Shown here: piece by piece, positions 1 to 38,721 of the stretch | How the letters are laid out: the number at the start of each line of letters is the position of its first letter | How positions within the stretch are numbered: the stretch's first letter is position 1 | Assembly (NCBI GenBank): GCA_019456225.1 | Contig: VRUI01000048.1 | Span: 1-38,721, forward strand | Direction of reading: 5' to 3' | DNA from: Planctomycetota bacterium | GTDB taxonomy: Bacteria > Planctomycetota > Phycisphaerae > Sedimentisphaerales > Anaerohalosphaeraceae | Length of the DNA: 38,721 nt | Notes under the pieces: generated by a model | Told to the model about the DNA's origin: nothing | Databases searched by the model: none | What the model saw: the letters and a program-made list of their open reading frames with translations, nothing else | Position numbers and translations under genes: made by a program

Positions 1-183
1 TCCATTGGCTTTAATGCTCCAACTGGAGTGTTTATCAATGCGAAGTTCATTATTTGAGGGTGATGGAAATGATCCAAACCTATGGTCATGCTGCTTACTA
101 TGCTTGCAGATTGGATGAATAGACAACTGTAGGAAATCATCGAGTATATAGAAGTTGAGAAAGAAATAAAATATTCTAGTAAA

Positions 184-306
184 ATGGATCAACCCAAACC
201 ATGGGGTGCGCAACAAAGCGCGCAACAGAATGATACCTTTACGCTACTATGCCGCTACTACACCGCTACGCCTTTGCGTCATAAGTCTTTTATTGACAGT
301 CATTAA
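184..306 (+). pseudogene. Possible C-terminal tail of a decayed recombinase or other gene
   Basis: An open frame of 40 codons runs from an ATG at 184 to a TAA at 304. The same frame is open back to a TAG at 130. The product contains a Gln- and Ala-rich stretch (GAQQSAQQND) and ends just before the arm-like repeats and tRNA fragment at 341-387. Planctomycete tyrosine recombinases can have such low-complexity tails next to their attachment site, so this may be the remnant of an integrase, but no catalytic motif is visible. A second frame is open from the window edge to a TGA at 55 and may be the end of another gene. Function is a guess from position only. Confidence 0.2.
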
Positions 307-420
307 TCGTTTGTTTACAAGTACTTACAAAACCCCTTGAACGGATTTCTAATCCGTAGGTCCCGTGTTCGAATCGCGGCGGGCGTGTTTGGTAAGTCTT
401 TGTTAAGTAAAGACTTACAG
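282..420. other. Probable integrase attachment region with arm-like repeats
   Basis: Short related repeats surround the tRNA fragment: AAGTCTTT near 283, GTACTTACAAA near 321, GTAAGTCTTT near 392 and AAAGACTTACA near 409. They occur in both orientations on both sides of the tRNA 3' half. Tyrosine integrases bind arm-type repeats laid out like this around a core that matches a tRNA 3' end. The arrangement is seen in the sequence; the role is inferred. Confidence 0.4.
341..387 (+). pseudogene. 3' fragment of tRNA-Arg(TCT), probable att site
   Basis: The stretch folds as the 3' half of a tRNA. The anticodon arm is 341-357, with stem ACGGA/TCCGT and loop TTTCTAA (anticodon TCT). The variable loop is 358-362. 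The T arm is 363-379, with stem CCGTG/CGCGG around TTCGAAT. The 3' acceptor strand CGGGCGT is 380-386 and the discriminator G is 387. The upstream 35 bases contain no D arm and no matching 5' acceptor strand (ACGCCCG), so the gene is not complete. Integrative elements that insert into a tRNA gene rebuild it at one end and leave exactly such a 3' copy at the other. The orientation puts the inserted element to the left of the window. Confidence 0.7.
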
Positions 421-470
421 CTTTTCAGTTTTTTTAATTTTGCCCAAAAAAGGGCGGTGCTCTGAAGTGC

Positions 471-475
471 ACTGA
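471..475. repeat. Left target-site duplication (ACTGA) of the Mu-like transposon
   Basis: The five bases ACTGA directly precede the left terminus and recur at 9171-9175 directly after the right terminus. Mu and related DDE transposons duplicate 5 bp of target. Confidence 0.85.
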
Positions 476-502
476 TGTAACCCCTATACCAAAGTGAACC
501 CT
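476..502 (+). promoter_or_regulatory. Left terminus and transposase site L1
   Basis: TGT at 476 is the terminal trinucleotide. The site ACCAAAGTGAACCCT at 488-502 matches R1 at the other end in position and sequence. It continues into AGGGGAAAT, as L2 and L3 also do with small changes. Confidence 0.75.
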
Positions 503-614
503 AGGGGAAATACCGGAAATAGCTGCACGAGGGCGCATTTCAGACCGTGTTATCTGGGTTTATGGGGCAAAAATTAGGATTCTGGGGATTTGGAAAGTGG
601 GGGTTTTGATTGAT

Positions 615-629
615 AGCAAAGTGGACCCT
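615..629 (+). promoter_or_regulatory. Transposase-binding-like site L2
   Basis: AGCAAAGTGGACCCT repeats the L1 core with one change inside AAAGTGNACCCT and is followed by a G-run and TAAAT. It also matches R2 (AGCAAAGTGAACCCA) closely. Confidence 0.65.
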
Positions 630-849
630 GGGGGGTAAATTGGCCGAAATCGGCGTTATTGGGGTTTGGGGAGTGGAGCGGATAAATCAACAAGTCTGAA
701 ACGTTTAGAAGTGCGTTCTTTTGCGATAAATTGGGGTTGGCGGTGTTTAAAAAATCAAAATCTGCACTTATGCGTTTAAAACGGCGATTTATAGCTATAC
801 TCTGTTTAAACTGGCTTCAAAGGGCCTTTACACGCTAATTAAAGATCGT

Positions 850-864
850 TTAAAAGTGTGTCCT
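850..864 (+). promoter_or_regulatory. Transposase-binding-like site L3
   Basis: TTAAAAGTGTGTCCT followed by GGGGGGAAT is a diverged third copy of the left-end repeat. Three spaced left sites recall L1-L3 of phage Mu. Confidence 0.5.
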
Positions 865-1116
865 GGGGGGAATTTCAAACGGCCCTCGGAACCACCTGCG
901 GAACCAATAAGAGATACGCTGGGTTAATTACTGTTAAGGTGGGTAAGATTTTAGCGTGAAAATTGGCTGAAATTACACGGAATAATAGACACCGTTAGTC
1001 TAATAAGCGGAAAAACCATAAAAATTCTTCAAAAATTGAGGTTTTTTTCTTAGAGAAAATTAGTATTTCTTAGAGTAATGAGCTAAGCTCTTTTAAATAA
1101 AGGGGTTACGCTCATC

Positions 1117-2199
1117 CTATTTTTTTGCGACTTTCTTTTTTGCGACTTTCTTTTTTGTCTTTGGCGGCGTTTTACGTTTGATGGCTCGCAATCTTATCAT
1201 TACTTCATCACCATAGGGGGTAAGTGCCCAATATGTTGAAGTATCCTTTATGCTTCTTGGCTTCTCACTTTTCGCAATGAGACCTAACGAACGAAGCTGA
1301 ACTTTAATTGTCTGCCAATCTGTGTCATTCATTGTAAAATATTTCAGTGTAGTGCCATAGTCATATTCCCGTTGCAATTTTTCTTTGTTCTGGTCACTCG
1401 CAAAATCACCCATGGCCTCCTTAAGACCGGCATCGGAGGCTTCATTAATCATCAGAGGCGCAAGTACCCCAAAGACTTCGTTCCATGTTGGTTTGAATGT
1501 ATTACCACCGGCATGATCTCGATAATCACCCTTTGTTTGAAAACTATAGCTAAACTTGAAAAGTTGCCGTTCCTCACCTTGGGCAAGGTTTTCACTTCCT
1601 TTAGGTGCTGTTGTCCGTACGCTTGCCAACTCGGATTGCAAATCTTCAACATTCTGACGTAGTTTCAGAAGTTCAATGGTGGCATCTTTGGTAGGTAATT
1701 CATCTGCTCTGATCCAGCCGACCGCCGGTGTTGTTTTGATCAACTGAATTAGACTTCTACTTACAACAGAGCCCAACTCTGCAGGATTTGCCCAGTGTTT
1801 GCATAGCTTCTCTTCAACAAATTCGCGGAATGCTGCAAGTTTGTCTATTCCTTCCTGCGTGGATTCACAGTTTTTTGACGGGATACTGCCAGGGTCCCTG
1901 TGAAGAAACGAAACTGTTGGTTTTCCAATGGAAAGGGCGTATCTATATTCCATCTCTGTATAGCTGAGGCCATCTGGCCCACATGACCCATAACGCCCTC
2001 CCAAAATGAGAACGTAGTAGTCGCAGTCGTCAATCACTTTTTTTATCAGCGACCACTGGCTTTCGTTTGCAGCCGGAAATAGTTCCATTCCAGATGGCAT
2101 GCAATCAAGCTCTAAAAGTGCATGCATAACCTCCTGTCTTTCCTTCTGCAAATCTTTATATGTGCTGCTTACAAAAACTTGATATCGCTTTTCCATCAT
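1117..2199 (-). CDS. DUF4062 domain protein, probable transposon cargo
   Basis: The 360-residue protein opens with the DUF4062 signature: residues 7-13 read VFVSSTY, followed by DLQKERQEV, a GMELFPAA segment and an ILGGRYGS strand, to about residue 110. DUF4062 has a TIR-like appearance and often sits at the N-terminus of NTPase or repeat proteins linked to signalling and bacterial immunity; its activity is not settled. Residues 180-205 look coiled-coil. Residues 225-340 may form a winged-helix-like domain, and the tail is a Lys-rich repeat (KKKVAKK). The start is supported by GAGAGG ahead of ATG ATG. It lies inside the Mu-like element, last in the minus-strand run after the repressor, the usual place for a passenger gene. 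A defence role is inferred from context, not shown. Confidence 0.7.
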   Translation of the reverse strand: MMEKRYQVFVSSTYKDLQKERQEVMHALLELDCMPSGMELFPAANESQWSLIKKVIDDCDYYVLILGGRYGSCGPDGLSYTEMEYRYALSIGKPTVSFLHRDPGSIPSKNCESTQEGIDKLAAFREFVEEKLCKHWANPAELGSVVSRSLIQLIKTTPAVGWIRADELPTKDATIELLKLRQNVEDLQSELASVRTTAPKGSENLAQGEERQLFKFSYSFQTKGDYRDHAGGNTFKPTWNEVFGVLAPLMINEASDAGLKEAMGDFASDQNKEKLQREYDYGTTLKYFTMNDTDWQTIKVQLRSLGLIAKSEKPRSIKDTSTYWALTPYGDEVMIRLRAIKRKTPPKTKKKVAKKKVAKK

Positions 2200-2288
2200 T
2201 TCTACTACCTCTCAATCTTCCTAGGTTTTTCCACCTAACGCCATTGAATACAACGGCTCTCAAGCTCTGAGAATGCCTTACTCCTATT

Positions 2289-2570
2289 TTAACATATTTC
2301 TTCCCATCCGTATTCTTTGTAGTCATCAACTAATGATTGTTGTTCTTCGGCGTTTCCAGCAGTATCATTGTCAAGGACAACAGATAAGTATGAATCTTGA
2401 GGGTCTTCTTCGATTGTAAAGGATACATTCGTAACCTTTTTTCCATATTCCTGCCCGTAATCACAGACGGTCATGCCCTCGTGCAAAGCGAATGGCAAAT
2501 CTATCGTTTTTCTAACCATAGAGATTCCGCCTCCTGGCTTGGTGATGGCAAATTGCAATATAGTTTTCAT
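2289..2570 (-). CDS. Hypothetical protein (93 aa) of the transposon repressor operon
   Basis: I do not recognise a family. I start the gene at the ATG at 2570, which has AGGAAG seven bases upstream; a longer open frame to 2654 would overlap the next gene. The product begins MKTILQFAITKPGGG and is acidic at its C-terminus, where the residues before the stop are YGWEEIC. It lies between the 65-aa gene and the DUF4062 gene on the minus strand and is probably co-transcribed with the repressor. Confidence 0.55.
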   Translation of the reverse strand: MKTILQFAITKPGGGISMVRKTIDLPFALHEGMTVCDYGQEYGKKVTNVSFTIEEDPQDSYLSVVLDNDTAGNAEEQQSLVDDYKEYGWEEIC

Positions 2571-2593
2571 GCAGCTTCCTTTCTGTTCAATAT

Positions 2594-2791
2594 CTATTCT
2601 TCTGTTGGTGAATCTATGTTTTGCATGGCCTCGGATTTTGCTTCCTGGAGCCACTGAATTACTACGTCAACCTGTTCTGGATTCATAATGACGATGCTAT
2701 CGACTTCTGCATGTATGTCATAGGAGCCTTTTATGCAAACATTGTTTTCTTCAGACACGTAAACTTCCAATTCTTCCATTTTCTTTTTCAT
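2594..2791 (-). CDS. Hypothetical acidic small protein (65 aa)
   Basis: The ATG at 2791 is preceded by AAGGA at good spacing, so I prefer it to the longer frame reaching 2827. The protein starts MKKKMEELEVY and is acidic, with a central strand-rich part (SIVIMNPEQ) and an acidic tail. No family is recognised. It lies 44 bp after the repressor gene and 23 bp before the 93-aa gene on the same strand. Confidence 0.5.
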   Translation of the reverse strand: MKKKMEELEVYVSEENNVCIKGSYDIHAEVDSIVIMNPEQVDVVIQWLQEAKSEAMQNIDSPTEE

Positions 2792-2835
2792 AGGGCATTC
2801 CTTATTTATCTGTTCAATAATCAACATCCGGTTTC

Positions 2836-3432
2836 TTAACCTAAATCCGATAGCAATTCTCGAAGGACTTTTTCCGTTTCCTTGTACTTCATGGCGTCAT
2901 TTTTTGCCGTATCCAGGAGCCTTTGTAGAAACTCAAGACGGTCTCTTTCAAACTTGAGATCATGCTCGATGATTTCCAGTTGATCTGGCTTAAGTTTTAG
3001 ACGGCCTGACTTATGAGCCTCTAATGATTCCAGCAATTTATCTCTTTTTTCCATGACCTTAGTGATTTCTGTTTGCTGTTTCATTTCTTCTTGCATCAGC
3101 AAACTTCCATGACTAAACAGGACGTTTTTTAAGGCTCGTTTGATTTTATTGAGCTTCTCGACATCATCCCCCAGAGCTTTAATTGCAGACCCAAACAGCA
3201 ATGCATCTGAGGATATATTGCTGTTTTTGCATATATTGATAATTGTGTTAGTCGTAGGAATTACCCTGCCTTTTTCAATGGCAGATAGGGTTGTAGGCGT
3301 TTTGAGGGAATTTTTTTTGCAAAATTCGTCTTGCGTTAAACCCTGTTCTAGACGGAGTTTACGTATCGCTTTGCCGATTCTTGCCCCAATCCGGCCTATC
3401 GAATTCGGATTTTTGCTTTGACTTCTATTCAT
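2836..3432 (-). CDS. XRE-family repressor-like regulator of the Mu-like transposon
   Basis: Residues 15-72 form a Cro/C1-type helix-turn-helix (IRKLRLEQGLTQDEF, then TTLSAIEKGRVIP). The remaining 125 residues are strongly helical and charged, probably a coiled coil for oligomerisation. It is divergent from the small HTH gene at 3525 across a 92-bp gap, the layout of a repressor/Cro switch in temperate and transposable phages. It therefore probably represses the transposition operon and its own run of genes. The ATG at 3432 has no strong Shine-Dalgarno sequence. The family assignment is from sequence; the regulatory target is inferred from position. Confidence 0.7.
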   Translation of the reverse strand: MNRSQSKNPNSIGRIGARIGKAIRKLRLEQGLTQDEFCKKNSLKTPTTLSAIEKGRVIPTTNTIINICKNSNISSDALLFGSAIKALGDDVEKLNKIKRALKNVLFSHGSLLMQEEMKQQTEITKVMEKRDKLLESLEAHKSGRLKLKPDQLEIIEHDLKFERDRLEFLQRLLDTAKNDAMKYKETEKVLRELLSDLG

Positions 3433-3524
3433 AATAGGGTAAACTCTGTTTTAGTAGGACTAATTGTTCTAGTAATTATAATATAACGGCAATTAATCAA
3501 AAGTCAATACGAAAGGCTAAATCG
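3433..3524. promoter_or_regulatory. Divergent promoter/operator between repressor and Cro-like gene
   Basis: The gap is AT-rich and holds overlapping inverted repeats: TTAGTAGGACTAA at 3451-3463 and ACTAATTGTTCTAGT at 3459-3473. TATAAT at 3477-3482 could be a plus-strand -10 box. On the minus strand TTGACT and TATATT stand 16 bases apart and could serve the repressor. The repeats are natural operator candidates. Confidence 0.5.
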
Positions 3525-3740
3525 ATGAAATTTGATAGAGTTGTTTTGGATGCCGAGAGAGTGCAAGCATATCGCAGAAAGAATGCTTTCGGGAAGATCG
3601 AATTTTATAAAAAGATCAAAGTTAGCACTTTGACTGGTATGAGAATCTTAGAGGGCAAATATGTTAGCCTGGTTGTTGCAAAAAAAGTTGCCGCAACTAT
3701 AGGCGTCAATGCTCAAGATTTAATTCAGTCATGGGAATAA
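3525..3740 (+). CDS. Small Cro/Ner-like HTH protein
   Basis: The 71-residue protein has a short helix-turn-helix pattern: residues 25-50 (FYKKIKVSTLTGMRILEGK) followed by VAKKVAATIGV. It is the first gene of the plus-strand transposition operon and faces the repressor gene. That is the position of ner in phage Mu and cro in lambda, so it probably tunes early transcription. AAAGG precedes the ATG. It ends 15 bp before the transposase gene. The assignment is based on context plus weak sequence pattern. Confidence 0.55.
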   Translation: MKFDRVVLDAERVQAYRRKNAFGKIEFYKKIKVSTLTGMRILEGKYVSLVVAKKVAATIGVNAQDLIQSWE

Positions 3741-3755
3741 TAAAAGGCTTTAACA

Positions 3756-5726
3756 GTGGCAAATTACATTGATATAAAAGAAGCAGCAAGCCGACTCAAT
3801 ATATCCGAGCGTGCGGTTAGAAAACAATGTATCGCCGGTAAGCTGCCAGCTTCCAAAAAAGTTGGGATTGAATGGAAAATACCCGTTACCGCTGATTTAC
3901 GGTTGGGGCGTGTGAAGTTCCCAGAGCAGCTTACAAAAGAATTAGACTTTGACGGTTACGATCCTGATAAGGTAAAAGAGGGTTATCAAAAGCTTGGCAT
4001 GATAAAGGGCTTTGAGGGGTTTTCAGGTATTCACGTTCACAACGGCGGATTGAGAACCGAAGCGATTGAAATGTTTGCAGCCAAAAATGGATTATCGAAA
4101 AGCACCTTAAGACGCTGGATTAGAGAATATCGCAGACAAGGCTTGCTTGGTCTTATTGATAAAAGAGGCGGGGACAGGTTTGATTGTGAGAAAATCAATG
4201 ATGATGCGTTTGAGTTTTTCAAGGCAATGTATCTGACAGAGCAGCAATTAAGCGTTAAGGTTTGCTGGCAAAATCTCATATATAAAAACAAAAGCGAGCA
4301 ATTAGACTGGGTGATTCCAAATTACAACGGCATGTGCAAGTATGTCGAACGCAATGTACCGATTCCGGCTTTGATTTACCATCGAGAGGGCATAGCAGCG
4401 TATGAAGCTAAATGCGCTCCGTATATTCAAAGCGACCCGGACAGTATCGAGCCTGGTGCGATATGGGTTGGCGATCACCACCAGTTCAATTGTATGATCT
4501 ATCACAGAGGTAATTGGGTTCGTCCCTGGCTAACTGCCTGGGAAGATATGCGAAGCCGTACTATTATCGGTTGGCATGTTTCAGTATCGCCTAATCAAAC
4601 AACGATCATGCAGGCCATGAGGGGAGGCATTGAAAAGTACGGCCCGCCCGATTCCGTCAAGATCGATAACGGTAGAGATTACGATTCGCAGATGTGGACA
4701 GGTGAAACTAAAGCAGCTCGCAAGAGTCGCAAGGCCCTGAAAGCCGGTTACATCGATGAGGGTACGGTAAGAGGGATTTACGCAATGATGAATATCGGCG
4801 TATCTTTTTCGATTCCTTATCATCCACAGTCAAAGCTAGTTGAACGTTTCTTTGACACTTTGGATTGTCATTTTACTAAAACGCTGCCGACTTATTGCGG
4901 TAAAGATTCAGGGCGAAAGCCGGATTCCCTGAATGATTTATTGAAATCGTCGAAAGCCATAGCCGAAGCGGAAAGCCTTGAAAGCTTTACGCAAAAGGTA
5001 GGCGGGTATTTGGAAAGCTATAACAATAGAAAACATTCGGGCCGTGGAATGGATGGGAGAACACCGGCCCAGGTCTTAGCGTCAAGATCGTCACGGCGTG
5101 TGCTGCTTGACGGCACTTTGGATTTATTGCTGCGGGTATGGAGTGGAGAACGCAAAGTCGGTAAAAACGGTGTCCGGTTTATGAGACTGCTTTTCGGGCA
5201 ATTTGACGCTCCGTTGCTCGCTCGCTTCGGCAAAAAAGTCCGGGTTAGTTATGACCCTGACGATATTCGCCGGATTAGCGTATATGACGCTACAACATTT
5301 AAGTTGATTACGATAGCAGAGCAGAACGAACTTATCCGGTACGGCTACGCAGTCAGCGAGGAGGCCCTGCGGAAAGCAATGAAACAGAAAGCAACCGCAG
5401 CCAGGCAAAATAGGAATTTTGTCGATTCGCAGCGAATTGGAAATATGACCCTTGCCGACTTGACGGCCAAGGCCATGCAGGACGCGCGTGAGGATCCACC
5501 TGAAACACCACGGCAAACAATTAAACCCGTTGCAACGCCAATTGATAACCAGGTATATGCACATGAGAGGCGTGTAAATATTCGCAAGGTGAAAATCGCG
5601 GCGGGTGCGGAGTCGATGCACAATGTACCTGTTTTAGATATAGACGTTAACAGACTTTCAACCAGGAACAGCAAGCCGAAACGTGTTAATGATTTGGGGT
5701 TTGATTTTTTTAAGGGGAAACTATGA
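3756..5726 (+). CDS. MuA-like DDE transposase
   Basis: This 656-residue protein should cut and join the element ends. Residues 1-52 form a MerR/excisionase-type winged helix (IDIKEAASRLNISERAVRK) like the end-binding domain of MuA. A second HTH (LSKSTLRRWIREYRRQG) lies near 113-130. The RNase-H-fold core carries D240 (VGDHHQ), D304 (KIDNGRDY) and E363 (KLVERFF); the spacing resembles MuA D269, D336 and E392. A Mu-type C-terminal beta-barrel and a basic tail follow. The length is close to MuA. The start is GTG with AAAGG nine bases upstream. Its stop overlaps the ATG of the MuB-like gene (ATGA), which indicates translational coupling. Confidence 0.93.
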   Translation: MANYIDIKEAASRLNISERAVRKQCIAGKLPASKKVGIEWKIPVTADLRLGRVKFPEQLTKELDFDGYDPDKVKEGYQKLGMIKGFEGFSGIHVHNGGLRTEAIEMFAAKNGLSKSTLRRWIREYRRQGLLGLIDKRGGDRFDCEKINDDAFEFFKAMYLTEQQLSVKVCWQNLIYKNKSEQLDWVIPNYNGMCKYVERNVPIPALIYHREGIAAYEAKCAPYIQSDPDSIEPGAIWVGDHHQFNCMIYHRGNWVRPWLTAWEDMRSRTIIGWHVSVSPNQTTIMQAMRGGIEKYGPPDSVKIDNGRDYDSQMWTGETKAARKSRKALKAGYIDEGTVRGIYAMMNIGVSFSIPYHPQSKLVERFFDTLDCHFTKTLPTYCGKDSGRKPDSLNDLLKSSKAIAEAESLESFTQKVGGYLESYNNRKHSGRGMDGRTPAQVLASRSSRRVLLDGTLDLLLRVWSGERKVGKNGVRFMRLLFGQFDAPLLARFGKKVRVSYDPDDIRRISVYDATTFKLITIAEQNELIRYGYAVSEEALRKAMKQKATAARQNRNFVDSQRIGNMTLADLTAKAMQDAREDPPETPRQTIKPVATPIDNQVYAHERRVNIRKVKIAAGAESMHNVPVLDIDVNRLSTRNSKPKRVNDLGFDFFKGKL

Positions 5727-6841
5727 GTAATTTACAAGAAGGGCTTGAACGGGATGCCAGGCTAGTCGACGAACATATTCCAAAGAAACTAACGATACCG
5801 GAAATTGAGAAAACCGCTGAATCATTAAAGCAGTTTATGACTCTAAACGATTATTCGCAAGCGAGAATTGCACGATATATCGGTTGCTCGAAATCTGTTG
5901 TTTCGGAATTCTTGCGGGGTAAATACCTGGGCGATATTGATGCCGTTGGAAATAAGGTTATCAACCTTATGAATTCGGTTGCCCGAAAGCATAGACAACC
6001 GAAGAATGAACATTTTATATCAACTACGGTTGCCAAACGCATAGGAACGCTTGTAACGCAAACAGAGGCCTTTTCTGGTGATGAGGGAAAGATAGCCCTG
6101 GTTATCGGTGACGGCGGACACGGTAAGTCTCACTGTCTTAGAGAGTATGCCAGGGCGAACCGTAATTCCGTATATATAGAACTTGACGAAACAATGAACT
6201 CCACGAATTTATTTTCTGAAATAGCTGACAATCTCAAAATCGATTCGTCCGGGGCACTGTCGGCAATTGCAAAGCGACTTACCGAGACGCTTCGGGAACG
6301 CCAGGTAATTATAATTCTCGATGAAGCGTCAGGGCTTAATGTTAAGAAGCTGAATCAACTTCGGCAGATCATTGTCGTCAAGGCTCGGTGTCCGCTTATC
6401 CTGGCGGGCAATTGCGATCTATTAAAGACGGTTAATCAGTCCTCAACCAAACGGGGTTATGAATCGCTCGACCAGTTTACAAGCCGTCTGATGGGCGTTC
6501 TTAACCTGGACGAGTTAGCTTGCGATAATGACGGCGGTTTGTACACCTCTGAGGACGTCCGAAATCTTTACGAATATGGTGGGATAAGGCTTTCAGTTGG
6601 GGCGGTAAATACACTTAAGCGAATATGCAAAACTCCGAAATCGGGACGTTTGCGGACTTGCAATCATGTCATAGCAGCACTGCACACAGCGAAAGTCGTA
6701 GACGAAAAAGGTATTATCGATACCGCTGATATTATTGCAGCAATTGAACAATTGCAATTGCCTGTAAATGTGTGGCTGCCAATAACCACAATAGAAGCGG
6801 GTGAGGTTGAGGGTGTTGATTCTATATCGATGTTGGCGTAA
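5723..6841 (+). CDS. MuB-like AAA+ ATPase, target-DNA activator
   Basis: The 372-residue protein has an N-terminal HTH (ARIARYIGCSKSVVSEF, residues 48-64) as in MuB. An AAA+ domain follows, with Walker A GDGGHGKS at 129-136 and Walker B IIILDEAS with D200 and E201. A sensor-1-like LAGNCDLL and a C-terminal helical region follow. MuB coats target DNA in an ATP-dependent way, delivers it to MuA and confers target immunity. The gene overlaps the transposase by 4 bp, the invariant A-B order of Mu. It is about 60 residues longer than MuB of Mu, mostly at the N-terminus. Confidence 0.9.
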   Translation: MSNLQEGLERDARLVDEHIPKKLTIPEIEKTAESLKQFMTLNDYSQARIARYIGCSKSVVSEFLRGKYLGDIDAVGNKVINLMNSVARKHRQPKNEHFISTTVAKRIGTLVTQTEAFSGDEGKIALVIGDGGHGKSHCLREYARANRNSVYIELDETMNSTNLFSEIADNLKIDSSGALSAIAKRLTETLRERQVIIILDEASGLNVKKLNQLRQIIVVKARCPLILAGNCDLLKTVNQSSTKRGYESLDQFTSRLMGVLNLDELACDNDGGLYTSEDVRNLYEYGGIRLSVGAVNTLKRICKTPKSGRLRTCNHVIAALHTAKVVDEKGIIDTADIIAAIEQLQLPVNVWLPITTIEAGEVEGVDSISMLA

Positions 6842-6868
6842 TTATGAATTTATTCAAGGGGTTTTAAA

Positions 6869-7477
6869 ATGATTAGAGCAAACGATAAAAAGGAAGTTAC
6901 AACTTTAATTGAAGAATGGGCCGGACACTTCGGGACAAGCGATGACCGGCAGAATGGAACCAGAGAAATATGTTTCGACGAAAGCACAATAGACGTTGCC
7001 GACCAAATCACGATGTGTCTGGAGGGGATCAGTGTAATCCCGGAACTGTTCATGGATAGCTGTTTGAGCAAGAGGGAACAGAATGGGTTATGTATGATCA
7101 CGCAAATGATTACACAGGCAGCCAGTAAGGCTATAAACTTTTTGTATGAAGATCATCAAAGCGAAAGAGGTCGTAATGGAGCATTACGGCGTGAAGTAGA
7201 AAGCCTCCAGGCGGAAAATGAGCAGATTGAGCAGCGAGCAAAGCAAGCCGAAAGAGCAGCCGATCCGGGTATACTCCAGACGATACAGGCTACCGAAAGC
7301 ACACGCCAGGTGTATGTTTTGTTTATGGATGCCGTCAATAAAGGTGCTTTGGGGCAAGGTGCAAGTAATGCTTATGATGAACTTATCAGCAAGCTTGCTG
7401 AAATTGAGGTTTCACCCGGTGACGTTATCGATCATTTGGCGAAAGCTGGGCATGAAGCTACTTTGGTCACGGCGTAA
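6869..7477 (+). CDS. Hypothetical coiled-coil protein of the transposon early operon
   Basis: I do not recognise a family. The 202-residue protein is acidic. Residues 95-135 form a coiled coil (REVESLQAENEQIEQRAKQA), with a helical C-terminus (AYDELISKLAEIEVS). AAGGGG stands ahead of the ATG at 6869, 27 bp after the MuB-like gene. In Mu the genes after B are semi-essential early genes such as gam and kil; no gam similarity is visible here. Confidence 0.6.
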   Translation: MIRANDKKEVTTLIEEWAGHFGTSDDRQNGTREICFDESTIDVADQITMCLEGISVIPELFMDSCLSKREQNGLCMITQMITQAASKAINFLYEDHQSERGRNGALRREVESLQAENEQIEQRAKQAERAADPGILQTIQATESTRQVYVLFMDAVNKGALGQGASNAYDELISKLAEIEVSPGDVIDHLAKAGHEATLVTA

Positions 7478-7608
7478 AATGGACGCCACAGACTGCCCGT
7501 GAGCGGCGAAACGGCACTGCTTGAGTACCAAAGCTCGCAATCGCAGCCTGTTGGCTTAGTCGCTAATCTGAGGTGTTTTATAGCAGACGACAATTTAAGG
7601 ATTATATT
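7478..7608 (+). other. 131-bp gap inside the transposon early operon
   Basis: This gap is longer than the others in the run. It is richer in G+C than its flanks and has no convincing gene; an ATG at 7479 opens a frame of only 7 codons. It could hold an internal promoter or processing site for the last two genes, but I see no consensus. Confidence 0.3.
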
Positions 7609-8256
7609 ATGAGCGAAAGTTATAGTTTTTTAATTGAAACTCCACTCGGCAACTACGAACTTAAAGCCGAAACCGAGCAGGAATTGCAGTCCTGGAATTC
7701 GACCCAAACAACTGACATAATCCGGGGACTCATCAAGTCCAAACCTAAGTACGATTCCGAAACGTTCGCAAACAATAAATATCGATTGACATTTAAGACT
7801 CCATACGGTTGTTACCAGATAGAAGCGGATAGTGCTGCCAGGTTGATTTTGCTAAGCTCACCAAAAACAACGATGATGGTTGAAACTCTAATCGGTTCAG
7901 AATCAGAATTTGCCCTCGGCCTGGCGATTCGGGAAGTATTACGGCCCTGTGATGGGAGTGAGGAAGAAGATTATAATTTAGATATTGCTGCAAAGGAAGC
8001 GTTGGCGATTTATTACAAAAACAAGGGTAAGCCTGCCAGGCATTCCCACGGCTCAACTATTTACGGGGCTGGTGTAGAACTAGATTTAATTAAGTGCTAT
8101 TTGCAGGATATGACTGCGAAGCAAATTATTGAATGGTTAAAGAACAATAGAAGTTTCGATACTAATAGTTCTACGGTTGGTCGTTACACAAGGCTCTTGT
8201 GGGGGTATGGCGTTCGTCCGATCAGGAAAGCAGCTAGCGAGGTAAGCAATGAGTGA
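7609..8256 (+). CDS. Hypothetical protein with a C-terminal HTH-like segment
   Basis: I start at the ATG at 7609, which has TTAAGGA upstream; the frame could begin 12 codons earlier at a GTG without good support. The 215-residue protein has two related halves near its start: SFLIETPLGNYELKAET at residues 5-21 and RLTFKTPYGCYQIEADS about 47 residues later. These look like a duplicated small beta motif. The C-terminus (IIEWLKNNRSFDTNSSTVGRY) resembles the helix-turn-helix of the next gene. Its stop overlaps that gene by 8 bp. No named family is assigned. Confidence 0.6.
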   Translation: MSESYSFLIETPLGNYELKAETEQELQSWNSTQTTDIIRGLIKSKPKYDSETFANNKYRLTFKTPYGCYQIEADSAARLILLSSPKTTMMVETLIGSESEFALGLAIREVLRPCDGSEEEDYNLDIAAKEALAIYYKNKGKPARHSHGSTIYGAGVELDLIKCYLQDMTAKQIIEWLKNNRSFDTNSSTVGRYTRLLWGYGVRPIRKAASEVSNE

Positions 8257-8854
8257 GGCCAAAGAGTACAAGAGACGCACACACAGCACAATAGACCTAT
8301 TGCCAAAGCAGCTTCAAGAGGCGATTATGTTAATGGTGGTCGATAGCGTTTGGCCGGACGATCACAAGGGAGCCAGGAGCGGTAAGCCACGGTATAAAGA
8401 CGCTGCAAGTTACATAGCCCAAAAGGGGCACAATGTCAGCGTCTACGCCGTAGGCAGGTACGCAAGGCGTTTGCGGCACTTCGCCCGCATGAAAGACGCA
8501 GGTCAAACAGTCAGAGACGTTATGAGCAATTTGAACAATGAGAAAGCTTCGGCAACACAAAAGGCAACCGCTGAATTGATAACGGCGGTAATCATTGACT
8601 CTCTTGCAAATGGTGATGAGCCAACAATAGAAGACTTGAAAAACTTGGCAAAAGCGGTCAAGGATTGCGCCTGGGTGTCAATGAAAGCAGATGAGTACAT
8701 TCGGCAGCGTATCGCTGAGCGAGTAGAAAAGGCTGATAAGAATATCAGTCTGATAGGCAAGAAGAAACGCATTGACCCTGAAACCCTCAAGGCGATCAAA
8801 GAGCAGGTTTACGGGATCATTGATGACAAGCTGGGTATTAGCCCAGGCAGATAA
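8249..8854 (+). CDS. DUF3486 family protein (phage Mu gp27-like)
   Basis: The 201-residue protein matches the DUF3486 pattern. A basic start runs into STIDLLPKQLQEAI. A predicted HTH follows (YKDAASYIAQKGHNVSVYAV, then GRYARRL) and a helical C-terminus. In phage Mu, gp27 sits with gp28 (large terminase) just before the head genes and is thought to be a small packaging component. Here no terminase, portal or capsid gene follows; only the right end of the element does. It may be retained for another DNA-binding role or be a relic of a phage ancestor. Confidence 0.7.
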   Translation: MSEAKEYKRRTHSTIDLLPKQLQEAIMLMVVDSVWPDDHKGARSGKPRYKDAASYIAQKGHNVSVYAVGRYARRLRHFARMKDAGQTVRDVMSNLNNEKASATQKATAELITAVIIDSLANGDEPTIEDLKNLAKAVKDCAWVSMKADEYIRQRIAERVEKADKNISLIGKKKRIDPETLKAIKEQVYGIIDDKLGISPGR

Positions 8855-8858
8855 GCAG

Positions 8859-8914
8859 ATTTAAACATGGTTTAAATGCCATGAAAACGCTGATTAAAAA
8901 GCGTATATATTTTT
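8859..8914 (+). terminator. Possible terminator after the transposon operon
   Basis: An inverted repeat ATTTAAAC-ATG-GTTTAAAT lies just after the last gene. A second small hairpin at 8887-8904 (ACGCT/AGCGT) is followed by ATATATTTTTATT. The stem is short and the U-run imperfect, so this is tentative. Confidence 0.35.
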
Positions 8915-9122
8915 ATTATAAGGCTGTTACAGATTAATAATAAAATCAGTGCGAAAAACAGTTTTAATGCAAGGCATTATATGAATTGATAGACAAATAA
9001 GACACGACATACTGCAATAGTTCGGTATGAAAGCTGTCTTTATATGAGTTGAAAAGCCGTGAAAATCGTCGATTTTCCAAAAAATCTGGCGATTTTTTGC
9101 GGATTTTTTACGCGCATTGGGT
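8915..9122. other. Non-coding right arm of the Mu-like transposon
   Basis: AT-rich DNA with no gene lies between the last gene and the right-end sites. A run near 9060-9110 is rich in GATTTTT/AAAATC pieces (CGATTTTCC, GCGATTTTTTGCGG) and could contain a weak third right-end site, which I cannot define. Confidence 0.4.
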
Positions 9123-9170
9123 TGGGTTCACTTTGCTATTGCAAAAGTCCATTTTGGTCGCGCCGCTACA
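9123..9170 (-). promoter_or_regulatory. Right terminus with transposase sites R1 and R2
   Basis: Read on the minus strand from 9170, the end begins TGTAGC. R1 is ACCAAAATGGACTTT (9158-9144) and R2 is AGCAAAGTGAACCCA (9137-9123). R1 begins 12 bases from the end, exactly like L1. R1 and R2 starts are 21 bases apart, about two helical turns, as for R1 and R2 of phage Mu. Confidence 0.75.
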
Positions 9171-9175
9171 ACTGA
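9171..9175. repeat. Right target-site duplication (ACTGA)
   Basis: Direct repeat of 471-475, immediately outside the ACA terminus. Confidence 0.85.
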
Positions 9176-9600
9176 AAAGAGCCGAACACCAGCAGGGGGA
9201 TTTCTCTGTTTTTCAGAATCCGTTGCTCGTACAGTGCAAAAACTCATTCACACTTAAATCCTTGCTCATCAACAAGTTAATATTCAGAAATTGAGCCGAA
9301 ACAAGGCGACTCTTTTGCCAAACTTGACATGAATCGTTCATTCGGATGTACAAAATCGTTTGATGCGCAGACAGTCACATTTCTTATTCCAAAGTTGAAG
9401 TCCCTCTGCTATTCTTATGCAGCCAATCTGTATTCTTCTTGACAAACGTTTCATTGATTTCAACAAGTTCAGCAACCTGTTTTTCAAGTTTCGCGATGCG
9501 GCGAATATAGAATTGTTCTGTTTTTCAAGTCAAGTTTCGTCCTCAAGTTTGCCAACACGATTATTATCGGACCAATTTAGGGCTTTTCTTGAGACAAATA
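9176..9600. other. Gene-poor DNA between transposon and GH127 gene
   Basis: No intact gene. On the minus strand, around 9380-9510, a frame encodes a coiled-coil-like stretch (RIAKLEKQVAELVEINE) followed by KKNTDWLHKNS. This faintly recalls the N-terminus of IS66-type transposases, but the frame is short and I could not tie it to a known motif. Before the Mu-like insertion this DNA was continuous with position 475. Confidence 0.35.
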
Positions 9601-9629
9601 TTGATATACCACCTTGAATATGCTATAAT
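9601..9629 (+). promoter_or_regulatory. Sigma-70-type promoter for the GH127 gene
   Basis: TTGATA at 9601-9606, a 17-base spacer and TATAAT at 9624-9629 with an extended -10 TG. Transcription would start near 9636 and leave a leader of about 185 bases before the GH127 start. Confidence 0.6.
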
Positions 9630-9635
9630 TCATCA

Positions 9636-9819
9636 AAAGCATAGGGGTTTGTATTTGATCAAGTCGAAAATGGGTATTTTGACATTGAGTGCGTTGCTCA
9701 ATACGCTCAAAATTCCCGTGAACGGTTACGATATTCTATTGGAAAAGATGCTCAGCGGCGTAGCTGAGTTGAGGTATATAATTTTATATGGGAAATCCCA
9801 GTTTATATAGGATAAAAAA
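9636..9819 (+). promoter_or_regulatory. Structured 5' leader of the GH127 gene
   Basis: The leader can form several hairpins: TTGAG/CTCAA near 9687-9703, CTCAGC/GCTGAG near 9751-9768 and GGGA/TCCC near 9790-9799. A short frame of 46 codons starting at 9670 ends at 9810, ten bases before the GH127 ATG. It could be a leader peptide or chance. No known riboswitch is recognised. Confidence 0.35.
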
Positions 9820-12800
9820 ATGTTTGAAAGAATTATGAAAGGTTTGAAGATGATAGGCAATTTGATAACGCCTGCAACTCCACAACTGGCACTTGCGGGC
9901 TTACTGGCCTGTGCGGCTCCTGCCTTTGGCGAAAGCGGCGATCAGTTTCTTGACGGCATCGGCGAAACGGCGATGATCGCCCGCTATGTTTTTGACGGCA
10001 ATGAAAATGACTGGTCTAGAAACGATCTTCACGGGAAACTGCTGGGCGAAGAAGGGGCTTATGTTGAGGACGAACTTTTCGGCAGCGTCCTGTCACTTCC
10101 AGGCGGCAGAGGCGGCAGTTATATTCAGATACCGGGGCAAGCTCTTATTGGCATTGACACGATAAGCGTTGCCGGCTGGGTTAATCTTAGTTCTGATTCA
10201 CAGCGTCAGAAGATATTTAGTTTCGGCCAGCACAAAAATGAACATTTTTACTGCACCGCAAAGGACAGATACGAAGATGTCGGCCACCGCGTCCGCATAA
10301 CCGAAAAAGGCAAAGGCGCAGAACAAGGAACCGCTTCTAAAAGCCTGAAAAAGGGCCAGTGGATACATCTGGCAGCGGTTCTGGACACCACAAAGAAAAC
10401 CATTAGCAGCTATGCAAATGGCGTCCTCGTCGCTCAGGCAACAGACGTAACTTTGAATATGGAACAGATACTGGATGATGACGATGAGAAAGTCAATCTG
10501 CTCTACATCGGCAGAGGCCAGGTTGGCGGCACAGAACTTAATGCCAAGCTGCATGATTTCAGACTTTACAACATCGCCCTTACCGATGAGCAGGTACAAA
10601 CCATTCGGAACAACTCGCTGTCGGACCAGTACAGAGTTGACGGAGATCTGGCATCGCTGGACCTTGGCCAGCTTACTGACAGAACAACTGATGTCGAACT
10701 TAATACAAAGGGCCAGATGGGCTCGACGATCAAATGGCAATCCGATAATGAAAATTTTGTCACATGCACCGGGAAACTAAGACGTCCAGCAAAGGATCAC
10801 GGCCAGCAAGAGGTGAAAGTTACTCTCTCAGCGACTGCCTCGCTTAAAGACATAACAAAAAGCAAAACCTTTGCAGTAACTGTCCCGCGGATGCCATCAG
10901 ATGCAAAAGTAGTTGCTAACGACAAAAAAACGCTGGACCTTGGCGACCTTTCGGCGATTATCGAAGATATCAAACTGGACACCAAAGGCAGTATCGGCGC
11001 ATCAATAACCTGGAAGTCAAATAATAAAAAAGCCATCTCAACTTCTGGTAAAGTTAGCCGCCCTGCTCCTGGCAGCGGCGACGCTAAGGTGACACTGACA
11101 GCAACGGTTAAATACGGCAATATCACTGAGACAAAAAGATTCAACGCAACTGTCATCGCGATGCAGACGGATCAGCAAATTGTCGATGCGGACCTGGCTT
11201 CTATTGATCTGGGCGACCTTGCAAAGGTAACAGAGGACATGACTCTTCCAACTGAGAGCAAATCCGGTTCGAGTACTATCTCGTGGGTCTCAAGTGATCA
11301 GACGGTGATATCTAATAAGGGTAAAGTGACTCGCCCGATGTTCAATGACGGTTCAAAAGATATTGTGCTTACAGTGACAGCATCTAAAGGCGAAACTTCG
11401 ACAAGGAAAGAATTTAATGCAACGGTGAGACGGCTTGCTGATACGCCGATACTGATCGAAGTTCCAGATGTAGCGGTTGAGACGGTCATTGGCCACCTGC
11501 CGCAACTGCCTTACTATGTCGAAGGCGTATTCCGTGATAATGCGAAAGGGCCATTGGTTCGGGTTATCTGGCCGGCTCCGAGAGATAATAGCAGAGTAGC
11601 CAAAGCAGGTCGATATGTGGTGACTGGCAAAGTTTCTGGAACTGACCTTGAAGTTAAAGCAATAGTTACAATTAAATCAGCAAAAATGGAACTGGACAGC
11701 GACCTTGACGAGGCCAGCCTGAAATCGTTCGCACTTGGAGATGTTATTCTTGAAAAGGATGACAAGGGTCGCGACACACAATTTATTAAGAATCGCGACA
11801 AGTTTATTTTGACGCTGGCAAAGACCGATCCGGATAGTTTTCTGTATAATTTCCGTGATGCTTTCGGCCAGAAACAACCAGAAGGCGTTAAGCCTCTTGG
11901 CGTTTGGGACAGCCAGACAACTCGTCTTCGCGGCCATGCGAGCGGTCACTATCTGACAGCGATCGCACAGGCATATGCGAGTACAACTTATGACAAAGAG
12001 TTGCATGCAAACTTTGAACAGAAGATGAATTACCTGATCGACACGCTGTATGATCTGTCTCAGAAAGCTGGTAACCCTGCAAAAGAAGGCGGCGAATTTG
12101 TAGCAGATCCGACAAAGGTGCCGGTTGGCCCGGGCAAAGAAAACTATGATTCGGACCTGACCAAAGAAGGGATCAGGACGGACTACTGGAACTGGGGCAA
12201 AGGGTTTATTAGCGGTTACCCGCCAGATCAGTTTATCATGCTCGAAAAGGGCGCAACCTACGGCAGCAGGAACAGCCAGGTCTGGGGGCCATACTACACG
12301 CTGCACAAGATCATCGCAGGGCTGCTGGACTGCTATGAAGTGGGCGGCAATGAAAAGGCTCTTGCTATCGCAGCGGACATGAGCATCTGGGTATATAAGC
12401 GTTTGAAAGTACTGCCTGAAGCTACACTTATCAAGATGTGGAACACCTATATCGCTGGCGACGCCTCCGGCATGAGCGAAACAATGGCAAGGCTGCACAC
12501 GATCACGGGCGATGAAAGATTCCTCGAAGGCGCAAAGCTGTTTGACAATATCAGCTTCTTCTTTGGCGATGCAAAACACTCGCATGGCCTTGCAAAGAAC
12601 GTTGACACTATCCGCGGCAAACACGCTAACCAGCACATCCCGCAGATCATCGGTGCCCTCGAAACTTATAAGGCTTCCAAGGATGACGAGTACTATCTCG
12701 TGTCCGACAACTTCTGGGACTTCTTCCGAAACAGCTATATGTACAATATCGGCGGCGTCGCTGGTGCCAAAAATCCCAACAACGCCGAATGCTTTACCGC

Positions 12801-13668
12801 AGAGCCCGACACTATATTTGAAAACGGCCTGTCAAAGGGCGGACAGAATGAAACCTGCGCAACTTACAACCTGCTAAAGCTTAGCAGGCAGATGTTCATG
12901 TTCGACCAGGATGGCAAGTTCATGGATTATTATGAGCAGGGACTATACAACCAGATACTGGCATCGGTTGCTGAGAACCATCCGGGCAATACTTATCATA
13001 TTCCGCTCAACCCTGGTGCGAAGAAGGGTTACAGCAATCCAAGAATGGAAGGCTTTACCTGTTGTAACGGTACCGCGATAGAAAGCAGCACGAAACTGCA
13101 GGACTCGATCTACTTCAAGAGCAAAGACAACAAGGCGCTCTATGTCAACCTGTATGTTCCGTCGACTTTGACATGGGCAGAGAGTGACGTTGTCATCAAG
13201 CAGAGAACTTCCTATCCGTATGCCGACATCACAACGATCACTATCGAAGGCAAAGGCAATTTTGAGATCAAGGTTCGAGTTCCGCAATGGGCAACCAACG
13301 GCTTCTTTGTCAAGATCAACGGCAGAAAGAAAAACGTAAAGGCTGTCCCAGGGACATATCTGAGCCTCAAAAACAGCTGGAAAGACGGCGATGCTATTGA
13401 ACTGCAAATGCCGTTCAACTTCTACTTGAGAGAGGTAATGGACCAGCCAAACATCGCAGGCATCTTCTATGGGCCGGTACTGCTGGCAGCGGAAGAGACA
13501 GTCTCATTGCCCGATTGGCGACCAATAACACTGGACGGCAGCGACATAGGGAAATCCTTCACCGGAAACCCAGAAGAACTAAGGTTTAAAAGCAACGACC
13601 TCAACTTCAAACCGTTCTACGAAACATACGACCGTTACTCAGTATACTTCGATGTAACGCTCGACTAA
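9820..13668 (+). CDS. Secreted GH127 beta-L-arabinofuranosidase with LamG and Ig-like modules
   Basis: The 1282-residue protein begins with a signal peptide ending near ACAAPAFG (about residue 38). A LamG fold spans about 45-250. Three repeats of an atrophied Ig-like domain start at 277, 367 and 458 (each D-L-x-x-L/I-DLG, later SxGKxxRP). An Ig-like BIg_4 module spans 542-625 and a GH127 (DUF1680) catalytic domain runs from 635 to the end. Zinc ligands matching Bifidobacterium HypBA1 are E1011 and C1013 (NETCAT) and the C1081-C1082 pair (FTCCNG); C1081 would be the nucleophile and E990 (NAECF) the acid/base. It should release beta-L-arabinofuranose from plant or algal glycans outside the cytoplasm. 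The catalytic half has normal family length; the N-terminal 630 residues are accessory. No partner gene is co-transcribed. Confidence 0.9.
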   Translation: MFERIMKGLKMIGNLITPATPQLALAGLLACAAPAFGESGDQFLDGIGETAMIARYVFDGNENDWSRNDLHGKLLGEEGAYVEDELFGSVLSLPGGRGGSYIQIPGQALIGIDTISVAGWVNLSSDSQRQKIFSFGQHKNEHFYCTAKDRYEDVGHRVRITEKGKGAEQGTASKSLKKGQWIHLAAVLDTTKKTISSYANGVLVAQATDVTLNMEQILDDDDEKVNLLYIGRGQVGGTELNAKLHDFRLYNIALTDEQVQTIRNNSLSDQYRVDGDLASLDLGQLTDRTTDVELNTKGQMGSTIKWQSDNENFVTCTGKLRRPAKDHGQQEVKVTLSATASLKDITKSKTFAVTVPRMPSDAKVVANDKKTLDLGDLSAIIEDIKLDTKGSIGASITWKSNNKKAISTSGKVSRPAPGSGDAKVTLTATVKYGNITETKRFNATVIAMQTDQQIVDADLASIDLGDLAKVTEDMTLPTESKSGSSTISWVSSDQTVISNKGKVTRPMFNDGSKDIVLTVTASKGETSTRKEFNATVRRLADTPILIEVPDVAVETVIGHLPQLPYYVEGVFRDNAKGPLVRVIWPAPRDNSRVAKAGRYVVTGKVSGTDLEVKAIVTIKSAKMELDSDLDEASLKSFALGDVILEKDDKGRDTQFIKNRDKFILTLAKTDPDSFLYNFRDAFGQKQPEGVKPLGVWDSQTTRLRGHASGHYLTAIAQAYASTTYDKELHANFEQKMNYLIDTLYDLSQKAGNPAKEGGEFVADPTKVPVGPGKENYDSDLTKEGIRTDYWNWGKGFISGYPPDQFIMLEKGATYGSRNSQVWGPYYTLHKIIAGLLDCYEVGGNEKALAIAADMSIWVYKRLKVLPEATLIKMWNTYIAGDASGMSETMARLHTITGDERFLEGAKLFDNISFFFGDAKHSHGLAKNVDTIRGKHANQHIPQIIGALETYKASKDDEYYLVSDNFWDFFRNSYMYNIGGVAGAKNPNNAECFTAEPDTIFENGLSKGGQNETCATYNLLKLSRQMFMFDQDGKFMDYYEQGLYNQILASVAENHPGNTYHIPLNPGAKKGYSNPRMEGFTCCNGTAIESSTKLQDSIYFKSKDNKALYVNLYVPSTLTWAESDVVIKQRTSYPYADITTITIEGKGNFEIKVRVPQWATNGFFVKINGRKKNVKAVPGTYLSLKNSWKDGDAIELQMPFNFYLREVMDQPNIAGIFYGPVLLAAEETVSLPDWRPITLDGSDIGKSFTGNPEELRFKSNDLNFKPFYETYDRYSVYFDVTLD

Positions 13669-13825
13669 ACAACAAACCAAGAGGGGGGTATTACATCCCA
13701 AAAAAATTGCGGGGCACTTTGCTTTTGACAAAACAGAGCTGGATATACTCTAATCGTCTTTCCTGAGCCTTTTTCCATAAACTTTTTCCAAATAGTATCA
13801 ATTTCGATATAGAGGGCTTTATAAA

Positions 13826-14461
13826 AAGCTTCAAGCTTTTGTTTTCGAGTATCCTCTTGGCGATGCCTCGCATTATTGTCACGTGGTATGTGTATTGCGA
13901 TCTAAAAATGTTGAAGGCCCTTATGAAGATGTGCTCGGCAAGCCTTTGATCGATTCAAAGACTCCTAATCATTCAAATCGTGACATTGACCCGCATTGTT
14001 TTGTTGATGACGATGGCCAGGCCTATTTGTTCTGGGGAGGCGATGGCACCTGTCGTTATGTAAAATTGAATGATGATATGATTTCTTTTGCTTCTGATGT
14101 TATGGAAGTACCTGGTGTTTCTGGAGCTGGCTATAGCTTCCTGGAAGCACCTTTTGTGATTAAAGAAAACGGTACTTACTTTATTATGTTTGCCACTCAA
14201 CCCTGGGCTTCAGAAATCCATTATGCAACAGCATCTACTATTAACGGCCCCTGGGCATATCAGGCTAGAATCGGGGCAGCAACTGGTAACGGGACCAATC
14301 ATCCAGGAGCAGCTTATTTTAAGGGTCAGTGGTGGTACACTTATCATACTGAAGAATTGTCAGGTGGTAATACAAGTTCAAGGTGTGTTTGTGTAGATAA
14401 GATGTACATCAATGGAGATAAAATCGCCCCAGTAATTTATTCTTCGTTCTGGATGGATTGA
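13826..14461 (+). pseudogene. Truncated GH43 glycosidase remnant
   Basis: The frame from a GTG at 13883 encodes 192 residues, and the same frame stays open from about 13800. It contains the second and third GH43 signatures. DIDPHCFVDDDGQAYLFWGG carries the pKa-modulating Asp (residue 36 from the GTG). LEAPFVIKENGTYF carries the general-acid Glu (residue 88). The first blade with the catalytic-base Asp, and any signal peptide, are missing. GH43 enzymes are usually over 300 residues, so this copy should be inactive. It lies 160-215 bp after the GH127 gene and probably once acted with it on arabinose-containing polymers. The lost 5' part and the jump in composition downstream suggest a recombination scar. 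Confidence 0.75.
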
Positions 14462-14717
14462 TTCCATGCAATGTGCTATTAAGGGTTTGTTGCTGGTTTT
14501 TTCTGTAATCACAAATCTAGCTCCACAAGGTAAATTAAAAGGGTCAGGTATCTTTTCCGGCATCAATACAACGCACTCATAGCCCGTATAGATGCATTTT
14601 AGCAAAACAATAATAATTAGAAAATAGATTTTCTGCCCTACTAGCCCTTGACACAAGGCGATGGAGCTGGTACTATGGGAGGGTTAGTATTTGGTTCTTT
14701 CTTTCATGGAGATACGC
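14462..14717. other. Gap at the left edge of the G+C-rich block
   Basis: AT-rich DNA without a gene. Base composition changes sharply near 14700. CCTTGACAC at 14646-14654 recurs at 23269-23277, just beyond the last gene of the block. Confidence 0.4.
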
Positions 14718-16571
14718 ATGCTAAAATGCACAGTTGTTTTGTCTACTTTGCTTCTGCTTATGGTGAGCACCGCCGCGAATGGCGAATATGAATACTATAA
14801 GGGCTCGCAGTTCCCTGGGAAGGGACTCCGGAAAGATGTCGAGATTCGCACGGTGGTTACCGAAGGCGGTAAGCCGACCGAATACAAGCGGCGCGAGGTG
14901 AAGTTCTTTCCGCGCAAGGGCGTGGACAGTATCCCGGTGGTCGACGGGATGATCAAACGCAACTGGACGCTCACCGACCTCTTCGCGCCTATCATTGTGG
15001 ACTTTGGCCAGCTGAACCTGCAGCGGGCCACGATTACCCACGGGCCCAAGGTCGTCGAAATGAAGCAGGGCGGCAAGCCTGGCAAGCAGTGGAATGTCTC
15101 ACTCGGCATTTCGAAATTCCGTGTGACTCTCGAAGACGGCGCGAAGACTACTATCAAGGATGCGATCGCGCTGGCTGAGAAGATGCCGGTGCGTTATCGA
15201 CGCGCGCTGATTATCGCTTCGGGTAATGAGGTTGACGACGACGCGATGAAGGATCGTCGCCGCGTGAAAAAGGAGGCCATTGAGAAGGCCAACGCCGCGA
15301 AGGCTGACAGGGAAGGCCTGGCGTTCTATGCTTCGATCAAATCGCCAACGTGTACCGGCGACTCGATGACCCTGCCCGATGGCACGACGCCCGAGTTGCT
15401 CGCTCGCGCGGCGGGGCTGCTGTTGGCCAGTCGTCTGCAGGAGACCGAGGCTGATCTGTTCGACCGCTGGGCCAAAGCGGCCAAGGCGGACGGCATTCGC
15501 GTTTCGAAAAAAGTCGGCCCAGCCAAGAATCCAAAGGCTGACATCGTGGACTTCGCCGGCCTTTACGCTCACGCCATCGATCACATCATGGGTCGCGGCC
15601 AGCATGGGCAGATTCAGAAGGTCTCGCCCGAGCGCTGCAAGCTCTGGCGCCATGTGCTTGAGAAAACCGGGACCAAACGCCTGTACCTCAGCGCCGAATA
15701 TAACCCCCTCGGCGGCGAACTTCGCGACGGCTTGGGCAACTCCGATGGCGCCAAGGCCAAGATCACGTCGAAGAAGCCCGAGTCGGTCTCGATTCGCCAG
15801 TTCGACTACGTCAAGAAGAAGGTCGTTCATATCCCGGTCAAGCGATGGGAGGGCATCATCGGCAATACGAAATTCAAAGTCTCACTCGAAGATGTCGAGA
15901 TGGACCTTGGCCTCGACGATGCGAAACGTCTAATCGAGTCTCTACCGCCGCCCATGCGAGGCGGCCTGACGGCGATTTCCGAGGAGGGCGAGTTCGGCTT
16001 GACGCTTTATAAAGGCGGCGTTGCCTACGGCGTGCCAGACCGCATCGGGATGGGAGGGCACAACCTCAGTACCCTGACATTCGCCCACGAGTGCGGCGGC
16101 CATTCGGTTGACCAGCTTACGAATCAGCGGGACAAGAATATCCGAAATCGCTGGGGAACCGCTCGCCTGATCGACGACGTTCGCGTGACAGGCTATGGCG
16201 ATGGCCCGATTCACGAAGACCAGGCGTGTTTCGCGCGTATCTACGGAGTCGCCTACGCCTATGACAACACAGCTGAAAAAGACCGGGTCACCACCAAGGC
16301 CAAGCTCGACTGCCCTGAAATCAGCAAGACCGGTTACATGAACCATCTTCGCAAGCTTTCTCCGGCTCGCTTCGCCGTATACGAGCAGATGCTCGTCATC
16401 ACCGGCGGCATGAAAGAGAAGGACAAAGCCCCCTCGCCGGACATCGACATCGACGCCATCCGGAAGAAAAGCAGTGAGCTTCATAAGAAGATGCAACCGG
16501 CGACCAAGAAGGTGCAGGACACAGTCAAAGGCATCGTCGAAGCGAAGAAAGGCGTCGAAGCGAAGACGTAA
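14718..16571 (+). CDS. Secreted putative metalloprotease with an internally duplicated domain
   Basis: I start at the ATG at 14718 because GGAG lies seven bases upstream and the product then opens with a clean signal peptide (MLKCTVVLSTLLLLMVSTAA). The protein is 617 residues. Residues ~130-288 and ~382-515 are a tandem duplication; both have KF-[RK]-V-[TS]-LED, later RW, D-x-x-RV and FA-x-x-Y. The second copy has A-H-E-C-G-G-H-S (H457, E458, H462); the first has A-R-A-A-G-L-L-L at the same place (R230). So the second copy looks like a zincin-like centre, spaced HExxxH instead of HExxH, and the first has lost it, a layout like anthrax lethal factor. Codon use is G+C-rich, unlike the DNA to its left. 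Substrate unknown. Confidence 0.6.
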   Translation: MLKCTVVLSTLLLLMVSTAANGEYEYYKGSQFPGKGLRKDVEIRTVVTEGGKPTEYKRREVKFFPRKGVDSIPVVDGMIKRNWTLTDLFAPIIVDFGQLNLQRATITHGPKVVEMKQGGKPGKQWNVSLGISKFRVTLEDGAKTTIKDAIALAEKMPVRYRRALIIASGNEVDDDAMKDRRRVKKEAIEKANAAKADREGLAFYASIKSPTCTGDSMTLPDGTTPELLARAAGLLLASRLQETEADLFDRWAKAAKADGIRVSKKVGPAKNPKADIVDFAGLYAHAIDHIMGRGQHGQIQKVSPERCKLWRHVLEKTGTKRLYLSAEYNPLGGELRDGLGNSDGAKAKITSKKPESVSIRQFDYVKKKVVHIPVKRWEGIIGNTKFKVSLEDVEMDLGLDDAKRLIESLPPPMRGGLTAISEEGEFGLTLYKGGVAYGVPDRIGMGGHNLSTLTFAHECGGHSVDQLTNQRDKNIRNRWGTARLIDDVRVTGYGDGPIHEDQACFARIYGVAYAYDNTAEKDRVTTKAKLDCPEISKTGYMNHLRKLSPARFAVYEQMLVITGGMKEKDKAPSPDIDIDAIRKKSSELHKKMQPATKKVQDTVKGIVEAKKGVEAKT

Positions 16572-16601
16572 CATAGGACATAAGGAAAAAGGGAAAATCA
16601 C

Positions 16602-18125
16602 ATGAGAAGCTCAACTAAACAGATGAATATCAAAGTCGCCATTCACGCGGCGGTCGCTTTTTCGATTCTCGTAACACTCTGTGGTGCGTTACACGCGACA
16701 GAGAAAGACGCTGCATCGGTGTCTGTCGGCCCGTATGTGCCTGAAACTCCCGTCTGGCCGAAAAATCCGCCGGACAACTGGCCGATCTATCATCTGGCCA
16801 ACCCGTTGCCCCATGGGCACTGGTCACCGTACGACCCGAACCCCGCATTCTATTACAAAGGGCGATACCATCTGCATTACATCTACCACCTGCCTGGGGG
16901 CTTTGCGTTCGCCCATGTTTCCAGCACCGATATGGTTCATTGGAAATGGCATCCGACGGTACTGGCTCCGCCCACCACCGGGCATGGTATGTTCAGCGGG
17001 ACCGGGTTCTTCACCAAGGAAGGCAAGCCCGCGATGGTCTATTGCGGGTGGGGCTCGAACCGCAACTGGATATCCTACGGCTTGGACGACAATCTGGATA
17101 AGTGGGGCAATGCCCACACTATGCTGCCGAAGGATAAAGACGGGAAAGTGCTGGACAAGGCGAAGTACTTCGATCCGGACATCTGGCTAGACGGTGATAC
17201 GTATTACGGTTTGAACGGGCACAGTAGCAGCACACCGCCGTTTATTATGCACTCGAAGGATCTGAAGAACTGGACGCAAACCGGCCCGCTGCTGCACCCC
17301 GATTTCGACGAGAAGAAACTCGGCGTTTCGAAGGGCGAAGATATCTCTTGCCCGAACATGTTCAAACTCGGCAAGAAGTGGGTGCTGGTCTGCATCAGCC
17401 ACCGTTTGGGTTGCCGCTACTTCATCGGCGAGTTCAAAAACGGACAGTACCTGCCCGAATCGCACGCGCTGATGGGCGGGCTGTCGAATCGGTTCTTTGC
17501 ACCTGAATCGCTGCTGACCAAAGATGGACGGCGGGTGATGTGGGCATGGTTCTTCGGTGGGGAGATTAAGGGCGTTCAGTCGCTGCCCAGAGAGTTGGAA
17601 CTGCCCGATGACGGGATACTGCGAATCAAACCGCTGCGTGAATTGGAATCCCTTCGCTGCGACGAGCAGAGTCAGGAAAAGATCGCAGTCAAGACAGATA
17701 CCGACCTTGTGCTCAAGAAGATCAAGGGCGATCATCTGGAGCTGAAGTTGGTTGTCAAAGACACAGGCGAGAAGAATTTCGGCGTGGCGGTCCTGTGCGA
17801 CGACCAGGGCAAAGGCGGTGTCAGGATCACCGTCAATCGCACGAAGGGTCTGCTGGAAGTCGGAAACGAAAAGGCTCCGTTCAAACTCGAGAAAGGCAAG
17901 CCGCTTACCTTGCGGGTATTCATCGACAGCACGATAGTCGAAGTGTTCGCCAACGACATCCAGGCCGTAATCACTGACAAGAAACGAGCCGCCGGTGCCA
18001 GGATCAACGACCGAGTCGTCCTGTTCTCCGCCACTAGAGACATGGTCATGGACAAGATCACCGCATGGCGGATGAAGTCGGCGTATGAAGGCCAGACCGT
18101 CAGGGCGAAAGAGATTAAGAAATAG
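16602..18125 (+). CDS. Secreted GH32 glycosidase (fructan or sucrose hydrolase family)
   Basis: The 507-residue protein has a signal peptide (residues 1-32, ending near TLCGALHA). The five-bladed GH32 propeller follows: nucleophile D78 in YDPNPAFYYKGRYHLHY (the WMNDPNG box), FSGTGFF, transition-state D191 in YFDPDIW, and acid/base E246 in EDISCPNMF. A C-terminal beta-sandwich has the typical LRVFIDSTIVEVFAND. GH32 enzymes cleave fructans, sucrose or related fructosides. The first box reads DPNP instead of NDPNG, so exact substrate is uncertain. AAGGGA lies ahead of the ATG. It sits 30 bp after the metalloprotease gene and shares its signal peptide with the next gene, which suggests one operon and a common export history. 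Confidence 0.88.
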   Translation: MRSSTKQMNIKVAIHAAVAFSILVTLCGALHATEKDAASVSVGPYVPETPVWPKNPPDNWPIYHLANPLPHGHWSPYDPNPAFYYKGRYHLHYIYHLPGGFAFAHVSSTDMVHWKWHPTVLAPPTTGHGMFSGTGFFTKEGKPAMVYCGWGSNRNWISYGLDDNLDKWGNAHTMLPKDKDGKVLDKAKYFDPDIWLDGDTYYGLNGHSSSTPPFIMHSKDLKNWTQTGPLLHPDFDEKKLGVSKGEDISCPNMFKLGKKWVLVCISHRLGCRYFIGEFKNGQYLPESHALMGGLSNRFFAPESLLTKDGRRVMWAWFFGGEIKGVQSLPRELELPDDGILRIKPLRELESLRCDEQSQEKIAVKTDTDLVLKKIKGDHLELKLVVKDTGEKNFGVAVLCDDQGKGGVRITVNRTKGLLEVGNEKAPFKLEKGKPLTLRVFIDSTIVEVFANDIQAVITDKKRAAGARINDRVVLFSATRDMVMDKITAWRMKSAYEGQTVRAKEIKK

Positions 18126-18234
18126 GAGCGGGGCGTGAGATTAAGTGTGAGGAACGAGCATGCAAACTACAAATGGAAATGTAAGAGTAAAGACATCTGA
18201 GTCACGTAAACTGTTACAGAAAAGGGAATATCGC

Positions 18235-21200
18235 ATGAGAGACTTAACTGAAAAGAGAAATGTCAAAGCCGTATTCCAGGCGGCTATCGCGTTTTCGATT
18301 ATCGGAACGCTTTGTGGTGCGTTACATGCCGCAGAGACGGCTGCCGCGCAATCGAACACTTCTCCCAAACGTACGCAGGCGGATGTGAAAACGATCATCG
18401 CCGAGCAGAAGGAACAGTTGGCGGAAGACAACCAAGCCTTCGAAAAAGCGAAAACCTATCCGTATTACTCCCGGTATCAAGTTCCCGCTGCACGCGGGCC
18501 GCGGAAGGGTACCGAGTTGCGTAAAGTGCTCGTTGGCTCGCAGCCGGACGAAAAACCGGGCGAATACAATCTGCGCGTGGTGCAATTCGCCAACCGAAAG
18601 GGCGTAGACTACATGGACGTCGATCCGCGTATGCCGCTTCGGGAATGGACCTTCTCGGAAAACGCCTACAAGGAAAACGGCGTTCCGGCGAAGTATCGGA
18701 CCGACAACCCCAAGATCAAGGCCCATCTGGCGGGGTTCCGGGGTATTGGGTACACGATTGACGAAGGTGAGTTCAAGGGCGAATACGACCTGGGGAAACT
18801 GCTTCTGCGATTTTCGGACGGGCGATTCCGGGCGATCGATCCCAAGCACGTCTGCAAGGACGATCAGGACTTCGTCGCCAAACATCACAGGCTTGCGATG
18901 GACGAGCTCAAAGCCAACCGCCTCAAGGAACAGGCGCGTGTGGTTCCGGAGCGGATCAAAAAACAGTACCCCAAACCGAAGCAGCCCGGCGAGAAGAACG
19001 GCCACATGATTACCGAATCGGAGTTCTTCTATTTTGTTTCGGGTACGGAGCATCCCGATCCCGGAAATGCCAACCACTGGACCACCTGGATCAATTCCAT
19101 GGGCGACCGGAAAGCGGGACGTTTGGACCGCCTCAAAAAAGCCACTTGGTTCGATTCGATGTGGCGGGTGTATGATTATGGCGGATTCCACATGCCGCAA
19201 ATTGGCAAGGCTCAGCCTCGCGAGAAGTTTGGCTGGTTCGTGGGCGGACCGACGATTGATGGCAAGGGCACCAAAGGCGGCGGAGGCGGCTGGCATATCG
19301 GTAATGGCGCCCCAGGGATCGGTGCGCATGAATGGGGACACATGACGAAGTTTCTGAATGGGGTGGTTCACGGGGGTGGCGAAACCTGGGCCGACACACT
19401 CGCCAGTACCGCGTTTGGCGGCGGGGGAGGGCCTCAAATTACAACGCCCTTCAATAATGTCTTCGCGGGTATGAATCGCTATGGATACACACACTTCTAC
19501 ACGGCCGTGGGCGAAGACCCCGCCCTGGGATACCTCTGGTACGCACGGTTGCCAATTTACGGCGGCAACCAGAACATTCATTCCGGGCAATCTGCAATTC
19601 TTCTTGCCTTTGAAATGTTCAAACGGCTGAAACTGACCGATTATGCCGATGCGAAGATGGTCAACAAACCGGTGGAAGAGTTTGGCGATCTGTTCGGTGA
19701 ATATGCCGCTCGAACCGCGACCTTTGATTTCCAGCGGGAGCGGGATCTGTATAACAGGTATTCCGCACCGAATCGACAAGTTCTGGAGCAGATTGACCCA
19801 AAGAAGAATGTCTGGCGAATTCCTGCTGACTTTGCCCCGCACCCGTACGGATTCAACGTCATCCGCTTGGTTGCCGAAAAAGGCGCCAAGACGGTCGAGG
19901 TGGATTTTTCCGGAATGCACGACCCAACCGTTTATAGCGACTGGCGGGTCTGCATCGTGGCTGTCGGGGCAGATGCGGTTCGCCGATATTCCGATTTGTG
20001 GAACAAGGGTTCCAAGAAGTTTGATGTCAAACCCGATGACAAATCTCTGTGGCTGGTGGTCGCGGCGACTCCGACGGCATTTACGTCGCAGCCGGTTCAG
20101 GGCGACAATCAGGGCGCCAAGCGCATGCCGACCTATCCGTGGACGGTCAAGCTGGCCCATGCAACGGCGGGCACCCCCGCGATATTGCCTGAAGAGTTTG
20201 GGCCAGGCATGATCCTGCGCTCCATCGATCCGTCCGAACTGGTTCGGCACAAGAACGGGGGTGGACGGGTGGCCAAAACGGCGACGGTGGCCGAGACCGC
20301 CTACGTAGGCCCCAACGCGATGGTGCTGGGTAAAGCCAAGGTGCTGGACAATGCTTCCATCGAAGGGTTTGCCGTTGTCCGAGATAACGCGGTCGTCAAA
20401 GAGAACGCCAAACTCTACGGAACCGCCGTTGCGGCCGGAGACACGGTGGTCGGTGGTTTCAGCCGATACTCCCTGCCCGTAATTAACACGACGCCCGATT
20501 TTGATATCATGAGCAACAACTCGCTGCCTCCCCGCTACGGGCGAGTACTATTCAACAAGGACGGCATCTGGGCGGCCTACGCCATGATGCAGACTAACAA
20601 TGTGTATTTGGATGATTACTACCGATACCATGAGTTCTCTGTAAAATACAATCATCCCACCTACCCGAATATGAATGGATTTGTTTTCGGAGAACCGCAG
20701 GCGGTTGTGTATGACGATGGAACCGACGAACGGGCGGCGGGGTTGCAGTTTGACGGCGTCAAGCACTATGCGCAACTTCACGATGCTGCCGTCGATTTGC
20801 CAGAGGCGACCATCGTGACCAAGCTGATCGTCGAGCCGGGAGTAGCCGGGATGATTTTTGACCTCGGCACGGATAAAGACAACTGCATGACCTTTAGCGT
20901 GGACAAAAAGGGAACGCTGACACTCAGGGCAGTGGTCGATGGGAAAGACGTGGTCAAGCTGACGGGAAGCAAGACGTTGGTTCGCTCCAAGCCGGTTCGG
21001 TTGCGTGTGGAAGCGGATGGAAAGACCGTCGCGGTCTGGATGGACAAGGACAAGATCGCCGAGCGACAATCCCCCTTCCGCTGCAGCGACCTCTTTGGTC
21101 CGGACGTGATCCGCAACAATACCATCGCTGCCGACCGGAACGGGAACAACAAACTCAAAGCCTTGTTCGATTCCGTGTTGATCTACGCGAAGGTGCACAA

Positions 21201-21975
21201 CAGTATCGATGCCGACGGGGTGGTTGCGTTCGATGCATTGCCCAAACCTGCCCTGGAGGCGCCGCCCCTGGTGGGTGACAATATTCTGGCGCTTCTGGAA
21301 ACACGAGCGGATCCCAAGCAAGGCGACGCCATCCGCGAGTCGGCGAAGAAGATCTACGACTTCTATAAGTTAGGTGGGTCTCCGGCGAAATACACGTGGG
21401 ATTATAATATGTGTAAAGGCGGATTCTTCCGCGATAACAAGATAGGCAAGCGACTGCATCAACTGCTCCGTCGGGATCCCGATTACGTCAAATGGGTCGA
21501 TGAGATTCTGCCCACACTGGGAAAAGAAACCAAGGAGCGACGCAAGGTCATGGAACGTGAGTTCAAAGAGATTTATCAGAAGGCCGCCGTGAGCAGCGAT
21601 GAAGCTGCCTCGATCCAAAGGCTTGCAGTCTCCCTGTGGAAAACCCATTGGGCCGAAGATTATTCTAGGTATCTGGCCAGAAAATATGTGCCGGCCTACA
21701 TGCGGTTCGAACTTGGAATTGGCGGGGAAAACATGCAGGGCCTCAGGCAGAATAACGCACTCACCAACGATCCGGATTCGTGGGTCAAAAGTTCTGACGT
21801 GACCGTATCCACACCTGTAAAGAATATCGCCAAACGCACGAAAGATAATGCGAAACCCGAGCCAAAATACATTGGCCCCTGGAGCGCCGAAGGGATATTG
21901 TCCGGCGAATACGACAAGTTGACGCCCGAACTCAAGCAATGGTATCTGCATACGCATGGACCGATCAAAAACTAA
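18235..21975 (+). CDS. Large secreted DUF6055-like HExxH protein with hexapeptide and LamG modules
   Basis: I start at the ATG at 18235, with AAGGGA upstream. The 1246-residue product then opens with a signal peptide almost the same as that of the GH32 protein (SIIGTLCGALHA against SILVTLCGALHA). Residues 70-150 share RKG-x-E-x-R and EY-x-x-R-x-V-x-F-x-x-RKGVD with the 14718 protein. A zinc-peptidase-like centre follows: H365-E366-W-G-H369, with E383 in GGGETWAD as likely third ligand, in a DUF6055-like region. Residues ~681-741 are left-handed-beta-helix hexapeptides (TAYVGPNAMVLGKAKV), ~835-990 LamG-like, and the C-terminal 240 residues helical and unassigned. A role in processing glycoproteins or host matrix is plausible but inferred. 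Confidence 0.65.
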   Translation: MRDLTEKRNVKAVFQAAIAFSIIGTLCGALHAAETAAAQSNTSPKRTQADVKTIIAEQKEQLAEDNQAFEKAKTYPYYSRYQVPAARGPRKGTELRKVLVGSQPDEKPGEYNLRVVQFANRKGVDYMDVDPRMPLREWTFSENAYKENGVPAKYRTDNPKIKAHLAGFRGIGYTIDEGEFKGEYDLGKLLLRFSDGRFRAIDPKHVCKDDQDFVAKHHRLAMDELKANRLKEQARVVPERIKKQYPKPKQPGEKNGHMITESEFFYFVSGTEHPDPGNANHWTTWINSMGDRKAGRLDRLKKATWFDSMWRVYDYGGFHMPQIGKAQPREKFGWFVGGPTIDGKGTKGGGGGWHIGNGAPGIGAHEWGHMTKFLNGVVHGGGETWADTLASTAFGGGGGPQITTPFNNVFAGMNRYGYTHFYTAVGEDPALGYLWYARLPIYGGNQNIHSGQSAILLAFEMFKRLKLTDYADAKMVNKPVEEFGDLFGEYAARTATFDFQRERDLYNRYSAPNRQVLEQIDPKKNVWRIPADFAPHPYGFNVIRLVAEKGAKTVEVDFSGMHDPTVYSDWRVCIVAVGADAVRRYSDLWNKGSKKFDVKPDDKSLWLVVAATPTAFTSQPVQGDNQGAKRMPTYPWTVKLAHATAGTPAILPEEFGPGMILRSIDPSELVRHKNGGGRVAKTATVAETAYVGPNAMVLGKAKVLDNASIEGFAVVRDNAVVKENAKLYGTAVAAGDTVVGGFSRYSLPVINTTPDFDIMSNNSLPPRYGRVLFNKDGIWAAYAMMQTNNVYLDDYYRYHEFSVKYNHPTYPNMNGFVFGEPQAVVYDDGTDERAAGLQFDGVKHYAQLHDAAVDLPEATIVTKLIVEPGVAGMIFDLGTDKDNCMTFSVDKKGTLTLRAVVDGKDVVKLTGSKTLVRSKPVRLRVEADGKTVAVWMDKDKIAERQSPFRCSDLFGPDVIRNNTIAADRNGNNKLKALFDSVLIYAKVHNSIDADGVVAFDALPKPALEAPPLVGDNILALLETRADPKQGDAIRESAKKIYDFYKLGGSPAKYTWDYNMCKGGFFRDNKIGKRLHQLLRRDPDYVKWVDEILPTLGKETKERRKVMEREFKEIYQKAAVSSDEAASIQRLAVSLWKTHWAEDYSRYLARKYVPAYMRFELGIGGENMQGLRQNNALTNDPDSWVKSSDVTVSTPVKNIAKRTKDNAKPEPKYIGPWSAEGILSGEYDKLTPELKQWYLHTHGPIKN

Positions 21976-21991
21976 GCACAAAGGTGACACT

Positions 21992-23254
21992 ATGTACTCA
22001 TTCATAAATACAAGACAACACAATGTTCGTTGCATCCAGGTGATTTCGCTGCTGGTGATGCTGATCGCCGCAGTCAATACGCTGATGGCCCAGGAGATGA
22101 CCACCGCCAGGTATGGCAACCAGAAACTCGGCGAGGAAACCACCGTCAAACAATCGCTGGACGACCCCAACTTCAAACTGCGAAGACTGGACAAGGATCA
22201 TTATCTCCATTTCGAGCAGCCCGAACCGTCGGCCAAGGAAGTGGCGGAGATGAAAACGCTCAAGGCAAAGAGTTGGACGCTTCCTATTATCGCGATGGAG
22301 ATGAAACTGATCCCCCCCGGTGAGTTTGTCATGGGCTCACCGGAAAATGAACGGTACCGCCGCAAGAATGAAGTGCAACACAAGGTGAAAATCTCCAAGC
22401 CCTTTTATATGGGCGCCTTTGAAGTCACGCAGCGCCAGTTCTACTATTTGACGATCCCCGATTATGATTTTTTCGCTTGGAAACGGGCGGATGGCCCACT
22501 TCATGTGGGTGGGGCATATTGCCATAAGTGGGGCGCTGCTGAACATCTGGGGTTTCTGCTGGATCACCCCATGGAGACGTTCTCTTGGGTAACGGCGATG
22601 AAGTATTGCAAGCGGCTGACCGAGTTTGAACGCAAGGCCGGGCGACTGCCCGAAGGGTATGAATATCGCCTCCCGACCGAAGCGGAATGGGAATATGCCT
22701 GCCGCGCTGGAACCCAAAGCTATTTCAATACCGACGTGGATTTGGCTACGGTGATCAAGAACAATTCTAAGACCCAACGAGCCAACACAATATCTACGCC
22801 GGCTTTGGCAGACCTTGGAACGTTCGCATTCAATGGTCATCGGGTCGGTCCGATCGGTAAGGAACGAACGCCCAATGCGTTTGGCTTACACGACATGCAC
22901 GGCAACGTGTATGAATACACGTTGGACACCTACGCGCCGTACAAGACGGACAAGAAGGTGCAGGTGGATCCTGTGAACTTTGAAAATGAGGCAAACCAGG
23001 AAGTCTTTGTGAACGAAAAAGTCATTCGCGGCGGGTGCCATCTGCTCAGGCTGCCCCGGCTGAAAAAGGGCGAAAAGGCGGAAGACAGGGCCGACGAACA
23101 TGAGCATTACATGAATTTGCGAAGCGCCGCAAGAAGCAGCACTCCGTTCAACTTTGATTTTAACACGATTACGGGTATGCGAATTGTGCTTGCCCCGAAG
23201 ATCGCCGTGCCCATGCCCGAAGACCACCAAGCGAAAACGGCGAAAAAGAAATAA
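21992..23254 (+). CDS. Secreted SUMF1/FGE-fold protein lacking the catalytic cysteine pair
   Basis: AAAGGTGA precedes the ATG at 21992, which I prefer to an earlier ATG overlapping the previous gene. The 420-residue protein has a signal peptide ending near NTLMAQ. A formylglycine-generating-enzyme fold follows: MKLIPPGEFVMGS, FEVTQRQFY, YRLPTEAEWEYACRAG, NAFGLHDMHGNVYEY and RSAARSS. True sulfatase-activating enzymes have two cysteines in the region RGG-SW-x-C...C. Here it reads RGGCHLLR with only C349, so sulfatase maturation is unlikely and a ligand-binding or other role is more probable. It is the fourth gene in the G+C-rich run, 16 bp after its neighbour, and is probably co-expressed with it. 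Confidence 0.8.
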   Translation: MYSFINTRQHNVRCIQVISLLVMLIAAVNTLMAQEMTTARYGNQKLGEETTVKQSLDDPNFKLRRLDKDHYLHFEQPEPSAKEVAEMKTLKAKSWTLPIIAMEMKLIPPGEFVMGSPENERYRRKNEVQHKVKISKPFYMGAFEVTQRQFYYLTIPDYDFFAWKRADGPLHVGGAYCHKWGAAEHLGFLLDHPMETFSWVTAMKYCKRLTEFERKAGRLPEGYEYRLPTEAEWEYACRAGTQSYFNTDVDLATVIKNNSKTQRANTISTPALADLGTFAFNGHRVGPIGKERTPNAFGLHDMHGNVYEYTLDTYAPYKTDKKVQVDPVNFENEANQEVFVNEKVIRGGCHLLRLPRLKKGEKAEDRADEHEHYMNLRSAARSSTPFNFDFNTITGMRIVLAPKIAVPMPEDHQAKTAKKK

Positions 23255-23277
23255 CCGATGCGAGTCGACCTTGACAC

Positions 23278-23715
23278 CGTGGGGTACAAATATATATAGC
23301 CACCCTGAAGATATGGACGCAATATTGAAATCTTCCGGTGTAGATATAGTTAAAACACCTTTCCAGGCACCTAACGCAAATGCTCATGCTGAAAGATATG
23401 TTTTAAATTGCAGAAGAGACTGCTTAAATCATCTTCTGATCTTTGGTTTGAATCGATTGCAATATGTTCTTGATTGCTACGTTTCATATTTTAATGAGCA
23501 CAGGCCGCATCAGGGAATTGGTAATGTGATTCCAGGTGAATATAATTTTCCTTCTAAACGGCAGGGCGGTAGGGTGCGAGTGAATTTGAAAGACGGGAAT
23601 GTTATAAGAAAAGATTTTCTTGGCGGTTTATTAAAGAGCTATAGGAGAACTGCTTAATTTTTTGCAGCCTTGAAAAGTAAATATGGCCGGAGATATGAAT
23701 ATTTGTACCCTACGG
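23278..23715 (+). mobile_element. Internally deleted insertion sequence
   Basis: An inverted repeat pair GGGTACAAATAT (23282-23293) and ATATTTGTACCC (23699-23710) frames the end of a transposase gene. The match extends outward as GTGGGG and GTAGGG. The copy is about 430 bp and keeps only the C-terminal third of the transposase. I see no target duplication. It is clearly more AT-rich than the block to its left. Confidence 0.55.
23282..23657 (+). pseudogene. C-terminal fragment of an rve-type DDE transposase
   Basis: The frame reads through the left inverted repeat into GVDIVKTPFQAPNANAHAERY, which holds the catalytic Glu. It continues to YFNEHRPHQGIGNVIPGEY, the standard end of integrase-core transposases. 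The DNA-binding domain and both catalytic Asp residues are missing. It overlaps no functional gene and must be inactive. Confidence 0.8.
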
Positions 23716-23963
23716 GCATTATACCCGCTCACCACTATTTTTCCACTCTTATGTCACGCTTGAGAGTTGAATCCGCCTTCCGTTTTTTTGAAGAATATGG
23801 AGTTTTTGTTATGGCATTGTTAGCTTTGAGATGATAGAATGGTCGGTCTTAGGTTGTGTTAGGGTGATATTTGAGCCTGTTTTGTAGCTGCGGGCATAAT
23901 GATCCCCAACCGATAAATTGATATATAATAATTGCTTGATTATACGTAATCCAGGAGATTCGA
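23658..23963. other. Gap before the POR operon
   Basis: No gene. The right inverted repeat of the IS lies at 23699-23710. A possible promoter for porG has TTGATA at 23918-23923 and TATACG at 23941-23946, but that would leave almost no leader. TATAAT at 23924-23929 is an alternative without a good -35. Confidence 0.35.
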
Positions 23964-24539
23964 GTGTCGAAGTACTTTGAAATCAGATGGCATGGACGCG
24001 GCGGCCAGGGAACCGTTACGGGCGCCAAATCGCTCGCAGAAGCGGTTCAGGGGACGGGAAAGCATGTTTCCGCCTTCCCTGACTACGGTCCGGAAAGACG
24101 CGGAGCTCCGCTGAGAGCTTTTAACAGGTTCTCGGATGGAAATATCAGGATCCATACTCCCGTCCTTGAGCCAAACGTTATAATGATAGTCGATCCGACG
24201 CTTATAGGCACCAAGCCTCTTCTTAGCGGCGTAAATGACAATACAATCTTTGTCGTCAATACCGAAAAAAAACCCGCAGAGATAAAAAAAGCGTTAGGGC
24301 TTGACGGCCAGACTTTGTATACAGTGCCGGCAAACAGTATTTCGTACAGGTTATTTAAGAGAGAGATTCCAAATTCGGCCATGATGGGCGCCTTTGCCAA
24401 GGCATGCCCGGAGATCATTTCGCTGGAAATGCTGACCAAAGAGGCACGGCATATCTTCTCTCACTTGTTGGCCGAGCATCTCGTTGAAAAAAATATTGAG
24501 GCGATAAAATGTGGTTATGATGAGGTTCAGACAGTATGA
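23964..24539 (+). CDS. porG: Pyruvate/2-oxoacid:ferredoxin oxidoreductase, gamma subunit
   Basis: The 191-residue protein has the gamma-subunit fold of 2-oxoacid oxidoreductases: WHGRGGQGTVTGAKSLAEA at the N-terminus and FPDYGPERRGAPLRAF. With the next three genes it makes a four-subunit enzyme that interconverts a 2-oxoacid plus CoA with acyl-CoA, CO2 and reduced ferredoxin in the cytoplasm, a core step in anaerobes. The start is a GTG with AGGAG nearby. Its stop overlaps the porD start (ATGA). Substrate (pyruvate or another 2-oxoacid) cannot be fixed from sequence alone. Confidence 0.88.
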   Translation: MSKYFEIRWHGRGGQGTVTGAKSLAEAVQGTGKHVSAFPDYGPERRGAPLRAFNRFSDGNIRIHTPVLEPNVIMIVDPTLIGTKPLLSGVNDNTIFVVNTEKKPAEIKKALGLDGQTLYTVPANSISYRLFKREIPNSAMMGAFAKACPEIISLEMLTKEARHIFSHLLAEHLVEKNIEAIKCGYDEVQTV

Positions 24540-24883
24540 GCGACAAGAGCGACAAGTATAGACTGAAAAACTGGCAGGAACTGCCCCCGGGCGGCGTTAT
24601 TACAGAAGGCGGCAATGCAGCTGACTACGAAACCGGCACATGGCGAACATGGAGACCGGTTTGGAAAGAAGAAAATTGCATTCACTGTCTGACGTGTTGG
24701 GTGTTCTGCCCGGAAGAAGCGTTCCTCCTGAAAGACGGCAAAACGGCAAGCGGCAAGGACAGGAAAGAGATCAAGGAAATTGACTACTTTTACTGCAAGG
24801 GCTGCGGCCTCTGCGTTAAAGAATGTCCTGTAAACAAAAAAGGTAAAAAAGTAGCGGTTGAATTTATCCGCGAAGAAACATAA
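24536..24883 (+). CDS. porD: Pyruvate/2-oxoacid:ferredoxin oxidoreductase, delta (ferredoxin) subunit
   Basis: The 115-residue protein carries two 4Fe-4S motifs: CIHCLTCWVFCPEEA and CKGCGLCVKECPVNKKG. These pass electrons from the catalytic subunits to ferredoxin. An N-terminal segment (WRTWRPVWKEENC) is typical of PorD. It overlaps porG by 4 bp and ends 13 bp before porA. Confidence 0.9.
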   Translation: MSDKSDKYRLKNWQELPPGGVITEGGNAADYETGTWRTWRPVWKEENCIHCLTCWVFCPEEAFLLKDGKTASGKDRKEIKEIDYFYCKGCGLCVKECPVNKKGKKVAVEFIREET

Positions 24884-24896
24884 GTGGAATTATAAA

Positions 24897-26078
24897 ATGC
24901 CAAAAACTATTGCAATTACTGGAAACGGAGCTATGGCCGAGGCTATGCGTCAAATAAATCCTGACGTCGTAGCGGCCTTTCCGATCACACCATCGACACA
25001 GGTCATCGAGGACTTTGCCAAATTCGTAAGTGACGGCAAAGTCGACACCGAACTTATCACCGTCGAAAGCGAGCACAGCGCGATGTCTGCGTGTATAGGT
25101 GCATCGGTCGCAGGCGGCAGGGTGATGACGGCAACGTCGTCCAACGGAATGGCTTTGATGTGGGAAATGCTGTATATCGCAGCCAGCATGAGACAGCCCG
25201 TCCTGATGACGCTTGTCAACCGTGCGATGTCGGCGCCGATCAATATCCATTGCGATCACGGCGACTCCATGGGTGCCCGTGATGCCGGATGGATACAACT
25301 GTATGCCGAAAACCACCAGGAAGCTTATGACAACATGATCATGGCCCCGGTGATCGCAGAGAACATGGATGTCCGTTTGCCCGTGATGGTATGTATGGAC
25401 GGTTTTCTCATCTCGCATTCGGTAGAGACGATGCAGATCGAAGAAGACGGCAAGGTTCGCGATTTCATCGGTGAACATACGGCCTTAAATTCGATCCTGG
25501 ATTTTGATAACCCCGTAAGCTGGGGTGCTCTCGACTTGCAGGATTACTATATCGAACACAGAAGGGGCCAGCAGGAAGCTATGAACAATGCCGCGGCGGT
25601 CGTTGCCGATGTATCGAAAAGATTCGGCGACCAGTTCGGCAGAAAGTACGAACTCTTCGAGTCCTACCGTCTTGACGATGCCGACAGAGTTGTCGTTGCT
25701 ATAAACTCCGTCGCCGGCGAGATCAAAGAAGTTATTGACGAGCTAAGAGAGCAGGGCGAAAAAGTGGGCCTGCTTAAGATCCGCATGTTCAGACCTTTCC
25801 CGTATACCGGGATCGCAAAGGCACTTAGCGGCTGTAAGATCGTCACGGTCATGGACAGATCCACAAGCATGGGAGCTTTTGGTCCGCTGTTTGGCGAGAT
25901 ATCCAACGCTCTCTATGCCGCCGATAACAGACCGCTTATCTATAACAGAACCTACGGCCTTGGCGGAAGAGAGATGCTTCTCGACGACATAAAAGACGTC
26001 TTCGCCGAGAGCAAAGAATACCTCGACAATGGTAAGGTTGAAAAAATATTTGATATTCTAAATGTAAGAGGAGCCTAA
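24897..26078 (+). CDS. porA: Pyruvate/2-oxoacid:ferredoxin oxidoreductase, alpha subunit
   Basis: I start at the ATG at 24897, giving MPKTIAITGNGAMAEAMR. The 393-residue protein has the PorA pyrimidine-binding domain: AFPITPSTQVIEDFA, ESEHSAMSACIGASVAGGR, TATSSNGMALMWEM and the NRAMSAPINIHCDHGDS loop. Domain II follows near residue 260. The usual PorA length is 380-400 residues. It pairs with porB to form the thiamine-diphosphate active site. It ends two bases before the porB GTG. Confidence 0.9.
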   Translation: MPKTIAITGNGAMAEAMRQINPDVVAAFPITPSTQVIEDFAKFVSDGKVDTELITVESEHSAMSACIGASVAGGRVMTATSSNGMALMWEMLYIAASMRQPVLMTLVNRAMSAPINIHCDHGDSMGARDAGWIQLYAENHQEAYDNMIMAPVIAENMDVRLPVMVCMDGFLISHSVETMQIEEDGKVRDFIGEHTALNSILDFDNPVSWGALDLQDYYIEHRRGQQEAMNNAAAVVADVSKRFGDQFGRKYELFESYRLDDADRVVVAINSVAGEIKEVIDELREQGEKVGLLKIRMFRPFPYTGIAKALSGCKIVTVMDRSTSMGAFGPLFGEISNALYAADNRPLIYNRTYGLGGREMLLDDIKDVFAESKEYLDNGKVEKIFDILNVRGA

Positions 26079-26080
26079 CG

Positions 26081-27007
26081 GTGCCTAAGTTACAAGATTT
26101 GGCAAAAAAAGATTCGGCCTTTTCAAGCGGCCACAGAATGTGTGCAGGCTGTCCGGTCCCGATCTTTACTAAAATGCTCACACGAGTTACCGACTATGAC
26201 ATCGTTGTCGGATCGGCAACGGGATGCCTGGAAGTGGCATCTTCGATCTTCCCTTATTCTGCATGGAAAGTGCCGTGGATACATACCGCTTTTGAGAATT
26301 GTTCGGCTATGATGAGCGGAGTCGAGGCTTTCGATAAGGTCAGGCGAAAAAAAAATAACACCGAAAAAAAGATCAAATGCGTTGCGACCGGCGGTGACGG
26401 CGGAACATACGACATCGGCATTCAGTCTCTAAGCGCCGCAATGGAAAGGGGCCACGACCTTCTGTATATATGCTACGACAATGGGGCGTATATGAACACC
26501 GGCATCCAGCGGAGCGGAGCAACTCCACTTGGAGCGGCTACCACTACCACGCCCGCCGGGTCGGTCATAGGCGGCAAACAGCAGCAGAGAAAAGACCTGA
26601 CACGCATCATGATCGCCCACCACATCCCTTATGTCGCCCAGGCAAGCATACACAACCCCGTCGATCTGTCCGACAAGATCAAAAAGGGTTTAGAGGTTGA
26701 CGGCCCTGCATTTATCAATATTCTTTGTCCCTGTATTCCCGGCTGGCGTATTGCCCCGGACATGGCGGTTGAGTCGGCCAGGCAGGGTGTTGATACATGT
26801 TACTGGCCGCTCTACGAAGTTGAGCAGCAAAAGTTTAAGATCAATTACATGCCGAAGGAAAAACTGCCGGTAAAAGACTGGCTCTTCACTCAAGGGCGAT
26901 TCAGACACCTCAAGGACGACAAATGGAGTCAGATTCTCGTGGATTTCCAGGCGCGGGTTGATGAACAATGGGATTGGCTCCTTGCTCGCCATGCGGAATC
27001 GGAGTAA
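26081..27007 (+). CDS. porB: Pyruvate/2-oxoacid:ferredoxin oxidoreductase, beta (TPP-binding) subunit
   Basis: The 308-residue protein has the PorB signature: HRMCAGCPVPIF, SATGCLEV, TAFENCSAMMSGVEA, and the thiamine diphosphate/Mg motif GGDGGTYDIG continuing to YDNGAYMNTGIQRSG. Cysteines in the N-terminal CAGC and near residue 220 (CPC) would ligate the proximal 4Fe-4S cluster. The start is GTG with AAGAGGAG upstream. It is the last gene of porGDAB; 244 bp without a gene follow. Confidence 0.9.
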   Translation: MPKLQDLAKKDSAFSSGHRMCAGCPVPIFTKMLTRVTDYDIVVGSATGCLEVASSIFPYSAWKVPWIHTAFENCSAMMSGVEAFDKVRRKKNNTEKKIKCVATGGDGGTYDIGIQSLSAAMERGHDLLYICYDNGAYMNTGIQRSGATPLGAATTTTPAGSVIGGKQQQRKDLTRIMIAHHIPYVAQASIHNPVDLSDKIKKGLEVDGPAFINILCPCIPGWRIAPDMAVESARQGVDTCYWPLYEVEQQKFKINYMPKEKLPVKDWLFTQGRFRHLKDDKWSQILVDFQARVDEQWDWLLARHAESE

Positions 27008-27251
27008 AATACTTGCCACTGGCACAACATTACGTTGTATGAGTGTTTTTTTGAAAAAATGGAATGACAACGTCAGGCAGGTTGAACTTTGTTTTGGCAA
27101 AGGATCCGCATCAAATCGTTTCAGGCTCATGATTTGGTTTTGATCGGCGAAAACTGTCCTGACTATTTGCTCTCAAGTTATAACAATTTTATTAAAGACT
27201 GTCCGGTTATTACCGGCCAAAAAGTTATTGAACTTAATATAAGGATTTTTA

Positions 27252-28022
27252 ATGGACTTTACTGGAAAAACAGCACTGATTACAGGCGCTGCAGGGGCGA
27301 TCGGCAAAGATATCGCACTTGAACTTTACAAAAACGGGGCAAAGGTTTTAATTTCGGACATTAACCAGGACGCTGTTGACGCGGCCGCCAAAGAGATTGG
27401 CGAAGGGTGCCTTGCTCTTGCTGCCGATGTCACAAAAGCCGACCAGGTTCAGAAAGTCGTAGCAGCCGCTGCTGATGCTTTCGATGGTAAGATCGACATT
27501 CTTGTAAACGTCGCGGGCATCATCGGGCAGGGTAATGTCGAAGACATCACCGAAGAGGACTGGGACAAAATGATGGCGGTTAACTGCAAGGGAACATTTC
27601 TCTTTACAAAGTATGTCGTGCCGATGATGAAAGCCAACAATTACGGAAAGATCGTAAACTTCTCGTCCAAGTCGGGCAAGACGGGCTCTGCGATTATGAG
27701 CCACTATTGTGCTGCAAAAGCTGCAATCATCGGATTTACACAGGCACTCGCTTTTGAGCTTGCTCCGAACATCAACGTAAACTGTGTCTGCCCTGGTATC
27801 ACAGAAAATACCGGAGTATGGCAAAGTGCTTCATCGGGATACATCGAGAACCTGAACATGTCTATCGATGAAGTTGTAAAGAAGTTTACATCAAAGGTTC
27901 CGCTGGGACGGCTTGCAAAAATAGAAGATGTAACAGCAGTAACAACCTTCCTGTGCTCCAAAGGCGCAGACTATATGACCGGCCAGGCGATTAACATCAC
28001 CGGCGGAAGAGAAATGCATTAA
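27252..28022 (+). CDS. SDR-family NAD(P)-dependent oxidoreductase
   Basis: The 256-residue protein is a classical short-chain dehydrogenase/reductase: cofactor motif ITGAAGAIGKD near residue 10, NVAGIIG, the catalytic Ser in NFSSKSGKTGS, and Y152-x-x-x-K156 (HYCAAKAA). LGRLAKIEDV and YMTGQAINITGG close the fold. It resembles FabG-like and polyol or sugar dehydrogenases; the substrate is not fixed by sequence. It lies just before deoC, so a role in sugar or aldehyde metabolism is possible. Confidence 0.85.
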   Translation: MDFTGKTALITGAAGAIGKDIALELYKNGAKVLISDINQDAVDAAAKEIGEGCLALAADVTKADQVQKVVAAAADAFDGKIDILVNVAGIIGQGNVEDITEEDWDKMMAVNCKGTFLFTKYVVPMMKANNYGKIVNFSSKSGKTGSAIMSHYCAAKAAIIGFTQALAFELAPNINVNCVCPGITENTGVWQSASSGYIENLNMSIDEVVKKFTSKVPLGRLAKIEDVTAVTTFLCSKGADYMTGQAINITGGREMH

Positions 28023-28059
28023 CAAATGTATAATGTCTATTGTCTAATGTATAATGATG

Positions 28060-28087
28060 GAAACGGCCTTTCGGCCGAAACTTTTTT
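28060..28087 (+). terminator. Hairpin with U-run between the SDR and deoC genes
   Basis: The palindrome GAAACGGCC-TTTC-GGCCG is followed by AAACTTTTTT. The deoC Shine-Dalgarno sequence (AAGGA) begins right after the T-run. It may act as a terminator of the SDR transcript or an attenuator for deoC. It belongs to the palindromic family also seen at 28814 and 36632. Confidence 0.5.
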
Positions 28088-28102
28088 ATAAGGAATTTTG
28101 AA

Positions 28103-28783
28103 ATGTATACTAAAGAAGAAATTGCTAAAACTATTGACCATGCTGTGCTTAAACCTTTTGCTACCGATGAGGATATTGTTACGAATGCAAAGATGTGTGA
28201 TCAGCGCGGCGTGATGAGTCTTTGTGTTAGACCGACGGATGTTAAACTTGCAGCCGAAAAGCTGGCAGGCAGCGAAACCGTTGTTTCGATGGTGGTCGGT
28301 TTCCCGCATGGCAGCAACAAAACCGAAACAAAGGTTCTCGAAACAAAGCTCGGTGCAGCCGACGGTGCCGTTGAGTTCGATATGGTTATGAATATCGGCA
28401 AATTTTTGTCTGGCGATCTTGATTATGTCAAGAACGAAATCGCAGCCGTTGTCACCGAAGCTAAGAAAACCGGAGCTCTCGTAAAGGTTATCCAGGAAAC
28501 TTGCTTCTTATCAAATGAGCAGGTTGCAAAGGCATGCGAGATTTGCTTTGAAGCCGGTGCTGACTTTGTTAAGACCTCCACCGGTTTTGGCGATGGGCCC
28601 GCGACTCCTGAAGTTATAGATATTATGATGAAAACCGTCGGCGACAAAATGGGCGTTAAGGCGTCCGGTGGAGTTCGATCATACGAAACAGCTGTAGGGT
28701 ACCTAAAACAGGGCTGCAAAAGGCTTGGCGTAGGCTCAACCGAAGCAGTCCTGGACGGTGTTCCGGCAGAAGGAGACTATTGA
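28103..28783 (+). CDS. deoC: Deoxyribose-phosphate aldolase
   Basis: The 226-residue protein is a class I TIM-barrel aldolase that splits 2-deoxyribose-5-phosphate into glyceraldehyde-3-phosphate and acetaldehyde. The Schiff-base lysine is K157 (ADFVKTSTGF). Partner residues are D93 (EFDMVMNIG) and K186 (GVKASGGVRSY). The start (TIDHAVLKPFAT) and length are typical of the short bacterial form. A strong terminator follows 30 bp after the stop. Confidence 0.93.
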   Translation: MYTKEEIAKTIDHAVLKPFATDEDIVTNAKMCDQRGVMSLCVRPTDVKLAAEKLAGSETVVSMVVGFPHGSNKTETKVLETKLGAADGAVEFDMVMNIGKFLSGDLDYVKNEIAAVVTEAKKTGALVKVIQETCFLSNEQVAKACEICFEAGADFVKTSTGFGDGPATPEVIDIMMKTVGDKMGVKASGGVRSYETAVGYLKQGCKRLGVGSTEAVLDGVPAEGDY

Positions 28784-28813
28784 GATTTATTATTTATAAT
28801 TGATGATTGAAGG

Positions 28814-28850
28814 AATCAGCCTTTGGGCCGAGGCTGATTTGCTTTTTTTG
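28814..28850 (+). terminator. Intrinsic terminator after deoC
   Basis: A perfect 9-bp stem AATCAGCCT/AGGCTGATT (28814-28822 and 28831-28839) with an 8-base loop is followed by TGCTTTTTTT. Confidence 0.8.
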
Positions 28851-29037
28851 GGGGGCTTTGTGGACATTGTAGATATTTCCCACCTGTGGTTTTGGGCGTT
28901 TTTTTTGGTGTTTTTTTGAAATTAATTGAAATTAATTGCGATATTTTGACTTTTTTTGAATTATTTTGACTAAAATGGCGCGTTTTTGAACGTTTTTTGA
29001 CACCTAATTCAGAGGTAAACTAAATTCAACAAAGGTA

Positions 29038-29061
29038 GAATACCCCTTTACAGGGGTATTC
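29038..29061. repeat. Perfect inverted repeat
   Basis: GAATACCCC, loop TTTACA, GGGGTATTC. No U-run follows on either strand, so a terminator is not indicated. Confidence 0.6.
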
Positions 29062-29130
29062 TCGCGCAGCGTTCGGCTGGCAGCGGGCAGCGGAAAAGAA
29101 AGTAGTGAGGAGTGTGGTGGTGTTACAGGG

Positions 29131-29183
29131 ACTATAGTATATGTATACCCAAAATGTCGCTCGTCGACATAGCGCGCGGTTCT
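29131..29183. repeat. Dispersed repeat, copy 1 (second copy at 38599)
   Basis: CTATAGTATATGT, TACCCA and AATGTC are shared with 38599-38651. Both then have a TGTC...GACA palindrome and ATAGCGCGCGGT. Only a few positions differ. Confidence 0.75.
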
Positions 29184-29234
29184 GGTGACAAGTGGGAAGG
29201 TTAAAAGTTGGAAGGTGGCAAGTGGGGAAATTTA

Positions 29235-29336
29235 GCTATCCGTCATTGCTGCTCTGCCCCGTCACTTCTGCCGGGTAAACTCCCTTCGGGACTTCACTTG
29301 GCTCAGCTTCACGGATTACGCGGATTTTTTTGAAGA
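29235..29336 (+). repeat. Intergenic repeat, copy 1 of 3
   Basis: Starts GCTATCCGTCATTGCTGCTC and contains GCCCCGTCACTTCTGCCGGG and CTCCCTTCGGGA. It ends in GGATTACGCGGATTTTTTT. Confidence 0.8.
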
Positions 29337-29339
29337 TTT

Positions 29340-29420
29340 GCTATCCGTCATTACTGCTCTGCCCCGTCACTTCTGCCGGGTAGACTCCCTTCGGGATTTC
29401 GCGGATTTCGCGGATTTTTT
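29340..29420 (+). repeat. Intergenic repeat, copy 2 of 3
   Basis: Same unit as 29235 with single-base changes (CATTACTGC, GGTAGACTC, GGGATTTC). It is shorter at its right end and passes straight into GCGGATTTCGCGGATTTTTTT. Confidence 0.8.
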
Positions 29421-29454
29421 TAGAGATTTGTTGCTGAGAAAAAGATATAATTTA

Positions 29455-29560
29455 GCTATCCGTCATTGCTGCTCTGCCCCGTCACTTCTGCCGGGTAAAC
29501 TCCCTTCGGGACTTCGCTTGGCTCAGCTTCGCAGGGATGACAATATTATGCGGATTTTTT
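29455..29560 (+). repeat. Intergenic repeat, copy 3 of 3
   Basis: Nearly identical to copy 1 through CTTCGGGACTTC, then TTGGCTCAGCTTCGCAGGGA and TATGCGGATTTTTT. The unit contains two small internal palindromes. Confidence 0.8.
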
Positions 29561-29908
29561 GAACCACTAATTTGCAGTAATTTTTTTTTGGGGTTTTTTC
29601 TTTACTTTTTATCGTATCTGGTTATTGTGGATAGGTCGGGTATTTGTTACAGGTGCGAACCCCGATGTACCCCGATGTGAAATCGGGACGCAAGCGAAGC
29701 CGGGATGTTACAGATTTAGGGATTTGGGAGTTTGTCAATTGGGTTGGAAAATAGAGCAGTTAATTAAATGGACGGGATTGCAGGATGCTATTTTGCCTAT
29801 TTTGCCAAAAGTGTCTGACCCTTTCCCTTGTAATTCGCCCCTAGGATAAAAAAATAGTTTTGATGCCAACACAATATTCCGATATGTATCGGGATTGAAA
29901 CCTGTATT

Positions 29909-29936
29909 TTGACATTTGCCATATTAATGGTATAAT
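29909..29936 (+). promoter_or_regulatory. Strong sigma-70-type promoter of the ATPase-TPR operon
   Basis: TTGACA at 29909-29914, a 16-base spacer and TATAAT at 29931-29936. Both hexamers are perfect consensus. The expected start near 29943 gives a leader of about 30 bases with TAGGAG before the ATG at 29975. Confidence 0.75.
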
Positions 29937-29974
29937 CGCCCTTTTGGCATTTAATAATATTAGGAGTATGATAT

Positions 29975-31276
29975 ATGAGCAATGATAGAGAATTACGCAA
30001 GAAACTATATAATATATTTGATCCTGACATCTGTCGAAACGATTTATACGTCTCTCTGGACGAGGCAAGAGGAAACCAGAGCGTTATTAATGAACTGGCG
30101 AATACTATTTATTTATCTGACAAACCAGTCTATCAGCTTCTGGCAGGACATCGTGGCAGCGGCAAAAGTACCGAACTGAGCCTCCTGAAAAATAAGCTCA
30201 AATCAGGCACCGATAAATACTTTGTAGTTTCATTTGATATTGTTGGGGAAAGAGATATTGACCCTCAAGATGTTGAATTTTCCGAGGTGCTAATCGCAAT
30301 AATCTCACATCTGGCCAATGATATAAAGGGGGCATTCGGTAAAGAACTAGCTGATACTTATTTTAAGCGTTTATTTAAAGATTTAGGAGCCATACTTAGC
30401 AGTGAAGTTGATTTTTCCAAGGTTGACATAAGTGCAGGATTCATAAAACTATCCGGGGCTTTGTCTAAGAATCCGGACTTAAGGGGAAAATTGCGTGGTA
30501 AGATGGCTCCTATTGCCGATCAATGGATTGATGCCGCCAATTCTTATATTGATGCAGCTATTGAAACCGTTATCAAAAACAAATATGCAGGTTTAGTTAT
30601 TATCGTCGATGGCTTAGATAAACTGATAACCAGTTTGGACCCTAAGCAGAAATCTTGTGCTGAGAAACTCTTTGATGATTGGGGTAATCAGCTAAGGTCA
30701 TTGAACTGCCATATGCTTTATACCATCCCCATCGATTTGGCTTATTCGGTATCTGAAAGAAATATAGCTTCCAGTTTCGGAATAACATCACCGCCGGTTG
30801 TTCCAATGACTAAATTGTTTGATGATAAAGGTAATGAAACTATTGGTTTTAACCTCTTTATAGAAATTGTACAAAAGAGGGTCGAAACTGCCGGCACTGC
30901 TATTGATGCCGTATTTGCCGATGGGCAGGAAACGCTGAATGAACTGATAAAAATATCCGGCGGTCAGCCAAGGGAATTGATGGTTTTAATCCGTGCAGCG
31001 TTGGTAAATGGCGATTTGCCTATTAGCAGTGACGATATAAATATTGCCGCTGAAGACATCACTAATCCATATAGACGTCAGCTCTATAAAGAGCATTGGC
31101 ACGAGATAAAATTTGTTCGGAAAAACCGACGTTTTAATCTTACAATGGAAAATGATCGGATTTGCATGGACCTTTTGGGCATGAGAGCGGTTTTGCAATA
31201 CAGAAACGGTGAAGAATGGTATGGATTAAACCCGCTACTGCCGGAAAATCCAAATATCAAAAACGAAGGTAAATAA
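29975..31276 (+). CDS. P-loop (AAA/STAND-like) ATPase of a two-gene module
   Basis: The 433-residue protein has Walker A GHRGSGKST at 58-66 and Walker B VIIVDGLDK with D212. Later comes a STAND-like SGGQPRELMVLIRAA, in the region where such proteins have a sensor/arginine-containing helix. The N-terminal segment FDPDICRNDLYVSLDEARGN and the YQLLAGHRGSGKSTELS context recur in uncharacterised bacterial ATPases that I associate with downstream TPR genes. It probably binds and hydrolyses ATP as a switch. TAGGAG precedes the ATG. Its TAA overlaps the next ATG by one base (TAATG), which points to coupled translation and a shared complex. It is more AT-rich than the pyr genes to its right. Confidence 0.75.
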   Translation: MSNDRELRKKLYNIFDPDICRNDLYVSLDEARGNQSVINELANTIYLSDKPVYQLLAGHRGSGKSTELSLLKNKLKSGTDKYFVVSFDIVGERDIDPQDVEFSEVLIAIISHLANDIKGAFGKELADTYFKRLFKDLGAILSSEVDFSKVDISAGFIKLSGALSKNPDLRGKLRGKMAPIADQWIDAANSYIDAAIETVIKNKYAGLVIIVDGLDKLITSLDPKQKSCAEKLFDDWGNQLRSLNCHMLYTIPIDLAYSVSERNIASSFGITSPPVVPMTKLFDDKGNETIGFNLFIEIVQKRVETAGTAIDAVFADGQETLNELIKISGGQPRELMVLIRAALVNGDLPISSDDINIAAEDITNPYRRQLYKEHWHEIKFVRKNRRFNLTMENDRICMDLLGMRAVLQYRNGEEWYGLNPLLPENPNIKNEGK

Positions 31277-32901
31277 TGAAAGACTTTTCGCTGGCAGTTT
31301 CTTCAGAAAATAGCCAAAGTTTTGACCGGCTTGCCCAGTTGCTGGAAATAAGTGAAGGTACATTTTCTTTTACGGTAGCGACGTATCACACGCTGTCGGT
31401 TCGCGATATAATCATAGAGGCCATTAAGGGACGCTGCGGGGGTATTGTTGTCGTCAGTGTCGACGGTATTGATAATTCCATTTTGAATCAGGTCGCAGAT
31501 CGCCTCGATAATAAAAAACCCTCGGCGATATTTGTCATTGATATTGAAACTTTAGTTGTCAATGAAGAAACTAATATCAATATGATTGGCGGCCTGAATG
31601 TTTCGCGTGAAGCATGGAAGCATCACTTTCAATGTCCGGTGATTTTCTGGATGCCGGAATATCTTACCACCATTGTATCCAGAATGGCCCGGGACTTCTG
31701 GTCATGGGTGAGCCATCGTCTGGAATTTGCCGGTCAGGAATCAAACACACATATCATAGATGACATGAAAACCACCTCAACAGGCGATTACGCTGACCTG
31801 ATAAGCTCTATGAGCTATGACGATATAGCAAAACGACAAGCCGAACTGGAACAATGGCTGGCCGATCCGCCCCAGGATGAAAAGATGCAAGACATTGTAG
31901 CTCGTAGAAACGATGAGCTAAGTCAGATATACTCTCATACCGCCCAATACGAAAAGGCTGAACCGCTGTATAAGCGGGCGCTGACTATCAATGAAGCTAG
32001 TTTGGGCAAGGACCATCCGAACGTGGCCGGAGCATTAAACAACCTGGCGCAGTTGTATCAGGCGACCAATCGTCTAAAGGATGCCGAGCAGTTGATGAAA
32101 CGGGCGCTGGCGATTAATGAAACCAGTTTGGGCAAGGACCATCCGAACGTGGCCGGAGCATTAAACAACCTGGCGCATTTGTATCAGGCGACCAATCGTC
32201 TAACCGAGGCCGAGCCGCTGATGAAACGGGCGCTGACTATCGATGAATCTAGTCTAGGCAAAGACCATCCAGCCGTGGCCATAAATTTAAACAACTTGGC
32301 GACGTTGTATAAGTCGACCAATCGTCTAAAGGAGGCCGAGCCGCTGATGAAACGGGTGTTGACTATCGCTGAATCCAGTTTGGGCAAAGACCATCCGAAA
32401 GTGGCCACTGCATTAAGCAACCTGGCGGTGCTTTATCAGACGACCAATCGTCTAAAGGATGCCGAGCCGCTGATGAAACGTGCGCTGGCTATCGATGAAT
32501 CCAGTCTGGGCAGGAACCATCCGAAAGTGGCCATCAGATTAAATAACCTCGCGCAGTTGTATCAGGATACCAATCGTCTGAAAGAGGCCGAGCTGCTGAT
32601 GAAACGGGCGCTGACTATCGATGAATCCAGTCTAGGCAGGGACCATCCGGACGTGGCCAGAGATTTAAACAACCTGGCGCAGTTGTATCATGCGACCAAT
32701 CGCCTAAAGGATGCCGAGCCGCTGATGAAACGGACGCTTGAGATAGTCATTGATTTTACCCGGCAAACAGGACATCGGCATCCGCATTTGATGACGGTAT
32801 TTGATAATTATTCCAAATTATTGGTTAAAATGGGAGACAGTCAGGATCAGGCAAGAGCCAAAGTAATTGCTATGGCTCCTGATCTGTTTGTGGGGAAATA
32901 A
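31276..32901 (+). CDS. TPR protein with novel N-terminal domain, partner of the ATPase
   Basis: The 541-residue protein has two parts. Residues 1-165 form an alpha/beta domain (GIVVVSVDGID, SAIFVIDIETL, LNVSREAW, CPVIFWMPEYL, RDFWSWVSHRLEF). This block precedes TPRs in other bacterial proteins, but I know no experimental function. It looks like a P-loop-type or receiver-like fold without a Walker A. From residue 228 there are six 42-residue kinesin-light-chain-type TPRs (each AE-x-LMKRALTI...SLGKDHP...LNNLAxLY) and a degenerate seventh, a scaffold for binding a protein or peptide. Translational coupling to the ATPase implies a two-component sensor or effector module. Confidence 0.75.
   Translation: MKDFSLAVSSENSQSFDRLAQLLEISEGTFSFTVATYHTLSVRDIIIEAIKGRCGGIVVVSVDGIDNSILNQVADRLDNKKPSAIFVIDIETLVVNEETNINMIGGLNVSREAWKHHFQCPVIFWMPEYLTTIVSRMARDFWSWVSHRLEFAGQESNTHIIDDMKTTSTGDYADLISSMSYDDIAKRQAELEQWLADPPQDEKMQDIVARRNDELSQIYSHTAQYEKAEPLYKRALTINEASLGKDHPNVAGALNNLAQLYQATNRLKDAEQLMKRALAINETSLGKDHPNVAGALNNLAHLYQATNRLTEAEPLMKRALTIDESSLGKDHPAVAINLNNLATLYKSTNRLKEAEPLMKRVLTIAESSLGKDHPKVATALSNLAVLYQTTNRLKDAEPLMKRALAIDESSLGRNHPKVAIRLNNLAQLYQDTNRLKEAELLMKRALTIDESSLGRDHPDVARDLNNLAQLYHATNRLKDAEPLMKRTLEIVIDFTRQTGHRHPHLMTVFDNYSKLLVKMGDSQDQARAKVIAMAPDLFVGK
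31957..32712 (+). repeat. Six tandem 126-bp repeats encoding TPRs
   Basis: Six in-frame 126-bp units begin at 31957, 32083, 32209, 32335, 32461 and 32587. Units 1 and 2 are nearly identical over long stretches at the DNA level. A diverged seventh unit starts at 32713. Confidence 0.85.
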
Positions 32902-33086
32902 AGGGTCCGGGAAATAAAGGTTCAGACACTTTTTTCGGGTGAATCACTCTTTTTGATGGCATAAACTGCGATTATTCCCCGTTGAAAATAACTAACTATT
33001 TGAAAGAGCCGGTGATGTTACGAGAAATTTATCCGTGGAAAATAACCTGGCCCTGGTCCCATTTTTCCCTTTAATGTTTTTTACCG

Positions 33087-33191
33087 TTATTCCATCAATA
33101 ACCAGTTTTGAGCCATCTGTGCAAGATCATCCACATCGATATTATCATCCAACGGCAGGTAGCAATCGCAGGGCCGGTCGTTCCATATTTT
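33087..33191 (-). pseudogene. Remnant of a secreted protein's dockerin-like C-terminal tail
   Basis: On the minus strand a frame bounded by TAG and TAA encodes 34 residues, including NDRPCDCYLP, then DDNIDVDDLAQMAQNWLLME. The D-x-N-x-D-x-x-D-L-A-x-M-A-x-NWL pattern is the dockerin-like tail common at the ends of secreted Planctomycetota proteins. Nothing coding lies upstream, so only the tail is left. Confidence 0.45.
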
Positions 33192-33221
33192 CTACGGGTT
33201 TTGTTTTTTTTTCGGTTCGGC

Positions 33222-33280
33222 GCCTGCCGCCTTTGGCGTCAGGCTTTACCCCGCATTGGTGAATGCGGGGTTAATGGGGG
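33222..33280 (+). terminator. Two consecutive hairpins followed by T-runs
   Basis: Hairpin 1 is GCCTGCCGCC/GGCGTCAGGC around TTT, with one mismatch. Hairpin 2 is ACCCCGCATT/AATGCGGGGT around GGTG, a perfect 10-bp stem. TTTTTG and TTTTTTTT follow about 10-20 bases later. They lie upstream of the proposed pyrR promoter, so they more likely end transcription from the left than attenuate pyrR. Confidence 0.5.
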
Positions 33281-33298
33281 TTTTTGTTTTTTTTGGCG

Positions 33299-33327
33299 TT
33301 GCATTGGGTTGGTTTGGGTGGTATACT
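33299..33327 (+). promoter_or_regulatory. Promoter of pyrR
   Basis: TTGCAT at 33299-33304, a 17-base spacer and TATACT at 33322-33327. Transcription would start near 33334, leaving about 28 bases before the ATG, too short for an attenuator. Confidence 0.55.
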
Positions 33328-33361
33328 CTTGGGGATTCTATACTTTTGTGGACATACTAAC

Positions 33362-33895
33362 ATGAAAATACTCTTAAATGCAGGCCAGGTTCGGGCGGCT
33401 GTTGATGAGCTTGTTGGGCAGATGGCCGCGGCTACGCCGGCTGGGACGGATATTGCCGTTATCGGCATTAAGAGCCGGGGGGAGATACTTGCTCAGCGGT
33501 TTTCGCAGAAACTTACGGATAAACTCGGCAGGGATATCCCGTGCGGGGCTCTGGATATTACCCTCTATCGCGACGATATTAACGACCCGCACGGCAAGGC
33601 TCAGCCGACCGTGCGGAGTACCGAGATCGATTTCAATATCGACGGGCTGATAATCATACTCGTCGACGATGTGCTGGAAACGGGCAGGTCGATCCGGGCG
33701 GCGATGGATGCGCTGATCGATCTTGGCAGACCCAGGGCAATACGGCTTGCGGTGCTCATCGACCGGGGACACAGAGAACTGCCGATCCAAGCGGATTTCT
33801 ACTCGTGCAAAGTTGATGTGCCGCAGGATGAGTCTGTCGAAGTTAGCCTGGTTGAGACTGATGATGTTGATCAGGTTGCTGTTAGTAAAGGGTGA
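33362..33895 (+). CDS. pyrR: PyrR bifunctional regulator / uracil phosphoribosyltransferase
   Basis: The ATG at 33362 gives a 177-residue protein with normal PyrR length and start (residues 1-20 MKILLNAGQVRAAVDELVGQ). The PRPP-binding loop is VDDVLETGRSIRAAMD with D102 and D103. KSRGEILAQRF and DITLYRDDI are also typical. PyrR binds pyr mRNA in response to UMP and can make UMP from uracil and PRPP. It heads a pyrR-pyrB-pyrC run. No PyrR anti-terminator binding loop is evident ahead of it or of pyrB, so regulation may differ from Bacillus, or the enzyme activity may be the main role here. Confidence 0.9.
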   Translation: MKILLNAGQVRAAVDELVGQMAAATPAGTDIAVIGIKSRGEILAQRFSQKLTDKLGRDIPCGALDITLYRDDINDPHGKAQPTVRSTEIDFNIDGLIIILVDDVLETGRSIRAAMDALIDLGRPRAIRLAVLIDRGHRELPIQADFYSCKVDVPQDESVEVSLVETDDVDQVAVSKG

Positions 33896-33896
33896 A

Positions 33897-34030
33897 GCGG
33901 GCAGCGGGCAGCGAAAGGCGAATAGCCAACAAGGAATATCGAATTATGAAGTAAAAGGCGAATATCCAATATCCAACAAGGAATATCGAATTATGAAGTA
34001 AAAGGCGAACAGGGAAGTAAAAGGCGAAAG
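33897..34030 (+). repeat. Tandem duplication between pyrR and pyrB
   Basis: A unit containing CCAACAAGGAATATCGAATT and ATGAAGTAAAAGGCGAA occurs twice, around 33926-33962 and 33973-34009. Extra AAGTAAAAGGCGAA and GCAGCGGG pieces lie at the ends. The GGGCAGCG piece also occurs near 29085. Confidence 0.8.
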
Positions 34031-34040
34031 GCTTTGGGAC

Positions 34041-35000
34041 GTGATTAGACGAAATACTAAATTTAACTGGAAACGCAAACACCTGCTTTCGCTTCGTGAT
34101 CTTTCGAGGCAGGAGCTGGAGCATATTTTCGAGACGGCGAAAGGTTTCGAGCAGTTCAGCACGCGTTCGATCAAAAAAGCTCCTACCCTTCGCGGTAAGG
34201 TGATGGTCAATATGTTTTTCGAGGACAGCACGCGGACACGGATCAGCTTTTCGCTGGCGGCGAGTCGGCTTAGCGCTGACATTGTCGACTTTACGAAAAA
34301 GTCAAGCTCTGTGAGCAAAGGGGAAACGCTTATCGATACGGCGAGGAACCTGGAAGCGATGGGGATCGATATCGTGGTTATCCGGCATAACGCCGGCGGT
34401 GCGGCGAAACTGCTTAGCCGGAGCATAAACGCATGCGTCGTCAATGCAGGCGACGGGTTCAACGAACACCCGACACAGGGACTGCTTGACGTTTACACTA
34501 TCGTAAAAGAAAAGGGCTCGCTGGAAGGGCTGAAGATCGGTATCGTCGGCGATATCGCTCACTCGCGGGTTGCACGAAGTAATATCTGGGCGATGACGAA
34601 ACTCGGGGCAGAGGTCACCCTGGTGGGCCCGCCGACGCTGATGCCTGCCAAGGTCGATCAGCTTCCGGTTAATGTTTCATACAACCTCGATGATGTTATC
34701 GAAAATCTCGACGTGATCAATATGCTCAGGATCCAGTTTGAAAGGATGGGCGGCAACCCATTCCCGTCGGTTCGTGAGTATTCGCACTTCTTCGGGCTTA
34801 CCGTCGAACGAGCGCAGCGGGCGAAACCGGGGATGCTGGTTATGCATCCGGGGCCGATCAACCGCGGGCTGGAAATGGAGTCGGAAGTGGCCGACGGGGA
34901 AAAATCGGTTATTCTGAAACAGGTTGCTAACGGACTGGCGATACGGATGGCGGTGCTGTTTTTGGTAAACCAGGCGGCGATGCAAGAAGGGAAAAAATAA
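34041..35000 (+). CDS. pyrB: Aspartate carbamoyltransferase catalytic subunit
   Basis: The 319-residue enzyme joins carbamoyl phosphate and aspartate, the second step of UMP synthesis. Carbamoyl-phosphate motif STRTR is at 63-67. SKGETLIDTARNLEAMG, NAGDGFNEHPTQGLLD and VMHPGPINRGLEM follow. The start is GTG with AAAGG about 11 bases upstream. No pyrI-like regulatory subunit lies nearby, which fits the class paired with or standing beside dihydroorotase in many bacteria. It lies 145 bp after pyrR and 292 bp before pyrC, with repeats on both sides. Confidence 0.95.
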   Translation: MIRRNTKFNWKRKHLLSLRDLSRQELEHIFETAKGFEQFSTRSIKKAPTLRGKVMVNMFFEDSTRTRISFSLAASRLSADIVDFTKKSSSVSKGETLIDTARNLEAMGIDIVVIRHNAGGAAKLLSRSINACVVNAGDGFNEHPTQGLLDVYTIVKEKGSLEGLKIGIVGDIAHSRVARSNIWAMTKLGAEVTLVGPPTLMPAKVDQLPVNVSYNLDDVIENLDVINMLRIQFERMGGNPFPSVREYSHFFGLTVERAQRAKPGMLVMHPGPINRGLEMESEVADGEKSVILKQVANGLAIRMAVLFLVNQAAMQEGKK

Positions 35001-35292
35001 AAACTATTTATCCGCGGATTACGCGGATTACACGGATTATTTTAAATTAAAAACAGCGATTGGTGTTTTGTTGGGTTTTGCTTGCGACTTTTGTTAGTCA
35101 ACTCTGTTTTCCTTTTTGCCACAGAGGGCACAGAGGACCACAGAGGAAAAAAGAGAAAAGAGTTAAAAGCGAACAGGCCGAATTGTTTTTTGTTGGTTAT
35201 TGGTTATTCCTTGTTCGTTATTGGATATTCAAATTAACAGCTATGTCGGCAAGATGCCGACGCTACGAAACTTTATTGGGCAGTTATGGCTT
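35001..35292. repeat. Repeat-filled gap between pyrB and pyrC
   Basis: It starts with a block of about 36 bp (TTTATCCGCGGATTACGCGG then ATTACACGGATTATTTT, 35008-35043) that recurs at 37137-37169. A CACAGAGG tandem motif lies at 35121-35148. Near 35200 comes TTGGTTATTCCTTGTTCGTT, similar in style to the pyrR-pyrB repeats. No gene and no clear promoter. Confidence 0.65.
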
Positions 35293-36576
35293 ATGAGCGA
35301 TACTAAGAAGATACTTATTAAGGGCGGCAGGGTTGTTGACCCGGCTAACGGTTTTGACGAAGTTGCCGATGTGCTTATTGTCGATCATAAGATCGAGGCT
35401 GTCGGTTCTGTTAAAGATGCCGGTGCTGAAGTCATTGACGCTAACGGGTGTATTGTCTGCCCGGGGCTGATCGACCTGCATGTGCATTTTCGAGAGCCCG
35501 GCGATGAGGAAGAAGAGACTATCTTTAGCGGTTCGGCGGCGGCGGTGGCGGGCGGGTTTACGTCTGTTGTGTGTATGCCGAATACTAAACCGGCTATCGA
35601 CGATGAGACGAGTGTCGAGTATATCCACCGGATGGGGCGGCAGGCGAGAAAGACGTTTATATATTGCATGGGTGCGATCACAAAGGACCGCAAAGGCGAA
35701 GAGCTTGCCGAGATGGGGCTTATGGTAAAGGCTGGCGCGATCGGGTTTACCGATGACGGGGCCGGGGTGCAGAACGCGGCGGTGATGCTTCGGGCTTTGA
35801 AGTATGCACAGATGTTCGATATCGTGATCTCGCAGCACTGCCATGATTCTTCGCTTGGTTCCAACGGCGTGATGAACTCGGGGTATAACTCGACGATACT
35901 CGGATTGCCGGGGATGGATCCGCTTGCCGAAGAGATGATGCTTTGGCGAGATGTGCAGCTTGTTAAAAAGACGAACGTTCGCTACCATGCTCAGCATCTT
36001 TCGACGGCTGGTTCGGTGAAGATCATCAGAGAAGCCAAGGCGGACGGGCTGCCGGTTTCGTGCGAGGTTACTCCGCATCACCTTTTGTTTACCGATGACG
36101 CGGTTATGGACTATGATACGAATTTTAAGGTTAACCCCCCTCTTCGGACGGCTGCGGATATTGAGGCGCTTAAATCGGCGATCAAGGATGGGGTGGTTGA
36201 CTGCCTGGCGACGGATCATGCTCCGCATCTGCAGAGTGAAAAGGAACTGGAGTTTCTTACGGCACCTTGCGGGATCGCCAGTCTTGAGTGTGCGCTGGCG
36301 CTTTATGTCAGGGCTTTGGTCGAGCCGGGGGTAATCGGGTGGTCGGAGCTTATCGCTCTTATGACTTATAAGCCGGCGGGGGTTATCGGCGTTGATAAGG
36401 GGACGCTTACGGTTGGGTCGCGGGCCGATGTTACGATCTTCGATCCCGATGCTGAGTATGTTATCGATACGGAAAAATTCTACTCCAAAAGCAGGAACTG
36501 TCCGTATGACGGATGGAAGGTGAGTGCGAAGATAAAGACGACCATAGTCGCCGGCGAAATACGGTACTCAAACTGA
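35293..36576 (+). CDS. pyrC: Dihydroorotase
   Basis: The 427-residue amidohydrolase closes carbamoyl-aspartate to dihydroorotate, the third step of UMP synthesis. Metal ligands H63 and H65 lie in HVHFREPGDEEEE. Later motifs are GFTDDGAGVQNAAVM, QHCHD, YHAQHLST and LATDHAPH, with catalytic D308. This is the long class I type. I start at the ATG at 35293 because it aligns with the family start; only a weak ribosome binding site is visible. The stop codon lies inside a perfect hairpin at 36569-36591. Confidence 0.93.
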   Translation: MSDTKKILIKGGRVVDPANGFDEVADVLIVDHKIEAVGSVKDAGAEVIDANGCIVCPGLIDLHVHFREPGDEEEETIFSGSAAAVAGGFTSVVCMPNTKPAIDDETSVEYIHRMGRQARKTFIYCMGAITKDRKGEELAEMGLMVKAGAIGFTDDGAGVQNAAVMLRALKYAQMFDIVISQHCHDSSLGSNGVMNSGYNSTILGLPGMDPLAEEMMLWRDVQLVKKTNVRYHAQHLSTAGSVKIIREAKADGLPVSCEVTPHHLLFTDDAVMDYDTNFKVNPPLRTAADIEALKSAIKDGVVDCLATDHAPHLQSEKELEFLTAPCGIASLECALALYVRALVEPGVIGWSELIALMTYKPAGVIGVDKGTLTVGSRADVTIFDPDAEYVIDTEKFYSKSRNCPYDGWKVSAKIKTTIVAGEIRYSN

Positions 36577-36591
36577 CCTGCGGTCAGTTTG
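36569..36591 (+). terminator. Hairpin spanning the pyrC stop codon
   Basis: CAAACTGACC, loop TGC, GGTCAGTTTG: a perfect 10-bp stem containing the pyrC TGA. No U-run follows, so it is either a weak terminator or an mRNA-stabilising 3' end. Confidence 0.45.
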
Positions 36592-36656
36592 AGATTGATT
36601 ATTGATTATTTATAATTGATTATTAAAAGGAAACCGCCTTCGGCGGAAGCTATTTT
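36592..36656 (+). repeat. Palindromic intergenic element ahead of the yacP-like gene
   Basis: TTATTTATAATTGATTATTA is followed by AAAGGAAACCGCCTTCGGCG and GAAGC. The palindrome is CCGCC-TTC-GGCGG. It resembles the DNA before deoC (28031-28087) and after deoC (28785-28850). Here the stem ends in GGAAG, a few bases from the ATG at 36657, so pairing could hide the ribosome binding site. Confidence 0.55.
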
Positions 36657-37130
36657 ATGCCTATAATTATTGATGGATACAATTTGCTTCGTTGGGTTCA
36701 GGGCATCGAGGAGTATCAGTCGCTTGACGAGGCTTCGCTTTGCAGGATCGTCTCGGAGTATCTTGTTCGCGTGCGGACTTTTGCGCAGGTTATCTTTGAC
36801 GGGATCGGCCCGCCGGATAAGTCTGAGCTTGGCGGGATCGATAACCTGGAGGTCTTTTTCTCGGGTGAAAACCTGGAAGCCGACGACATTATCGAAGAGA
36901 AAATCGAAGAATACAGCGCGCCGAAGAATATGGTCGTGGTAAGCACCGACAGGAGGATTCGGGCGGCGGCGAACAAAAGAAAATCAATATCGGTGACCAG
37001 CGATATCTTCTGGCTTTCGATGATAGAACAACTCGACAAGAAAAAACCAACGCCAATGCCGAAGGAAAAACGGCAGGGAATTACCGAAAGCGAGACGGAT
37101 GCGTGGATGGATGAGTTTGATTTGGAGTAG
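36657..37130 (+). CDS. YacP-like NYN-domain ribonuclease
   Basis: The 157-residue protein has the NYN/PIN-like acidic motifs: IIDGYNLL (D6), VIFDGIGPP, EADDIIEE (D76, D77) and STDRRIRAAA (D98). YacP-type NYN proteins are small RNases that take part in RNA turnover or rRNA processing. Members are about 150-180 residues, as here. It follows pyrC after 80 bp and may be co-transcribed with it, or start from its own promoter in the palindromic element. Confidence 0.8.
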   Translation: MPIIIDGYNLLRWVQGIEEYQSLDEASLCRIVSEYLVRVRTFAQVIFDGIGPPDKSELGGIDNLEVFFSGENLEADDIIEEKIEEYSAPKNMVVVSTDRRIRAAANKRKSISVTSDIFWLSMIEQLDKKKPTPMPKEKRQGITESETDAWMDEFDLE

Positions 37131-37136
37131 CTTTTT

Positions 37137-37170
37137 TTATCCGCGGATTACGCGGATTACACGGATTATT
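37137..37170 (+). repeat. GCGGATTACGCGGATT repeat, second long copy
   Basis: TTATCCGCGGATTACGCGGA then TTACACGGATTATTTT matches 35008-35043 almost exactly. It has an internal 9-10-bp periodicity. Confidence 0.8.
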
Positions 37171-37270
37171 TTTTGAGTAAAAAGCAAATTACTGATTCGT
37201 TCTTTACTGTAAATTCCCTTTTGTTTTGTTGGGGTTTTATCCCTGCGCTTGCGCTTCGGGCTTTTATTTT

Positions 37271-38422
37271 CTATTTGTAGATTTTGGTTTTTGGGTTGAA
37301 TACTAACCATGCGAAGGCGAAGCAGTTTTTGTGGTTTATTGGGGTTAGCTGCTTTCCGGTCAAGGGGCCCTGGATTGCTTTTCCTGTTATTGTCCAGACG
37401 GACCGGGTCTGCATGTCTATGAAGTATTTTCCGTCGTAGGCGAATGTCAAGCGGTGGCTGCCGAGTGTGCGTAAAAAGACGGCTGTCGAGCCTGTGGGGC
37501 GCGAATTTCGTATCCATTGTCTGTCCAGTGCCGAGACCGCTCCGTCGTTGTGGAAGACGGCGACGGACACACCGCTTATCTCGTCGTTGATGACTCCTCT
37601 TGAACTTGTTAAAAAGCTCGGGTACGCTACGGCACGGCCGCCAACGGCTACGGCGATTACCTTTTCCATCGGCGGCAGTAATGCGATGACATCGCCTTTG
37701 AACATGACCGGCAGAGACGAAGCGTCGTCGTATCCGATATATGGGTTTTCGCCGTAGGGACGATGGTAACCTGTTTTCCGCGAAAGAACTTTTGACTTTT
37801 TGCAGGACTGTGTGAACTGACCGAACGAGATCAGCTGGGCGGGTATTTGCTCGAGCTTATGGCCTGCCATGTCGCCGACGAGGGCGCGGCCGGTGAACTG
37901 CTGCCATAGAGTTTCGGTTTGCTTGTCGTACATTATCATTCCGGAATTTCTGAGCATCCCCGAAACACCGAAAGTCAGGCGGCGTCCTTTGACGGTTCTC
38001 TTGAATACCGATACCGAATAACTGAGCGGACAAAATGTTACGGCGATGGGCACGCCTTCGATGCGGTCGTTTATTATCTCGTGCCAGATCAGTATCTGGA
38101 GGGGGTAGGCTTTGGTGGTTTTGCCGAGACGCACGGAGATAACCGGTTCGCGGTCCGGCAGCCAGCGGAGAACGTCGAAGGGCAATTCAAATTCCGGTGC
38201 GGTTATCGCGGGTATGTCGTCTTTGCCGGGGCCGGCGTCTGTAAGTTCGTCGATGAAGATGAGCGTTTTTGATGTGTTCGTCTGCCAACCGGTAAGATCG
38301 GTTGAGCGGGCGGGGATTACTGCAGGACGGTATTCGACGGCGATGGCGGTAAATAATATGACCAGCACCACCGCTGTCTTCACCGCAAAGAACACAACAA
38401 GATTATGAAACCTGGAATACAC
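37271..38422 (-). CDS. Membrane-anchored DUF3179 protein
   Basis: I start at the GTG at 38422, which has GGAGGAG 11 bases upstream; an in-frame GTG at 38554 would add 44 residues without a good binding site. The 383-residue protein has one N-terminal membrane segment (VVFFAVKTAVVLVILFTAIA) and then a DUF3179 domain: PLQILIWHEIIND, VTFCPLSYSVSVF, FGVSGMLRNSGMIMYD, LWQQFTGRALVG and GVINDEISG. Most family members have a CPLC motif; here the second cysteine is S134. The function of DUF3179 is not known; the location is probably extracytoplasmic. Confidence 0.8.
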   Translation of the reverse strand: MYSRFHNLVVFFAVKTAVVLVILFTAIAVEYRPAVIPARSTDLTGWQTNTSKTLIFIDELTDAGPGKDDIPAITAPEFELPFDVLRWLPDREPVISVRLGKTTKAYPLQILIWHEIINDRIEGVPIAVTFCPLSYSVSVFKRTVKGRRLTFGVSGMLRNSGMIMYDKQTETLWQQFTGRALVGDMAGHKLEQIPAQLISFGQFTQSCKKSKVLSRKTGYHRPYGENPYIGYDDASSLPVMFKGDVIALLPPMEKVIAVAVGGRAVAYPSFLTSSRGVINDEISGVSVAVFHNDGAVSALDRQWIRNSRPTGSTAVFLRTLGSHRLTFAYDGKYFIDMQTRSVWTITGKAIQGPLTGKQLTPINHKNCFAFAWLVFNPKTKIYK

Positions 38423-38598
38423 GATATTGTCTACTCCTCCAGAAGTTTCCAAAAATACTACTTTGAGTTTATACGCCGAAAATGGCGGGCGGTTCGGTGG
38501 GCCTTGTCGGTTAGGAATATTGGTCTGAGAATAGTGAGGATTGCGAATTTGCACTTGATTTTGATGGATTCGGGATCCATACAGGCAACACAGAGTGG

Positions 38599-38651
38599 CT
38601 ATAGTATATGTTTACCCAGAATGTCACTCTGGGACATAGCGCGCGGTACTG
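38599..38651. repeat. Dispersed repeat, copy 2 (first copy at 29131)
   Basis: CTATAGTATATGTTTACCCA, then a TGTC...GACA palindrome and ATAGCGCGCGGT, matching 29131-29183 with a few changes. Confidence 0.75.
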
Positions 38652-38675
38652 CTGCATATATTCTGGTGGGCTGGG

Positions 38676-38721
38676 GGCTTTTCTGGCGGGTAGAGGGCTT
38701 TTCTGGCGGGTAGGGAGCTTT
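38676..38721 (+). repeat. Tandem 20-bp repeat at the window edge
   Basis: GGCTTTTCTGGCGGGTAGAG (38676-38695) is followed by the same unit ending in GGG (38696-38715) and the start of a third. It may continue beyond the window. Confidence 0.8.

What the first reader, a model, noticed from the sequence alone, without database searches (positions are those of the whole stretch)
341..387. tRNA-Arg(TCT) 3' half marks the end of an unseen integrative element
Seen: anticodon arm, T arm and 3' acceptor strand without a 5' half, flanked by arm-type-like repeats in both orientations. Known: integrases leave such copies. Inferred: an island or prophage lies to the left, ending near 340-387, and the Mu-like element later landed 88 bp beyond it.
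Basis: partly seen in the sequence, partly recalled or inferred. Interest (0 to 1): 0.55.

Follow-up and report, generated by a model that had tools for sequence, protein, structure and literature searches.

The report
tRNA-anchored mobile element junction
A leftover half of an arginine tRNA gene marks where one mobile element ends and probably a second, decayed one begins; it belongs to a family of elements, found across one group of planctomycete-type bacteria, that splice themselves into the anticodon loops of several different tRNA genes.

Summary
Window 340-387 is a 48/48 copy of the 3' part (nt 27-74) of tRNA-Arg(TCT); the one intact gene found lies 117 bases from the end of another contig. 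Left of it (about 186-331) is an attachment-site arm: tandem 11-12-bp repeats plus a conserved 56-bp block. A model of that block matches 96 of 148 related genomes at E<=0.01. Of 85 distinct copies read, 64 are followed within 20 nt by part of a tRNA gene (random control 13 of 1,700), mostly Phe, Asp and Arg, with identity starting at the anticodon stem-loop. The right flank is probably not native chromosome: it resembles the integrase-side end of a second element, later split by a Mu-like transposon (476-9170, duplication ACTGA). The linked integrase family adjoins an intact tRNA in 25 of 30 loci, at the 3' side in 20 and the 5' side in 5; one well-supported clade switches both tRNA and gene half. 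tRNA-gene islands are well known. I found no description of this family in the papers searched. The left element's integrase and interior are unseen, and contig breaks hide the physical link.

The parts
186..200 (+). outermost conserved block of the distal arm (GGATCAACCCAAACC)
   Evidence: window 182-272 is 83/92 alignment columns identical to G074:C97, where the arm abuts a tRNA-Phe half; similar blocks are visible upstream of other copies
206..228 (+). tandem pair of 11-12-bp repeats (GTGCGCAACAA / AGCGCGCAACAG); inferred integrase arm-type sites
   Evidence: period 11/12 enrichment over shuffles; a matching pair occurs at the integrase-side end, 19 of 26 such ends at 8/9 or better at period 11 against 0.3% of shuffles; the two ends resemble each other more within an element's genome and tRNA class than across genomes, permutation p=0.0004
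241..272 (+). three 11-bp tandem repeats (nCGCTACtann); inferred directionality-factor (Xis) sites
   Evidence: function inferred from position only
276..331 (+). 56-bp distal arm block with inverted TAAGT..ACTTA repeats
   Evidence: alignment A1 of 44 copies, mean column identity 80%; model R1 hits 96 of 148 relatives
340..387 (+). 3' part of tRNA-Arg(TCT), nt 27-74, 48/48 identical to the intact gene at C101
341..357 (+). anticodon stem-loop = inferred crossover region (7-nt loop 346-352 as overlap, stem halves as core sites)
   Evidence: identity of 59 3' parts starts at tRNA nt 22-38, most often 28; of five 5' parts at nt 39-45
388..475 (+). probable integrase-side end of a second element: hairpin 392-418 and a 10-bp tandem pair (GTGCTCTGAA/GTGCACTGA) at 457-475
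   Evidence: alignment to G076 right flank, hairpin z=-2.98, tandem pair reached by 6 of 2,000 shuffles
471..475 (+). ACTGA target duplication, left copy (right copy 9171-9175)
476..9170 (+). Mu-like transposon with TGTA...TACA ends; Mu-type transposase 3756-5726, AAA/TniB-like 5723-6841, Mu Gp27-like 8249-8854
   Evidence: ends and duplication; Pfam

Best explanation
340-387 is the displaced 3' part of tRNA-Arg(TCT) at the distal end of an integrative element (A) lying to the left. Shown: the 48-nt copy, the intact gene elsewhere, the recurrent distal arm, and its linkage to tRNA parts in relatives. Inferred mechanism: a tyrosine integrase pairs the element's circular attP (distal arm, tRNA 3' part, integrase-side arm) with the anticodon stem-loop of the tRNA gene and exchanges strands across the 7-bp loop. 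The element brings a replacement 3' part (with its own hairpin) to the tRNA, and the old 3' part ends up at the far end. Tandem 11-12-bp repeats at both ends would bind the integrase's arm-binding domain, and the three 11-bp repeats on the distal side a directionality factor. Probable: the tRNA had earlier been occupied by a second element (B) of the family; A then entered the restored tRNA, so 340-387 is B's restoring half and 388-475 is B's integrase-side end. B has lost its integrase, and a Mu-like transposon later split the B end.
For: Intact tRNA-Arg(TCT) and 48/48 identity. Own genome: the same arm before a tRNA-Phe half at C143 (64/68 identical) and a diverged one before a tRNA-Asp part at C54; intact Phe (C112) and Asp (C60) genes each adjoin an integrase gene or its C-terminal end. 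Relatives: 96 of 148 with an arm hit; 64 of 85 distinct sites abut part of a tRNA gene against 13 of 1,700 random stretches. Integrase family beside an intact tRNA in 25 of 30 loci. End repeats agree between the two ends (p=0.0004). Second element: G051 shows partial arm, Arg part, right arm and integrase C-terminus in a row; G076 shows Arg part, a right flank like the window's, and an integrase C-terminus; the window's right flank has a tandem pair at +70 as in G076 (+71) and G051 (+70). Its type (GTGCTCTGAA) differs from the left pair (GTGCGCAACAA), which fits two different elements.
Against: C101 and C100 are not joined in the assembly, so element A is inferred from two contig ends; its integrase is unseen. 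At G076 the arm model does not match left of the fragment (best there E 3.6), so that locus may be a decayed attL and not a tandem junction. The window holds no integrase match right of the fragment, and homology to G076 beyond the transposon is weak (5 of 500 shuffles reach it). In the own genome the Phe pair C143/C112 carries different end repeats. 21 of 85 arm sites have no tRNA part at the threshold used, and 7 of the 64 have 20 nt or fewer, four of them only the anticodon stem-loop.
Confidence: 0.85

Rival explanations
1. Single island: 340-387 is the ordinary displaced 3' half and 388-475 is the native flank of tRNA-Arg(TCT), its own terminator. No second element is involved.
For: 388-440 folds into a clean hairpin (z=-2.98); other tRNAs of this genome have similar hairpins after them, e.g. 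Val(GAC), Asn(GTT); no integrase lies to the right.
Against: Homology of 388-475 to G076, which leads into an integrase C-terminus; tandem repeat pair at the place where integrase-side ends carry theirs. None of the intact tRNA-Arg(TCT) flanks that I printed shows the TTTTGCCCAAAAAnnGGCGGTGCTC stretch.
Confidence: 0.2
2. The site is an intact attP of one element (free circle or its ends joined), not a junction of two elements.
For: Arms on both sides of the core look like a whole attP.
Against: The repeat types on the two sides differ (GTGCGCAACAA against GTGCTCTGAA), a transposon splits the right arm, and biosynthetic genes (carbamoyltransferase and dihydroorotase-like, 34-36.6 kb) follow on the same contig.
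Confidence: 0.06
3. A tRNA pseudogene left by duplication, deletion or misassembly, unrelated to integration.
For: Contig-end position; binned metagenome-style assembly of 152 contigs.
Against: The same arm-to-tRNA junction recurs in many genomes with different tRNAs and a fixed breakpoint.
Confidence: 0.04
4. The half tRNA is transcribed as a small RNA from a promoter inside the arm.
For: TTGACA-17-TACAAG in the arm, 10/12, reached by 20 of 1,000 shuffles.
Against: The dedicated scanner finds no promoter in 1-600; many relatives keep only short or no tRNA parts after the arm.
Confidence: 0.03

Closest known systems
tRNA/tmRNA-gene genomic islands with tyrosine integrases (Islander catalogue, PMC4383910, passages read)
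   Same: intact tRNA at one end, displaced fragment at the other; anticodon-centred crossover is common there (2,083 of 3,919 islands); tandem islands occur (125)
   Different: one integrase family here keeps a conserved distal arm while using Phe, Asp, Lys and several Arg tRNAs, and 5 of 25 tRNA-linked loci replace the 5' part, against 159 of 3,919 islands in that catalogue
Lambda-type attP (recalled)
   Same: 7-bp overlap between inverted core sites, arm-type repeats on both arms, extra repeats on one arm as for Xis
   Different: arm repeats are tandem 11-12-bp pairs; the core is a tRNA anticodon stem-loop; the roles of the repeats are inferred
pTN3-type archaeal integrases (PMC8371274 and PMC5495485, passages read)
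   Same: can replace the 5' half of a tRNA gene so that the tRNA is expressed from an element-borne promoter
   Different: there the integrase gene is itself split and attB is the 5' half; here the integrase is intact and both 3' and 5' modes occur within one clade
Integrons with CALIN arrays, and tycheposons (PMC11389934, passages read)
   Same: non-autonomous units sharing recombination sites are conceivable (four integrase-free segments seen)
   Different: the crossover is a double-stranded tRNA anticodon region; no attC or IntI was looked for; trans-mobilisation is not shown

Membership tests
tRNA-gene integrative elements with tyrosine integrases | intact tRNA gene plus a displaced fragment of the same gene in one genome | tested here: met
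   48/48 identity, C101 against window
tRNA-gene integrative elements with tyrosine integrases | breakpoint in a known sub-location (anticodon loop, T loop or 3' end) | tested here: met
   identity starts at the anticodon stem (59 3' parts)
tRNA-gene integrative elements with tyrosine integrases | tRNA and fragment on one replicon in the right order and orientation | tested here: inconclusive
   separate contigs C101 and C100; orientations are compatible
tRNA-gene integrative elements with tyrosine integrases | integrase gene inside the element | tested here: inconclusive
   not visible for this copy; the family's integrase adjoins the tRNA in 25 of 30 loci of relatives and at C112 and C60 in this genome
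Tandem tRNA islands | each element has its own tRNA fragment and integrase | tested here: inconclusive
   G051 shows the full junction; in G041 tRNA-Asp plus integrase, a second Asp part plus integrase remnant, and a distal arm lie within about 162 kb, but no arm is detected at the middle junction; in the window the right-hand integrase is missing
Family described here (conserved distal arm plus linked integrase) | 56-bp distal arm next to part of a tRNA gene | tested here: met
   window scores 64.7 bits with R1 (it is one of the 44 sequences that built the model)
Integron gene cassettes | attC sites recombined by IntI | not tested
   no attC or IntI search was made
Prophage | virion genes within the element | not testable with these tools
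   the interior of element A is not in the assembly; one scan of viral contigs with the L124 integrase found no relative

The most novel reading that the evidence does not exclude
One integrase lineage retargets itself by swapping a module made of the core, the tRNA-restoring half and the integrase-side end (terminator type for 3' replacement, promoter type for 5' replacement), while keeping a near-universal distal arm. In effect it is a plug that can be fitted to almost any anticodon stem-loop, and it may also mobilise integrase-free cargo units carrying matching end repeats.
Probability: 0.4. Interest if true: 0.65.

Novelty: new variant of a known kind. Interest (0 to 1): 0.45.

Why it matters
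tRNA genes are classic docking sites for mobile DNA, but how integrases change target is poorly understood. Here closely related integrases, sharing a distal arm, sit at different tRNAs and on opposite halves of the gene, and the 5'-type ends carry a strong promoter in place of the one displaced. That gives a natural series for testing how target choice, end-repeat recognition and tRNA rescue evolve, in a bacterial group with few genetic data. It also explains why assemblies of these genomes break near tRNA genes.

Tried and rejected
Integrase in the window: none (tblastn with the L124 integrase; PF00589 scan of the whole genome gave no C100 hit). Source of the arm outside the order: 4 of 294 genomes drawn from the phylum match R1 at E<=1e-5 and all four are of the window's family or order. 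Viral origin: one viral-contig scan with the L124 integrase found nothing; other queries were not tried. Direct linkage of C101 to C100: not possible, contig ends. Cassette-array idea: four segments bounded by arm sites and/or an intact tRNA (L131, L135, L220, L120) hold no PF00589 match, but L220 keeps what look like the last bases of an integrase and L131, L220 and L120 do not have matching repeats at both ends, so most look like decayed elements; only L135 has matching end repeats. G076 as a clean tandem junction: weakened, since the arm model does not match there. One fold (L239) was of a wrongly chosen stretch and is not used.

Counts and drops: the covariation test used 40 site labels of 87 site rows, typed; of its 16 matched pairs four score 17 or less. 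One search joined the empty site two bases off; it was redone. The tree used 29 integrases; L153 and L127 dropped out for length or lack of a match, and L195 likewise.

Full report
What was checked. The window is a whole contig (G000:C100, 38,721 bases) of a 152-contig genome. The fragment at 340-387 is identical over 48/48 bases to nt 27-74 of tRNA-Arg(TCT) at C101:118-191, minus strand. No other intact tRNA-Arg(TCT) turned up among the loci typed with ARAGORN; not every weak tRNA match was typed.

The left flank is a recurrent arm. A BLAST of window 262-350 in the own genome found C143:2384-2451 (94%), where a 48/48 tRNA-Phe(GAA) 3' part follows, and a weaker C54 site, where a tRNA-Asp(GTC) part follows. 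The intact Phe gene is at C112:282-354 with an integrase C-terminus 27 bases beyond its 3' end (85-residue frame at C112:1-255); the intact Asp gene at C60 adjoins an integrase. A search of 148 related genomes with window 262-474 showed the left arm on its own in many of them. An alignment of 44 copies gives a 56-bp block, mean column identity 80%. A sequence-only model of it matches 96 of 148 relatives at E<=0.01, and 4 of 294 genomes drawn from the phylum at E<=1e-5, all four from the window's family or order.

The arm abuts tRNA genes. In the fetched loci there are 85 distinct arm sites. 64 are followed within 20 nt by a stretch matching a tRNA gene at E<=1e-3, against 13 of 1,700 random stretches from the same loci. 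By best match: Phe 23, Asp 20 (3') and 1 (5'), Arg(TCT) 6, Met 5, Pro 3, Arg(CCT) 3 (5'), Lys(TTT) 1 (5'), Arg(ACG) 1, Arg(CCG) 1. Match lengths are over 35 nt in 44, 21-35 nt in 13 and 20 nt or less in 7; four of the last have only the anticodon stem-loop followed by TTGCTC. Identity starts at tRNA nt 22-38 for the 59 3' parts (mode 28) and 39-45 for the five 5' parts. The crossover is therefore placed at the anticodon loop. Of the 21 sites without a tRNA part, about 11 share a different core (GGACTkGTTGaCC-like) that is not a tRNA.

The far side of such elements. Of the 30 best integrase loci (query: the 436-aa integrase of G100), 25 have an intact tRNA 30-163 bases beyond the aligned C-terminus: Asp 9, Phe 9, Lys 2, Arg(TCG) 2, Arg(TCT), Arg(ACG) and Arg(CCT) 1 each. 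In 20 the tRNA's 3' side faces the integrase, in 5 its 5' side. The family matches in 83 of 148 genomes at E<=1e-10. The five 5'-type ends, and the integrase-free L220, have a TTGAC[A/G]-17/18-TATAAT-like promoter (10-11 of 12 matches) between element and tRNA, reached by 0-7 of 1,000 shuffles. Six 3'-type ends read the same way score 6-8. So 5'-type elements bring a promoter along with the 5' part. In the tree of 29 integrases, a clade with support 100/99 joins Arg(TCT) 5', Arg(CCT) 5' and two Phe 3' loci; target and gene half have both changed within it.

Anatomy of the ends. Left of the arm block are 11- and 12-bp tandem repeats: over 84 sites, at least 9/11 self-match in 57% (period 11) and 60% (period 12), against about 1% of shuffles. 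Integrase-side ends carry an 11-bp tandem pair in 19 of 26 (8/9 or better; shuffles 0.3%). The pairs at the two ends resemble each other more when genome and tRNA class agree (16 pairs, mean score 28.0) than across genomes within a class (314 pairs, 18.7), permutation p=0.0004; four of the 16 score 17 or less. I infer integrase arm sites. Window 182-272 is 83/92 identical to the arm at G074:C97, which abuts a tRNA-Phe half: nearly the same distal end before two different tRNAs.

The right flank. 388-475 aligns to G076 (score 79 for 388-470), where an integrase C-terminal remnant follows, and less well to G051 (score 39, not tested against chance), where partial arm, Arg part and integrase C-terminus follow in a row. 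It holds a 10-bp tandem pair at +70, reached by 6 of 2,000 shuffles (three periods tried), as G076 does at +71 and G051 at +70 (11 bp). I read it as the integrase-side end of a second element B, older than A. Against this: at G076 the arm model does not match left of the fragment, the window has no integrase match, and 388-440 could be a native hairpin (z=-2.98). In the complete genome G041, tRNA-Asp with integrase (1,619,733), a second Asp part with an integrase remnant (about 1,732,600) and a distal arm with an Asp part (1,782,191) lie in one line over 162 kb, but no arm is found at the middle point.

The transposon. Ends TGTAACCCC and TACA, duplication ACTGA at 471-475 and 9171-9175; Mu-type transposase, AAA/TniB-like protein and a Mu Gp27-like protein inside. 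It cuts the tandem pair of the right arm.

What is known. Islander (PMC4383910, passages): 3,760 islands with 3' and 159 with 5' fragments, 2,083 anticodon-centred, 125 tandems. The archaeal recombinase review (PMC8371274, passages) says that expression from an element promoter after 5'-half integration is seldom met in bacteria. Searches for 'Phycisphaer' with integrase, tRNA and genomic island gave two papers, neither about this from the listing; 'Sedimentisphaer' (an order name that I guessed) with integrase gave none. The library is open-access PMC only. Williams 2002 is known to me by recall and through citations in those papers.

Verdict. The family behind it is a notable variant: a shared distal arm, several tRNAs, both gene halves.

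Noticed in passing
L062 (C101):1-66: The contig next to the intact tRNA-Arg starts in a sequence that looks like the 5' end of a group II intron just behind the element's hairpin (by eye, recalled motif).
   Followed up: no
G000: C22, C33, C89, C46, C126 (loci L019, L020, L024, L039, L022): tRNA-Arg(CCT), (ACG), (CCG) and Met genes share another conserved downstream sequence (TAAGTCGTTGTAAACACT...GACGCGTTTTTTATGGCGTATAAC type, with a variant at C126), probably ends of a second element family.
   Followed up: no
L146/L205, L206, L207, L200, L201, L202, L223, L224, L225, L230: About 11 arm sites are followed by a non-tRNA core (GGACTkGTTGaCC-like); some contigs hold two or three such sites.
   Followed up: partly
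L118:15623, L122:3735, L140:1717, L143:1977, L193:13326: Cores that keep only the anticodon stem-loop and continue as TTGCTC, the reverse complement of the tRNA's own GAGCAA, making a longer palindrome.
   Followed up: partly
L131:7929-11414, L135:7537-11129, L220:5351-7460, L120:6788-8355: Segments between arm sites and/or an intact tRNA with no PF00589 match, carrying a GH43/ILEI protein, an IS-like transposase (by eye), a GH120-type beta-helix protein and a PEMT/ICMT protein. L135 has matching end repeats.
   Followed up: partly
L124, L234, L235: Integrases 95-100% identical at tRNA-Asp or an Asp half in genomes assigned to two families, suggesting recent transfer or binning error.
   Followed up: no
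window 75-161: Matches C39:1527-1613 at 75%, where a transposase-like frame begins (by eye); likely a transposase remnant inside the element.
   Followed up: no
window 9217-9228: AATCCGTTGCTC right of the transposon repeats the reverse complement of GAGCAACGGATT from the tRNA; G076 has AATCCGTTGGTC at the comparable place.
   Followed up: no
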